From contig JAEUIF010001059.1 in assembly GCA_016795185.1 (NCBI GenBank), positions 1 through 33,070 on the forward strand: a stretch of DNA of 33,070 nucleotides. Reading direction: 5' to 3'. The position numbers were made by a program, and so were the translations under genes. How positions within the stretch are numbered: position 1 is the first letter of the stretch; each line of letters opens with the position of its first letter. Source of the DNA: Planctomycetia bacterium. GTDB lineage: Bacteria; Planctomycetota; Planctomycetia; Gemmatales; Gemmataceae. This document shows, in pieces, positions 1 to 33,070 of the stretch. A model generated the notes under the pieces. It was not told the origin of the DNA. It saw only the letters and a list, made by a program, of their open reading frames with translations, and searched no databases.

Positions 1-362
1 GGCCGGAACCAGATATCGGTTTTGTTCCCCGGGAACTTGAACACACGCGACGGCGCGGCTACATCGACGGGCCGCCCGCGCTCGCCGTCGAGATCGTCAG
101 TCCGGACAGCGTGGAGTGCGACTACATCAAGAAGTATGCCATCTACGAACAAGCGGGCGTCCGCGAATACTGGATCATCGACCCAGACGCGGGAAAGCCA
201 ACTTTCTTTCGGTTACATGGCAAACGCTTCAAGGAAGTGAAGCTGACCAAGCACATCTTCAAGAGTGAAGTCCTGCCGGGATTCACGCTCGATGTGCGCT
301 GGTTGTTCACCGCCGACCGCCCCCGCGCTTTCGCGGTGCTGCAATCCTTGCGGGCGAGATGA
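1..362 (+). CDS. Uma2 family endonuclease, 3' part only
   Basis: The frame is open from base 3 to a TGA at 360-362, so the gene begins before the window. About 119 residues are visible. They include the typical Uma2 (DUF820) core: PDIGFV near the edge, then ALAVEIVSPDS, a KKYAIYEQAGVREYWIIDP segment and a FKSEVLPGFTLDV ending. Uma2 proteins have a PD-(D/E)xK nuclease-like fold. The visible E of AVEIVSP and D of WIIDP lie where the family's acidic residues lie. The biological role of Uma2 proteins is poorly known. They are very numerous in planctomycetes and cyanobacteria. A GTG at 111 is an internal valine codon, not the start, because conserved residues lie upstream of it. The neighbour at 385 is on the opposite strand, so the two genes converge. 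Confidence 0.88.
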   Translation, partial: PEPDIGFVPRELEHTRRRGYIDGPPALAVEIVSPDSVECDYIKKYAIYEQAGVREYWIIDPDAGKPTFFRLHGKRFKEVKLTKHIFKSEVLPGFTLDVRWLFTADRPRAFAVLQSLRAR

Positions 363-384
363 ATGCCGGTGTACCGCACATCGA

Positions 385-1260
385 TCAGCGGCGACTGACC
401 GCCAGCATCGCCTCCGCCAGCCGTCCCATTTCGAGTCGCATCGCCTCCGCCGGCAGCCGCACCCGCTGCCCGTGGCCCGGCAGCACCCACTCGAAACGAT
501 ACTGTGCCAATCTGGCCATCGACTCAACCTGCTCGGCCCACGAGTGCCAGCAGTAGTCCTCGAACGCCGTCAGCTGCTGTTCGTCGCGGTCCCAGGCGAG
601 GTGGTCGCCGGTGAACAGGAAACGATCCTGGAAGAGCAGTACGCAATGCCCGCGCGTGTGGCCCGGCGTGAAGATGGCCTCGAAGCCAGGGGCCAACGTC
701 CAGGGGCCGATGCCATCGAGGACGAGTTCCGCGTCGGGCTGCGCTTGCAGTTCAAGACGATGAATGATGCGCCGGCTGCCAAAGTGCTCGGCGAAGCGCT
801 GGGCATCGGCCACGTCATCCTGATGGGTGAGGAAGATGTGGGCAACGCCGCCGAGCGCCTCCAGCTGGCGCACCAGCGGCGCGACGAATTTCGGCGCGTC
901 GATCAGCCAGTTGCCGTCCCGGTGGCGGATGAAATAGCTGTTGCCGCCGTAAGACTTCGGCGAGTTGTAACCGCAATAGTACACAGGCTCCTCGACCGGG
1001 AGCGGAAAGTCCGCCACCACACTGCTGGGGCGGTCGGGCCCCAGGTTGCCAATGGAGCCAGTGGGACAGGATAGCAAGGCGTGCAGCGCGCGGCGACGTT
1101 CGGCGGGCAACTCCGGCTGGGCCTGGACGAAGGAGGTGGCGGCACCCTGCCCGAAGACGGCCGGCGCGATCTGCCGACAGGCGTCGCAGTCGATGCAGGT
1201 CGAGTCCACGAAGAACTGGCCCGGAACGTTCTCGGGCACTCGTTTCCGAAAATCGGCCAT
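385..1260 (-). CDS. Ferredoxin-MBL fold metallohydrolase fusion
   Basis: This is a 291-residue protein. Residues 15-70 form a small ferredoxin-like domain with C22-x2-C25-x2-C28 and a distant CP at 65, which suggests a [4Fe-4S] or similar cluster. Residues 95-275 are a metallo-beta-lactamase fold: THQDDVADA at 145-153 in place of the textbook HxHxDH, then GHTRGH around 200-205, TGDHL at 217-221 and PGHG at 261-264. The metal site therefore has H146, D148, D149, H201, D219 and H263 as candidate ligands. The substrate is unknown; members of the fold hydrolyse thioesters, phosphodiesters or lactams, or carry out redox reactions. The start is the ATG at 1258-1260, preceded by GAGGAGG on the minus strand. 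The combination suggests redox-linked chemistry, but that is inference. Confidence 0.88.
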   Translation of the reverse strand: MADFRKRVPENVPGQFFVDSTCIDCDACRQIAPAVFGQGAATSFVQAQPELPAERRRALHALLSCPTGSIGNLGPDRPSSVVADFPLPVEEPVYYCGYNSPKSYGGNSYFIRHRDGNWLIDAPKFVAPLVRQLEALGGVAHIFLTHQDDVADAQRFAEHFGSRRIIHRLELQAQPDAELVLDGIGPWTLAPGFEAIFTPGHTRGHCVLLFQDRFLFTGDHLAWDRDEQQLTAFEDYCWHSWAEQVESMARLAQYRFEWVLPGHGQRVRLPAEAMRLEMGRLAEAMLAVSRR

Positions 1261-1331
1261 GGTGCTGCCTCCTCGGGCGTCGCGGCGGGTTCCGTACCAT
1301 CATTGTACGCATTGAGGAGACGGGAAATGGG

Positions 1332-1375
1332 AACGGCCGCGCGGGCACTCCGTTTCGCGCGGCCGTTTTTGTTTT
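1332..1375. terminator. GC-rich hairpin with a T tract on the plus strand
   Basis: A perfect 12-bp stem (1332-1343 with 1356-1367) and a 12-nt loop are followed on the plus strand by TTTTTGTTTT. It lies between the TPR gene (which ends at 1389) and the MBL gene (which starts at 1260), both on the minus strand. As an intrinsic terminator it reads best on the plus strand, where no gene lies directly upstream. On the minus strand the stem has only a weak T tract after it. Confidence 0.6.
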
Positions 1376-1388
1376 GGCGGTTCGCCGG

Positions 1389-2285
1389 TCAATGGACCGG
1401 CTTCAACGTCTGCGCGTGCTTCTCGTCAGCCGCGGCCAGGTCGTTATTCTGCATGGCGCGGTGCACGCGGGCGCGGCGGCGGAAGAAATCGGGGTTGCTC
1501 GCATCGTGCCGAATGGCCTCGTTGAAATCCGCCAGTGCCTTGTCGAAGCGCTTGTACTCGAAATGCACCCAGCCGCGCCCGGCCAGGGCCAGCGGGTCGG
1601 CGGGATCGATCCGCAGCGCGTCGTTGAAGTTCGAGGTCGCTTCCTTGGCCCGGCCCGCTTCGCACAGCGCCCAGCCCCGCTTGGTGTAGGCCGCGCCGTA
1701 ATCCGGGTCCTGGCGGAGCGCCTCGTTGAAATTGGCGATGGCCTTCTCAAAATCCTCGGTCTTCACGTAGGCCCAACCCCGGTTCACGTAAGCTTTGACC
1801 AGCTTCTTGTCGAGTTGAATGGCCTCGGTGTAATCGGCAATGGCGTCTTGCCAGCGGGCCTTCTTGCCGTAAGCCCAGCCCCGATTCATGTAGCCCTTGG
1901 CGAGCGTCCGGTCGCGGCGGATGGCTTCGCTGTAGTCGGCGATGGCGTTGTCGAAGTCTTCCTTCTTGCCGTGAACCCAGGCCCGGTTGTAGTAAGCGAG
2001 GGCGTTGTCCTCGTCGTATTCCAGCGCCTGGGTGTAACTGTTGATGGCGTCGTCGTAGCGGCCGGAACTGGCGTAGGCCATGCCCAGATCGAGCAGTTCG
2101 CCCACCCGTTCGGCGGGGTCGCGCGGCCGGGCCTTGACCATGCGGTAGCTTGACTCCGGCCCACGGTCCACGTCTTTGCCGCCCGAACCGTCCAGGGCCA
2201 CAAAGGCGTCGGCATCCTCTTCATCGGCCGGTGCGCCATCCGACCGAGCGGGGACGAGTCCGCGGAGATACTGCCATAGGCCCAT
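1389..2285 (-). CDS. TPR repeat protein
   Basis: This 298-residue protein consists almost wholly of tetratricopeptide repeats. About six 34-residue units follow one another from about residue 60. Their signature reads like AIADYTEAIQLD followed by AYxNRGWAYxKxxxxxxA, with W, G, Y, A and P at TPR positions. TPR arrays are protein-binding scaffolds; no catalytic domain is present. The start was set at the ATG at 2283-2285 (MGLWQYLRG) because GGGAGGA lies about 10 nt upstream, although the frame stays open further. There is no clear signal peptide, so it is probably cytoplasmic. The Ser/Thr kinase gene ends 83 nt upstream on the same strand with no hairpin between, so the two may be co-transcribed and the TPR protein may act with the kinase (inference). 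Confidence 0.85.
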   Translation of the reverse strand: MGLWQYLRGLVPARSDGAPADEEDADAFVALDGSGGKDVDRGPESSYRMVKARPRDPAERVGELLDLGMAYASSGRYDDAINSYTQALEYDEDNALAYYNRAWVHGKKEDFDNAIADYSEAIRRDRTLAKGYMNRGWAYGKKARWQDAIADYTEAIQLDKKLVKAYVNRGWAYVKTEDFEKAIANFNEALRQDPDYGAAYTKRGWALCEAGRAKEATSNFNDALRIDPADPLALAGRGWVHFEYKRFDKALADFNEAIRHDASNPDFFRRRARVHRAMQNNDLAAADEKHAQTLKPVH

Positions 2286-2368
2286 TGCCCCAATCCTCCC
2301 GGAACCACCGGCGCCGACTGAAGGACAGAGTTTAACGGTCAATCTGGAGCAATTCTAGCTCACGAATT

Positions 2369-3733
2369 TCACTTTGGGGCAAGCTGCAACAACCAAAGTG
2401 ATAAAGCCGCCAGCAAGCCCACTCCGCCCGCCGCGACCAGCACCGGTACCACCCAGCCGCGCCCGGCAGTTTCATCGGACACCTTCGGCTGCTTTGGTTT
2501 GGCCGTCTCAACGACGACCGGCGGCGGTGCGACCTTTTTGGCCACCGGGTAATTGCCGCTGGGTTTCTTGACGCGGGGCTGGGACAGCGGCGCTTGCGAA
2601 CCGCGCCGCGGCACGGCCGGTACGGCCGGCGTGATGACCAGATCGTTGGCCGTGTCGCAGGCCGACTGGGCCGCTGGACTCAGCTGGGGCATCTCGACTT
2701 CCGCCGGTGGGGCGACCGGTGCTTGCAGCCACGGGGCCAGCGCGGCGGCGATCGCCGCAGGGGTCTGTGGACGCTGGTCGGGCTCCTTGGCCATCAGTTG
2801 CTGCACCAACCGTGCCAGGTCTTCGGGCACCTCGGGGCGCAGGGCGCGCAGCGGTTTGGGCTGGCGCGCTTGATGCCATTGCAGCTTCTGGGCCACCGTA
2901 CCTTCCGGGAACGGCGGGTAGCCGCCCAGCAAATAATAGAAGGTGCAGCCCAGGCTGTAGATGTCCGCGCGAATGTCCACGTTATGGCTGTCGCGGCTCT
3001 GCTCGGGCGCGACGTAGTCCGGCGTGCCGAGCACGCCGCGCGTCAGCACCTCTTCGGCGTCGCTGAAGATGCGCGCCAGACCCATGTCGAGAATTTTCAC
3101 GGTCCCGGAGCGGTCGAGAATCAGGTTTGCGGGCTTGATGTCGCGATGCACCAGGCCGTTCTCGTGCGCGTGCTGCAAGCCCAGCGCCGCCTGCCGGACG
3201 TAGTCGCAGGCCCGCTCGACGGCCAGCGGCCCGAACTTGTGGACGATCTGGTGCAGGGGCGCGCCCGCGATGTACTCCATCACGATGAAATGCACCTTGC
3301 CGTCGTGGCCCACGTCGAAGGTCTTGACGATGTTCGGGTGGTCGAGCGCGGCCGTCACGCGCGATTCGCGTAGAAAGCGTTTGAGAAACTCCTCGTCCTG
3401 AGCCCGACTGGTGGGCAGCACCTTCAAGGCGAACAGGCCGCGGTTCTCCGGGTTTTCGCACAGGTAGACCAGCGCCATGCCGCCGGTACCGAGCCGTTCG
3501 AGAATCTTGTAAGGCCCGAGGTTAAAGCCGCGCGATTTGCCGAGCAGCAGTTGTTCGGCCTGAAACTTGGTCAACAGGCCGTCGCGAATCAGGGCGGACG
3601 CCACGGAAGTTGGGCCTTCATCCAACAAGGCCAATGGCGCGCGCTCCAACCAGCCGTTCAGCTGCTGATCGTTCACCAGGCCGCTCTTGCGCACCAAAGC
3701 CAGCAGGTCGTCGATGGTCGTCGGATTTGCCAC
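2369..3733 (-). CDS. Membrane-anchored Ser/Thr protein kinase with planctomycete N-terminal module
   Basis: This is a Hanks-type kinase of about 454 residues. The first 75 residues form a helical module that ends in LLTKFQAEQLLLGKSRGFNLG, a segment often found before kinase domains in planctomycetes. The kinase domain follows, with a glycine-rich loop (GTGGMALVY), FALKVL with the ATP lysine, HRDIKPANLIL with the catalytic Asp, DMGLAR in place of DFG, and APEQS. A proline- and lysine-rich linker leads to one C-terminal transmembrane helix (VVPVLVAAGGVGLLAALSLW), so the kinase faces the cytoplasm. The GTG at 3731-3733 was chosen because the conserved module begins there. The frame is open to 3799, so the start is uncertain. 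It shares its strand with the TPR gene downstream. Confidence 0.88.
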   Translation of the reverse strand: MANPTTIDDLLALVRKSGLVNDQQLNGWLERAPLALLDEGPTSVASALIRDGLLTKFQAEQLLLGKSRGFNLGPYKILERLGTGGMALVYLCENPENRGLFALKVLPTSRAQDEEFLKRFLRESRVTAALDHPNIVKTFDVGHDGKVHFIVMEYIAGAPLHQIVHKFGPLAVERACDYVRQAALGLQHAHENGLVHRDIKPANLILDRSGTVKILDMGLARIFSDAEEVLTRGVLGTPDYVAPEQSRDSHNVDIRADIYSLGCTFYYLLGGYPPFPEGTVAQKLQWHQARQPKPLRALRPEVPEDLARLVQQLMAKEPDQRPQTPAAIAAALAPWLQAPVAPPAEVEMPQLSPAAQSACDTANDLVITPAVPAVPRRGSQAPLSQPRVKKPSGNYPVAKKVAPPPVVVETAKPKQPKVSDETAGRGWVVPVLVAAGGVGLLAALSLWLLQLAPK

Positions 3734-3906
3734 ACATCCACCATGCGCAGGGCGAAACCCAAGGGTTCGTCCCGCGAGGGACGAGGGCGGCCCAACCACT
3801 CTTCAAGTGTCACACTTTTTCGGCGCTTTGGCAAGGGGGGAAAGACGGGCTGCCGCCGCTCCCTGGAGAAATGCTCGACGCGCAACAGCGTTGGTGTTGC
3901 CCAACG

Positions 3907-3936
3907 AAAAACCCCAATCCACAACGGATTGGGGTT
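3907..3936 (-). terminator. Rho-independent terminator of the proline-rich protein gene
   Basis: A perfect 11-bp stem (3910-3920 with 3926-3936) and a 5-nt loop are followed on the minus strand by TTTTT. It lies about 45 nt past the stop codon of the gene that ends at 3980, so it separates that gene from the kinase gene. Confidence 0.85.
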
Positions 3937-3979
3937 GAGGGAGACCAGTCGGGGTTGCTGGGTCGCTGCGACTCTGCAC

Positions 3980-5272
3980 TCAGCGGCTCACGTAGGTCGG
4001 CCGGAACGGCGCGGACGGCGGTGCAACCGATGGCGTGCGGCTCTCGGAAACCGCTGGTTGCGGTTGCGGCACGACGTTGTGATTGCGGCTCTCCGTGACG
4101 CTCGGCGTTTGCGAACTACTGCCCGGCGTCCGGCTTTCACGCACACCCGGCACGGGATCGCTGCTCGGACGCGGCAGGTTCTGCGTGGTGCCCGGCACCA
4201 AACCGTTGCTGTTGTCGGGGGGCGGCGGCGTGCCCAGCGGCGGTGCCGACAGTGGGCCGTTTGGCGGCACCGGTTCGGGACGCGGGGTCATTGGTTCCGG
4301 GCGCGGCGCGGGCGACGGTGCAGGCATGATCCCGCCCGCTGGAATAACTTCCGACCGCGACGGTGCGGCAGCGGGTGGAGCGCTGCTGGTCGCGTCCTTG
4401 CGCACCCGGCCGCTGGGCGCCAGTTTGAAGGACAGCTGGTCGCCGGCCAGATCGACTTCGTGTTCCTCCTGCTTGCCTTTCAGCCGGACCTTGCCGTTCA
4501 GGCTGATCTGGCTATCGCGCCAGCTGAGCGTCAGCCGTTCGCAGGAGCCTTCCAGACTGGTGGATGAGAAGGCAACGTTTCCGGTGGCCTCGATGTCGCC
4601 ATCGGGCGAACGCACGCTCAAGCGATCGCAGGCGACTTTCAACTGTATGCCATTCTCCGTACGGGCCTCGATCTTCGAGCGGCCCTCGACGATTTCCATC
4701 TTGAGAATCCACGGGCAGCCAACCACCATCGGTAGCGGCGCGGGGTTCTGCGGAGGAAACACGGCGACGGGCGGCTGGGGATTGTAGACAGGGGGTGGCG
4801 GCGGGGCGTAAGTCGGCGGAGCGGGCATCGGTGCGGCCGGCGCCGGCATCGGTACCGGAGCGACCGGCGGCGGCACCGGCGGCGCAGGTTCGGGTGCGGG
4901 CGGCGGCGGAATGGGCACAGTCGGTTCGGGTGCTGGAGGTGGCGTTGGGTTGTCTTCGCCGCCGGTCAGCACGATGCGCGACGCGGGCAGCGTAGGCTGC
5001 GGCGGTTCCAGCTTCACTTCGACCGGCCGCGGTTCCTGCTCGGCCGCCGACAACAGACGTGGCGGTTCGTTGGCCGGAATCACTTCGGCCGGCTGACGTT
5101 CGCTGGTCGGCGTGATTTCCGCGGGAGTAGGGGGGGCGTAGCGCGAAATCAGCGGAGCTTGTGCCTGCGCGGTGGGTTGCGGAGGACCGCCCAGTCGGTC
5201 CTTGAGGAAGTAGAGTCCGCCCAGGCTCAGGGCAACGAGTACACCCAGGGGCAAATACACCAATCGAGACAT
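3980..5272 (-). CDS. Membrane-anchored proline-rich protein with OstA/LptA-like segment
   Basis: This is a 430-residue protein. Residues 4-22 are an uncleaved-looking hydrophobic anchor (LVYLPLGVLVALSLGGLYF). A long proline-rich stretch, densest at 108-182, follows. Residues 188-287 look like an OstA/LptA-type beta-jellyroll: CDRLSV, DIEATGNVAF, CERLTLS, QISLNGKVRL and GDQLSF alternate as in that family. The tail is rich in Pro and Ser and repeats an xESR(T/N) motif three times. OstA/LptA proteins carry lipopolysaccharide across the periplasm. Here the proline spacer could let the domain reach across the envelope (inference). The start is the ATG at 5270-5272, because AAGGAGGAAC sits just upstream; a longer upstream open frame is spurious and runs antisense to the M20 gene. 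Confidence is good for the gene and moderate for the fold. Confidence 0.75.
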   Translation of the reverse strand: MSRLVYLPLGVLVALSLGGLYFLKDRLGGPPQPTAQAQAPLISRYAPPTPAEITPTSERQPAEVIPANEPPRLLSAAEQEPRPVEVKLEPPQPTLPASRIVLTGGEDNPTPPPAPEPTVPIPPPPAPEPAPPVPPPVAPVPMPAPAAPMPAPPTYAPPPPPVYNPQPPVAVFPPQNPAPLPMVVGCPWILKMEIVEGRSKIEARTENGIQLKVACDRLSVRSPDGDIEATGNVAFSSTSLEGSCERLTLSWRDSQISLNGKVRLKGKQEEHEVDLAGDQLSFKLAPSGRVRKDATSSAPPAAAPSRSEVIPAGGIMPAPSPAPRPEPMTPRPEPVPPNGPLSAPPLGTPPPPDNSNGLVPGTTQNLPRPSSDPVPGVRESRTPGSSSQTPSVTESRNHNVVPQPQPAVSESRTPSVAPPSAPFRPTYVSR

Positions 5273-5452
5273 GGTCGTTCCTCCTTGAATCGGCGCGAGT
5301 CGGGCGCATCCTTCCCCGGCATCGTACACCATCGCTCGCGCCGTGTCAGCGCCGGTCGTCTTGCCCCGTTTGGCCAGACCGCCCAGTCTGGAATGTTTTT
5401 GCGAAGCGACGGCCTTCCGGGTAGGTTGCATCACTTCACCGGAGGACCAGTC

Positions 5453-6604
5453 ATGGCGCATGCCGTCGAGACGACCCTGTTGCTGAAGGAACTGGTGTCG
5501 CGTCCCAGCGTCAATCCGATGGGCCGCCAGCTGCCGGCGGAGATCACCCTCGAACATCGTGTCACCGCCTACCTGGAGGAGTTCTTCCTGGGTCTCGGCG
5601 TGCGCTGGGAAAGGCAGCCGGTCGCACCACAGCGAGAGAACATCGTCGCTTATTTCGAGTCGCCCGGCGCGCGGCGGACCTACGTCTGGGAAGCGCATCA
5701 AGACACGGTGCCCATCGACCACATGACCATCGAGCCCTTTGGGGCGGTGATCGCGAACGGCAAGCTCAGCGGCCGGGGTTCCTGCGACATCAAGGGCGGC
5801 ATGGCTTGCATGCTCGGGGCGTTCGCGCGGCTGGTGCGCGAGAAGCCCAAGGAAGCGGCCAACGTCATCATGGCCTGCACGGTCGATGAAGAGTTCACGT
5901 TCCTCGGGGTGCAGCGGCTGGCGAAGAGTTTGCGCGCCGACTGCGCCATCGTCGCCGAACCGACGCAGCTCAAGATCGTCCAGGCGCACAAGGGCGTGGC
6001 GCGCTGGTACGTGCAGACCGGCGGCCGGGCTTGCCATGCGTCGAGCCCGCAACTCGGCGTTAACGCGATCTACCGCATGGGACGGGTGCTGACCGCCATC
6101 GAGCAGTACGCGGCGGAATTGCAGCGGTCTCGCAGCGATCCGCTGCTCGGGCCGCCGACCCTGAGCGTCGGCATCATCACCGGCGGGACCAGCGCCAACA
6201 CGGTGCCCGACCGCTGCCGCATCGAGGTAGACCGCCGCCTGATTCCCGGCGAAGACATGCAGGCTGCGCCGCGCCAGCTGGAAGAATTCCTGCGCACGCG
6301 CGCCGGGCTGGACTTTCCGGTCGAGGTTACCCCGCCCTGGCTGGCCGCGCCCGCGCTCGGCCCCGCCGGTTCGGAAGCGCTCATCCAGCAACTGGGCGCG
6401 GCGATTGCGGCATCGCGCGGCTCGTTCGAGGTGACGGCCGTGCCTTACGGGACCGACGCCTCCACTATTGCGGAAGCGGGCATCCCGGCGGTCGTCTTTG
6501 GGCCGGGCGACATTGCCCAGGCGCACACCTGCGACGAATGGGTGGACCTCGGCGAGGTCGAGTTGGCCAGTGAAATTCTCTTTCGTTTGGCGATCGCCGG
6601 CTGA
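5453..6604 (+). CDS. M20 family deacylase (acetylornithine deacetylase / succinyl-DAP desuccinylase type)
   Basis: This is a 383-residue zinc peptidase of family M20. Motifs appear in order: AHQDTVP (metal H82, catalytic D84), GRGSCDIKGGMA (bridging D112), TVDEEF (catalytic and metal E146/E147), AEPT (E169) and GPGDIAQAHTCDEW near the C-terminus (metal His). The middle part, with AHKGVARWYVQTGGRACHAS, is the dimerisation domain. Family members remove acetyl or succinyl groups from amino-acid intermediates in arginine or lysine/diaminopimelate synthesis; the sequence alone does not decide between ArgE, DapE and another N-acyl substrate. The start ATG at 5453 has GGAGGA 7 nt upstream. The gene stands alone on the plus strand, divergent from the proline-rich protein gene with a 180-nt gap. 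Confidence 0.9.
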   Translation: MAHAVETTLLLKELVSRPSVNPMGRQLPAEITLEHRVTAYLEEFFLGLGVRWERQPVAPQRENIVAYFESPGARRTYVWEAHQDTVPIDHMTIEPFGAVIANGKLSGRGSCDIKGGMACMLGAFARLVREKPKEAANVIMACTVDEEFTFLGVQRLAKSLRADCAIVAEPTQLKIVQAHKGVARWYVQTGGRACHASSPQLGVNAIYRMGRVLTAIEQYAAELQRSRSDPLLGPPTLSVGIITGGTSANTVPDRCRIEVDRRLIPGEDMQAAPRQLEEFLRTRAGLDFPVEVTPPWLAAPALGPAGSEALIQQLGAAIAASRGSFEVTAVPYGTDASTIAEAGIPAVVFGPGDIAQAHTCDEWVDLGEVELASEILFRLAIAG

Positions 6605-6950
6605 ACGCCGCGCCGAATCGGCACGATGCATGCGCCCGACGCATCCGGCAGGCTCGTTCTAGCCGGCATGGCCGTAGTCTTGGTTGCCGACGCTGGTTGT
6701 AGGCAGCGGATTGCCTACGCGAAAGCCGCTGATCCGTTTGACTGCTGCCGCGCGTCGGCTAGAGTTCCACTGCGAGAGCATGTGGCTCTGGGCGCCCTAC
6801 GCCCTGGGAGCGCATGTCATCGCTATTTCGGTTCCGCCCGGTGCTGGAGCGGCCCGCAGGGGTCTGGGCAGATTTAGCCAACCCATCTGTGCCAGGCATC
6901 CGAGGGCGCCTCCAGCCCGGGCGAGCCTTGTCTTGCCATGCTCGCCAAAC
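6605..6950. other. Intergenic stretch without a recognisable gene
   Basis: This is a 346-nt gap between two convergent genes. Short open frames here show no family resemblance and no ribosome binding site. A small inverted repeat (GTAGGCA ... TGCCTAC) lies around 6700-6717. Nothing else was recognised. Confidence 0.6.
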
Positions 6951-6979
6951 AAAAACCCACGGACAGGCATCCGTGGGTT
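6951..6979 (-). terminator. Rho-independent terminator of the pilus/secretion-like operon
   Basis: A perfect 10-bp stem (6954-6963 with 6970-6979) and a 6-nt loop are followed on the minus strand by a T tract (AAAAA at 6951-6955 read in reverse). It lies 60 nt past the stop at 7039 and ends the operon running from 13250. Confidence 0.8.
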
Positions 6980-6991
6980 GGTTGCTTTTTG

Positions 6992-7015
6992 CCCCTCTCC
7001 CCTGGCGGGAGAGGG
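6992..7015. repeat. Single copy of the CCCCTNNCCCCTGGCGGGAGAGG repeat family
   Basis: These 24 nt match the start of the long inverted repeat at 10909-10946 with one mismatch. The motif is itself palindromic around CTCCCCTGGCGGGAG. It lies between the operon terminator and the stop codon of the last gene. Confidence 0.7.
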
Positions 7016-7038
7016 AAGCGGCCGGCATCGCCGTTGAT

Positions 7039-8841
7039 TTACTTCGGCTTGTTGAAGGGGTCCTTTATCGGCTTGTTGCCCGTCGCGGGCTTGCCAGGAT
7101 TCTTGCGGACTTCCTCGCGCCAGCGCTCCCATTCGGCCGCCCGCTCTTCGCGGTCCTTGTCGGCCATGTCTTGACGGCTGTTCTTGACGCGCAGCTTGCC
7201 GTCCGGCGTCATCACCAGCAGTTCCACATTGGCTGTCTCGGTCACGTCCTTGCTGGTCTTGTCCGGCAGACGGAACGTTTCCGAGATGCGCCCGCCCTGG
7301 AAATCGACCAGGAGGTCTTCCGTCTGGAAGCTGACGGGAATGCCCTTCACCTGCAACGGCTTGACCGGCCCCAGGCCGACCTTGGCCGGGCCGATGGGCA
7401 CCGCGAACGCGAAGCCTTCCTTGTTCGGGAACCAGATCGGCACTTCTACGTTCTCGTTGCGGCCGATGTACTCGCCGGGGCGCACCGGCACGTCGCCGAT
7501 CACCCACTCGCCAACCGGCACCACCGAACGGGCCTGATCCGGGTTCAGCGTGGTGTTTTCCATCCAGCGATGCACCTGCACCATCGGCAGGTCGCGAATG
7601 CTCGGATCGACGCGGACGCGCTGGGTGTACGTGGCCTTGTCCAGCTCGTGAGCGTAAACGTAGGTTTCCTCGGGCAGCGTGATCGTCGCTACCGTGTCCG
7701 ACCAGCCACTGACCAGTTCCTTCACGTCAGCCAGCGACGGATAGGCGACCTCCGCCTTCTTGCCGTAGTTGGGGTTCGCGAGCCGGACCTGGACGCGGTA
7801 CTCATAGGTAAAGCCGGGCTTGGCGGTCACGTCGATGAAGCGCACCAGGCAGAAGTCGGGCAGCACGATTTCCTTGTCATTCGTATTGCCGACTTGGTCC
7901 TTCGGTTCCGGGGCCTTCAGAGCGTTTTCATCGGGCCGAGGGATGTTGCTGAACAGGTCGGTGTCACCACTGAGCTTCCGCTGCAATGGCGTCAGTTCCA
8001 CGCTGACGGGCTTGTTGCCGATCTCGCGCAGCGTGCGATTGAGCTTCGGCAGCTTGGTATCCGGATAGCTGCCGCGCGCCAGGATCGGCCGCGACATCAC
8101 CATGCCGGGGAAGCTCAGCTTTTGCAGGTCCGCCGAATCGGGCTCGGTGCCGACGGCCGATTGCAACAGCGGGCGGTACTCTTTTTCCAGGTCCAGGTCG
8201 TGCCACTTCTCCTTTTCCGCGCCGCCCGGCGCGACCAGCGTGCGCCGCTGGACGTTGAAGCCGAGGAACTTGGGCAGGTTGTTTTCCTTGTCCTTGGCCA
8301 AATCCTTGATTTCCTTCTCGCGCAGCGCCTTGCGGAAGAGCTCCAGCTGGTCCTTGTAGGGGAAGCTGCCGGACACGATGACCAGCCGCTTGGGCGTGAT
8401 GGTCTCGGCCAACTTGGCGCCGGCGGGGATGCGGCCCATGTCGGCCCAGTCCAGCTTCCAATCTACCGTCGGCACCTTGGAATCCATGTCGGCGGCGACG
8501 CCGGGTTGCCCACCGGGGAACCAGGGGTTGCCCGCGCCTTGGCCGGGGATCTGAACCATGTTGCCGGTCATCGCGGCGTAGGCGGCGGCGCGCTGCTTCA
8601 TCCACTCCAGATAACGTTTCTGTTCGGGCGTCAGCTCCGGCCCCCGTTTCTCCGTGGGCAGCAGCACGCCGATGCGCGTCTCCTTGCCGGTGACGTTGAG
8701 CATCAAGCTGCGGACCTGCGCCCGCACCAGGGCCGGCTCGAATTCCACGGGCGTCAGGATCGACGGATTGACGCGCTTGTTGCCTTCCGCCGCGCCGCCG
8801 ATGAAGTTAGGGTTCTTTGTCAAGTATTGCTCGACTGGCAC
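7039..8841 (-). CDS. Conserved planctomycete-type protein, large C-terminal part of an interrupted gene
   Basis: This 600-residue open frame begins at a GTG (8839-8841) that has no ribosome binding site. It is in the same frame as the 78-residue gene upstream (8860-9096). Only the TAG at 8860-8862 and six sense codons separate them, so both are probably one gene of 685 codons plus stop. I do not recognise a named domain. The sequence is soluble-looking and lysine/proline-rich. One part (FIDVTAKPGFTYEYRVQVRLANP) resembles a fibronectin-type beta-sandwich strand pattern, and the C-terminus is charged. With the upstream N-terminal helix, this would be the extracytoplasmic part of a bitopic protein. 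Its position after PilM/PilN- and PilO-like genes suggests a role in the same envelope complex (inference). Confidence 0.75.
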   Translation of the reverse strand: MPVEQYLTKNPNFIGGAAEGNKRVNPSILTPVEFEPALVRAQVRSLMLNVTGKETRIGVLLPTEKRGPELTPEQKRYLEWMKQRAAAYAAMTGNMVQIPGQGAGNPWFPGGQPGVAADMDSKVPTVDWKLDWADMGRIPAGAKLAETITPKRLVIVSGSFPYKDQLELFRKALREKEIKDLAKDKENNLPKFLGFNVQRRTLVAPGGAEKEKWHDLDLEKEYRPLLQSAVGTEPDSADLQKLSFPGMVMSRPILARGSYPDTKLPKLNRTLREIGNKPVSVELTPLQRKLSGDTDLFSNIPRPDENALKAPEPKDQVGNTNDKEIVLPDFCLVRFIDVTAKPGFTYEYRVQVRLANPNYGKKAEVAYPSLADVKELVSGWSDTVATITLPEETYVYAHELDKATYTQRVRVDPSIRDLPMVQVHRWMENTTLNPDQARSVVPVGEWVIGDVPVRPGEYIGRNENVEVPIWFPNKEGFAFAVPIGPAKVGLGPVKPLQVKGIPVSFQTEDLLVDFQGGRISETFRLPDKTSKDVTETANVELLVMTPDGKLRVKNSRQDMADKDREERAAEWERWREEVRKNPGKPATGNKPIKDPFNKPK

Positions 8842-8859
8842 GGGGTCGAGGTCGTGATT

Positions 8860-9096
8860 CTAGACCAGCACATCCGGCAGCGGCACCAGCGGCGCGACGA
8901 GCTTGTTGTCGAGCTGATCGCGGATGTCGCGGTGGCGGTCCTTGATCTGCTTCTCGATGGCAGTCGCGCTCTTGTCCCACGGCACGCCCAGCGCGCCGAA
9001 AGCCATCGCGCCGATCATGACGACCAGCGCCAGGCCGAAGCCGAGCCGTTCACCCTTTTGCAGCAGGAACTGTTGGAAGCCGTTGTTCTTCGCCAT
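8860..9096 (-). CDS. N-terminal membrane-anchor fragment of the same gene
   Basis: This 78-residue frame starts at the ATG at 9094-9096, with GGAGGA about 9 nt upstream. Residues 17-38 form one transmembrane helix (LGFGLALVVMIGAMAFGALGV). A charged helical stretch (IEKQIKDRHRDIRDQLDNK) follows, and the frame ends at a TAG after PLPDVLV. The next codons continue in frame into the 600-residue protein downstream. The good start signal here and the lack of one downstream favour a single gene broken by a nonsense codon. CAG (Gln) to TAG is the simplest change, but this is inference. Otherwise it is a small membrane protein. It belongs to the operon that begins at 13250. Confidence 0.7.
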   Translation of the reverse strand: MAKNNGFQQFLLQKGERLGFGLALVVMIGAMAFGALGVPWDKSATAIEKQIKDRHRDIRDQLDNKLVAPLVPLPDVLV

Positions 9097-9178
9097 GCCA
9101 GAGTCCTCCGCGGGACCGTCGTGTTCGGGAAGGGGGCGCGAATCGAGTTAATCGACGAGTACCAGGGCCAGTCGGCCC

Positions 9179-9354
9179 GTAGGTCAGGCTTTCCAGCCTG
9201 ACGGCAGTGTCAGCGGCGCTTCCGTCATTCCGTGTAGGTCAGGCTTTCCAGCCTGACGGCAATACCCTCGATGTGCCGCAAGTCGCGGGCGCTGCCGTCA
9301 GGCTGGAAAGCCTGACCTACGTCGATTCCTGTCAGGCTGGAAAGCCTGACCTAC
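9179..9354. repeat. Cluster of four palindromic repeats (GTAGGTCAGGCTTTCCAGCC family)
   Basis: Copies lie at 9179-9206 and 9234-9261 in one orientation and at 9293-9320 and 9330-9354 in the other. Copies 2 and 3 are exact reverse complements over 28 nt. Each copy contains the palindrome TCAGGCTttcCAGCCTGA. The cluster fills most of the 281-nt gap between two genes of the minus-strand operon. The layout resembles REP/BIME-like extragenic palindromes. Confidence 0.85.
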
Positions 9355-9377
9355 AAGAGTATAACCCCGGAAACTCG

Positions 9378-10856
9378 TCAGCGTTTGTCTACAGTTTCCT
9401 GGGGCGGCTGATAGCGTTCGTACAACGAGGCGACGCAGTGGATGGTTAGCTCGACCAGGGCCGAGGAACCGGGCTCACCGCCGCCGCCCTTCGGTTCAGC
9501 GCCCACGACACGCGGTGCATCCGGATCGCGTTCGACCAGACTGCCGCGGAAGTGCTGCCAGCCCACCTGGGTGATCTGGAAGCGGAACCGCGAACTGGCC
9601 AGCGCCGCGAGCACCTCCGGAATATGGGCCTGATCGACGAGCGCCACCACCGCCAGCGGCACGCGACGCACATGGTCCGTGATGTCGGAATACCGTTCGC
9701 GGGCCAGACCGTTGTCGGTGATCGCCGTGTTCGGCCGGTCGGCGGCCCGGGTGCCATCGGGCGGCGGCGGTATCGCGGCCACGGCGGCGGTGCTGATCTT
9801 GTGCATCTTCAACTTGTCGAAGGTACGGTACGATTGTTCCCCGACCAGCACCTGGTCGATGCGTCGCACCGGCGTGTCGCGCAGTTCGTAGAGTTGCGTC
9901 AGGGACAGGATGTCGTCGGGCCGGTTGGCGAGGTCGAGCTGGAACTGTGCGATTGGCGCATCCTTGCCCGCCAGGATAGTGTCGGCCTCGACCGGCAGCA
10001 CCACCGGAGCGGCGTTGCCTTGGTGCAGTTGCACCTGGAAGAAAATCTTCCCCAGCATCTGGGGCTGCTCGGTAATGTTCTTGATGCGCCCCTGGAGGTA
10101 GTAGCGCGGGCCCATCTCGCCCAGCACCAGGTCGAGTTGCCAGTCGGCGTTCTGGAATTGCTTGCGGTACAGCTCGCCGGGCTTGCGCTCCGTGGGGCCG
10201 TCCACCTTCTTGTAGCGCGCGCAGATGTCGATGGCCTCGCGAAACGCCTTCATCGCCTCGCGCTGGACCCAAACATCTTCCTGGGCCAGCCAGACTTCCT
10301 CGGACGACGGCGGCGCTTGCTTCTTGGCCGACCAGTTGCCCACATGGTTGACGAAGACCTTCTTCCAGCCGCCCTTGAACTGCGTAAACTCGAAGTCGCG
10401 CGTCTGGTCCGGGCCGATCTTGACGTTCTTGAGCCTGAACAGATCGACCATCGCCTCGAACTGCGGGTGGTACATATCGGGGCGGATGTACTCGCTGCAC
10501 AGGTTCACGTCGATGGGGTCGCCGAACTTCAGACCGCCCAGCGCGGCTTGCAGCTTACCGGGCCAGGTGAACAGGTCCTTCTGCATTTCCCAGGACGATT
10601 TCCAGATTTCGTCCTGGCGCTTCTGGAGCGTCGCCTCGCGTTCGAGCAGCGCCTTCATGTCGAGGTCGCCGCGCGGGGGGTTGTTCCCAAAGTTGTCGAG
10701 CTTTTTCAGGTGCTCGTCGAGCTTGCGGCGGCCCTCTGCGGTGCGGCCGGCGGACACCGTCTTCAGCCAGATCATGGTGAAGAACATGACCGGCACGATG
10801 ACGCCGAAGAGAATCCAGAACTGGTTCTTCGCCAGTTTTTCCTTGTTGATGCTCAT
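9378..10856 (-). CDS. Membrane-anchored protein, possibly PilO/GspM-like
   Basis: This 492-residue protein has a short cytoplasmic N-terminus (MSINKEKLAKNQF), one transmembrane helix at about 13-32 (WILFGVIVPVMFFTMIWL), a helical charged stretch (about 35-95) and a long extracytoplasmic region. No named domain is certain. The region from about residue 395 (VRRVPLAVVALVDQAHIPEVLAAL ... FRFQITQVGWQHF) has the beta-alpha-beta feel of the small ferredoxin-like domain of PilO/GspM, and the architecture of anchor, coiled coil and periplasmic domain is the same. The gene follows the PilM-PilN fusion gene on the same strand. The assignment rests mainly on this context, and a family search could change it. 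A clear ribosome binding site was not seen; the gap upstream holds a long inverted repeat. Confidence 0.65.
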   Translation of the reverse strand: MSINKEKLAKNQFWILFGVIVPVMFFTMIWLKTVSAGRTAEGRRKLDEHLKKLDNFGNNPPRGDLDMKALLEREATLQKRQDEIWKSSWEMQKDLFTWPGKLQAALGGLKFGDPIDVNLCSEYIRPDMYHPQFEAMVDLFRLKNVKIGPDQTRDFEFTQFKGGWKKVFVNHVGNWSAKKQAPPSSEEVWLAQEDVWVQREAMKAFREAIDICARYKKVDGPTERKPGELYRKQFQNADWQLDLVLGEMGPRYYLQGRIKNITEQPQMLGKIFFQVQLHQGNAAPVVLPVEADTILAGKDAPIAQFQLDLANRPDDILSLTQLYELRDTPVRRIDQVLVGEQSYRTFDKLKMHKISTAAVAAIPPPPDGTRAADRPNTAITDNGLARERYSDITDHVRRVPLAVVALVDQAHIPEVLAALASSRFRFQITQVGWQHFRGSLVERDPDAPRVVGAEPKGGGGEPGSSALVELTIHCVASLYERYQPPQETVDKR

Positions 10857-10908
10857 GTATGCAAACCCACTCGCGGTTGGGGTTGAAGTTCGCTCTGACC
10901 AGGGTTCT

Positions 10909-11004
10909 CCCCTCGCCCCTGGCGGGAGAGGGGTTGGGGTGAGGGGGTCGGACTCTGCAACGACTTCCCCTCACCCCAACCCCTCTCCCGCCAGGGGCGA
11001 GGGG
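10909..11004. repeat. Perfect 38-bp inverted repeat with 20-nt loop
   Basis: The left arm 10909-10946 is the exact reverse complement of the right arm 10967-11004. The arms are built from CCCCTCGCCCCTGGCGGGAG and GGGGTTGGGGTGAGGGG. The repeat fills most of the gap between two operon genes. In RNA it would form a very stable hairpin, which could reduce or shape read-through from the gene ending at 11013. Confidence 0.9.
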
Positions 11005-11012
11005 CTACACTG

Positions 11013-13250
11013 TCACTGCTGGGCGACGGCCTTCAGGTCCTCGTCCGACGGCGTCGGCTCCTTCCAGATGAAGTAGACGACGAACTCGGTACGGACGCTG
11101 CGGCCGTCGCTCTTGGGCGGTTCCTTGGCACCAGGCCCGCCGCCGGGCAGTGCGTCGCGCTGGCGGAAGCCGACGTCAATGTTCGGCAGCGGACGCCAGC
11201 GGGTGCGGTCGCGGCCGACGATGATCGGCTGGTCGCCGCGGTTCGGCCCAAATTCCGGGACCACCACGTCGGCCTGGTTCGGATTGCGCGGCTTGTTGCC
11301 GGTGGCCAGTTCGTACAGCTCGCTGCGGTTAATCAACTCGAACGAACCCTCGACGTGGTTCTGCACCCACTTGTAGCGCAGCAGCACGACATGGCTGACC
11401 TTGCCGCTGATCGGGTCGATCGGCTTGGACGGATCGGGCTTGGGTTCCGTGCGCTGGCGGGTGGCCAGGTTTTCGATCAAGGTATCGACGATGAACTTGC
11501 GCTGGTCGCGGTGATTGGTGTAGCCGCGCAGCTCGACGATCCAGCCCGCGCCGGTGGGCGGCTTCTCCTGGTCGTCCTTGGGCATGCTGTCCAGGACCTT
11601 GTTGGTGTCCTTGAGGCGGTTGAAGTAGGCGGCCAGGTCGTCGCAGTAGAGGGCATTGCAAGATTCGAGGTTGATGAGCACCAAATCCTCATCATCCACG
11701 CTCTGCGTCTGCCCCTTGCTCACGGCTTGCTGCGCCAGAAAGCGGGCATAGGCCGCCTTGCCCTTTTCGCCATAGGCGGCCTTCTGCCGGTCCGTCAGGT
11801 TGCCGAGGTCGGGGCGCGGCAAGCACTCGTTGATGTGCTTGTTGAGCATCAGCCAGTTGACGCGCTCTTCCTGGCCCGCCACCACGCTGCGCACCAGCTT
11901 CTTGAGCTGATCGACTTCCTGGGCCTTGCTCTGGTAGGTTTTGTTGCCGTGCTCGGCCGATTCGATGGCTGGCTTGCCGAAGTTCTTCTGCGCGTCGCGG
12001 ATGACCTCGCTGGCGACGGCGTCGTGCGACAGGCGCTCGCCGAAGGCCAGCGCGCCGGCACCGACCAGCAGCAGGGCGGCGGCGGCGACAGCCCACGGCT
12101 TCTTGCTGCGCACCAGGCGCTCGACGCGAATCTCCTCGGGCAGCAGGTTGGTCCGCAACTTGGCGAGGCCCAGCCCTTGCAGGGCCAGCCCATAGACCAC
12201 GCCCATGCTCAGCGCGTTGTCGCTGAACAGCGGGGCAGCCGTGACGTTGGCCCCTTCCAGCCGCAGGAACTTGCCAAGCTTGCGCACGTCCATTTGCAGC
12301 TTTTCATTGAGGTACTTCTGCAAGCCGGGCAGCCGGAACGCCCCGCCCATGCCCACGAGGTACTGGATGTGCGCGTCGCGCTGGCTGTTGGTGAAAAACG
12401 ACAACGATTTCTGCACTTCATTGACGAACTCGTTCAGGTCGGCCCGCAGCGCCAGCAGGATGCGCTTCAGGTCGGGCGACTTGGTCGCGTTGCGCTTCAG
12501 GTGCTCGGCCTTGGCGAAGGTGTACTTGAACTCCTTTGTCAGGGCGCGGGTGAAGCGGTTGCCGCCGATGGGAATCGAGCGCTGCCAGATGACGCGGTTG
12601 CCGTCGGTGATGACCAGGTTCGAGGTTTCCACGCCGATGTCCAGCGCGACCACGCATTCCTTCTTCTTGCCCTCGCTTTCCGGGGCGGCAGTGGAAGTGG
12701 CGTCCTGCTTGAGCAGGTCGTAGGAGACGAAGTTGCACAGCGCCAGGGGCGCCATCTGCACCACGTCCACCTCGATGCCGATTTCCTGGAAGGGCTGCAA
12801 GGCGCGTTGCACGTTCTCGCGCTTGATGGCGAAGAGGCCAATCTCGGTTTCCATCGCGAAGCCGTCGGCCACCACGCCGGAACCGATCTTCTGGAAATCC
12901 CAGACGACTTCCTCCAGCGGGAACGGAATCTGCTGCTTGGCCTCGAACTTGACGATGTCGCTGATCTTCTTTTCCTCGACCGGCGGCAGCTTGACGAAGC
13001 GCGCCAGGCCGCTTTGCCCGGAGACGCACATGGCGACCTTGTCGCCCCGCAGCTGGTTCCGTTTCAGGAACTTCTCCAGCGCTTCGCGGGTCAAAAGGTC
13101 AGGGTCGGCGTCGGGCTGACTGAGGATTTTGGGATGCTCGACGAACTCGAAGGCGGTGGCCACGGCCACGCCGTTACGGTTTTCCAGGCGCAGCGCCTTG
13201 AGGGCGCACTGGCCGATTTCGATTCCCCACGCACCCGGTTGCGTTGGCAT
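11013..13250 (-). CDS. PilM-PilN fusion protein (GspL-like architecture), type IV pilus/type II secretion platform
   Basis: This is a 745-residue protein. Residues 5-360 are a PilM-type actin-like (SHS2/FtsA) domain: GIEIGQCALKALRL, VSGQSGLARFVKLP, VKFEAKQQIPFPLEEVVWDF, VALDIGVETSNLVI and LVGMGGAFRLPGL match PilM segments. Residues 367-373 read TNLLPEE, the motif by which PilN normally binds PilM. A transmembrane helix at about 386-403 follows, then a long extracytoplasmic part with a coiled region, a predicted PilN-like domain near GWIVELRGYTNHRDQRKFIV, and a basic tail. In other bacteria PilM and PilN are separate, whereas GspL joins the two. The start is the ATG at 13248-13250, with GGGGAGAG upstream. 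It is the first gene of an operon running to 7039. It probably couples a cytoplasmic ATPase to an envelope machine. Confidence 0.85.
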   Translation of the reverse strand: MPTQPGAWGIEIGQCALKALRLENRNGVAVATAFEFVEHPKILSQPDADPDLLTREALEKFLKRNQLRGDKVAMCVSGQSGLARFVKLPPVEEKKISDIVKFEAKQQIPFPLEEVVWDFQKIGSGVVADGFAMETEIGLFAIKRENVQRALQPFQEIGIEVDVVQMAPLALCNFVSYDLLKQDATSTAAPESEGKKKECVVALDIGVETSNLVITDGNRVIWQRSIPIGGNRFTRALTKEFKYTFAKAEHLKRNATKSPDLKRILLALRADLNEFVNEVQKSLSFFTNSQRDAHIQYLVGMGGAFRLPGLQKYLNEKLQMDVRKLGKFLRLEGANVTAAPLFSDNALSMGVVYGLALQGLGLAKLRTNLLPEEIRVERLVRSKKPWAVAAAALLLVGAGALAFGERLSHDAVASEVIRDAQKNFGKPAIESAEHGNKTYQSKAQEVDQLKKLVRSVVAGQEERVNWLMLNKHINECLPRPDLGNLTDRQKAAYGEKGKAAYARFLAQQAVSKGQTQSVDDEDLVLINLESCNALYCDDLAAYFNRLKDTNKVLDSMPKDDQEKPPTGAGWIVELRGYTNHRDQRKFIVDTLIENLATRQRTEPKPDPSKPIDPISGKVSHVVLLRYKWVQNHVEGSFELINRSELYELATGNKPRNPNQADVVVPEFGPNRGDQPIIVGRDRTRWRPLPNIDVGFRQRDALPGGGPGAKEPPKSDGRSVRTEFVVYFIWKEPTPSDEDLKAVAQQ

Positions 13251-13369
13251 GTCTGGTTCTCTCCCCGTAGCGCAAAGATCGATCCGGACCTTGCCGAGAT
13301 GGCGGCAAAGAAGTTGACGTTCCTCATCCGTCAGGAGGAACCGACGAAAACAGTGAAACTTGCATCCCT

Positions 13370-13399
13370 ACCGTAACATGAGGCGAACGAGGCTGTCAA
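13370..13399 (-). promoter_or_regulatory. Possible sigma-70-type promoter of the pilM-like operon
   Basis: On the minus strand a perfect -35 box TTGACA (13394-13399) is followed after 18 nt by a weak -10 box TACGGT (13370-13375). It lies about 120 nt upstream of the start codon at 13250. The -10 matches consensus at only three of six positions. Confidence 0.35.
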
Positions 13400-13507
13400 T
13401 GGACCGGCGGGGCGTTCCGTAAGAGATTCAACCCGAACGCCTCCGCGACGTTAGTGGATTTCCGCGTGCTAGCGCGTTTCGCAGGTGGATGGAGCACCGG
13501 ACGCTGT

Positions 13508-13558
13508 GGTCCGCACAGCGGACCCTACAAAATTCCCGTAGGGTCCGCTATGCGGACC
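13508..13558. repeat. Inverted pair of GGTCCGCxxxGCGGACC palindromes
   Basis: The arms 13508-13528 and 13538-13558 are reverse complements over 21 nt with one mismatch. Each arm is itself a small palindrome (GGTCCGC/GCGGACC). The pair lies in the 345-nt gap between hemC and the pilM-like gene. No gene was seen in the rest of that gap (13251-13595). Confidence 0.8.
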
Positions 13559-13595
13559 GCCCCAAGGGTCGCGAAATGCTCTAAACCGTCAGCGG

Positions 13596-14507
13596 TCAGG
13601 GATTGAGGATTTCCTTGGCCCCGCGCGCCAACAAGTCTGCCGCCAGTCGTTTCCCCAGGTCTTCCGCGTCGGCCAGCGGGCCGACGGTTTGGCCCGCCAC
13701 GCGCTGCGCTCCATCGGGCGACAACACCGCGCCCCGCAGCGTCAGTACATTCGTGGCAACCGTCGTGGCCGCGCCAATCGGCACCAGGCACCCACCCCCC
13801 AGCGCGAACAGCATGGCCCGTTCCGCGAGGATGGCCTGGTGCGTGGCCGCGTGGTTGATCCCGGCCAGTAGCTCAAAGGTCGCCGCGTCGTCCTCCCGGC
13901 ATTCCAGGCCCAGCGCCCCCTGACCGACAGCCGGCAACATCCAGGCGGGATCGAGGACTTCCGTGACGGCGTCGGCCAGGCCGAGCCGCACCAAGCCCGC
14001 TTCCGCCAGGATCAGACCGTCGAGGTCGAAGTCCTTCAGCTTCTGCAAGCGGGTTTCCACGTTGCCACGGATGTCTTGCAATCGCAGGTCGGGCCGGCGG
14101 TGCAGCACCTGCGACCGACGGCGCAGACTGCCCGTGGCCAGGCGGGCGCCTGGTGGTAATACGTCGAATCGCGCAAGCTTGTCCGACATAAAAACATCGC
14201 CGTGCGGACCGCGCGGCGGCACGGCCGCGAGGCGCAGGCCCGGCACCGGCAGCGTGGGCAGGTCCTTCAGACTGTGGACCGCGACATCGACCGTGCCGTC
14301 CAGCAGCGCCCGCTGGATTTCCTTGGTGAACAGGCCGATGCCGCCGATCTGCGCCAGCGGCCGGTCGCGCACTTGATCGCCGACGGTCTGTATTTCCACC
14401 AACTCCACGGGCCGCGCGCCCGCCAGCGGACGCAGTGCGTCGGCGACGTAGTGGGCTTGCCAGAGCGCCAGGCGGCTGCCGCGCGTGCCAATGCGGATGG
14501 GTGCCAT
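13596..14507 (-). CDS. hemC: Hydroxymethylbilane synthase (porphobilinogen deaminase)
   Basis: This 303-residue cytoplasmic enzyme of tetrapyrrole (heme) synthesis joins four porphobilinogens into hydroxymethylbilane. The sequence shows IRIGTRGSRLALWQA at the N-terminus, VHSLKDLPT, a GDVFMSD segment that keeps the catalytic Asp, TGSLRRRSQ, RGNVETRLQKL, LPAVGQGALGLECR, and GGGCLVPIGA with the cysteine that holds the dipyrromethane cofactor. Length is normal for the family (about 300-320). The start is the ATG at 14505-14507, with a GGGG run upstream. The gene is divergent from the vWA protein gene with a 78-nt gap that must hold both promoters. No other heme gene lies in the window. Confidence 0.97.
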   Translation of the reverse strand: MAPIRIGTRGSRLALWQAHYVADALRPLAGARPVELVEIQTVGDQVRDRPLAQIGGIGLFTKEIQRALLDGTVDVAVHSLKDLPTLPVPGLRLAAVPPRGPHGDVFMSDKLARFDVLPPGARLATGSLRRRSQVLHRRPDLRLQDIRGNVETRLQKLKDFDLDGLILAEAGLVRLGLADAVTEVLDPAWMLPAVGQGALGLECREDDAATFELLAGINHAATHQAILAERAMLFALGGGCLVPIGAATTVATNVLTLRGAVLSPDGAQRVAGQTVGPLADAEDLGKRLAADLLARGAKEILNP

Positions 14508-14585
14508 GTCAACCCCGTGCTTGAACCTCGTGCGGCGATGGATTACGATTTATGCCTCTGGGGAAGAGCTACAAGAGGAGTCCGC

Positions 14586-15893
14586 ATGCGCTTCCTGCCC
14601 TGGCTGTCCGGTCTGGCGTGCTTGCTGGCCGCCCCGTGCCTCGCCGCGCAGAAGCCCGCCGACCTGGCGCGCGCCCGGCCCGTCCTCGAACGCCAGCTGC
14701 GCGACCCGTCCGCCGGCAACCGTCAAGACGCCCTCGACGAACTCGGCAAGTACCGCTTCCCCGAAGCGGCCCAGCTGGCACTGCCCTTGACCGCCGATCC
14801 CGACCCGCGTGTCCGCCTGACCGCGTTTCGCACCCTGGCCCACTTGCAAGAAGAACCAGCGGTGCGCGCCGCCATGCTCAAAACATTGCAAGCGGGCATC
14901 AGCGAGCAAACCCGGCCGCTGCTCGTGGCCGTGCTGGGCGGCACCGCCGACGCGAAGACCCTGCTGCAATCCCTGAACAAATCCGCCAAGGGGCAGCCCG
15001 TCGTGCTGCTGCACCTGCTGACGATGGCCGAGGAAATCTCGACCTGGTCCGACCCAGCCGCGGTGCGCGTGCTGGAGCGCATGACCCTGCTCGATGCCTT
15101 TCCACAGACTTTGGGCCTGCGCCGCGCCGTCGTCAAGGGGTTGCTCTACATCCGTCTGAACGAAGCGGTCCCGGTGCTCATCGACTTGCTCGGCAAACTG
15201 GACGGTGAGCTGGCATTCCAGATCAACGACCACCTGGACAAGATCAGCGGCGAGAGCTTTGCCTTCGACGCCGAATCGGCACGCAAGTGGTGGCAAGCCA
15301 ACCGCGAAGGCTACCGCTATCCCTCGCCCACGGCGCTGCCCGCGCCGCGTGTGCCGCGCGTCGAAGTGGACGGGGCCAGCTACTACGGCATGCAGATCCG
15401 GGCGCGGCACATGATCTTCGTCATGGACATCTCCGGCAGCATGGCGGGCGCGCGCTTGCAGCATGCCAAGAAGGAGCTGGTCCAGGCCATTCAGAAGTTG
15501 CCGTCGAAGTCGCAGTTCAACCTGGTCTTCTTCAACAACAAGCTGCACGTCTGGAGCCCGAAGCTGGTGGAAGCCACGCCCGAGGCCAAGAAGCAGGCGG
15601 TCTACCTGATCGAAAACCTGGCGGCGGGCGGCAACACCCATACCTACGACGCGCTCCGGGTCGCCCTGGACTTGAAAGTCGAGCACATCTACCTGCTGAC
15701 CGACGGCCAGCCCACCGGCGGCGCGATTGTCCAGACCGACACCATCCTGGCGACGATTCGCCCGCAGAATCGCCTGCCAGGCATCGCGATTTCGACGATT
15801 GGTCTGGCTCCCGGTCCAGACTCCGGCCCATTCAGCAAGTTTCTTCAGTCGCTGGCGGACCAGAACCACGGACAGTATCGCAAGGTGGAATAG
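14586..15893 (+). CDS. Secreted protein with helical repeats and a von Willebrand factor A domain
   Basis: This is a 435-residue protein. Residues 1-21 are a signal peptide (MRFLPWLSGLACLLAAPCLA). Residues 25-250 look like HEAT-type helical repeats, for example ALPLTADPDPRVRLTAFRTL and AVPVLIDLLGKLDG. Residues 276-435 form a vWA domain with a complete-looking MIDAS metal site: DISGS at 281-285, GGNTHTYDAL for the Thr and LLTDGQPT for the Asp. vWA domains bind proteins through a divalent metal ion, and the HEAT part is another protein-binding scaffold. The likely site is the periplasm or cell surface. The start ATG has AAGAGGAG 5 nt upstream. The gene converges with the hybrid kinase gene, with only 18 nt between stop codons and no terminator seen. 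Confidence 0.85.
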   Translation: MRFLPWLSGLACLLAAPCLAAQKPADLARARPVLERQLRDPSAGNRQDALDELGKYRFPEAAQLALPLTADPDPRVRLTAFRTLAHLQEEPAVRAAMLKTLQAGISEQTRPLLVAVLGGTADAKTLLQSLNKSAKGQPVVLLHLLTMAEEISTWSDPAAVRVLERMTLLDAFPQTLGLRRAVVKGLLYIRLNEAVPVLIDLLGKLDGELAFQINDHLDKISGESFAFDAESARKWWQANREGYRYPSPTALPAPRVPRVEVDGASYYGMQIRARHMIFVMDISGSMAGARLQHAKKELVQAIQKLPSKSQFNLVFFNNKLHVWSPKLVEATPEAKKQAVYLIENLAAGGNTHTYDALRVALDLKVEHIYLLTDGQPTGGAIVQTDTILATIRPQNRLPGIAISTIGLAPGPDSGPFSKFLQSLADQNHGQYRKVE

Positions 15894-15911
15894 GACCGTT
15901 CACCGTTCGGC

Positions 15912-18347
15912 CTACGCACGGCCAGGCGCCGGTTCATCGAGCACCTGGCGGATCTTGCGTGCCAGGCTCAGCGGCGTGAACGGTTTCTGGATGAACGACA
16001 CCTCCGCTTGCAGCAGGCCGTGGCGGACGACGGCGTCGTCGGTGTAGCCGCTCATGAACAACACCTTGACGTGCGGGAAGCGCGGCCTGAGCGCCTGCAC
16101 CAGCTCGGGACCGCTCAGCCCCGGCATCACCACGTCCGACAGAATCAAATCGAGCGGACCGCGGTGCGCCTCGGCGACCTTCAAGGCGGCCTTGCCGTTC
16201 TCGGCGGTCAGCACCGTGTAGCCGTGCATTTGTAAGCTCAGCAGCGCCATGCCGCGCACCGCCTCCTCGTCCTCGACCATGAGGATCGTCTCCGCGCCGC
16301 GCGCCGCCAGGCCCTGTTTGGAGTCGCCGCTCTTCTTGATCGGTTCGTCGACCGCGGGGAAATAAACCTTGAACGTCGTACCTCGCCCCGGCTCGCTGTA
16401 GACGTGGATGCAGCCGCCGCTCTGCTGGACGATGCCGAAGACCATGGCCAGGCCCAGGCCGGTGCCCTTGCCCACCTCCTTGGTGGTGAAGAAGGGCTCG
16501 AAGACGCGCGCCAGCACTTCGGGTGCCATGCCGCAGCCCGTATCGGTCATCGCCAGCATGACGTGCTGCCCTGCCTTGCAATCCGGGTGCGTGCGGACGT
16601 AGTCGTCGCTCAGCAACACATTGGAGGTTTCGATGGTCAGCTTGCCGCCTTTGGGCATGGCGTCGCGGGCGTTGACGGCCAGGTTCATCAGCACCTGGTC
16701 AAGCTGGGTGGGATCGACCTTCACCCGACTGAGCCTGGGGTCGAGGACCGTGGCGAACAGAATGTCCTCGCCGATCAAGCGACGCAGCAGCTTGCTGGTT
16801 TCAGCGACGACGGCATTGACGTCCAGCACCTGCGGCTGCAACATCGTCTGGCGGCTGAAGCCAAGCAGCTGGCGAGTGAGGGCCGCCGCCCGCGCGCCGG
16901 CTTCGCTGATGGCCTTGACGGACTCGCGCATCCGGTCGCCCAGATTGGGCAGGCCGAGCAAGACCTCACTGTAGCCGGAGATGATGGTCAGCAGGTTGTT
17001 GAAGTCGTGCGCGACGCCGCCCGCCAGCCGGCCGACGGCCTCCATCTTCTGCGCCTGGCGCAGCTGATCCTCCAAACGACGGCGCTCGGTGACGTCGTTG
17101 ACCACCCCCACGAAATAGGCCAGCTTCCCGCGTTCGTCGTGGACGGGATTGATGGACAGGCCGTTCCAGAAAGGCGTGCCGTCCTTGCGGTAATTGAGCA
17201 ATTCGACGGAGCAGCCGCGCCCGGCGGCGATGGCTTCGCGGATCCGCCGCACGACATCCCGATCCGTTTCCGGGCCCTGGAGGAAGCGACAGTTCTTGCC
17301 CAGCACCTCGGCAGTGCGGTAGCCGGTGATGCGCTCAAAGCCGGCGCTGGCGTAAACGACTGGCTGCCCGGGCTGGTTGGGGTCGGCGATGAGTATCCCC
17401 TGCGACACTGCCTGAATGGCCCGGTCGCGCATCCGTAGCGCTTCCTCGATGCGCCGCCGCTCGGTGACGTCCCGCGCCTGGACGATGCACGCCGGGCGGC
17501 CCGCGAACTCCAGGGCAAAGGCGGTGATCTCCATTTCGAGGATTTCGCCGTACTTGGTGCGATGCCGCCAAACTCCCCGGTCCTCGCGCTGCGTGCCGGA
17601 TTTCGCCAGCATTTCCAGTAGCGCCGGCACGTCCTCGGAGGGACGGATGTCCTTCAGGGTCATGCCGAGAAACTCGTCGCGGCTGTAGCCGTATTTCGCC
17701 ACGGCGGCGTCGTTGACCGCCAGGTAGCGGAGCGACTCGCGGTCGTAGACGAAGAGCGGATCGGCAATGGCGTGGAACAGGCCACGATAGCGTTCCTCGC
17801 TGGCGCGCAGTTCGCCTTCCATGCGCCTGCACTCGGCGATCTCGGCCTGCAAGTCGCGGTTGGCCTGCTCCAGCTGCTGGGCCCGCTTCTCCAGCTTGCG
17901 GACCAGGGTCTCGCTGTACTCCTTGAGGATGGCGGCTTCCTCCATTTGCGGCGCGCGGGTCGGTTGCCCGGCGGGCGCGCTGCGCGACATCACGTCCTGA
18001 ACACAAGCCATGAAGGCTTCCGGCTCGGCGGGCTTGATCAGGAAGGCATCCGCGCCCAGGTCGAGGGCCAGGCGCTCATCGCGCGGGTCGGTGTAGGTCG
18101 CGGTGTAGACCATGAAGGGAATGGACTTGAGCTGCGGGTCGGCCTTCCACTGGCGCAGCAGGGTGTAGCCGTCCATCACGGGCATCAGCAAGTCCGAAAC
18201 GATGAGTTCGGGAGGCGTCTGCCGGGCCAGGGTCAGCGCATCGGCGCCGTGGCGGGCCTCGTCCACGGTCCAGCCGTGACCGAGCAGCAGGGCGCGCAGC
18301 AGGTACAGGTTGTTCTCGTTGTCGTCAACGATCAGCACGCGCGTCAT
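15912..18347 (-). CDS. LOV-domain hybrid histidine kinase (REC-PAS-LOV-HisKA-HATPase-REC)
   Basis: This is an 811-residue protein. Domains in order: receiver 1-120 (phospho-acceptor D52, K105); coiled coil about 140-180; PAS about 183-298; LOV-type PAS about 306-422; HisKA about 428-500 with H447 in VAHDFNN; HATPase about 545-665 with NLAVNARDAMP, DTGCGM and GKGTGLGLAM; second receiver about 687-805 with D738 and K788. The LOV part reads GKNCRFLQG (C353 as the flavin-adduct cysteine), then NYRKDGTPFWN and FVGVVNDVTE, which is close to consensus. LOV domains bind FMN and sense blue light or redox state. No membrane segment, so it is cytoplasmic. The start ATG overlaps the stop of the stand-alone receiver gene (ATGA), which suggests translational coupling. 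It probably forms a phosphorelay with its neighbours. Confidence 0.92.
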   Translation of the reverse strand: MTRVLIVDDNENNLYLLRALLLGHGWTVDEARHGADALTLARQTPPELIVSDLLMPVMDGYTLLRQWKADPQLKSIPFMVYTATYTDPRDERLALDLGADAFLIKPAEPEAFMACVQDVMSRSAPAGQPTRAPQMEEAAILKEYSETLVRKLEKRAQQLEQANRDLQAEIAECRRMEGELRASEERYRGLFHAIADPLFVYDRESLRYLAVNDAAVAKYGYSRDEFLGMTLKDIRPSEDVPALLEMLAKSGTQREDRGVWRHRTKYGEILEMEITAFALEFAGRPACIVQARDVTERRRIEEALRMRDRAIQAVSQGILIADPNQPGQPVVYASAGFERITGYRTAEVLGKNCRFLQGPETDRDVVRRIREAIAAGRGCSVELLNYRKDGTPFWNGLSINPVHDERGKLAYFVGVVNDVTERRRLEDQLRQAQKMEAVGRLAGGVAHDFNNLLTIISGYSEVLLGLPNLGDRMRESVKAISEAGARAAALTRQLLGFSRQTMLQPQVLDVNAVVAETSKLLRRLIGEDILFATVLDPRLSRVKVDPTQLDQVLMNLAVNARDAMPKGGKLTIETSNVLLSDDYVRTHPDCKAGQHVMLAMTDTGCGMAPEVLARVFEPFFTTKEVGKGTGLGLAMVFGIVQQSGGCIHVYSEPGRGTTFKVYFPAVDEPIKKSGDSKQGLAARGAETILMVEDEEAVRGMALLSLQMHGYTVLTAENGKAALKVAEAHRGPLDLILSDVVMPGLSGPELVQALRPRFPHVKVLFMSGYTDDAVVRHGLLQAEVSFIQKPFTPLSLARKIRQVLDEPAPGRA

Positions 18348-18733
18348 GGGGCAGCGTCCCTGGGGGAAGTTGGAAGGAAACGCTCGATTTCGGCGACGAA
18401 AGTCTCCGGGTTGATCGGTTTCTCGATGTAACCCTCCGCGCCGGCCGCCAGGCACTTTTCGCGGTCGCCGACCATGGCGTAGGACGTGACCGCCACGATC
18501 GGAATCGACCGCAGGCTGGGATCGCCCTTGATCGCGCGGGCGACGGCGTGGCCGTCCATGCCGGGCAACTGAATGTCGAGCAGTATCAGGTCGGGGCGCT
18601 CGCGCACCGCGATCTCCAGGCCCAGCGGCCCGGTCTCGGCCGGAATGATCGTATGGCCGCGCTGCTCCAGCAGGAACGTGGCCAGGTAGCGGTTCTGGGC
18701 GTTGTCCTCGATCAGTAGGATTTTCGCCTTCAT
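18344..18733 (-). CDS. Stand-alone response regulator receiver domain
   Basis: This 129-residue protein is one CheY-like receiver and nothing else. It shows KILLIEDNAQNR with the acidic pair, LILLDIQLPGMDG with the phospho-acceptor Asp (about 53), VAVTSYAM for the switch Thr/Ser, and IEKPIN with the conserved Lys. It lacks an output domain, so it probably shuttles phosphate or binds a partner protein. The start ATG (18731-18733) overlaps the stop codon of the large kinase, and its own stop overlaps the start of the LOV hybrid kinase, both as ATGA. This tight packing suggests that the three act in one relay. Confidence 0.93.
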   Translation of the reverse strand: MKAKILLIEDNAQNRYLATFLLEQRGHTIIPAETGPLGLEIAVRERPDLILLDIQLPGMDGHAVARAIKGDPSLRSIPIVAVTSYAMVGDREKCLAAGAEGYIEKPINPETFVAEIERFLPTSPRDAAP

Positions 18734-21700
18734 GGCTTCACCGGTCCTTCCAGAGGCAGCGTAACGCTGAAGGTGCTGCCCTGACCCCAGACGCTTTCGG
18801 CGCCGATCGTGCCGCCCATCAACTCGGCCAGCCGGCGGCAAATGGCCAGCCCCAGGCCCGTGCCGTCGTGCTTGCGGGCCAGCCCCGCATCGACCTGGCG
18901 AAACGGCTGAAACAAAGTGGGCAAGTCTTCCGCGCGGATGCCAGTGCCCGTATCGGCGACGGCCACGCGGACGGCGGGCTGCGCGGCGGCTCCGGGCGGC
19001 GCGTAGTCCTCGATGCGCTCGGCCGTCAGCGCTACTGCTCCCTGCTCGGTGAACTTGATGGCGTTGCTGAGCAAATTGAGGGCAATTTGCTCGAAGCGGC
19101 GCTGGTCGCTCACGGCCCGGCCCAGTGCGGGCGAGATCTCGACGCGCAGCGCCAGCCGTTTCGCCTCGGCTTGCGGCCGGACGAGGTTGATGACCCTGGT
19201 GAGCGACTGCGGCAAGTCGAACGGCGCGCGCTCGACTTCGAGCTGACCGGCCTCGATCTTGGAGATGTCCAGCACGTCGTTGACCAGGGCCAGCAGATGG
19301 CGGGCGCTGGTGCGCACCATTTCGAGTTGCTTGGTCTGCTCCGCGTTGAGCGGGCCGGCCAGCCCTTGCAAGATGATGCCCGTGAAGCCGATGATCGAGT
19401 TCAGCGGTGTGCGGAGTTCGTGCGACATGGTCGCCAGAAAAGCGGACTTGATGCGGTCGGCCGCCTCGGCGCGGTGGCGCTTCTCGCGTTCCTCCTCGGC
19501 CTGGCGTCGCGCGGTAATGTCCGTGCCGATGCTGAGAATCTCGGCCACTTTCCCCTGCGTGTCGCGGACGATGCGGTTGGTCCAGGCGACCCAGACGCGC
19601 TCGCCGTTGCGGCGGATGTTCTCGTTGACGTTCTGCTCGAACCGCTCGGGCGCGGCACAGATTTCTTCCATGAGCTTGGTGAGGTCGCGTCCACCGCTCT
19701 CGACGGAAGGCACGATGGTGCCGGCCACCAGCTGACCGACGATCTCCTCGGCGCTGTAGCCGAAGAAGCGCTGCCCGAACTCGTTGAGGAAAGCGATCCG
19801 TCCGTCGGCGGTCCAGCGCAGGATGATGCTGTTGGCGTCCTCGACCAGTTCGCGGTACTTGCGTTCACTTTCCGCCAGGCGTCGCTCGGCCCGACGGCGG
19901 TCGGAGATGTCGATGCCGACGCCTACCAGGCAGTCCTGCCCGCCGAAGTGCACGCGGCGGCCCGTGAAGAAGTAGGGAATGGCGCTGCCGTCCTTGACCA
20001 CGAATTCCGCCTCGACGGATGATTCGCCGTGGGTGAACACCGCGCCGATGCGTTCGGCCACGCGCTGCTTATCCGCGCCCGCGAAGAACTCCACCGGCTG
20101 CATTCGGCCGATCTCCGTGGCGGAATAGCCGGTGACGGCTTCAAAGTTCCGGTTCCAGCGCAGGAAACGCCCCTGGCCGTCATAGAAGTACAGCACGCCG
20201 GGCATGCTGTCGATCATTGTGTCGGAGAAGCGTTTTTCGTCGCGCAGCGTCCGTTCGGCCTGACGACGAGACTCCTCGCGCACGAAGTTATCCAGGGCGA
20301 AGGACACATCGGCGGCGGCCTCGGTCAGCAGGGCGATTTCGCGGTCGTGGAAGAAGTCCCGCTGGCGGGCGAAGACGCTGAGCGTGCCGCGCACCTGGCC
20401 CTGCTCGCGGATCGGGAAGGTCGCCGCCGCGCGAAAGCCGCGGCGTTCCAGTTCCCCCCGCCAGGGCAGCGTGGCGGGGTCGCCGAGCAGGTCATTGCTG
20501 ACGTACGGCTGCCCGGTTCGGAAAGCGGTGCCGGAGGGGCCGCGGCCTTCGGGGCGGTCGTCCACGGTGACCAGGATGGATTGCAAAAAGCCGTTCTCGT
20601 CGCCGCATTCGGCCACGGGCCTCAGCCGCGCGGTGGCAGGGTCGTGCCAGCCGATCCAGGCCAGATGGAAGCCGCCGTCCTCGACCAGCGTCCGGCAAAT
20701 CTTGCGGAACAGTTCGTCGCGGGTCGGCGACCAGACGATGGCCTGGTTGACCTGGCTCAGCGCGGCGTAGAGCCGGGACAGCCGCGCGACTTCGCGTTCG
20801 CGTTCCTTGAGCGTGCTGATGTCGCGTGCGATCTTGGAAGCACCGATGATGCGGCCGTGGCTGTCGCGCAACGGCGACACGGTGATCGAAACGTCGATCA
20901 GCCCGCCGTCCTTCCGCCGGCGCTGGGTTTCGAGGCCGTCCACGCGCTCGCCCCGCCGAAGACGCTCGAGAATGAACGTTTCCTCCGCCAGGCGGTCCTC
21001 GGGGATTAGTCGGGTAATGGAACTGCCGAGCATTTCGGCGGCGGAGTAGCCGAAGACGCCCTGCGCGCCGGTGTTCCAGCTGGTGACCACGCCGTCGAGG
21101 TCCTTGCTAATAATGGCGTCGGTCGAGGATTCGACAATGGCCGCCAGGCGCTCGCGGTAGGCGCGGGCCTGCTGACTGTCCGAGATGTCGCGGAGCGTCG
21201 CCAGCACGCTGCCGTCGGGCAACAGGGTGGCGACCACGTCCACCGGAAACACCGAACCGTCCTTCCGCCGGAACAGCCATTCGCGCCGGTGACCGACCTG
21301 GCCGTTGATGTCGTTCAACGCTGGCTCGATCTGCGTAAATTCCGAGGGCGCGACGATATCCTCGCCCTGGCGGCCGATCAGTTCTTCGCGCGCGTAGCCG
21401 AGCATGCGGCCGGCGCTGGTGTTGACATCGAGGTAGCGGCCTTGCGGATCGGCCAGCAGGATACCGACCTGCGCGTGCTCGAACACGGTACGGCAACGCA
21501 TCTCGCTGGCGTGCAAGGCCGCTTGCGTCCGGGCGTACTCCTGCTCGCGCGCGTGCTGCGCGCTGGCGTCGCGCGTCACCACGGTAAACCCCAAATGCGC
21601 GCCGCCGGGGCCGAGCAAGGCAGTCACCGTCTCGGCGGCCCAGAACTGGCTGCCGTCGCGGCGCAGGCGCGGCCCTTCCACTTCGCAATGCTCCTCCGCC

Positions 21701-21954
21701 AGGGCGCGTTGCAAGACCTGGCGCGGCTGGCCGGCAGCCTGGTCTTCGGCGGGAAAGAAGTGCGCATAGCAGCGGCGGAGGGCTTCCTCCGCCCGCCAGC
21801 CGAACAACCGTTCAGCCCCGGCATGCCAGCTGGCGACTTGCCCTGCCGCATCCAGCACAAACATGGCATAGCCGAGCGTCGCTTCGACCAGCAGCCGGCA
21901 CGGATCAGCCAGGGCCGAACCCGCGGACGGCAGAGGGTCGGGAGCGATGGACAT
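18730..21954 (-). CDS. Multi-PAS/GAF sensor histidine kinase
   Basis: This 1074-residue soluble kinase has, in order: PAS (about 20-130), PAS (150-260), PAS (268-382), GAF (395-560), PAS (575-685), PAS (698-815), HisKA (832-902) with the phospho-acceptor H845 in ATMSHELRTPLNSIIGF, and HATPase (945-1070) with NLLSNAIKFTE, DTGTGI and GTGLGLAI. Each PAS ends in a DIS/DIT-type segment that joins the next. No transmembrane segment was found, so the signals are probably internal (redox, small ligands or gases). The ATG at 21952-21954 was chosen because GAGG lies just upstream and the first PAS follows at once; the frame is open to 22128. There is no receiver at the C-terminus. The receiver gene that overlaps its stop is the obvious phosphate acceptor. 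Confidence 0.92.
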   Translation of the reverse strand: MSIAPDPLPSAGSALADPCRLLVEATLGYAMFVLDAAGQVASWHAGAERLFGWRAEEALRRCYAHFFPAEDQAAGQPRQVLQRALAEEHCEVEGPRLRRDGSQFWAAETVTALLGPGGAHLGFTVVTRDASAQHAREQEYARTQAALHASEMRCRTVFEHAQVGILLADPQGRYLDVNTSAGRMLGYAREELIGRQGEDIVAPSEFTQIEPALNDINGQVGHRREWLFRRKDGSVFPVDVVATLLPDGSVLATLRDISDSQQARAYRERLAAIVESSTDAIISKDLDGVVTSWNTGAQGVFGYSAAEMLGSSITRLIPEDRLAEETFILERLRRGERVDGLETQRRRKDGGLIDVSITVSPLRDSHGRIIGASKIARDISTLKEREREVARLSRLYAALSQVNQAIVWSPTRDELFRKICRTLVEDGGFHLAWIGWHDPATARLRPVAECGDENGFLQSILVTVDDRPEGRGPSGTAFRTGQPYVSNDLLGDPATLPWRGELERRGFRAAATFPIREQGQVRGTLSVFARQRDFFHDREIALLTEAAADVSFALDNFVREESRRQAERTLRDEKRFSDTMIDSMPGVLYFYDGQGRFLRWNRNFEAVTGYSATEIGRMQPVEFFAGADKQRVAERIGAVFTHGESSVEAEFVVKDGSAIPYFFTGRRVHFGGQDCLVGVGIDISDRRRAERRLAESERKYRELVEDANSIILRWTADGRIAFLNEFGQRFFGYSAEEIVGQLVAGTIVPSVESGGRDLTKLMEEICAAPERFEQNVNENIRRNGERVWVAWTNRIVRDTQGKVAEILSIGTDITARRQAEEEREKRHRAEAADRIKSAFLATMSHELRTPLNSIIGFTGIILQGLAGPLNAEQTKQLEMVRTSARHLLALVNDVLDISKIEAGQLEVERAPFDLPQSLTRVINLVRPQAEAKRLALRVEISPALGRAVSDQRRFEQIALNLLSNAIKFTEQGAVALTAERIEDYAPPGAAAQPAVRVAVADTGTGIRAEDLPTLFQPFRQVDAGLARKHDGTGLGLAICRRLAELMGGTIGAESVWGQGSTFSVTLPLEGPVKP

Positions 21955-22128
21955 GACGGCCTCGTTCCGGCGAGTTCCGGTCGCGCTGTGGTCGCAAGGA
22001 ACCGGAAGAATTATCCACCATCGGAGAGGGGAAGTCCAGTTACGGCGCGGGAAGGAAGTTGCCGAGCGGCGGTTCAAACGGTTGCGCAACCGAGTTAGTG
22101 GTTCCGCCTTCAGGGCGGGTGCAAGCAT

Positions 22129-23190
22129 TCAATCCCGCGCATCTTCATCCTCGCGGCGCACGTCGGGTATGGCGAGCACCAGATCCGGCCCGTAGGCTTT
22201 CGCGGGCGTCTGGAAGCCCGGCGGCGCTTCTCCCGCGAGCACTCGTTCGACCACCAGCAACGCAGCCAGGGCCGTCAGCGTGTACCCTTCCGGCCCGAAC
22301 TGACGAGACACCACGCGGCGTCCGGCGATGTCCGTGGCTTCGCCCCAGAGGCAGGTTTTGCCGTTGGCCCGTTGTTCGGGCGATGGCCCCGGCGGGCCAT
22401 TGCGGATGCGTTGCTTCAAGCGTGCTTGCATCCAGGCGGAGCCGAGCAACGGCCGGGCGTAGCGGCTCAAGCGGGCGGCGACGCGCTGGCCCCAGCCCGC
22501 TGCCATGTAGACTTCGACGTTCGGAATGCCGGTGCTGTGGTAGGCCGTGGACACATCACCCCACGGAATAGTGATGGCTTTGCGCGGGCCGTCGCCGAAG
22601 TCAATGACGCGCGTGCGGTAGGCCGCCGGCACGGGCACGATGCGGCCGTCGCGGCGCACCGCCCCACCGCGTTGCAGGTTCTCGGCAATCGTCGTCGCTG
22701 TGCCGCGCGACAGGCCGCCGACCGTGTGCATACCCAGCGCCAGGTGCGTGGCGGTAGGCAACCGGCGTTTCAAGTGGGCAGCCAGGCAGTCGGACGGCAC
22801 CACGTCGAAGCCGACGCCCGGTTGCAGCATGACGCCGGCCGCCTGAGCCTCGGCGTCGCGCGCCGCGAGTCCCTCGAAGACTGCAATCTCGCCTGTGATG
22901 TCGAGGTAATGCGTGCGGGTGCGCAGGCAGGCGTCGGCCATCGCGCGATAGGTATGGGCAAACGGCCCGGCGCAATGCAGCACCGCTTTCACGCCTTGCA
23001 GACCGGCGTCGAGGTCGCTGGGTTGGTCGAGCGCGAAGACACGCGCCTGGAGATGCAGTTCATCGGCCAGAGCGACAACCGCGGCGCGATTGCGGCCCGC
23101 CAGGATCGGTTGCAGGCCCCGGCGGACGGCTACACGCGCGATCAACGCGCCGGAGTAGCCCGTCGCCCCGTAAATCAGGAAGTGGTTCAT
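22129..23190 (-). CDS. Saccharopine dehydrogenase-like NAD(P)-binding oxidoreductase
   Basis: This is a 353-residue protein. The N-terminus is a Rossmann fold (FLIYGATGYSGALIARVA), followed by LAGRN, a VLHCAGPFA turn, and HYLDITGE, the hallmark of the saccharopine dehydrogenase / trans-acting enoyl reductase group. GVGFDVVPSDCLA also fits that group. The substrate cannot be told: relatives act on saccharopine, on fatty-acyl or polyketide intermediates, or are uncharacterised. The last third (GYTLTALAALLVVERVL) matches the group's C-terminal end. The start ATG (23188-23190) overlaps the stop codon of the GDYXXLXY gene as ATGA. A gap of 174 nt separates it from the multi-PAS kinase gene downstream. 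Confidence 0.88.
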   Translation of the reverse strand: MNHFLIYGATGYSGALIARVAVRRGLQPILAGRNRAAVVALADELHLQARVFALDQPSDLDAGLQGVKAVLHCAGPFAHTYRAMADACLRTRTHYLDITGEIAVFEGLAARDAEAQAAGVMLQPGVGFDVVPSDCLAAHLKRRLPTATHLALGMHTVGGLSRGTATTIAENLQRGGAVRRDGRIVPVPAAYRTRVIDFGDGPRKAITIPWGDVSTAYHSTGIPNVEVYMAAGWGQRVAARLSRYARPLLGSAWMQARLKQRIRNGPPGPSPEQRANGKTCLWGEATDIAGRRVVSRQFGPEGYTLTALAALLVVERVLAGEAPPGFQTPAKAYGPDLVLAIPDVRREDEDARD

Positions 23191-23762
23191 TCTTCCAGGT
23201 GTAGCCCGCGCAGGGCGGCCTGTCCATCCACGGTCAGCACCACCTCGGCCGAAAGACGCCGCTCGCGCGCCGCCCGCTCGTAGAGGCTGTATTGCCCTTC
23301 CGGCAGCAGGTAGTTCTCAATGCCGAATTCCAGCCCGCCGCGTTCGTCGAATCGCCCCTGGAGATACTTGCCATCGGTGGTTGGACGTCGTGTCGTCATC
23401 GTGCCCATGCGCCAGTGCCGGCCGTCGTAGTCGCGGATCAAGGTCACGAAGACCGCCTGGTCGCGTGTGCCAGGCGGTAGACCCAGGATGCCGCCCGGCG
23501 GTAGCTGATTGAACTCGTAGCTCAGGTTCGCGGGCCGGTCGAGTGCCTGGCGGCGGTCATAGACATGCGCCACGCGCAGCAGCACCGTTTCACCTCGCAC
23601 CAGGACGACGGCGCGCATACCGAGCATCGCCAGCAGCACCAGCACCTGGAACCCCACGGCGACGGCCAGCAGGCCGCGCTCGCGCTCCTTGATCCAGGCC
23701 AGCCGGCGGTCCCACGGACGCAAGGGCAACGCCTCGGCCAGCGGATATGGTTCAGACTGCAT
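23187..23762 (-). CDS. GDYXXLXY-family membrane protein
   Basis: This is a 191-residue protein. A cytoplasmic N-terminus with basic residues (RRLAWIKERERG) leads to one transmembrane helix at about 31-53 (LAVAVGFQVLVLLAMLGMRAVVL). The extracytoplasmic part keeps the family's VLLRVAHVYDRRQ, LSYEFNQL and FGIENYLLPEGQ segments. The name-giving GDY is not preserved: DRPANLSYEF stands where GDYxxLxYE is usual. Function is unknown. In many bacteria this family is encoded next to DUF2157, as here. The start ATG at 23760-23762 was chosen because the family N-terminus follows; it lies inside the end of the DUF2157 gene (11-nt overlap). Confidence 0.82.
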   Translation of the reverse strand: MQSEPYPLAEALPLRPWDRRLAWIKERERGLLAVAVGFQVLVLLAMLGMRAVVLVRGETVLLRVAHVYDRRQALDRPANLSYEFNQLPPGGILGLPPGTRDQAVFVTLIRDYDGRHWRMGTMTTRRPTTDGKYLQGRFDERGGLEFGIENYLLPEGQYSLYERAARERRLSAEVVLTVDGQAALRGLHLEE

Positions 23763-25161
23763 GGTGAATCTCCTTCCGGCGACGCCAGTACAGGGCCACG
23801 CCCAGCAGCGCCATCCCGCAGAGGAAGAACAGGCACGAAGCGCCGAGGATGCCGCCCACGTCGCCAAACAGGTCGATGTAGCGCAGCACGGTCCACAACA
23901 GGAAGCTGGCCACGCCGGCGGCGAACGGCGCGCCGCGGTCCTCGTGCAGCCCGACGCGCATCAGCCAGAAGGCGCTGGCCACCAGCGCGGCGTTGGCCAG
24001 CAGCGTCGGCACGATGGCCGTGACGTCGCGATCCGCGATCTGACCGAACAGGACGTTCCAGGAGGACAGGAAGGCCATCAGCAGCAGCACGCACACCGGC
24101 AGCCATTGCCGGCTGACCAGGTCGCGCAGCTCGTCCTGGTAGGGATTGCCCTCGGTGTCGTCGCGCCGCCGCCACCAAACCCCTGCCGCCAGTGCCGCTC
24201 CAGTTCCCAGCAGAATCCCGCCCGTCTGGATGATGCCCGCGAATAGGTGCGGATCGCGGGCCAGTTCCTTGTTGACCTGGTGAAAGCTCAATGGCACCAG
24301 CATGCCCCCGGCGATCAAGATGCCGTAGAGGCGGTAGGGAATCGCGAACCGACTACCGGCCGGATGGCTCTGCGCCAGGAGTAGAAAGAGTCCGCCCACC
24401 GCGCCGATCAGGTAGATGGGGTAAAATTCGCGGTGAAATGCCAGCGGTAGCAGGAGCAACCACCAGGCCAGCAGCGGCGCGTAGAGTGCCACGGCGGCGG
24501 CGGAACCCTTGCGATACGCCCAGATCAGGCCAGGCAGCGTCAGGAGGGGCAGACTCAGGCCGAGGTTGGGCAGAAAACGCCAGCGGCCGAACAGCCAGGC
24601 CCCAAGGTGCGGGAAGCCGATCACCTCGACGCCCACCCAGATGGCCAGCACGGCGGTCAGCAGGATATGCAGCAACACGGTGTCCAGCAGCAATGCGAAG
24701 GGCAGCACGCCCAGGGCCCACCACCACAGACCGTCCGGAAAGTGCGAGTTCAGATGCAGGATTTGCCCCATTAGCCCCAGGCCCGCGCCGTAGAGCACGC
24801 ACCCGAGAAAGAAAACCACCTCAGCTGTCAAGCGCCAGGCCGTGCGGTAGCGCATGTAAAATCCCGCCGCATGCACGCCGACGACCGAGCCAAAAATCAG
24901 CGCCACCTTGAACGCATCGGGCAAGGCGCTCCAGTTGTAGCCGACCAGCAAGAGGGCAGCCAGGCCGATCAACGCAGCGGCAAGGCCCACCAGGACGAAC
25001 AGAGCGACGGACTTCTGCCGTTCGGCGATCTCGACCGGCGACTCGTAGAGGTCGAGGATGCGTTCCGCCTGGTCGGTGGAGATCAGTCCCCGGTTGCACC
25101 AGAGATCGAGTTCGCCCTGGAGCCAGGCCCGGTGCGGGTGGGAGAGAATGCTCTTGGACAT
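23752..25161 (-). CDS. DUF2157 multi-pass membrane protein
   Basis: This is a 469-residue protein. The N-terminal cytoplasmic part (WLQGELDLWCNRGLISTDQAERILDLYE) is the DUF2157 signature, and about a dozen hydrophobic helices follow. The first is at about 53-77 (VALFVLVGLAAALIGLAALLLVGY) and the last at about 435-460. A charged loop (RRRDDTEGNPYQDELRDLVSRQ) lies in the second half. Function is unknown. The family commonly sits beside GDYXXLXY, and the pair probably forms one membrane unit. The start ATG at 25159-25161 was chosen over an upstream in-frame start because the family begins there. It is the first gene of a minus-strand operon. Confidence 0.87.
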   Translation of the reverse strand: MSKSILSHPHRAWLQGELDLWCNRGLISTDQAERILDLYESPVEIAERQKSVALFVLVGLAAALIGLAALLLVGYNWSALPDAFKVALIFGSVVGVHAAGFYMRYRTAWRLTAEVVFFLGCVLYGAGLGLMGQILHLNSHFPDGLWWWALGVLPFALLLDTVLLHILLTAVLAIWVGVEVIGFPHLGAWLFGRWRFLPNLGLSLPLLTLPGLIWAYRKGSAAAVALYAPLLAWWLLLLPLAFHREFYPIYLIGAVGGLFLLLAQSHPAGSRFAIPYRLYGILIAGGMLVPLSFHQVNKELARDPHLFAGIIQTGGILLGTGAALAAGVWWRRRDDTEGNPYQDELRDLVSRQWLPVCVLLLMAFLSSWNVLFGQIADRDVTAIVPTLLANAALVASAFWLMRVGLHEDRGAPFAAGVASFLLWTVLRYIDLFGDVGGILGASCLFFLCGMALLGVALYWRRRKEIHHAV

Positions 25162-25406
25162 GGCGCGGGGCCTCGAGACGACAGCGGGAGTGGCCGGTGG
25201 TACTGGCAAGGCGGGAAGCTGTAGCGATTATAACGCCGCCCGCGCCGTCAACGGCGGCACAACCCCTGCCGGTTCGCGCCGCCCACCCATGCTCCGCGAA
25301 TCGCCCGGCCTTTGCTTCAATCCGCTTCGTGAAGAATTCCGATGCTACGAACCAGACAGCAATCCCGTTCCCCACAATAAATTCGGGGCAAGGAGGACCC
25401 CCTGCC

Positions 25407-25862
25407 ATGAAACGTCTAGCCGTCGTGCCCATGCTGCTCTGGGCCGCTGTCGGTTGCGAGAATCACCCGATCGTCGACCGCCTGGATTGCGCCAACTATC
25501 AGCTGGATTGCATCCATCAGCGGCTCGTCGAGGCGAATGTCCGCATCGACGAAACCAAGAAGGCTCTGGCTGCCAAGGTGGATGAATCCAACGCGATCAA
25601 CACCGCCAACGGCACCAAGCTCGACACGGCCAACAAGCACCACGAAGCCACCAACGTCAAGTTGGACGAGGCGAACAAGGAACTGGCCGCCCTCGAAAAG
25701 GCCGTCAAGGACTCGAACGCCGCTCTGGGCGAAATCAACAAGAGCGTCGGCGAGTCCAACAAGAGCCTGACCGGCATCGACAGCAAGGTCAACGACATGA
25801 ACAAGAACCTGGGCGGCAAGCTTGACGAACTGATCAAGCGCAGCCCGCCGCCGAAGCCCTAA
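25407..25862 (+). CDS. Small coiled-coil lipoprotein
   Basis: This is a 151-residue protein. Residues 1-17 are a lipoprotein signal with the lipobox AVGC, so Cys17 would be lipidated and the protein tethered to a membrane. From about residue 25 to 145 it is one long amphipathic helix rich in Lys, Asp, Asn and Ala, with repeating units such as KLDEANKELAALEKAVKDSN and KVNDMNKNLGGKLDELIK. It ends in a proline tail (SPPPKP). This resembles in plan, but not in sequence, Braun-type lipoproteins and envelope spacers. No enzymatic motif is present. The start ATG has AGGAGGA 9 nt upstream. A strong terminator follows, so the gene is a single transcription unit. Confidence 0.85.
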   Translation: MKRLAVVPMLLWAAVGCENHPIVDRLDCANYQLDCIHQRLVEANVRIDETKKALAAKVDESNAINTANGTKLDTANKHHEATNVKLDEANKELAALEKAVKDSNAALGEINKSVGESNKSLTGIDSKVNDMNKNLGGKLDELIKRSPPPKP

Positions 25863-25890
25863 TCGCCATCCATGCCCAAGCCCAGGCATC

Positions 25891-25925
25891 AGCCGGCCGG
25901 CGCGCAGCGCCGGCCGGCTTTTTTT
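25891..25925 (+). terminator. Strong Rho-independent terminator after the lipoprotein gene
   Basis: A perfect 13-bp stem (25891-25903 with 25907-25919), a 3-nt loop and a run of seven T (25919-25925). It lies 28 nt past the stop codon. Confidence 0.93.
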
Positions 25926-26040
25926 GTTGGGATCGATCGCCCACAGAGTAGTGTGGCAAGATTCGCGGCGGAACGAGCGGCGCAGCCGCTCGTGCTGCGG
26001 CGGGCAATTTCCGTGGCTGGATGTTGCGGCAGCGCGAATT

Positions 26041-26069
26041 TTGACAACTTTCAGGCCCCATGCTATTCT
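26041..26069 (+). promoter_or_regulatory. Sigma-70-type promoter for the zinc-ribbon protein gene
   Basis: A perfect -35 box TTGACA (26041-26046) and a -10 box TATTCT (26064-26069) are 17 nt apart. TGC before the -10 box makes it an extended -10 promoter. Transcription would give a leader of about 155 nt before the ATG at 26231. The remainder of the 305-nt gap (25926-26230) shows no gene. Confidence 0.6.
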
Positions 26070-26230
26070 TCAGCGTCCTCACCGACCCCAGTCGGTCGTG
26101 CGACTTCCAGATCCGCTGACCGGCCATGCCCCTGGCCTTACCGCTACCCGAATTGTGCGAGGTGAGGGACCCACCGTCGCGACCGCTGGGTGCTCTCGGT
26201 TACCAATCTCCGGACCTGGCAGGCTCACAC

Positions 26231-27109
26231 ATGGAGCAATACTGCACTCACTGCGATCGGTCTTTCGCCGGCAATTCCCTGACGTGCCCGCAATGCGGTG
26301 GCGCCTTCGTCCAGCGCGCGAACGGGGACTCGCGCAACGGCCATAAGACCGACGCCACGCCCCTGCCCGGCCCGTTGCAGACCCATGCGACCGCCGAGCG
26401 AGGCGCGCATTCGGAGCACGAGATCGATCTGGGCAGCCCGGTGAGTGCTGGCCAGCCTGGAACTGGCGGGCCGCCGAGCGGCGCTTCGTTCGTTTCCTGG
26501 TCGGCCATGCTGGAGCGTAAAACGCAAGGGCAGCCCTCCAACTCCGGTGCGGAACCGGCGGTCGAGTTTGGCACACCCACCTCTGCCCAGGTGCAATCCG
26601 ACCAGGGCCGGTTGCTGCCGAGCGCTCCGGAACCCGACAGCAGGGCCAACGCCGCCCCGCAGGCCAGCCTGCCGGACGAAGGCCACGAGGCGGAGATCGA
26701 CCTGGGCAAGCCCGTGACCGAAGCCACGGGCGATTCCGGCCCGCTCAGCGGAGCGTCCGGCGTGGGCTGGGCGGCCTTGTTGCGCGCCCGCAAGAAGTAC
26801 GAAGACCCAAACAACCCGACGCTGGATTATCATAACCCGGAACCGGGCGGCACACCGCAGGGCACGGGACCGCAGCTGGCGTCCGTCGAGCCGCCCCGCG
26901 AATCGCCCGTGGCCCCGGATCGACCGCCGGCCTCGGCCGCACCGTCTGGTTGGCATTCGCCCAGTCTGGCGCTCGGCTTTTTGCTTGGCATCGCGTTGTG
27001 CGGCGCGCTATGGTGGCTCGGGGTCGAGCCGCCGCAAGCCTGGCGCCTGGCCCGGCCCAGCGCCCCGCCCGAGTCGCCCGCTGTCCCAGATTCGCCTGCC
27101 CCACGTTAA
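26231..27109 (+). CDS. Zinc-ribbon membrane protein with duplicated EIDLG motif
   Basis: This is a 292-residue protein. Residues 1-25 form a zinc ribbon with C5xxC8 and C19xxC22. A disordered Pro/Gly/Ser-rich region follows, holding one motif twice: EIDLGSPV ... SGASFVSWSAML at 64-94 and EIDLGKPV ... SGASGVGWAALL at 155-184. A weaker VEFGTPTS copy lies near 111. One transmembrane helix (about 245-263, LALGFLLGIALCGALWWL) leaves a short Pro-rich C-terminus outside. The Ser/Thr kinase gene follows 133 nt downstream on the same strand, so this protein may be its adaptor or substrate (inference). No strong ribosome binding site precedes the ATG; it was chosen because the zinc ribbon starts there. 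I do not recognise a named family for the whole protein. Confidence 0.75.
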   Translation: MEQYCTHCDRSFAGNSLTCPQCGGAFVQRANGDSRNGHKTDATPLPGPLQTHATAERGAHSEHEIDLGSPVSAGQPGTGGPPSGASFVSWSAMLERKTQGQPSNSGAEPAVEFGTPTSAQVQSDQGRLLPSAPEPDSRANAAPQASLPDEGHEAEIDLGKPVTEATGDSGPLSGASGVGWAALLRARKKYEDPNNPTLDYHNPEPGGTPQGTGPQLASVEPPRESPVAPDRPPASAAPSGWHSPSLALGFLLGIALCGALWWLGVEPPQAWRLARPSAPPESPAVPDSPAPR

Positions 27110-27154
27110 GTGTTGCCCGCTGTCCCGGATTCGCTTGCCCCGCGTTGAGTTTCG
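27077..27154 (+). repeat. 39-bp tandem duplication covering the stop codon
   Basis: Unit 1 (27077-27115) and unit 2 (27116-27154) are alike with a few mismatches, for example CCCGCTGTCCCAGATTCGCC against CCCGCTGTCCCGGATTCGCT. The unit is 13 codons long, so it keeps frame. Unit 1 holds the TAA stop of the zinc-ribbon gene and unit 2 holds a TGA at the same place. Confidence 0.85.
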
Positions 27155-27242
27155 TGCCTGCTACTTCGCCCAGCTGCGTTGTCGATTCACCATCCCACTC
27201 GTGGAAGCTCGCTAGCGCCCTAGCCTGTCGGAGAATGCAGGA

Positions 27243-28658
27243 ATGCCATCGCAGAAATCCGCTCGCCTGGACACGATCGGCAACTACGATCTGCTCGAAA
27301 AGATCGGCGAGGGCTGCATGGGCGTGGTCTACAAGGCCACCCGCTGGGACAGCAAGGACGTGGTCGCCGTGAAGGTCATGCCGGCGGAAATCGCCAGCAA
27401 CCCGGTGCTGCTGAAACGCTTCGAGCAGGAATTCCGCATCACCAGCAAGCTGGACCATCCGAACATCGTCCGGGTGCTGGAGTTTTGCCGCAACGGCACC
27501 TCCCCCTACCTCGTCATGGAACTGGTCGAGGGCGAGTCGCTGGGCGACAAGCTGGACCGCGAGGGCAAGTTGTCCGAGGACGATGCGATCAACATCATCC
27601 TCCAGATCGCGCACGGCCTGCACCGCGCGCACCGGCAAGGGCTGATCCATCGCGACGTGAAACCCGACAATATCCTGGTCACCAAGGACGGCGTCGCCAA
27701 GCTCACCGACCTGGGGCTGGCCAAGGACGCCGACAGCGGCGCGGACCTGACGCGCACCGGCCGCGGCTTGGGCACACCTGACTACATGGCTCCCGAGCAG
27801 TTCCGCAACGCCAAGAACGCCAGCATTCGCTGCGACGTGTACTCGCTGGGCGCTACCCTGTACCACATGATTACCGGCAAGGTGCCCTTCAACGAGGCCG
27901 ACCCGGTCAAGTCGATGCTGCGCAAGCTGCGCAACGAACTGCCGACCGCCCGCGACGTGGTCCGGACGATCAGCGAGCGTACCGACTGGGCCATCCGCCG
28001 CGCGATGAGCGCCAACCCGGACAACCGTCCGGACTCATGCCGCGAGTTCGCCGAGGACTTGCTGGGTCAGAGCACGCGCAGCGGCTCGAAGTTCGACACC
28101 GACGCCCCAGCGGAGGAAGAATCGGACGCGATCTGGTATCTGGTCTTCACCGACCCGGACGGCAACATCCGCACGGCCAAGGGCAAGGCCAAGGCCCTGC
28201 GCAAGCTCGTCAAGGAAGGGCAACTCGGCGACGCGAACAAGATTCGTGCCAGCCAGGCCACCGCTGGACCGTTTGAGTTGCTCAACACGATTCGCGAATT
28301 CCGCGACCTGGTGGTGCAACCGACGCCCGGACCCGCGCTCTCGGAAACCAGCATGGCCCGGCTGTCAGCCATGCCCGCCGCCAAGCGCAAGGAAGATGAC
28401 GGCCGCGAAGGCTTCAAGGTCAATACCCAACCGCGTCCCGAGCCGGCGCGGGCAGCCGCGCCCGCCGCAAAAACCACCGACGATGCACCCGCCGACAGCC
28501 GGCCGTTCTTCCAGGTCGGCGGGTTCACCTCCGAGCCGGAGATCGGGGCCGGCGGCAAGCTGCCGCAGTGGCTGCAAATCCTGTTGATCGTGGCCTGCAC
28601 CACGATCGTTACCCTGCTCGCCAATCTCTATCTAGTGCCGATGCTGACCAAGAAGTGA
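27243..28658 (+). CDS. Membrane-anchored Ser/Thr protein kinase with GYF-like domain
   Basis: This is a 471-residue protein. The kinase domain is about 13-275: IGEGCMGVVYKA, VAVKVM (K44), HRDVKPDNIL (D138), LTDLGLAK (metal-binding D156 with DLG in place of DFG), GTPDYMAPEQF and DVYSLGATLYHM. Residues 297-357 (IWYLVFTDPDGNIR ... LVKEGQLGDANKIR ... EFRDLVV) resemble the GYF_2/DUF4339 module, which is usually a small protein-binding domain. A flexible Pro/Ala-rich linker leads to a C-terminal transmembrane helix (about 442-466). The kinase domain is therefore cytoplasmic. GGAGAATGCAGG lies before the ATG. The gene is the second of a likely pair with the zinc-ribbon protein. The GYF-like assignment is weaker than the kinase call. 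Confidence 0.92.
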   Translation: MPSQKSARLDTIGNYDLLEKIGEGCMGVVYKATRWDSKDVVAVKVMPAEIASNPVLLKRFEQEFRITSKLDHPNIVRVLEFCRNGTSPYLVMELVEGESLGDKLDREGKLSEDDAINIILQIAHGLHRAHRQGLIHRDVKPDNILVTKDGVAKLTDLGLAKDADSGADLTRTGRGLGTPDYMAPEQFRNAKNASIRCDVYSLGATLYHMITGKVPFNEADPVKSMLRKLRNELPTARDVVRTISERTDWAIRRAMSANPDNRPDSCREFAEDLLGQSTRSGSKFDTDAPAEEESDAIWYLVFTDPDGNIRTAKGKAKALRKLVKEGQLGDANKIRASQATAGPFELLNTIREFRDLVVQPTPGPALSETSMARLSAMPAAKRKEDDGREGFKVNTQPRPEPARAAAPAAKTTDDAPADSRPFFQVGGFTSEPEIGAGGKLPQWLQILLIVACTTIVTLLANLYLVPMLTKK

Positions 28659-28665
28659 CCGGATG

Positions 28666-28777
28666 GTACGTCGGGCTTTCCAGCCCGACACTGGCGCCGG
28701 AGTATTGGCCGTTCCTTCCGCATCCACTCCGACAGCTCATTGCCGGGGCCAGTGTCGGGCTGGAATGCCCGACGTAC
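28666..28777. repeat. Inverted repeat between convergent genes (GTCGGGCTTTCCAGCCCGAC family)
   Basis: The 30-nt arms 28666-28695 and 28748-28777 are reverse complements with one mismatch. Each arm holds the palindrome TCGGGCTxxCCAGCCCGA, a variant of the TCAGGCT repeat at 9179-9354. It fills the gap between the kinase stop (28658) and the LRR gene stop (28784) and could end transcription from both sides, although it lacks T tracts. Confidence 0.8.
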
Positions 28778-28783
28778 TTCAAC

Positions 28784-29533
28784 TCAGCGCACCACTTCCA
28801 CCTTCGGCAGCGCCTTTTTCAACTCGTTGGCACCTGCCTCGGTGACACCACTTTCACTAACATCCACGGCCACCAAGCCCTTCAATCTCTTCAGCTCCAT
28901 CAAGCCCGCATCGGTGATGTCCGTATTGCGCAAGTCGAGGGTCTGGAGCTTGTCGAGCGCTTGCAGCTGCGCTAGTCCCTTGTCGCTGATATCGGTCTTC
29001 GACAGGTAGAGCTTTTGCAAGCCGGTCAGTCCCTTGAGATGCTCCAGCCCCACGTCCTTGACCTTGGTGTTGAACAACCGCAGTTCCGTCAGCTTGTTGT
29101 AGCCCTTGAGGTTGGCCAGTCCCGGCCCGGTGATGGGCGTGCCGCTGAGGTCGAGCACCTGGACCGCTGTCAGGCCCTTGAGGTTGTCTAACCCCTTGTC
29201 GGTGATTTGCGTGCCGTGCAGATCGAGTTCGGTGAGCTTGGTCAAGTCCTTGAGGTTCACCAGACCGGCGTCCGTGATCTTGGTGCCGCCCAGGCTGAGC
29301 TTCGCCAGCAGCTTGCAGTCCTTGAGCACCTTGATGGTATCGTCCGTTACGTCCACCTTGGCGTTGACCAGCCGCACCTCGATGACGGGTGAATCCTTGT
29401 CGGTCTTTTTCACGCGGACGGTGCCGCCGATCTTCTTCAGGCTGGCGGCTGCTTTATCCTGCCCCCACGATGGCGCGGTCAGCACCAGGATGGAACCCAG
29501 CAAGACCAGCAACAGCAACGCACGCAGGTTCAT
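28784..29533 (-). CDS. Secreted leucine-rich repeat protein
   Basis: This is a 249-residue protein. Residues 1-24 are a signal peptide (LRALLLLVLLGSILVL ... SWGQ). From about residue 65 it carries seven to eight leucine-rich repeats of about 24 residues, with a pattern like LTKLTELDLHGTQITDKGL and LKGLTGLQKLYLSKTDISDK. LRR solenoids bind proteins; no catalytic part is present. The GLxNLKxLTxLxxLDLxxTxIT form is common in planctomycete secreted proteins. The start ATG at 29531-29533 was chosen because GGGAG lies 8 nt upstream and the signal peptide follows. The gene is divergent from the sigma factor gene (177-nt gap). Confidence 0.87.
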   Translation of the reverse strand: MNLRALLLLVLLGSILVLTAPSWGQDKAAASLKKIGGTVRVKKTDKDSPVIEVRLVNAKVDVTDDTIKVLKDCKLLAKLSLGGTKITDAGLVNLKDLTKLTELDLHGTQITDKGLDNLKGLTAVQVLDLSGTPITGPGLANLKGYNKLTELRLFNTKVKDVGLEHLKGLTGLQKLYLSKTDISDKGLAQLQALDKLQTLDLRNTDITDAGLMELKRLKGLVAVDVSESGVTEAGANELKKALPKVEVVR

Positions 29534-29669
29534 GGCAAACTCCCCGAGGTGAATGGTGATGGTCGGAAGTGAACCCCGGCTCATGATAGCCGTCCCGCGT
29601 AGGGGAAGCGAAACATTCCCGGCGGGGATTCTTGGACCACGGCTTGCGGTTTCCACCAATCGTCTGTGT

Positions 29670-29675
29670 TACAAT
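29670..29675 (+). promoter_or_regulatory. Possible -10 box (TACAAT) of the sigma factor gene
   Basis: TGTGTTACAAT at 29665-29675 gives a good -10 hexamer about 35 nt before the start codon at 29711. No convincing -35 box was found at the usual distance. Confidence 0.3.
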
Positions 29676-29710
29676 GCCGGGGAATCCAGCGCCCCGAGGG
29701 CCGCGTCATC

Positions 29711-30310
29711 ATGTCCGAAGAAGAAGCCTTTCGCGACCTGATCCGCCGTGTCCGCGCCGGCGAGCAACTGGCTGCGACTGAGTTGGTGCGTCAGTACGAG
29801 CCGGAAATCCGCCGGGCCATCCGGCTGCGCCTCACCGACCCGCGTCTGAACCGCATCCTCGATTCAATGGACATCTGCCAGTCGGTGATGGCCAATTTTT
29901 TCGTGCGCGTGCATGCTGGCCAGTTCGACCTGGAACGGCCCGACCAGCTGCTGCGCCTGCTGGTGACGATGGCCCGCAACCGTCTGCTCGATCAGGCGCG
30001 CCGGCAGCAAGCCAGCCGGCGCGACGGCCGCCGCGTCGAGGCGGGCGGCGATGAACGCCTGGCCAACGTCGCCGACGCTGGCCTCGGTACGCCGAGTCAG
30101 ATCATTTCCGAACGCGAATTGATCCAGGCCGTGCGCGGCCAGATGACCGATGAGGAACGTCAACTCGCCGAGCACCGCGCCCAGGGCAAGGACTGGGCGG
30201 AAATCGCCGAGGCCGTGGGTTCGACGCCGGAAGCCGTGCGCAAGAAGCTGAGCCGAGCAATGGACCGCGTGACGCGCCGCTTAGGTTTCGACGTGGAGCC
30301 GGGGGAGTAG
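29711..30310 (+). CDS. ECF-like sigma-70 family RNA polymerase sigma factor
   Basis: This is a 199-residue protein. Region 2 covers about 10-90, with LVRQYEPEIRRAIRLRL, ILDSMDICQSVMANFFVRV and the -10-contacting DQLLRLLVTMARNRLLDQAR. Region 4 covers about 140-195, with MTDEERQLAEHRAQGKDWAEI and a helix-turn-helix (AEAVGSTPEAVRKKLSRAMDRV). The DSMDICQSV form is typical of a sigma group that is expanded in planctomycetes. No anti-sigma factor gene is next to it. The kinase genes in the window could regulate it, as proposed for related sigma factors, but nothing here shows that. The ATG at 29711 was chosen because the protein family starts there; the ribosome binding site is weak (GAGGGCCGCG). 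Confidence 0.9.
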   Translation: MSEEEAFRDLIRRVRAGEQLAATELVRQYEPEIRRAIRLRLTDPRLNRILDSMDICQSVMANFFVRVHAGQFDLERPDQLLRLLVTMARNRLLDQARRQQASRRDGRRVEAGGDERLANVADAGLGTPSQIISERELIQAVRGQMTDEERQLAEHRAQGKDWAEIAEAVGSTPEAVRKKLSRAMDRVTRRLGFDVEPGE

Positions 30311-30341
30311 AGAGGCAAGTTTCAGATTGGCCGCCGGACAT

Positions 30342-30806
30342 TCATGGATGCTGGTTCGGGTCGTCGACTGGCAGTTGCTCCGCACTGGCTGCCTGGTTCA
30401 ATTTCTGGTCGGCGGACACGAAAGTAACGGTGCCAAGATTGGCGGCCAGGCGCTGCGTGTGAACGAAAAGCGCCGTGGCCAACTGAATCGCGTCGTAGGC
30501 CCGCAGCGGATGCCTGGCCACCAGCTGCATCGCAAGATCGAGAATCGGACTCGTCGCGCTGATCCGTCGAAATCGGGTCAACTGTTCGCCACGGAATGCC
30601 GCCTCGGCTTGCTGAGCCTGGAGCACGGTTATCGAGCCGACGCGCGTTCGCAGATAGAAGGCCGCCAGCAATTCAACGCCCGTGATAGTGGCGATGACAC
30701 ACTCATGGCCGGCGGCCGGGGCGACGAGGCTACTGATCCAGGCAGTTCCTGTTTCCAGGACGTAGCGCTTGACCAGAGCGCTGCTGTCGAAATAAAGGCA
30801 GGCCAT
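30342..30806 (-). CDS. PIN-domain toxin, VapC-like ribonuclease
   Basis: This is a 154-residue PIN domain. The acidic metal-binding residues are in place: D7 (LYFDSSALVKRY), E45 (TGVELLAAF), D105 (LRAYDAIQLA) and D133 (FVSADQKL). PIN toxins of VapBC systems cleave tRNA or rRNA at specific sites and are held inactive by a cognate antitoxin. The start ATG (30804-30806) shares one base with the stop codon of the upstream small gene (TAATG), which is the usual arrangement for such a pair. The target is unknown. The 3' end faces the sigma factor gene with a 31-nt gap. Confidence 0.88.
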   Translation of the reverse strand: MACLYFDSSALVKRYVLETGTAWISSLVAPAAGHECVIATITGVELLAAFYLRTRVGSITVLQAQQAEAAFRGEQLTRFRRISATSPILDLAMQLVARHPLRAYDAIQLATALFVHTQRLAANLGTVTFVSADQKLNQAASAEQLPVDDPNQHP

Positions 30807-31123
30807 TATCGGCGATTCTCAATGATCGTTTCGGAGAGGGACGGGCCAGTCACGGAGATCGGTTGAAAATCCTCAAAAGCGGAGGCTGCAACTGCCCTGG
30901 AACGGCTCTCCACCACACCATCATCCGCCAGCTTATTCCAGAACGCCGCTTCCAGTGCAGCGCTGCTGCCGTCCGCGCGCGCGACGTCAGCGGTTTCTGG
31001 TCCCGCCTCCGTGCCAGTGGTGTCGGCGAGTTCCTGCTGTAGCTGCCGCGCCAGTTCCACTTTCTGGTCGCGGGACAATGCCGGCAGCATGGCCTGGATT
31101 TGCTGATGAATGCTGGCACTCAC
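30806..31123 (-). CDS. Putative antitoxin of the VapC-like toxin
   Basis: This is a 105-residue protein. An N-terminal helical part (HQQIQAMLPALSRDQKVELARQLQQEL) is followed by a low-complexity linker and a C-terminal stretch (DFQPISVTGPSLSETIIENRR) that could wrap the toxin. No AbrB or ribbon-helix-helix DNA-binding motif was recognised, so the call rests on size and on the overlap with the toxin gene. The start is GTG (31121-31123), with GGGAGGGTGG just upstream. Confidence 0.65.
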   Translation of the reverse strand: MSASIHQQIQAMLPALSRDQKVELARQLQQELADTTGTEAGPETADVARADGSSAALEAAFWNKLADDGVVESRSRAVAASAFEDFQPISVTGPSLSETIIENRR

Positions 31124-31207
31124 GAACCACCCTCCCGAAGCGGCGCGCCGTTGGAAGTGGTATTGTACCAGCGCTGAGGACCGTAGTGTCCGAGCTTGAG
31201 AGGCGTG

Positions 31208-31245
31208 ACGGGCAAATCGTCGAGCGACCTCGACGACTTGCCCGT
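31208..31245. terminator. Long hairpin after the DUF1501 gene
   Basis: A 17-bp stem (31208-31224 with 31229-31245) has one mismatch and a 4-nt loop. It lies 34 nt past the stop at 31279 and before the antitoxin gene. It lacks a T tract, so it may be a terminator or an RNA-stabilising end. Confidence 0.5.
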
Positions 31246-31278
31246 GGATTCCTGGTCACGCAGCGGCGTAGCTCCTTT

Positions 31279-32676
31279 TCACCCCACCAGCGCCCGGATC
31301 GGCTCGCTGTCGGTGACGAGTTTCAGCACGTCATCAGGCACGCCGCGGGCGATGCGCAGTTCGGGCACGTCGAAGAGCGTGTTCATGATCGTGCCGACCA
31401 CGTTCTGCATCGACACGCGTTCGGACGCGGCGTCGCCGCCGTTGGCGGTGGACTGGCCGATCACCTGGCCCATCCGCAGACCGCCGCCGTGGAAGAGCAG
31501 CGGAGCGAGGTTGCCCCAGTGGTCGCGTCCACCGTTCTTGTTGACCTTCGGCGTGCGGCCAATTTCGCCCGTCGCCACCAGGCAAATTTTGTCGTCCAGG
31601 CCGCGCGCTTCCAAATCCTCGATGAACGTGGACACCGCATGGTCCAGCGGCAGGCCCATGTACTTCATGCCTTCCGCGACGCCCGCGTTGTTCACGTCGG
31701 CGTGCATGTCCCAGACGAAGTTCGTCGTCACGGTGACGAAGCCACAGCCGGCCTCGCACAGTCGGCGGGCCAGCAGCAGCAACTTGCCCAGCGTCTTGGC
31801 GTTATCGACGTAGTTGTTGTAGTTCTTCCATTTCTTGTCGATCATGTCCGGCCGCACCAGCGGCGCGGTGTCGTAGCGCGCCACGGTGGCCGGGTCTTCC
31901 TTCGATAGATCGAAGGCATTGGCCACGCCGCCCAGCAGCACATCCACGGCCTGCGACTGGAACTTGTCCAGGGCATCCATCTCGCCGGTCTGGTCGATGT
32001 GCCGCTTGACGCCATCGAGCTGCGCGAGCAGTTCCCGGCGGTCGCCGAGGCGGTCGCGGTCGAGCTTCAGCTGCATGTTTTGCAGCAGGTTGCCGCCGCC
32101 GCCCGGCACGAACGGCGCGAAGTTGCTGCCCACCAGGCCGGTACTGGCGAAGTTGCCAAAGCTGCGCGTCCCTTCCTGCGTGCTGGGATCGACGGCGCGC
32201 GGCAGCAACAGGGCACTCGTCGGGATACCGGTGCGCGGATGATTCATGCCCGCGACGCGCGAGTAGATCGAGCCGAGGTTGGCGTTGAGAAATTCCTTGT
32301 GGACCACCGGCTTGATGTCGTGGTTGGCGTCGCCGGGGACATACGAGCGAACCACGGCCAACTTGTTCGCCAACCGGGCCAGCTTCTCGAAGGTCGAACC
32401 GAACGTCACGCCGGGGATCGAGGTTTGAATCTCTCCGGTGACGCTCCGATTGCCTTCAGGGGCGGACATCTTCGGATCGAACGTCTCGATCTGACTCGGC
32501 CCGCCATGCAGGTACAGGAAGATGACGGACTTATCGCGCACGGGCCGACCGCTCGCGGCGGCGGCAGCCTTTTGTTGCAGCAGCCAGGGCAACGACAGGC
32601 CACCCAGGCCCAGGGTGCCGACTTTCAGGAAATGGCGGCGGGAGAGGTCAGCGCCTCGGTCGTGGAGGGAGAGCAT
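31279..32676 (-). CDS. DUF1501 domain protein, Tat-exported
   Basis: This is a 465-residue protein. The N-terminus holds a twin-arginine signal (SRRHFLKVGTLGLGGLSLPWLL). The DUF1501 (sulfatase-like/alkaline-phosphatase superfamily) domain follows, with VIFLYLHGGPSQIETFDPK, NHDIKPVVHKEF, GEIGRTPKVNKNGGRDHW and LLFHGGGLRMGQVIGQS. Members are abundant in planctomycetes and are thought to be exported hydrolases, but no reaction has been assigned. They are often encoded after a DUF1549/DUF1553 cytochrome-type gene; here no such partner lies upstream, and the next gene on this strand is gpsA. The start ATG is at 32674-32676, and the 5' part contains an extra LSLHDRGAD before the signal. Confidence 0.92.
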   Translation of the reverse strand: MLSLHDRGADLSRRHFLKVGTLGLGGLSLPWLLQQKAAAAASGRPVRDKSVIFLYLHGGPSQIETFDPKMSAPEGNRSVTGEIQTSIPGVTFGSTFEKLARLANKLAVVRSYVPGDANHDIKPVVHKEFLNANLGSIYSRVAGMNHPRTGIPTSALLLPRAVDPSTQEGTRSFGNFASTGLVGSNFAPFVPGGGGNLLQNMQLKLDRDRLGDRRELLAQLDGVKRHIDQTGEMDALDKFQSQAVDVLLGGVANAFDLSKEDPATVARYDTAPLVRPDMIDKKWKNYNNYVDNAKTLGKLLLLARRLCEAGCGFVTVTTNFVWDMHADVNNAGVAEGMKYMGLPLDHAVSTFIEDLEARGLDDKICLVATGEIGRTPKVNKNGGRDHWGNLAPLLFHGGGLRMGQVIGQSTANGGDAASERVSMQNVVGTIMNTLFDVPELRIARGVPDDVLKLVTDSEPIRALVG

Positions 32677-32734
32677 TGGCGAAGCTCCAAGGAAGGTGGG
32701 ACGGATTCGCCGGCAGGTTCTTTAACGTTCAAGT

Positions 32735-32764
32735 ATAATAAACGACACTCCGACGACACCGCAA
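32735..32764 (-). promoter_or_regulatory. Possible promoter of the DUF1501 gene
   Basis: On the minus strand TTGCGG (32759-32764) is followed after 18 nt by TATTAT (32735-32740), a five-of-six match to the -10 consensus. The start codon lies about 60 nt downstream at 32676. Confidence 0.4.
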
Positions 32765-32790
32765 GGGAAATCTGAAAATCTGTTGGTTGG

Positions 32791-32839
32791 GCCGCTGGCG
32801 GCTTCGCATCAGCCGGGATCGTGCGAAGCCGCCAGCGGC
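32791..32839. terminator. Perfect 18-bp hairpin after gpsA
   Basis: The arms 32791-32808 and 32822-32839 pair perfectly around a 13-nt loop. The hairpin lies 11 nt past the gpsA stop codon. There is no adjacent T tract on the minus strand; it could be a terminator or another extragenic palindrome. Confidence 0.6.
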
Positions 32840-32849
32840 GCAGAGTGGA

Positions 32850-33070
32850 CTACAACAGCTGTTCGCCCTTGGGTTCGCGCGTCATCAAGTCCGTGACCGC
32901 CTGGCGCGCGTCCTTGTCCTCGTAGAGCACGCGATAGATTTCGGCGGTGATGGGCATCTCGATGCCCAGTTGCCCCGCTTGCTCGTGGACGCTGCGAGTG
33001 GTGTAGACGCCCTCAGCCACCATCTTCATGTGGTTCAGGATGTCGGCCAGTTTCTCGCCCCGGCCCAGCC
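32850..33070 (-). CDS. gpsA: Glycerol-3-phosphate dehydrogenase [NAD(P)+], C-terminal part
   Basis: The gene enters from the right edge, and its stop is at 32850-32852. The 72 or so visible residues read GLGRGEKLADILNHMKMVAEG, YTTRSVHEQAGQLGIEMPIT and VLYEDKDARQAVTDLMTRE, which is the conserved C-terminal domain of GpsA. The enzyme reduces dihydroxyacetone phosphate to sn-glycerol 3-phosphate for phospholipid synthesis in the cytoplasm. The catalytic lysine and the Rossmann domain lie beyond the window. Confidence 0.93.
   Translation of the reverse strand, partial: LGRGEKLADILNHMKMVAEGVYTTRSVHEQAGQLGIEMPITAEIYRVLYEDKDARQAVTDLMTREPKGEQLL

Follow-up and report, generated by a model that had tools for sequence, protein, structure and literature searches.

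A single in-frame TAG interrupts what is very probably one 685-codon gene near pilM in a planctomycete draft genome

The window analysed here, a stretch of 33,070 nucleotides from a Planctomycetia bacterium, is the whole of contig C223 in a draft assembly of 9.5 Mb in 1500 contigs. On its minus strand it carried a single reading frame of 685 codons (9096-7039) whose sole break was a TAG at 8862-8860, very probably one gene bearing a single nonsense base that arose by consensus error or by very recent mutation. The intact gene would encode a membrane-anchored protein of 685 aa within a PilM-type cluster of pilus or secretion genes, and in it an A to T change on the sense strand would have turned an ancestral AAG lysine codon into TAG at codon 79. 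Read literally, the DNA would yield only a 78-residue anchor, with the large domain lost. The TAG may stem from a mistake in the consensus of the draft metagenome, the somewhat likelier source, or from a nonsense mutation of very recent date in the sampled population. In practice the result is an annotation fix, giving one 685-aa gene instead of two, and as a finding it matters little.

The whole interrupted gene (7039-9096, minus strand) comprised 685 codons and a TAA, and encoded a Planctomycete protein, as yet uncharacterised, that has a hydrophobic helix at its N-terminus. Along the minus strand, an ATG at 9096 opened a piece of 78 codons (8863-9096) containing the hydrophobic helix and the beginning of a linker, followed by the TAG (8860-8862) and six sense codons (NHDLDP, 8859-8842). 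A GTG at 8841 then opened 600 codons (7042-8841) in the same frame as the 78-aa piece, ending at the TAA (7039). When re-derived from the frame, the coordinates and counts of the initial annotation (78 residues, TAG at 8860-8862, NHDLDP, 600 residues, 685 codons) proved correct. The ribosome binding site that it had placed upstream of the ATG was found as a Shine-Dalgarno (SD)-like GCGGAGGACTCTGGC (9097-9111, minus strand), identical in a sister from the same genus, and no SD was found at the GTG, again as it had reported. Profile searches with the interrupted protein gave no Pfam or NCBIfam family match and no match to a solved structure. AlphaFold, run on two sequences, predicted a helix at residues 5-36 in a low-confidence model (mean pLDDT 31), and given that score the model was left out of the fold search. 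In a codon-usage scan, the gene was among the clearest cases of coding sequence continuing seamlessly on either side of a stop.

The closest comparison came from the same-genus orthologue on JAGVLI010000331.1 (Planctomycetales bacterium SW_37 MAG), which shared the protein, its neighbours and the start site with its SD, but was intact: an unbroken 685-aa frame with AAG (Lys79) where the window has TAG. The two were identical at 595 of 686 positions, stop included (87%). A wider search of 99 genomes of relatives gave matches in 86, among which only the window's own genome had a TAG within the match; in two other genomes a TGA or TAA lay within alignments that were long and weak. The site sat in a variable linker between the membrane helix and the large domain, and an alignment across the site, a check that the initial annotation had suggested, placed a sense residue (mostly K, E or G) or a gap there in every homologue that reached it, and a stop in none. 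Unbroken homologues and a sense codon one base away, AAG in the sister, are what a nonsense change or consensus error within one gene would leave. The initial annotation had proposed a single substitution in one gene, whether recent or an assembly error, which agrees with these data; its suggestion that CAG (Gln) was the original codon does not, since the site is AAG (Lys) in the orthologue and is mostly occupied by Lys, Glu or Gly in other homologues. The ancestral codon was thus probably AAG and not CAG, although conservation at this position is not strict and the lysine is therefore deduced mainly from one sister.

Could the frame instead hold two genes, the first for a small anchor protein and the second, with GTG 8841 as its start, for a 600-aa protein? 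The in-frame GTG only six codons past the TAG would allow it, but neither this codon nor any near alternative start had an SD, and the counterpart of the GTG in the sister was a valine codon in the interior of a single frame. In relatives with a full N-terminus, one frame spanned both the helix and the large domain. Such homologues contradict a two-gene arrangement, which we regard as highly unlikely; judged from the sequence comparison, the 9096-7039 frame encodes one gene, not two.

Comparison with the sister gave a dN/dS of ~0.06 before the TAG and ~0.12 after it, and a dS of ~0.7 on either side. The downstream frame was open for 600 codons, as the initial annotation had noted, and comparison with the sister revealed no frameshift in the 606 codons after the TAG. 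By these measures, purifying selection acts on the downstream part, which shows no decay. After the TAG, substitutions fell 64/49/209 at codon positions 1/2/3 of the minus strand. This pattern bears on an overlapping plus-strand frame of 795 codons (6814-9201), in which the site reads as CTA (Leu), and which is open in the window with a matching open antisense frame in the sister. Were it the real gene, most substitutions, at minus-strand third positions, would lie at its own first positions, and the 64/49/209 pattern therefore excludes it as the coding strand. With homologues of the minus-strand protein found across the order and the class, a plus-strand gene is barely credible, and the 795-codon frame looks like a shadow frame produced by high-GC codon usage.

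Whether the TAG exists in the organism was weighed against the state of the rest of the genome. We scanned 135 of its own sequences (0.98 Mb) for broken genes with a codon-usage score that included frame competition, and found 22 stops with coding-like sequence on both sides. By inspection, most marked the border between adjacent genes, and in many of these, such as an AtpD-AtpC-like pair, an ATG came shortly after the stop. Within the 0.98 Mb, the probable true interruptions were the window gene, ClpC, a PAS-domain protein and an uncertain DUF927-like gene. The genome's main copy of ClpC (contig C661, also L148, 7825-7827) had an in-frame TAG at a conserved lysine (TLDEFR*YIEKDAALARRF), where the same-genus orthologue, 94% identical, has AAG, and the relatives whose motif was examined have a lysine codon too, AAG in most of them, or AAA; an error or mutation like that in the window gene is the probable origin of this break. 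The PAS-domain sensor protein (contig C459, L184, ~9053) had a TGA inside GHILT*SRGAEQIDGYT, which, judged from the motif, we presume to replace TGG (Trp). The DUF927-like gene (contig C202, L160, 17172, minus strand) contained a TAG in frame; further downstream its reading frame seems to shift as well, and the gene may be a decaying one from a mobile element. A paralogue on contig C998, considered as a second TAG case, was set aside when its one TAG turned out to be the normal terminal stop. From codon usage, ~65% of stops arising by one substitution are expected to be TAG and 8-15% to be AAG>TAG, and the three TAG and one TGA among the probable broken genes fit random single-base changes. 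Two of the four (the window gene and ClpC), both now in a CTAG context, were AAG>TAG; by rough estimate with four events this has a probability of ~7%, slightly above expectation but not striking.

A real nonsense mutation of very recent origin in the sampled population, by which only the 78-aa anchor would be made and the protein lost, is a realistic if less favoured explanation, to which we give roughly a third of our confidence. The TAG is, after all, present in the assembled sequence, and AAG>TAG is among the likelier one-step stops given the codon usage; yet the 606 downstream codons lack any further decay, and a core ClpC broken by the same kind of change is hard to take as a real loss. 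The broken ClpC suggests consensus errors, and we favour a consensus error because this core gene of the same bin is broken alike and the assembly is fragmented (1500 contigs, 9.5 Mb). Both the direction of change (AAG to TAG) and the preference for error over mutation are deductions of ours. Error is thus somewhat more likely than real mutation, and what is left for suppression is very small. Our literature searches returned nothing on stop codons produced by assembly errors in metagenome-assembled genomes. Isolated in-frame stops in pseudogenes have been discussed as a cause of false calls of codon reassignment (PMC8629427). The window gene resembles these in its lone stop, one base from a sense codon, and in that no suppressor tRNA was found; it differs in lacking any other decay. 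As a caution to users, nonsense positions occur at a rate of a few per megabase in this draft genome, and core genes such as ClpC are among those hit.

The initial annotation had also raised amber read-through or local recoding, in which some ribosomes would insert an amino acid at the TAG to give the full protein. An undecayed full-length frame and the same TAG-for-Lys change in ClpC speak for it, but programmed read-through would be expected to conserve the stop, and the site has a sense codon even within the genus and in all aligned homologues that reach it. A stimulating downstream structure is a common but not universal mark of such read-through, and the 90 nt 3' of the TAG were no more structured than shuffled sequences (z -0.27). 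TAG behaved as a normal terminator, ending 60 of 254 long stop-ended reading frames in the genome sample (about a quarter), a set that includes two window genes (14202-15893, 15912-18455), and another of the broken genes had TGA. RF1 was intact (prfA above cut-off, no internal stop), and none of 52 RF00005 hits, ARAGORN-missed ones included, was a tRNA with a CUA anticodon, an absence that is not absolute in a genome ~94% complete. Weak tRNAs that ARAGORN had missed were inspected manually for a CUA anticodon: that on contig C455 reads as Asp(GTC), and that on C735 had no CUA loop. The genome also had packed arrays of mostly low-scoring tRNA genes (L148 9568-10467, L153 3730-4039, L154 3084-3400 and L155 2772-2930), which duplicate part of the normal tRNA set and are perhaps a mobile-element array or a contaminant. 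No in-domain stops occurred in 51 ABC-transporter domains genome-wide, nor among the Pkinase domains listed from 154 matches genome-wide. General TAG recoding is rejected, since TAG still terminates genes, RF1 is intact, no CUA tRNA was found and the domains surveyed are stop-free. Read-through or local recoding at this site is highly improbable, and a narrower version, low-level natural amber suppression (perhaps with Lys) at rare TAGs such as those of the window gene and ClpC, with TAG an ordinary stop elsewhere, is more improbable still. If read-through were true, a planctomycete would here show natural amber suppression; the evidence stands against it, and literature searches on Planctomycete read-through found nothing. 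Some phages reassign UAG to Gln. Among bacteria, reassignment of UGA to Trp or Gly is known (PMC8629427). The present genome shares stops inside reading frames with such systems, but few genes are affected, the type of stop is mixed, RF1 is kept and TAG ends many genes.

The interrupted gene, read as one 685-codon unit, was the third in a run that began with a type IV pilus assembly protein PilM (11013-13250, minus strand; PF11104, 9e-38; TIGR01175 above cut-off), followed by a 492-aa protein with no family match above cut-off (9378-10856, minus strand). The same three-gene order was present in the same-genus sister, and the 492-aa gene and the 685-codon gene were adjacent in several more distant relatives. 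The neighbour at 11013-13250, through its TIGR01175 match and an Amuc_1101 family match below cut-off, recalls type IV pilus PilM and the PilM-like cluster of Akkermansia Amuc_1101, whereas the interrupted protein, with no Pfam, NCBIfam or solved-structure match, sets this locus apart. The intergenic region that separates the 685-codon gene from the 492-aa gene upstream contained four copies, two in each direction, of a 24-base repeat, GTAGGTCAGGCTTTCCAGCCTGAC (window 9179-9354). The relatives' loci lacked this repeat, and 19 copies were counted across 0.98 Mb of the genome.

Follow-up and report, generated by a model that had tools for sequence, protein, structure and literature searches.

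A probable natural PilM-PilN fusion shared by planctomycetes and verrucomicrobia

The locus and its genes

The window, as we call the whole 33,070-nucleotide stretch analysed here, comes from a metagenome-assembled planctomycete genome of 9.5 Mb in 1500 contigs, whose nearest named relatives belong to the Gemmataceae. It holds a 745-residue open frame with an ATG start, in which a complete PilM domain, an NLLP-type motif, a membrane helix and an outer part follow one another (Table 1). The first-pass annotation had read this frame as a natural fusion of PilM and PilN with the docking motif covalently tied to PilM, and both points were borne out: the PilM and PilN-like halves lie in one conserved frame, and TNLLPEE belongs to the same chain. 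The third-position GC of the gene (0.89) is similar to that of adjoining genes, and by this measure the long plus-strand frames overlapping the operon were dismissed as shadow frames.

Table 1. Features of the fusion gene and its operon neighbors, in window coordinates
Feature	Coordinates	Strand	Basis
Fusion gene, whole frame	11013..13250	(-)	
PilM domain (actin-like, FtsA-type), residues 9-358	12177..13226	(-)	PF11104; TIGR01175; same span in genome search; fold
TNLLPEE, residues 367-373, PilN docking motif in linker	12132..12152	(-)	conservation; 5eou alignment; model
Single membrane helix, residues ~385-405	12036..12098	(-)	hydrophobicity of sequence; within model helix 372-412
Coiled helices, residues ~415-476, PilN-like stalk	11823..12008	(-)	model helices 415-456 and 460-476; hhalign
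PilN-like ferredoxin-type domain, residues ~527-729 (probable)	11064..11672	(-)	predicted strands and helices; VIA-align to 4bhq_B
Low-confidence insert in outer domain, residues ~655-710	11121-11288	(-)	predicted structure
g2, 492 aa, N-terminal membrane helix, candidate PilO/Amuc_1100 counterpart	9378..10856	(-)	conserved order; hhalign
g3, 685 codons, in-frame TAG at 8860-8862	7039..9096	(-)	third gene of conserved order

The head scores as PilM over the curated cut-offs of two PilM models: PF11104 (PilM_2) matched in hmmscan at E 9e-38 with 130.4 bits against a cut-off of 27, and TIGR01175 (pilM) with 160.6 bits against 133. The best-scoring NCBIfam model is Amuc_1101_fam (NF045709), at 227 bits over residues 54-478 and below its cut-off of 650; judged by these scores, the protein is a relative of Amuc_1101 and not an equivalog. 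It is the one PilM match found by profile search in the source genome. Its closest PDB sequences are the PilM proteins of Myxococcus, Thermus and Pseudomonas, and VIA-align of the full-length model gave Z 33.4 with Thermus PilM (2ych_A). We aligned the window protein with 46 relatives taken from named genomes. Three of these are verrucomicrobial and the other 43 planctomycete in type, although a few of the 43 bear other MAG labels; with the window protein this makes 47 rows, 44 of them planctomycete. G13, K18 and G206 are invariant in these rows; from the alignment it follows that K18 would be the ATP lysine, matching K26 of Thermus PilM (PMC6325625).

The fusion gene is followed by g2 in 30 of the 43 planctomycete loci, nearly always with g3 next. 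Among the 13 loci without g2, ten end less than about 630 bases past the fusion gene and three (L061-L063) have room for it. Comparison of g2 with the Amuc_1100-like family by hhalign gave 84% over 80 N-terminal columns and 34% for the C-terminal part alone, which is suggestive only of a PilO/Amuc_1100 counterpart; the lone PDB match of g2 by sequence (E 1.6) was taken as chance. The in-frame TAG of g3 lies 78 codons in, within a linker that is poorly conserved in relatives, and may be a sequencing error, decay or a split gene. Homology of g3 to Amuc_1099 was unsupported (hhalign 1%); the order fusion, g2, g3 nonetheless recalls Amuc_1101-1100-1099. Further along, from 3980 to ~5300 (-) of the window, lies a gene whose proline-rich product has a membrane helix; part of it looks LptA/OstA-like by eye, and the longer frame there had no Pfam match.

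No pilin, PilB, PilC or secretin gene was recognised beside the operon. The source genome holds PilB/GspE-type ATPases with MshEN domains, two PilT-family ATPases over cut-off and five secretin matches. One PilB/GspE-type ATPase (L010, G000:C1485) has an N-terminal PilZ domain before MshEN, possibly a c-di-GMP input built into the motor. A giant secretin (L147, G000:C1367, 1563-7739) of at least 2059 residues runs off its contig and has ten Secretin_N stretches, a size that may fit the wide planctomycete periplasm. A second giant frame (L146, G000:C901, 279-5774) of 1832 residues ends in a C-terminal secretin domain, and includes a stretch that looks TPR-like by eye and is unrecognised by Pfam.

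Docking motif and outer part

Residues L369 and P371 are invariant across the 47 rows, while position 368 is N in 44 and T in three. All 44 planctomycete rows have the docking motif, the pentamer being TNLLP in 35, VNLLP in three, VTLLP in three and TNLVP in three. Because of the invariance of L369 and P371, and because the motif is retained in the aligned rows, we do not regard it as a chance occurrence. Sequence alignment with 5eou, a PilM carrying PilN residues 1-12, extends through NLLP. In the full-length model (mean pLDDT 82.9) residues 361-371 form a coil. The blocks 361-370 and 371-380 nevertheless average 94 and 90, a predicted confidence that is unusual for a free linker. Foldseek ranked 5eou_B first for this model. 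VIA-align superposed 340 residues on 5eou_B (Z 33.1, rmsd 3.3; 5..372 on 10..366), whereas with the PilN-free PilM structures 5eoy, 5eox and 5eq6 (Z 27.2-28.1, rmsd 4.6-4.7) the aligned range stops at 360-361, a range here giving the first and last aligned residue only. The model thus resembles PilN-bound PilM, since the 5eou_B superposition passes the motif and the PilN-free structures stop earlier with lower Z. To the question of whether NLLP sits in the PilM groove in cis or in trans, the single-chain prediction points to cis as the likeliest arrangement, with the motif docked on the head of the same chain; residues 365-375 were not found lying away from the groove.

The outer part, about 340 residues after the membrane helix, was described at first pass as much longer than that of PilN. 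Longer it is; the excess comes mainly from insertions, chiefly at ~655-710, and need not be another module. The NLLP-type motif precedes the single membrane helix, an arrangement expected of PilN. No Pfam family matched the window tail, PF05137 (PilN) remaining below its cut-off; this model matched one of the 45 rows of a mainly planctomycete set (A2) at E 1e-4, and five of 27 verrucomicrobial tails at E<=0.1, the best at 2e-5. Using hhalign on sets that exclude near-copies and short or out-of-frame rows, with E-values referring to single pairs and not to a database, verrucomicrobial tails matched stand-alone PilN at 99.3% over 162 columns and window-type tails matched it at 95.7% over 109 columns spanning the motif and the stalk; the two kinds of tail matched each other at 98.2%. 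Controls of PilO and the Amuc_1100-like family gave 5% and 34%. With motif and helix removed, the verrucomicrobial tails still matched PilN at 95.7%; the window-type outer domain so trimmed had no profile match to stand-alone PilN (0.4%). A direct profile match to the PilN of 3jc8 in PDB was weak (E 0.097).

The separate model of residues 394-744 (mean pLDDT 80.4) has long helices, then strand-helix-strand-helix-strand, the low-confidence insert and a final strand. Foldseek with the outer domain found no match at E<=0.001. When VIA-align was run on 132 Foldseek candidates, the top row was 4bhq_B, the periplasmic domain of Thermus PilN, with a modest Z of 5.4 (90 of 109 residues, rmsd 3.4), followed by an unrelated long-helix row at Z 5.2 and further rows at 4.2 or less. 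The profiles are strong evidence that the outer part of the verrucomicrobial relatives is PilN with long inserts; that of the window protein is probably a PilN with expanded loops. A lack of PilN similarity beyond the helix, which would speak against the fusion, was not what we found, the similarity in the window protein itself being only moderate.

Distribution and origin of the fusion

PilM_2 occurs in all 79 sampled genomes of the window's class, and in 78 of these it lies in an open frame of 708-1069 residues (counted from a hand-copied table). The lone exception (G410, C1:5476274-5477055) has its PilM match split between frames of 338 and 270 residues in an assembly of three contigs. A PilM frame of 340-470 residues is also present in 25 of the 79; in eight of nine fetched examples it is followed by a separate PilN-like gene with xDFLP, the exception being L140. 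These canonical PilN proteins (L131-L136, L138, L139) have xDFLP, for example IDFLP, in place of NLLP, and on this sequence evidence the second PilM/N/O set of the class has its own motif variant. Matches to PF05137 occur in 21 of the 79 class genomes but in none of the 17 sampled from the window's family; Pfam PilO was found in 15 of 39 and in none of ten. Since the 17 family genomes show no separate PilN, the fused chain probably does the jobs of both PilM and PilN there. Phylum-wide, PilM_2 was present in 388 of the 392 genomes sampled. In 29 of the 30 top-scoring loci the protein stops 2-8 residues past PilM, with a separate motif-carrying PilN adjoining at 22 of them; the remaining one (L097) has a longer tail and no motif. 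A plasmid search for fused homologues returned five records, all PilM-part matches and none covering 80% of the query.

The fusion extends to Verrucomicrobiota, where NF045709 matched 82 of 87 genomes, eight over its cut-off. In 71 of the 87 the match reaches at least 250 bits, in frames of 555-697 residues (counted by eye). The 33 verrucomicrobial rows studied (L066-L068, L101-L130) all have, after PilM, a motif such as CPIEINLLPP, a helix and further sequence, together 204-345 residues; the fusion is therefore common to both phyla, and by sequence is the rule in Verrucomicrobiota, including the Akkermansia-type Amuc_1101 (MUL2B). In an alignment of 27 tails the middle leucine and the proline never change, unlike the other positions, and nine tails read INLLP; the Akkermansia-type motif is degenerate (INLEP or IDLEP). 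In L102 the gene following the fusion is Amuc_1100 (PDB 6lad, E 5e-177).

A tree of 88 PilM domains places each of three groups on one side of a branch: planctomycete fused rows (98/93), verrucomicrobial fused rows (94/95) and canonical rows from other classes (100/100). Thinning left 22 fused planctomycete rows in this tree, and L097, L117, L141, L142, the near-identical Akkermansia-type rows L103-L107, and the truncated L053 and L064 were omitted. A second tree of 70 rows, for which L140, L137, L135 and roughly half the canonical rows of the other classes were set aside, has all 49 fused rows on one side (SH-aLRT 90). The phylogeny of the PilM part called for at first pass is, in both trees, consistent with the fused rows lying on one side, and fits a single fusion origin in the PVC group, which is not established by it. 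An 870-residue PilM paralogue (L137, G121:C10:1653500-1658500) sits on a long branch as the sister of the fused planctomycete clade; families f3 and f4 include other genomes with similar frames of 859-885 residues.

Separate fusion events in planctomycetes and verrucomicrobia, converging on one architecture, are the less probable history but a serious one: support for the branch that joins the fused groups is less than strong, at the SH-aLRT of 90 in the thinned tree and 85/30 on the canonical side in the full tree. Against convergence, fused rows on one side are consistent with both trees, the join point is identical in the two proteins, and their tails match each other as closely as noted above. 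We give somewhat less credence to docking in trans, in which NLLP would enter the groove of a neighboring copy and strand exchange would build a ring of heads. The known machines are oligomeric (PMC6325625), and three of the 47 rows have 7 to 11 additional residues before the motif; in the other 44, however, the spacing from G354 to the motif is short and constant, and in the single-chain model the segment is confident and superposes to residue 372 on one 5eou chain, all of which favors docking in cis.

Much less probable than either is that the pilus reading is wrong and that the protein serves type II secretion as its GspL. One ATPase of the source genome does pass the GspE cut-off; yet T2SSL had no match to the window protein at E<=1 and was over cut-off in none of 39 class genomes, which is also the outcome of the suggested HMM search with GspL, while TIGR01175 is above its cut-off, the NLLP motif and PilM-type head are retained, and no T2SS gene was recognised among the operon neighbors (hemC, g2, g3, kinases and others). 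GspL is not among the structure rows listed by VIA-align, which carries no weight as evidence. Sequence comparison thus indicates a protein that is not GspL and in which the GspL solution is repeated within a PilM lineage. Of the two origins originally offered, an independent GspL-like solution holds as a principle, and a planctomycete-specific machine fails, the same fusion being present in those 71 verrucomicrobial genomes and in Akkermansia-type proteins. As for an assembly or annotation artefact, which a MAG in 1500 contigs might invite, practically no room is left for it: relatives already refute it, the same architecture being found in complete chromosomes among those fetched (L048, L059), and with 78 of 79 class genomes sharing the open frame it is not an assembly accident.

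Proposed working and comparison with known systems

We conclude that the gene probably makes PilM and PilN as one natural chain, in which the ATP-binding stator on the cytoplasmic side of a type IV filament machine is fused with the partner that spans the membrane and extends into the periplasm. The actin-like head would bind ATP and the assembly or retraction ATPase; PilM is reported to dock the motor ATPase (PMC11656802). The tethered NLLP would never leave the groove of the head it belongs to, holding that head in the PilN-bound shape, and motion would pass along the membrane helix, the coiled stalk and the ferredoxin-like domain to a PilO-like protein that is probably g2. Fusion would set a 1:1 ratio and abolish the free PilM state. 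Thermus PilM is described as stimulating the motor ATPase solely when PilN-bound (PMC6325625), a state that a natural fusion would keep for good. As the fusion is the sole form found in the sampled family genomes, a free PilM/PilN cycle would not be needed there.

In planctomycetes and their verrucomicrobial relatives one chain combines two proteins that in other bacteria come together beneath the type IV pilus motor, a joining indicated here outside the type II secretion lineage and as the only form found in a whole family. A laboratory chimera thereby gains a natural counterpart, in which one can ask if the motor is switched by PilN binding. One conserved gene in nearly all sampled class genomes also offers a handle on the driver of planctomycete polysaccharide-binding fibres, and on little-understood fibres and sugar-uptake machines. 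Dextran is reported to be bound by fibres of P. limnophila, at crateriform structures, and of G. obscuriglobus (PMC5394234), and the MUL2 locus is tied to glycan attachment in Akkermansiaceae (PMC13174399). Speculatively, and with the odds against it, the fused-PilM-N operon could be the planctomycete MUL2 counterpart and the motor base of the dextran-binding fibres at crateriform structures, part of a PVC-wide type IV filament branch with permanently docked PilM-N that is dedicated to polysaccharide capture and import. In the CC-licensed literature we found no description of a PilM-PilN fusion in the PVC group; earlier notice is possible.

One close known system is Amuc_1101/MUL2B with its verrucomicrobial relatives, called "a PilM protein" by Wilkie et al. 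(PMC13174399). It shares PilM, an NLLP-like motif, the helix and a PilN-like tail, and in both cases the next gene encodes a protein with one helix, Amuc_1100 in Akkermansia and g2 in the window. This suggests that in Amuc_1101, too, PilM and PilN would form one chain, Amuc_1100 taking the place of PilO. It differs in the I[ND]LEP motif and in the Amuc_1101 model score that the window protein falls short of. The MUL2 locus has the order 1102-1101-1100-1099 with a secretin, the Akkermansia secretin Amuc_1098 being described as an abundant outer-membrane protein (PMC4960237), whereas planctomycete loci show fusion, g2 and g3; the Amuc_1102-, 1100-, 1099- and secretin-type genes of L066, used as single queries, had no matches in the 43 planctomycete loci. 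GspL/PulL likewise combines PilM-like and PilN-like parts in a single chain (PMC10191384; PMC4471445), the latter paper giving the structural parallels; unlike GspL, the window protein has no T2SSL match, a head scoring as PilM and no T2SS operon. Type IVa PilM and PilN (Thermus 2ych and 4bhq, Pseudomonas 5eou, Myxococcus 3jc8) share the PilM head (Z 33), the NLLP groove peptide, one membrane helix, the coiled stalk and probably the ferredoxin-like end domain; here they form one chain, the outer domain has long inserts, and Pfam detects no separate PilN or PilO in the sampled family genomes. Also close is the 5eou chimera of PilM and PilN1-12, in which the PilN N-terminus likewise continues the PilM C-terminus and with which alignments pass through the motif; that construct was made in the laboratory with 12 PilN residues (entry title), and the planctomycete chain is natural and carries a whole PilN-like part.
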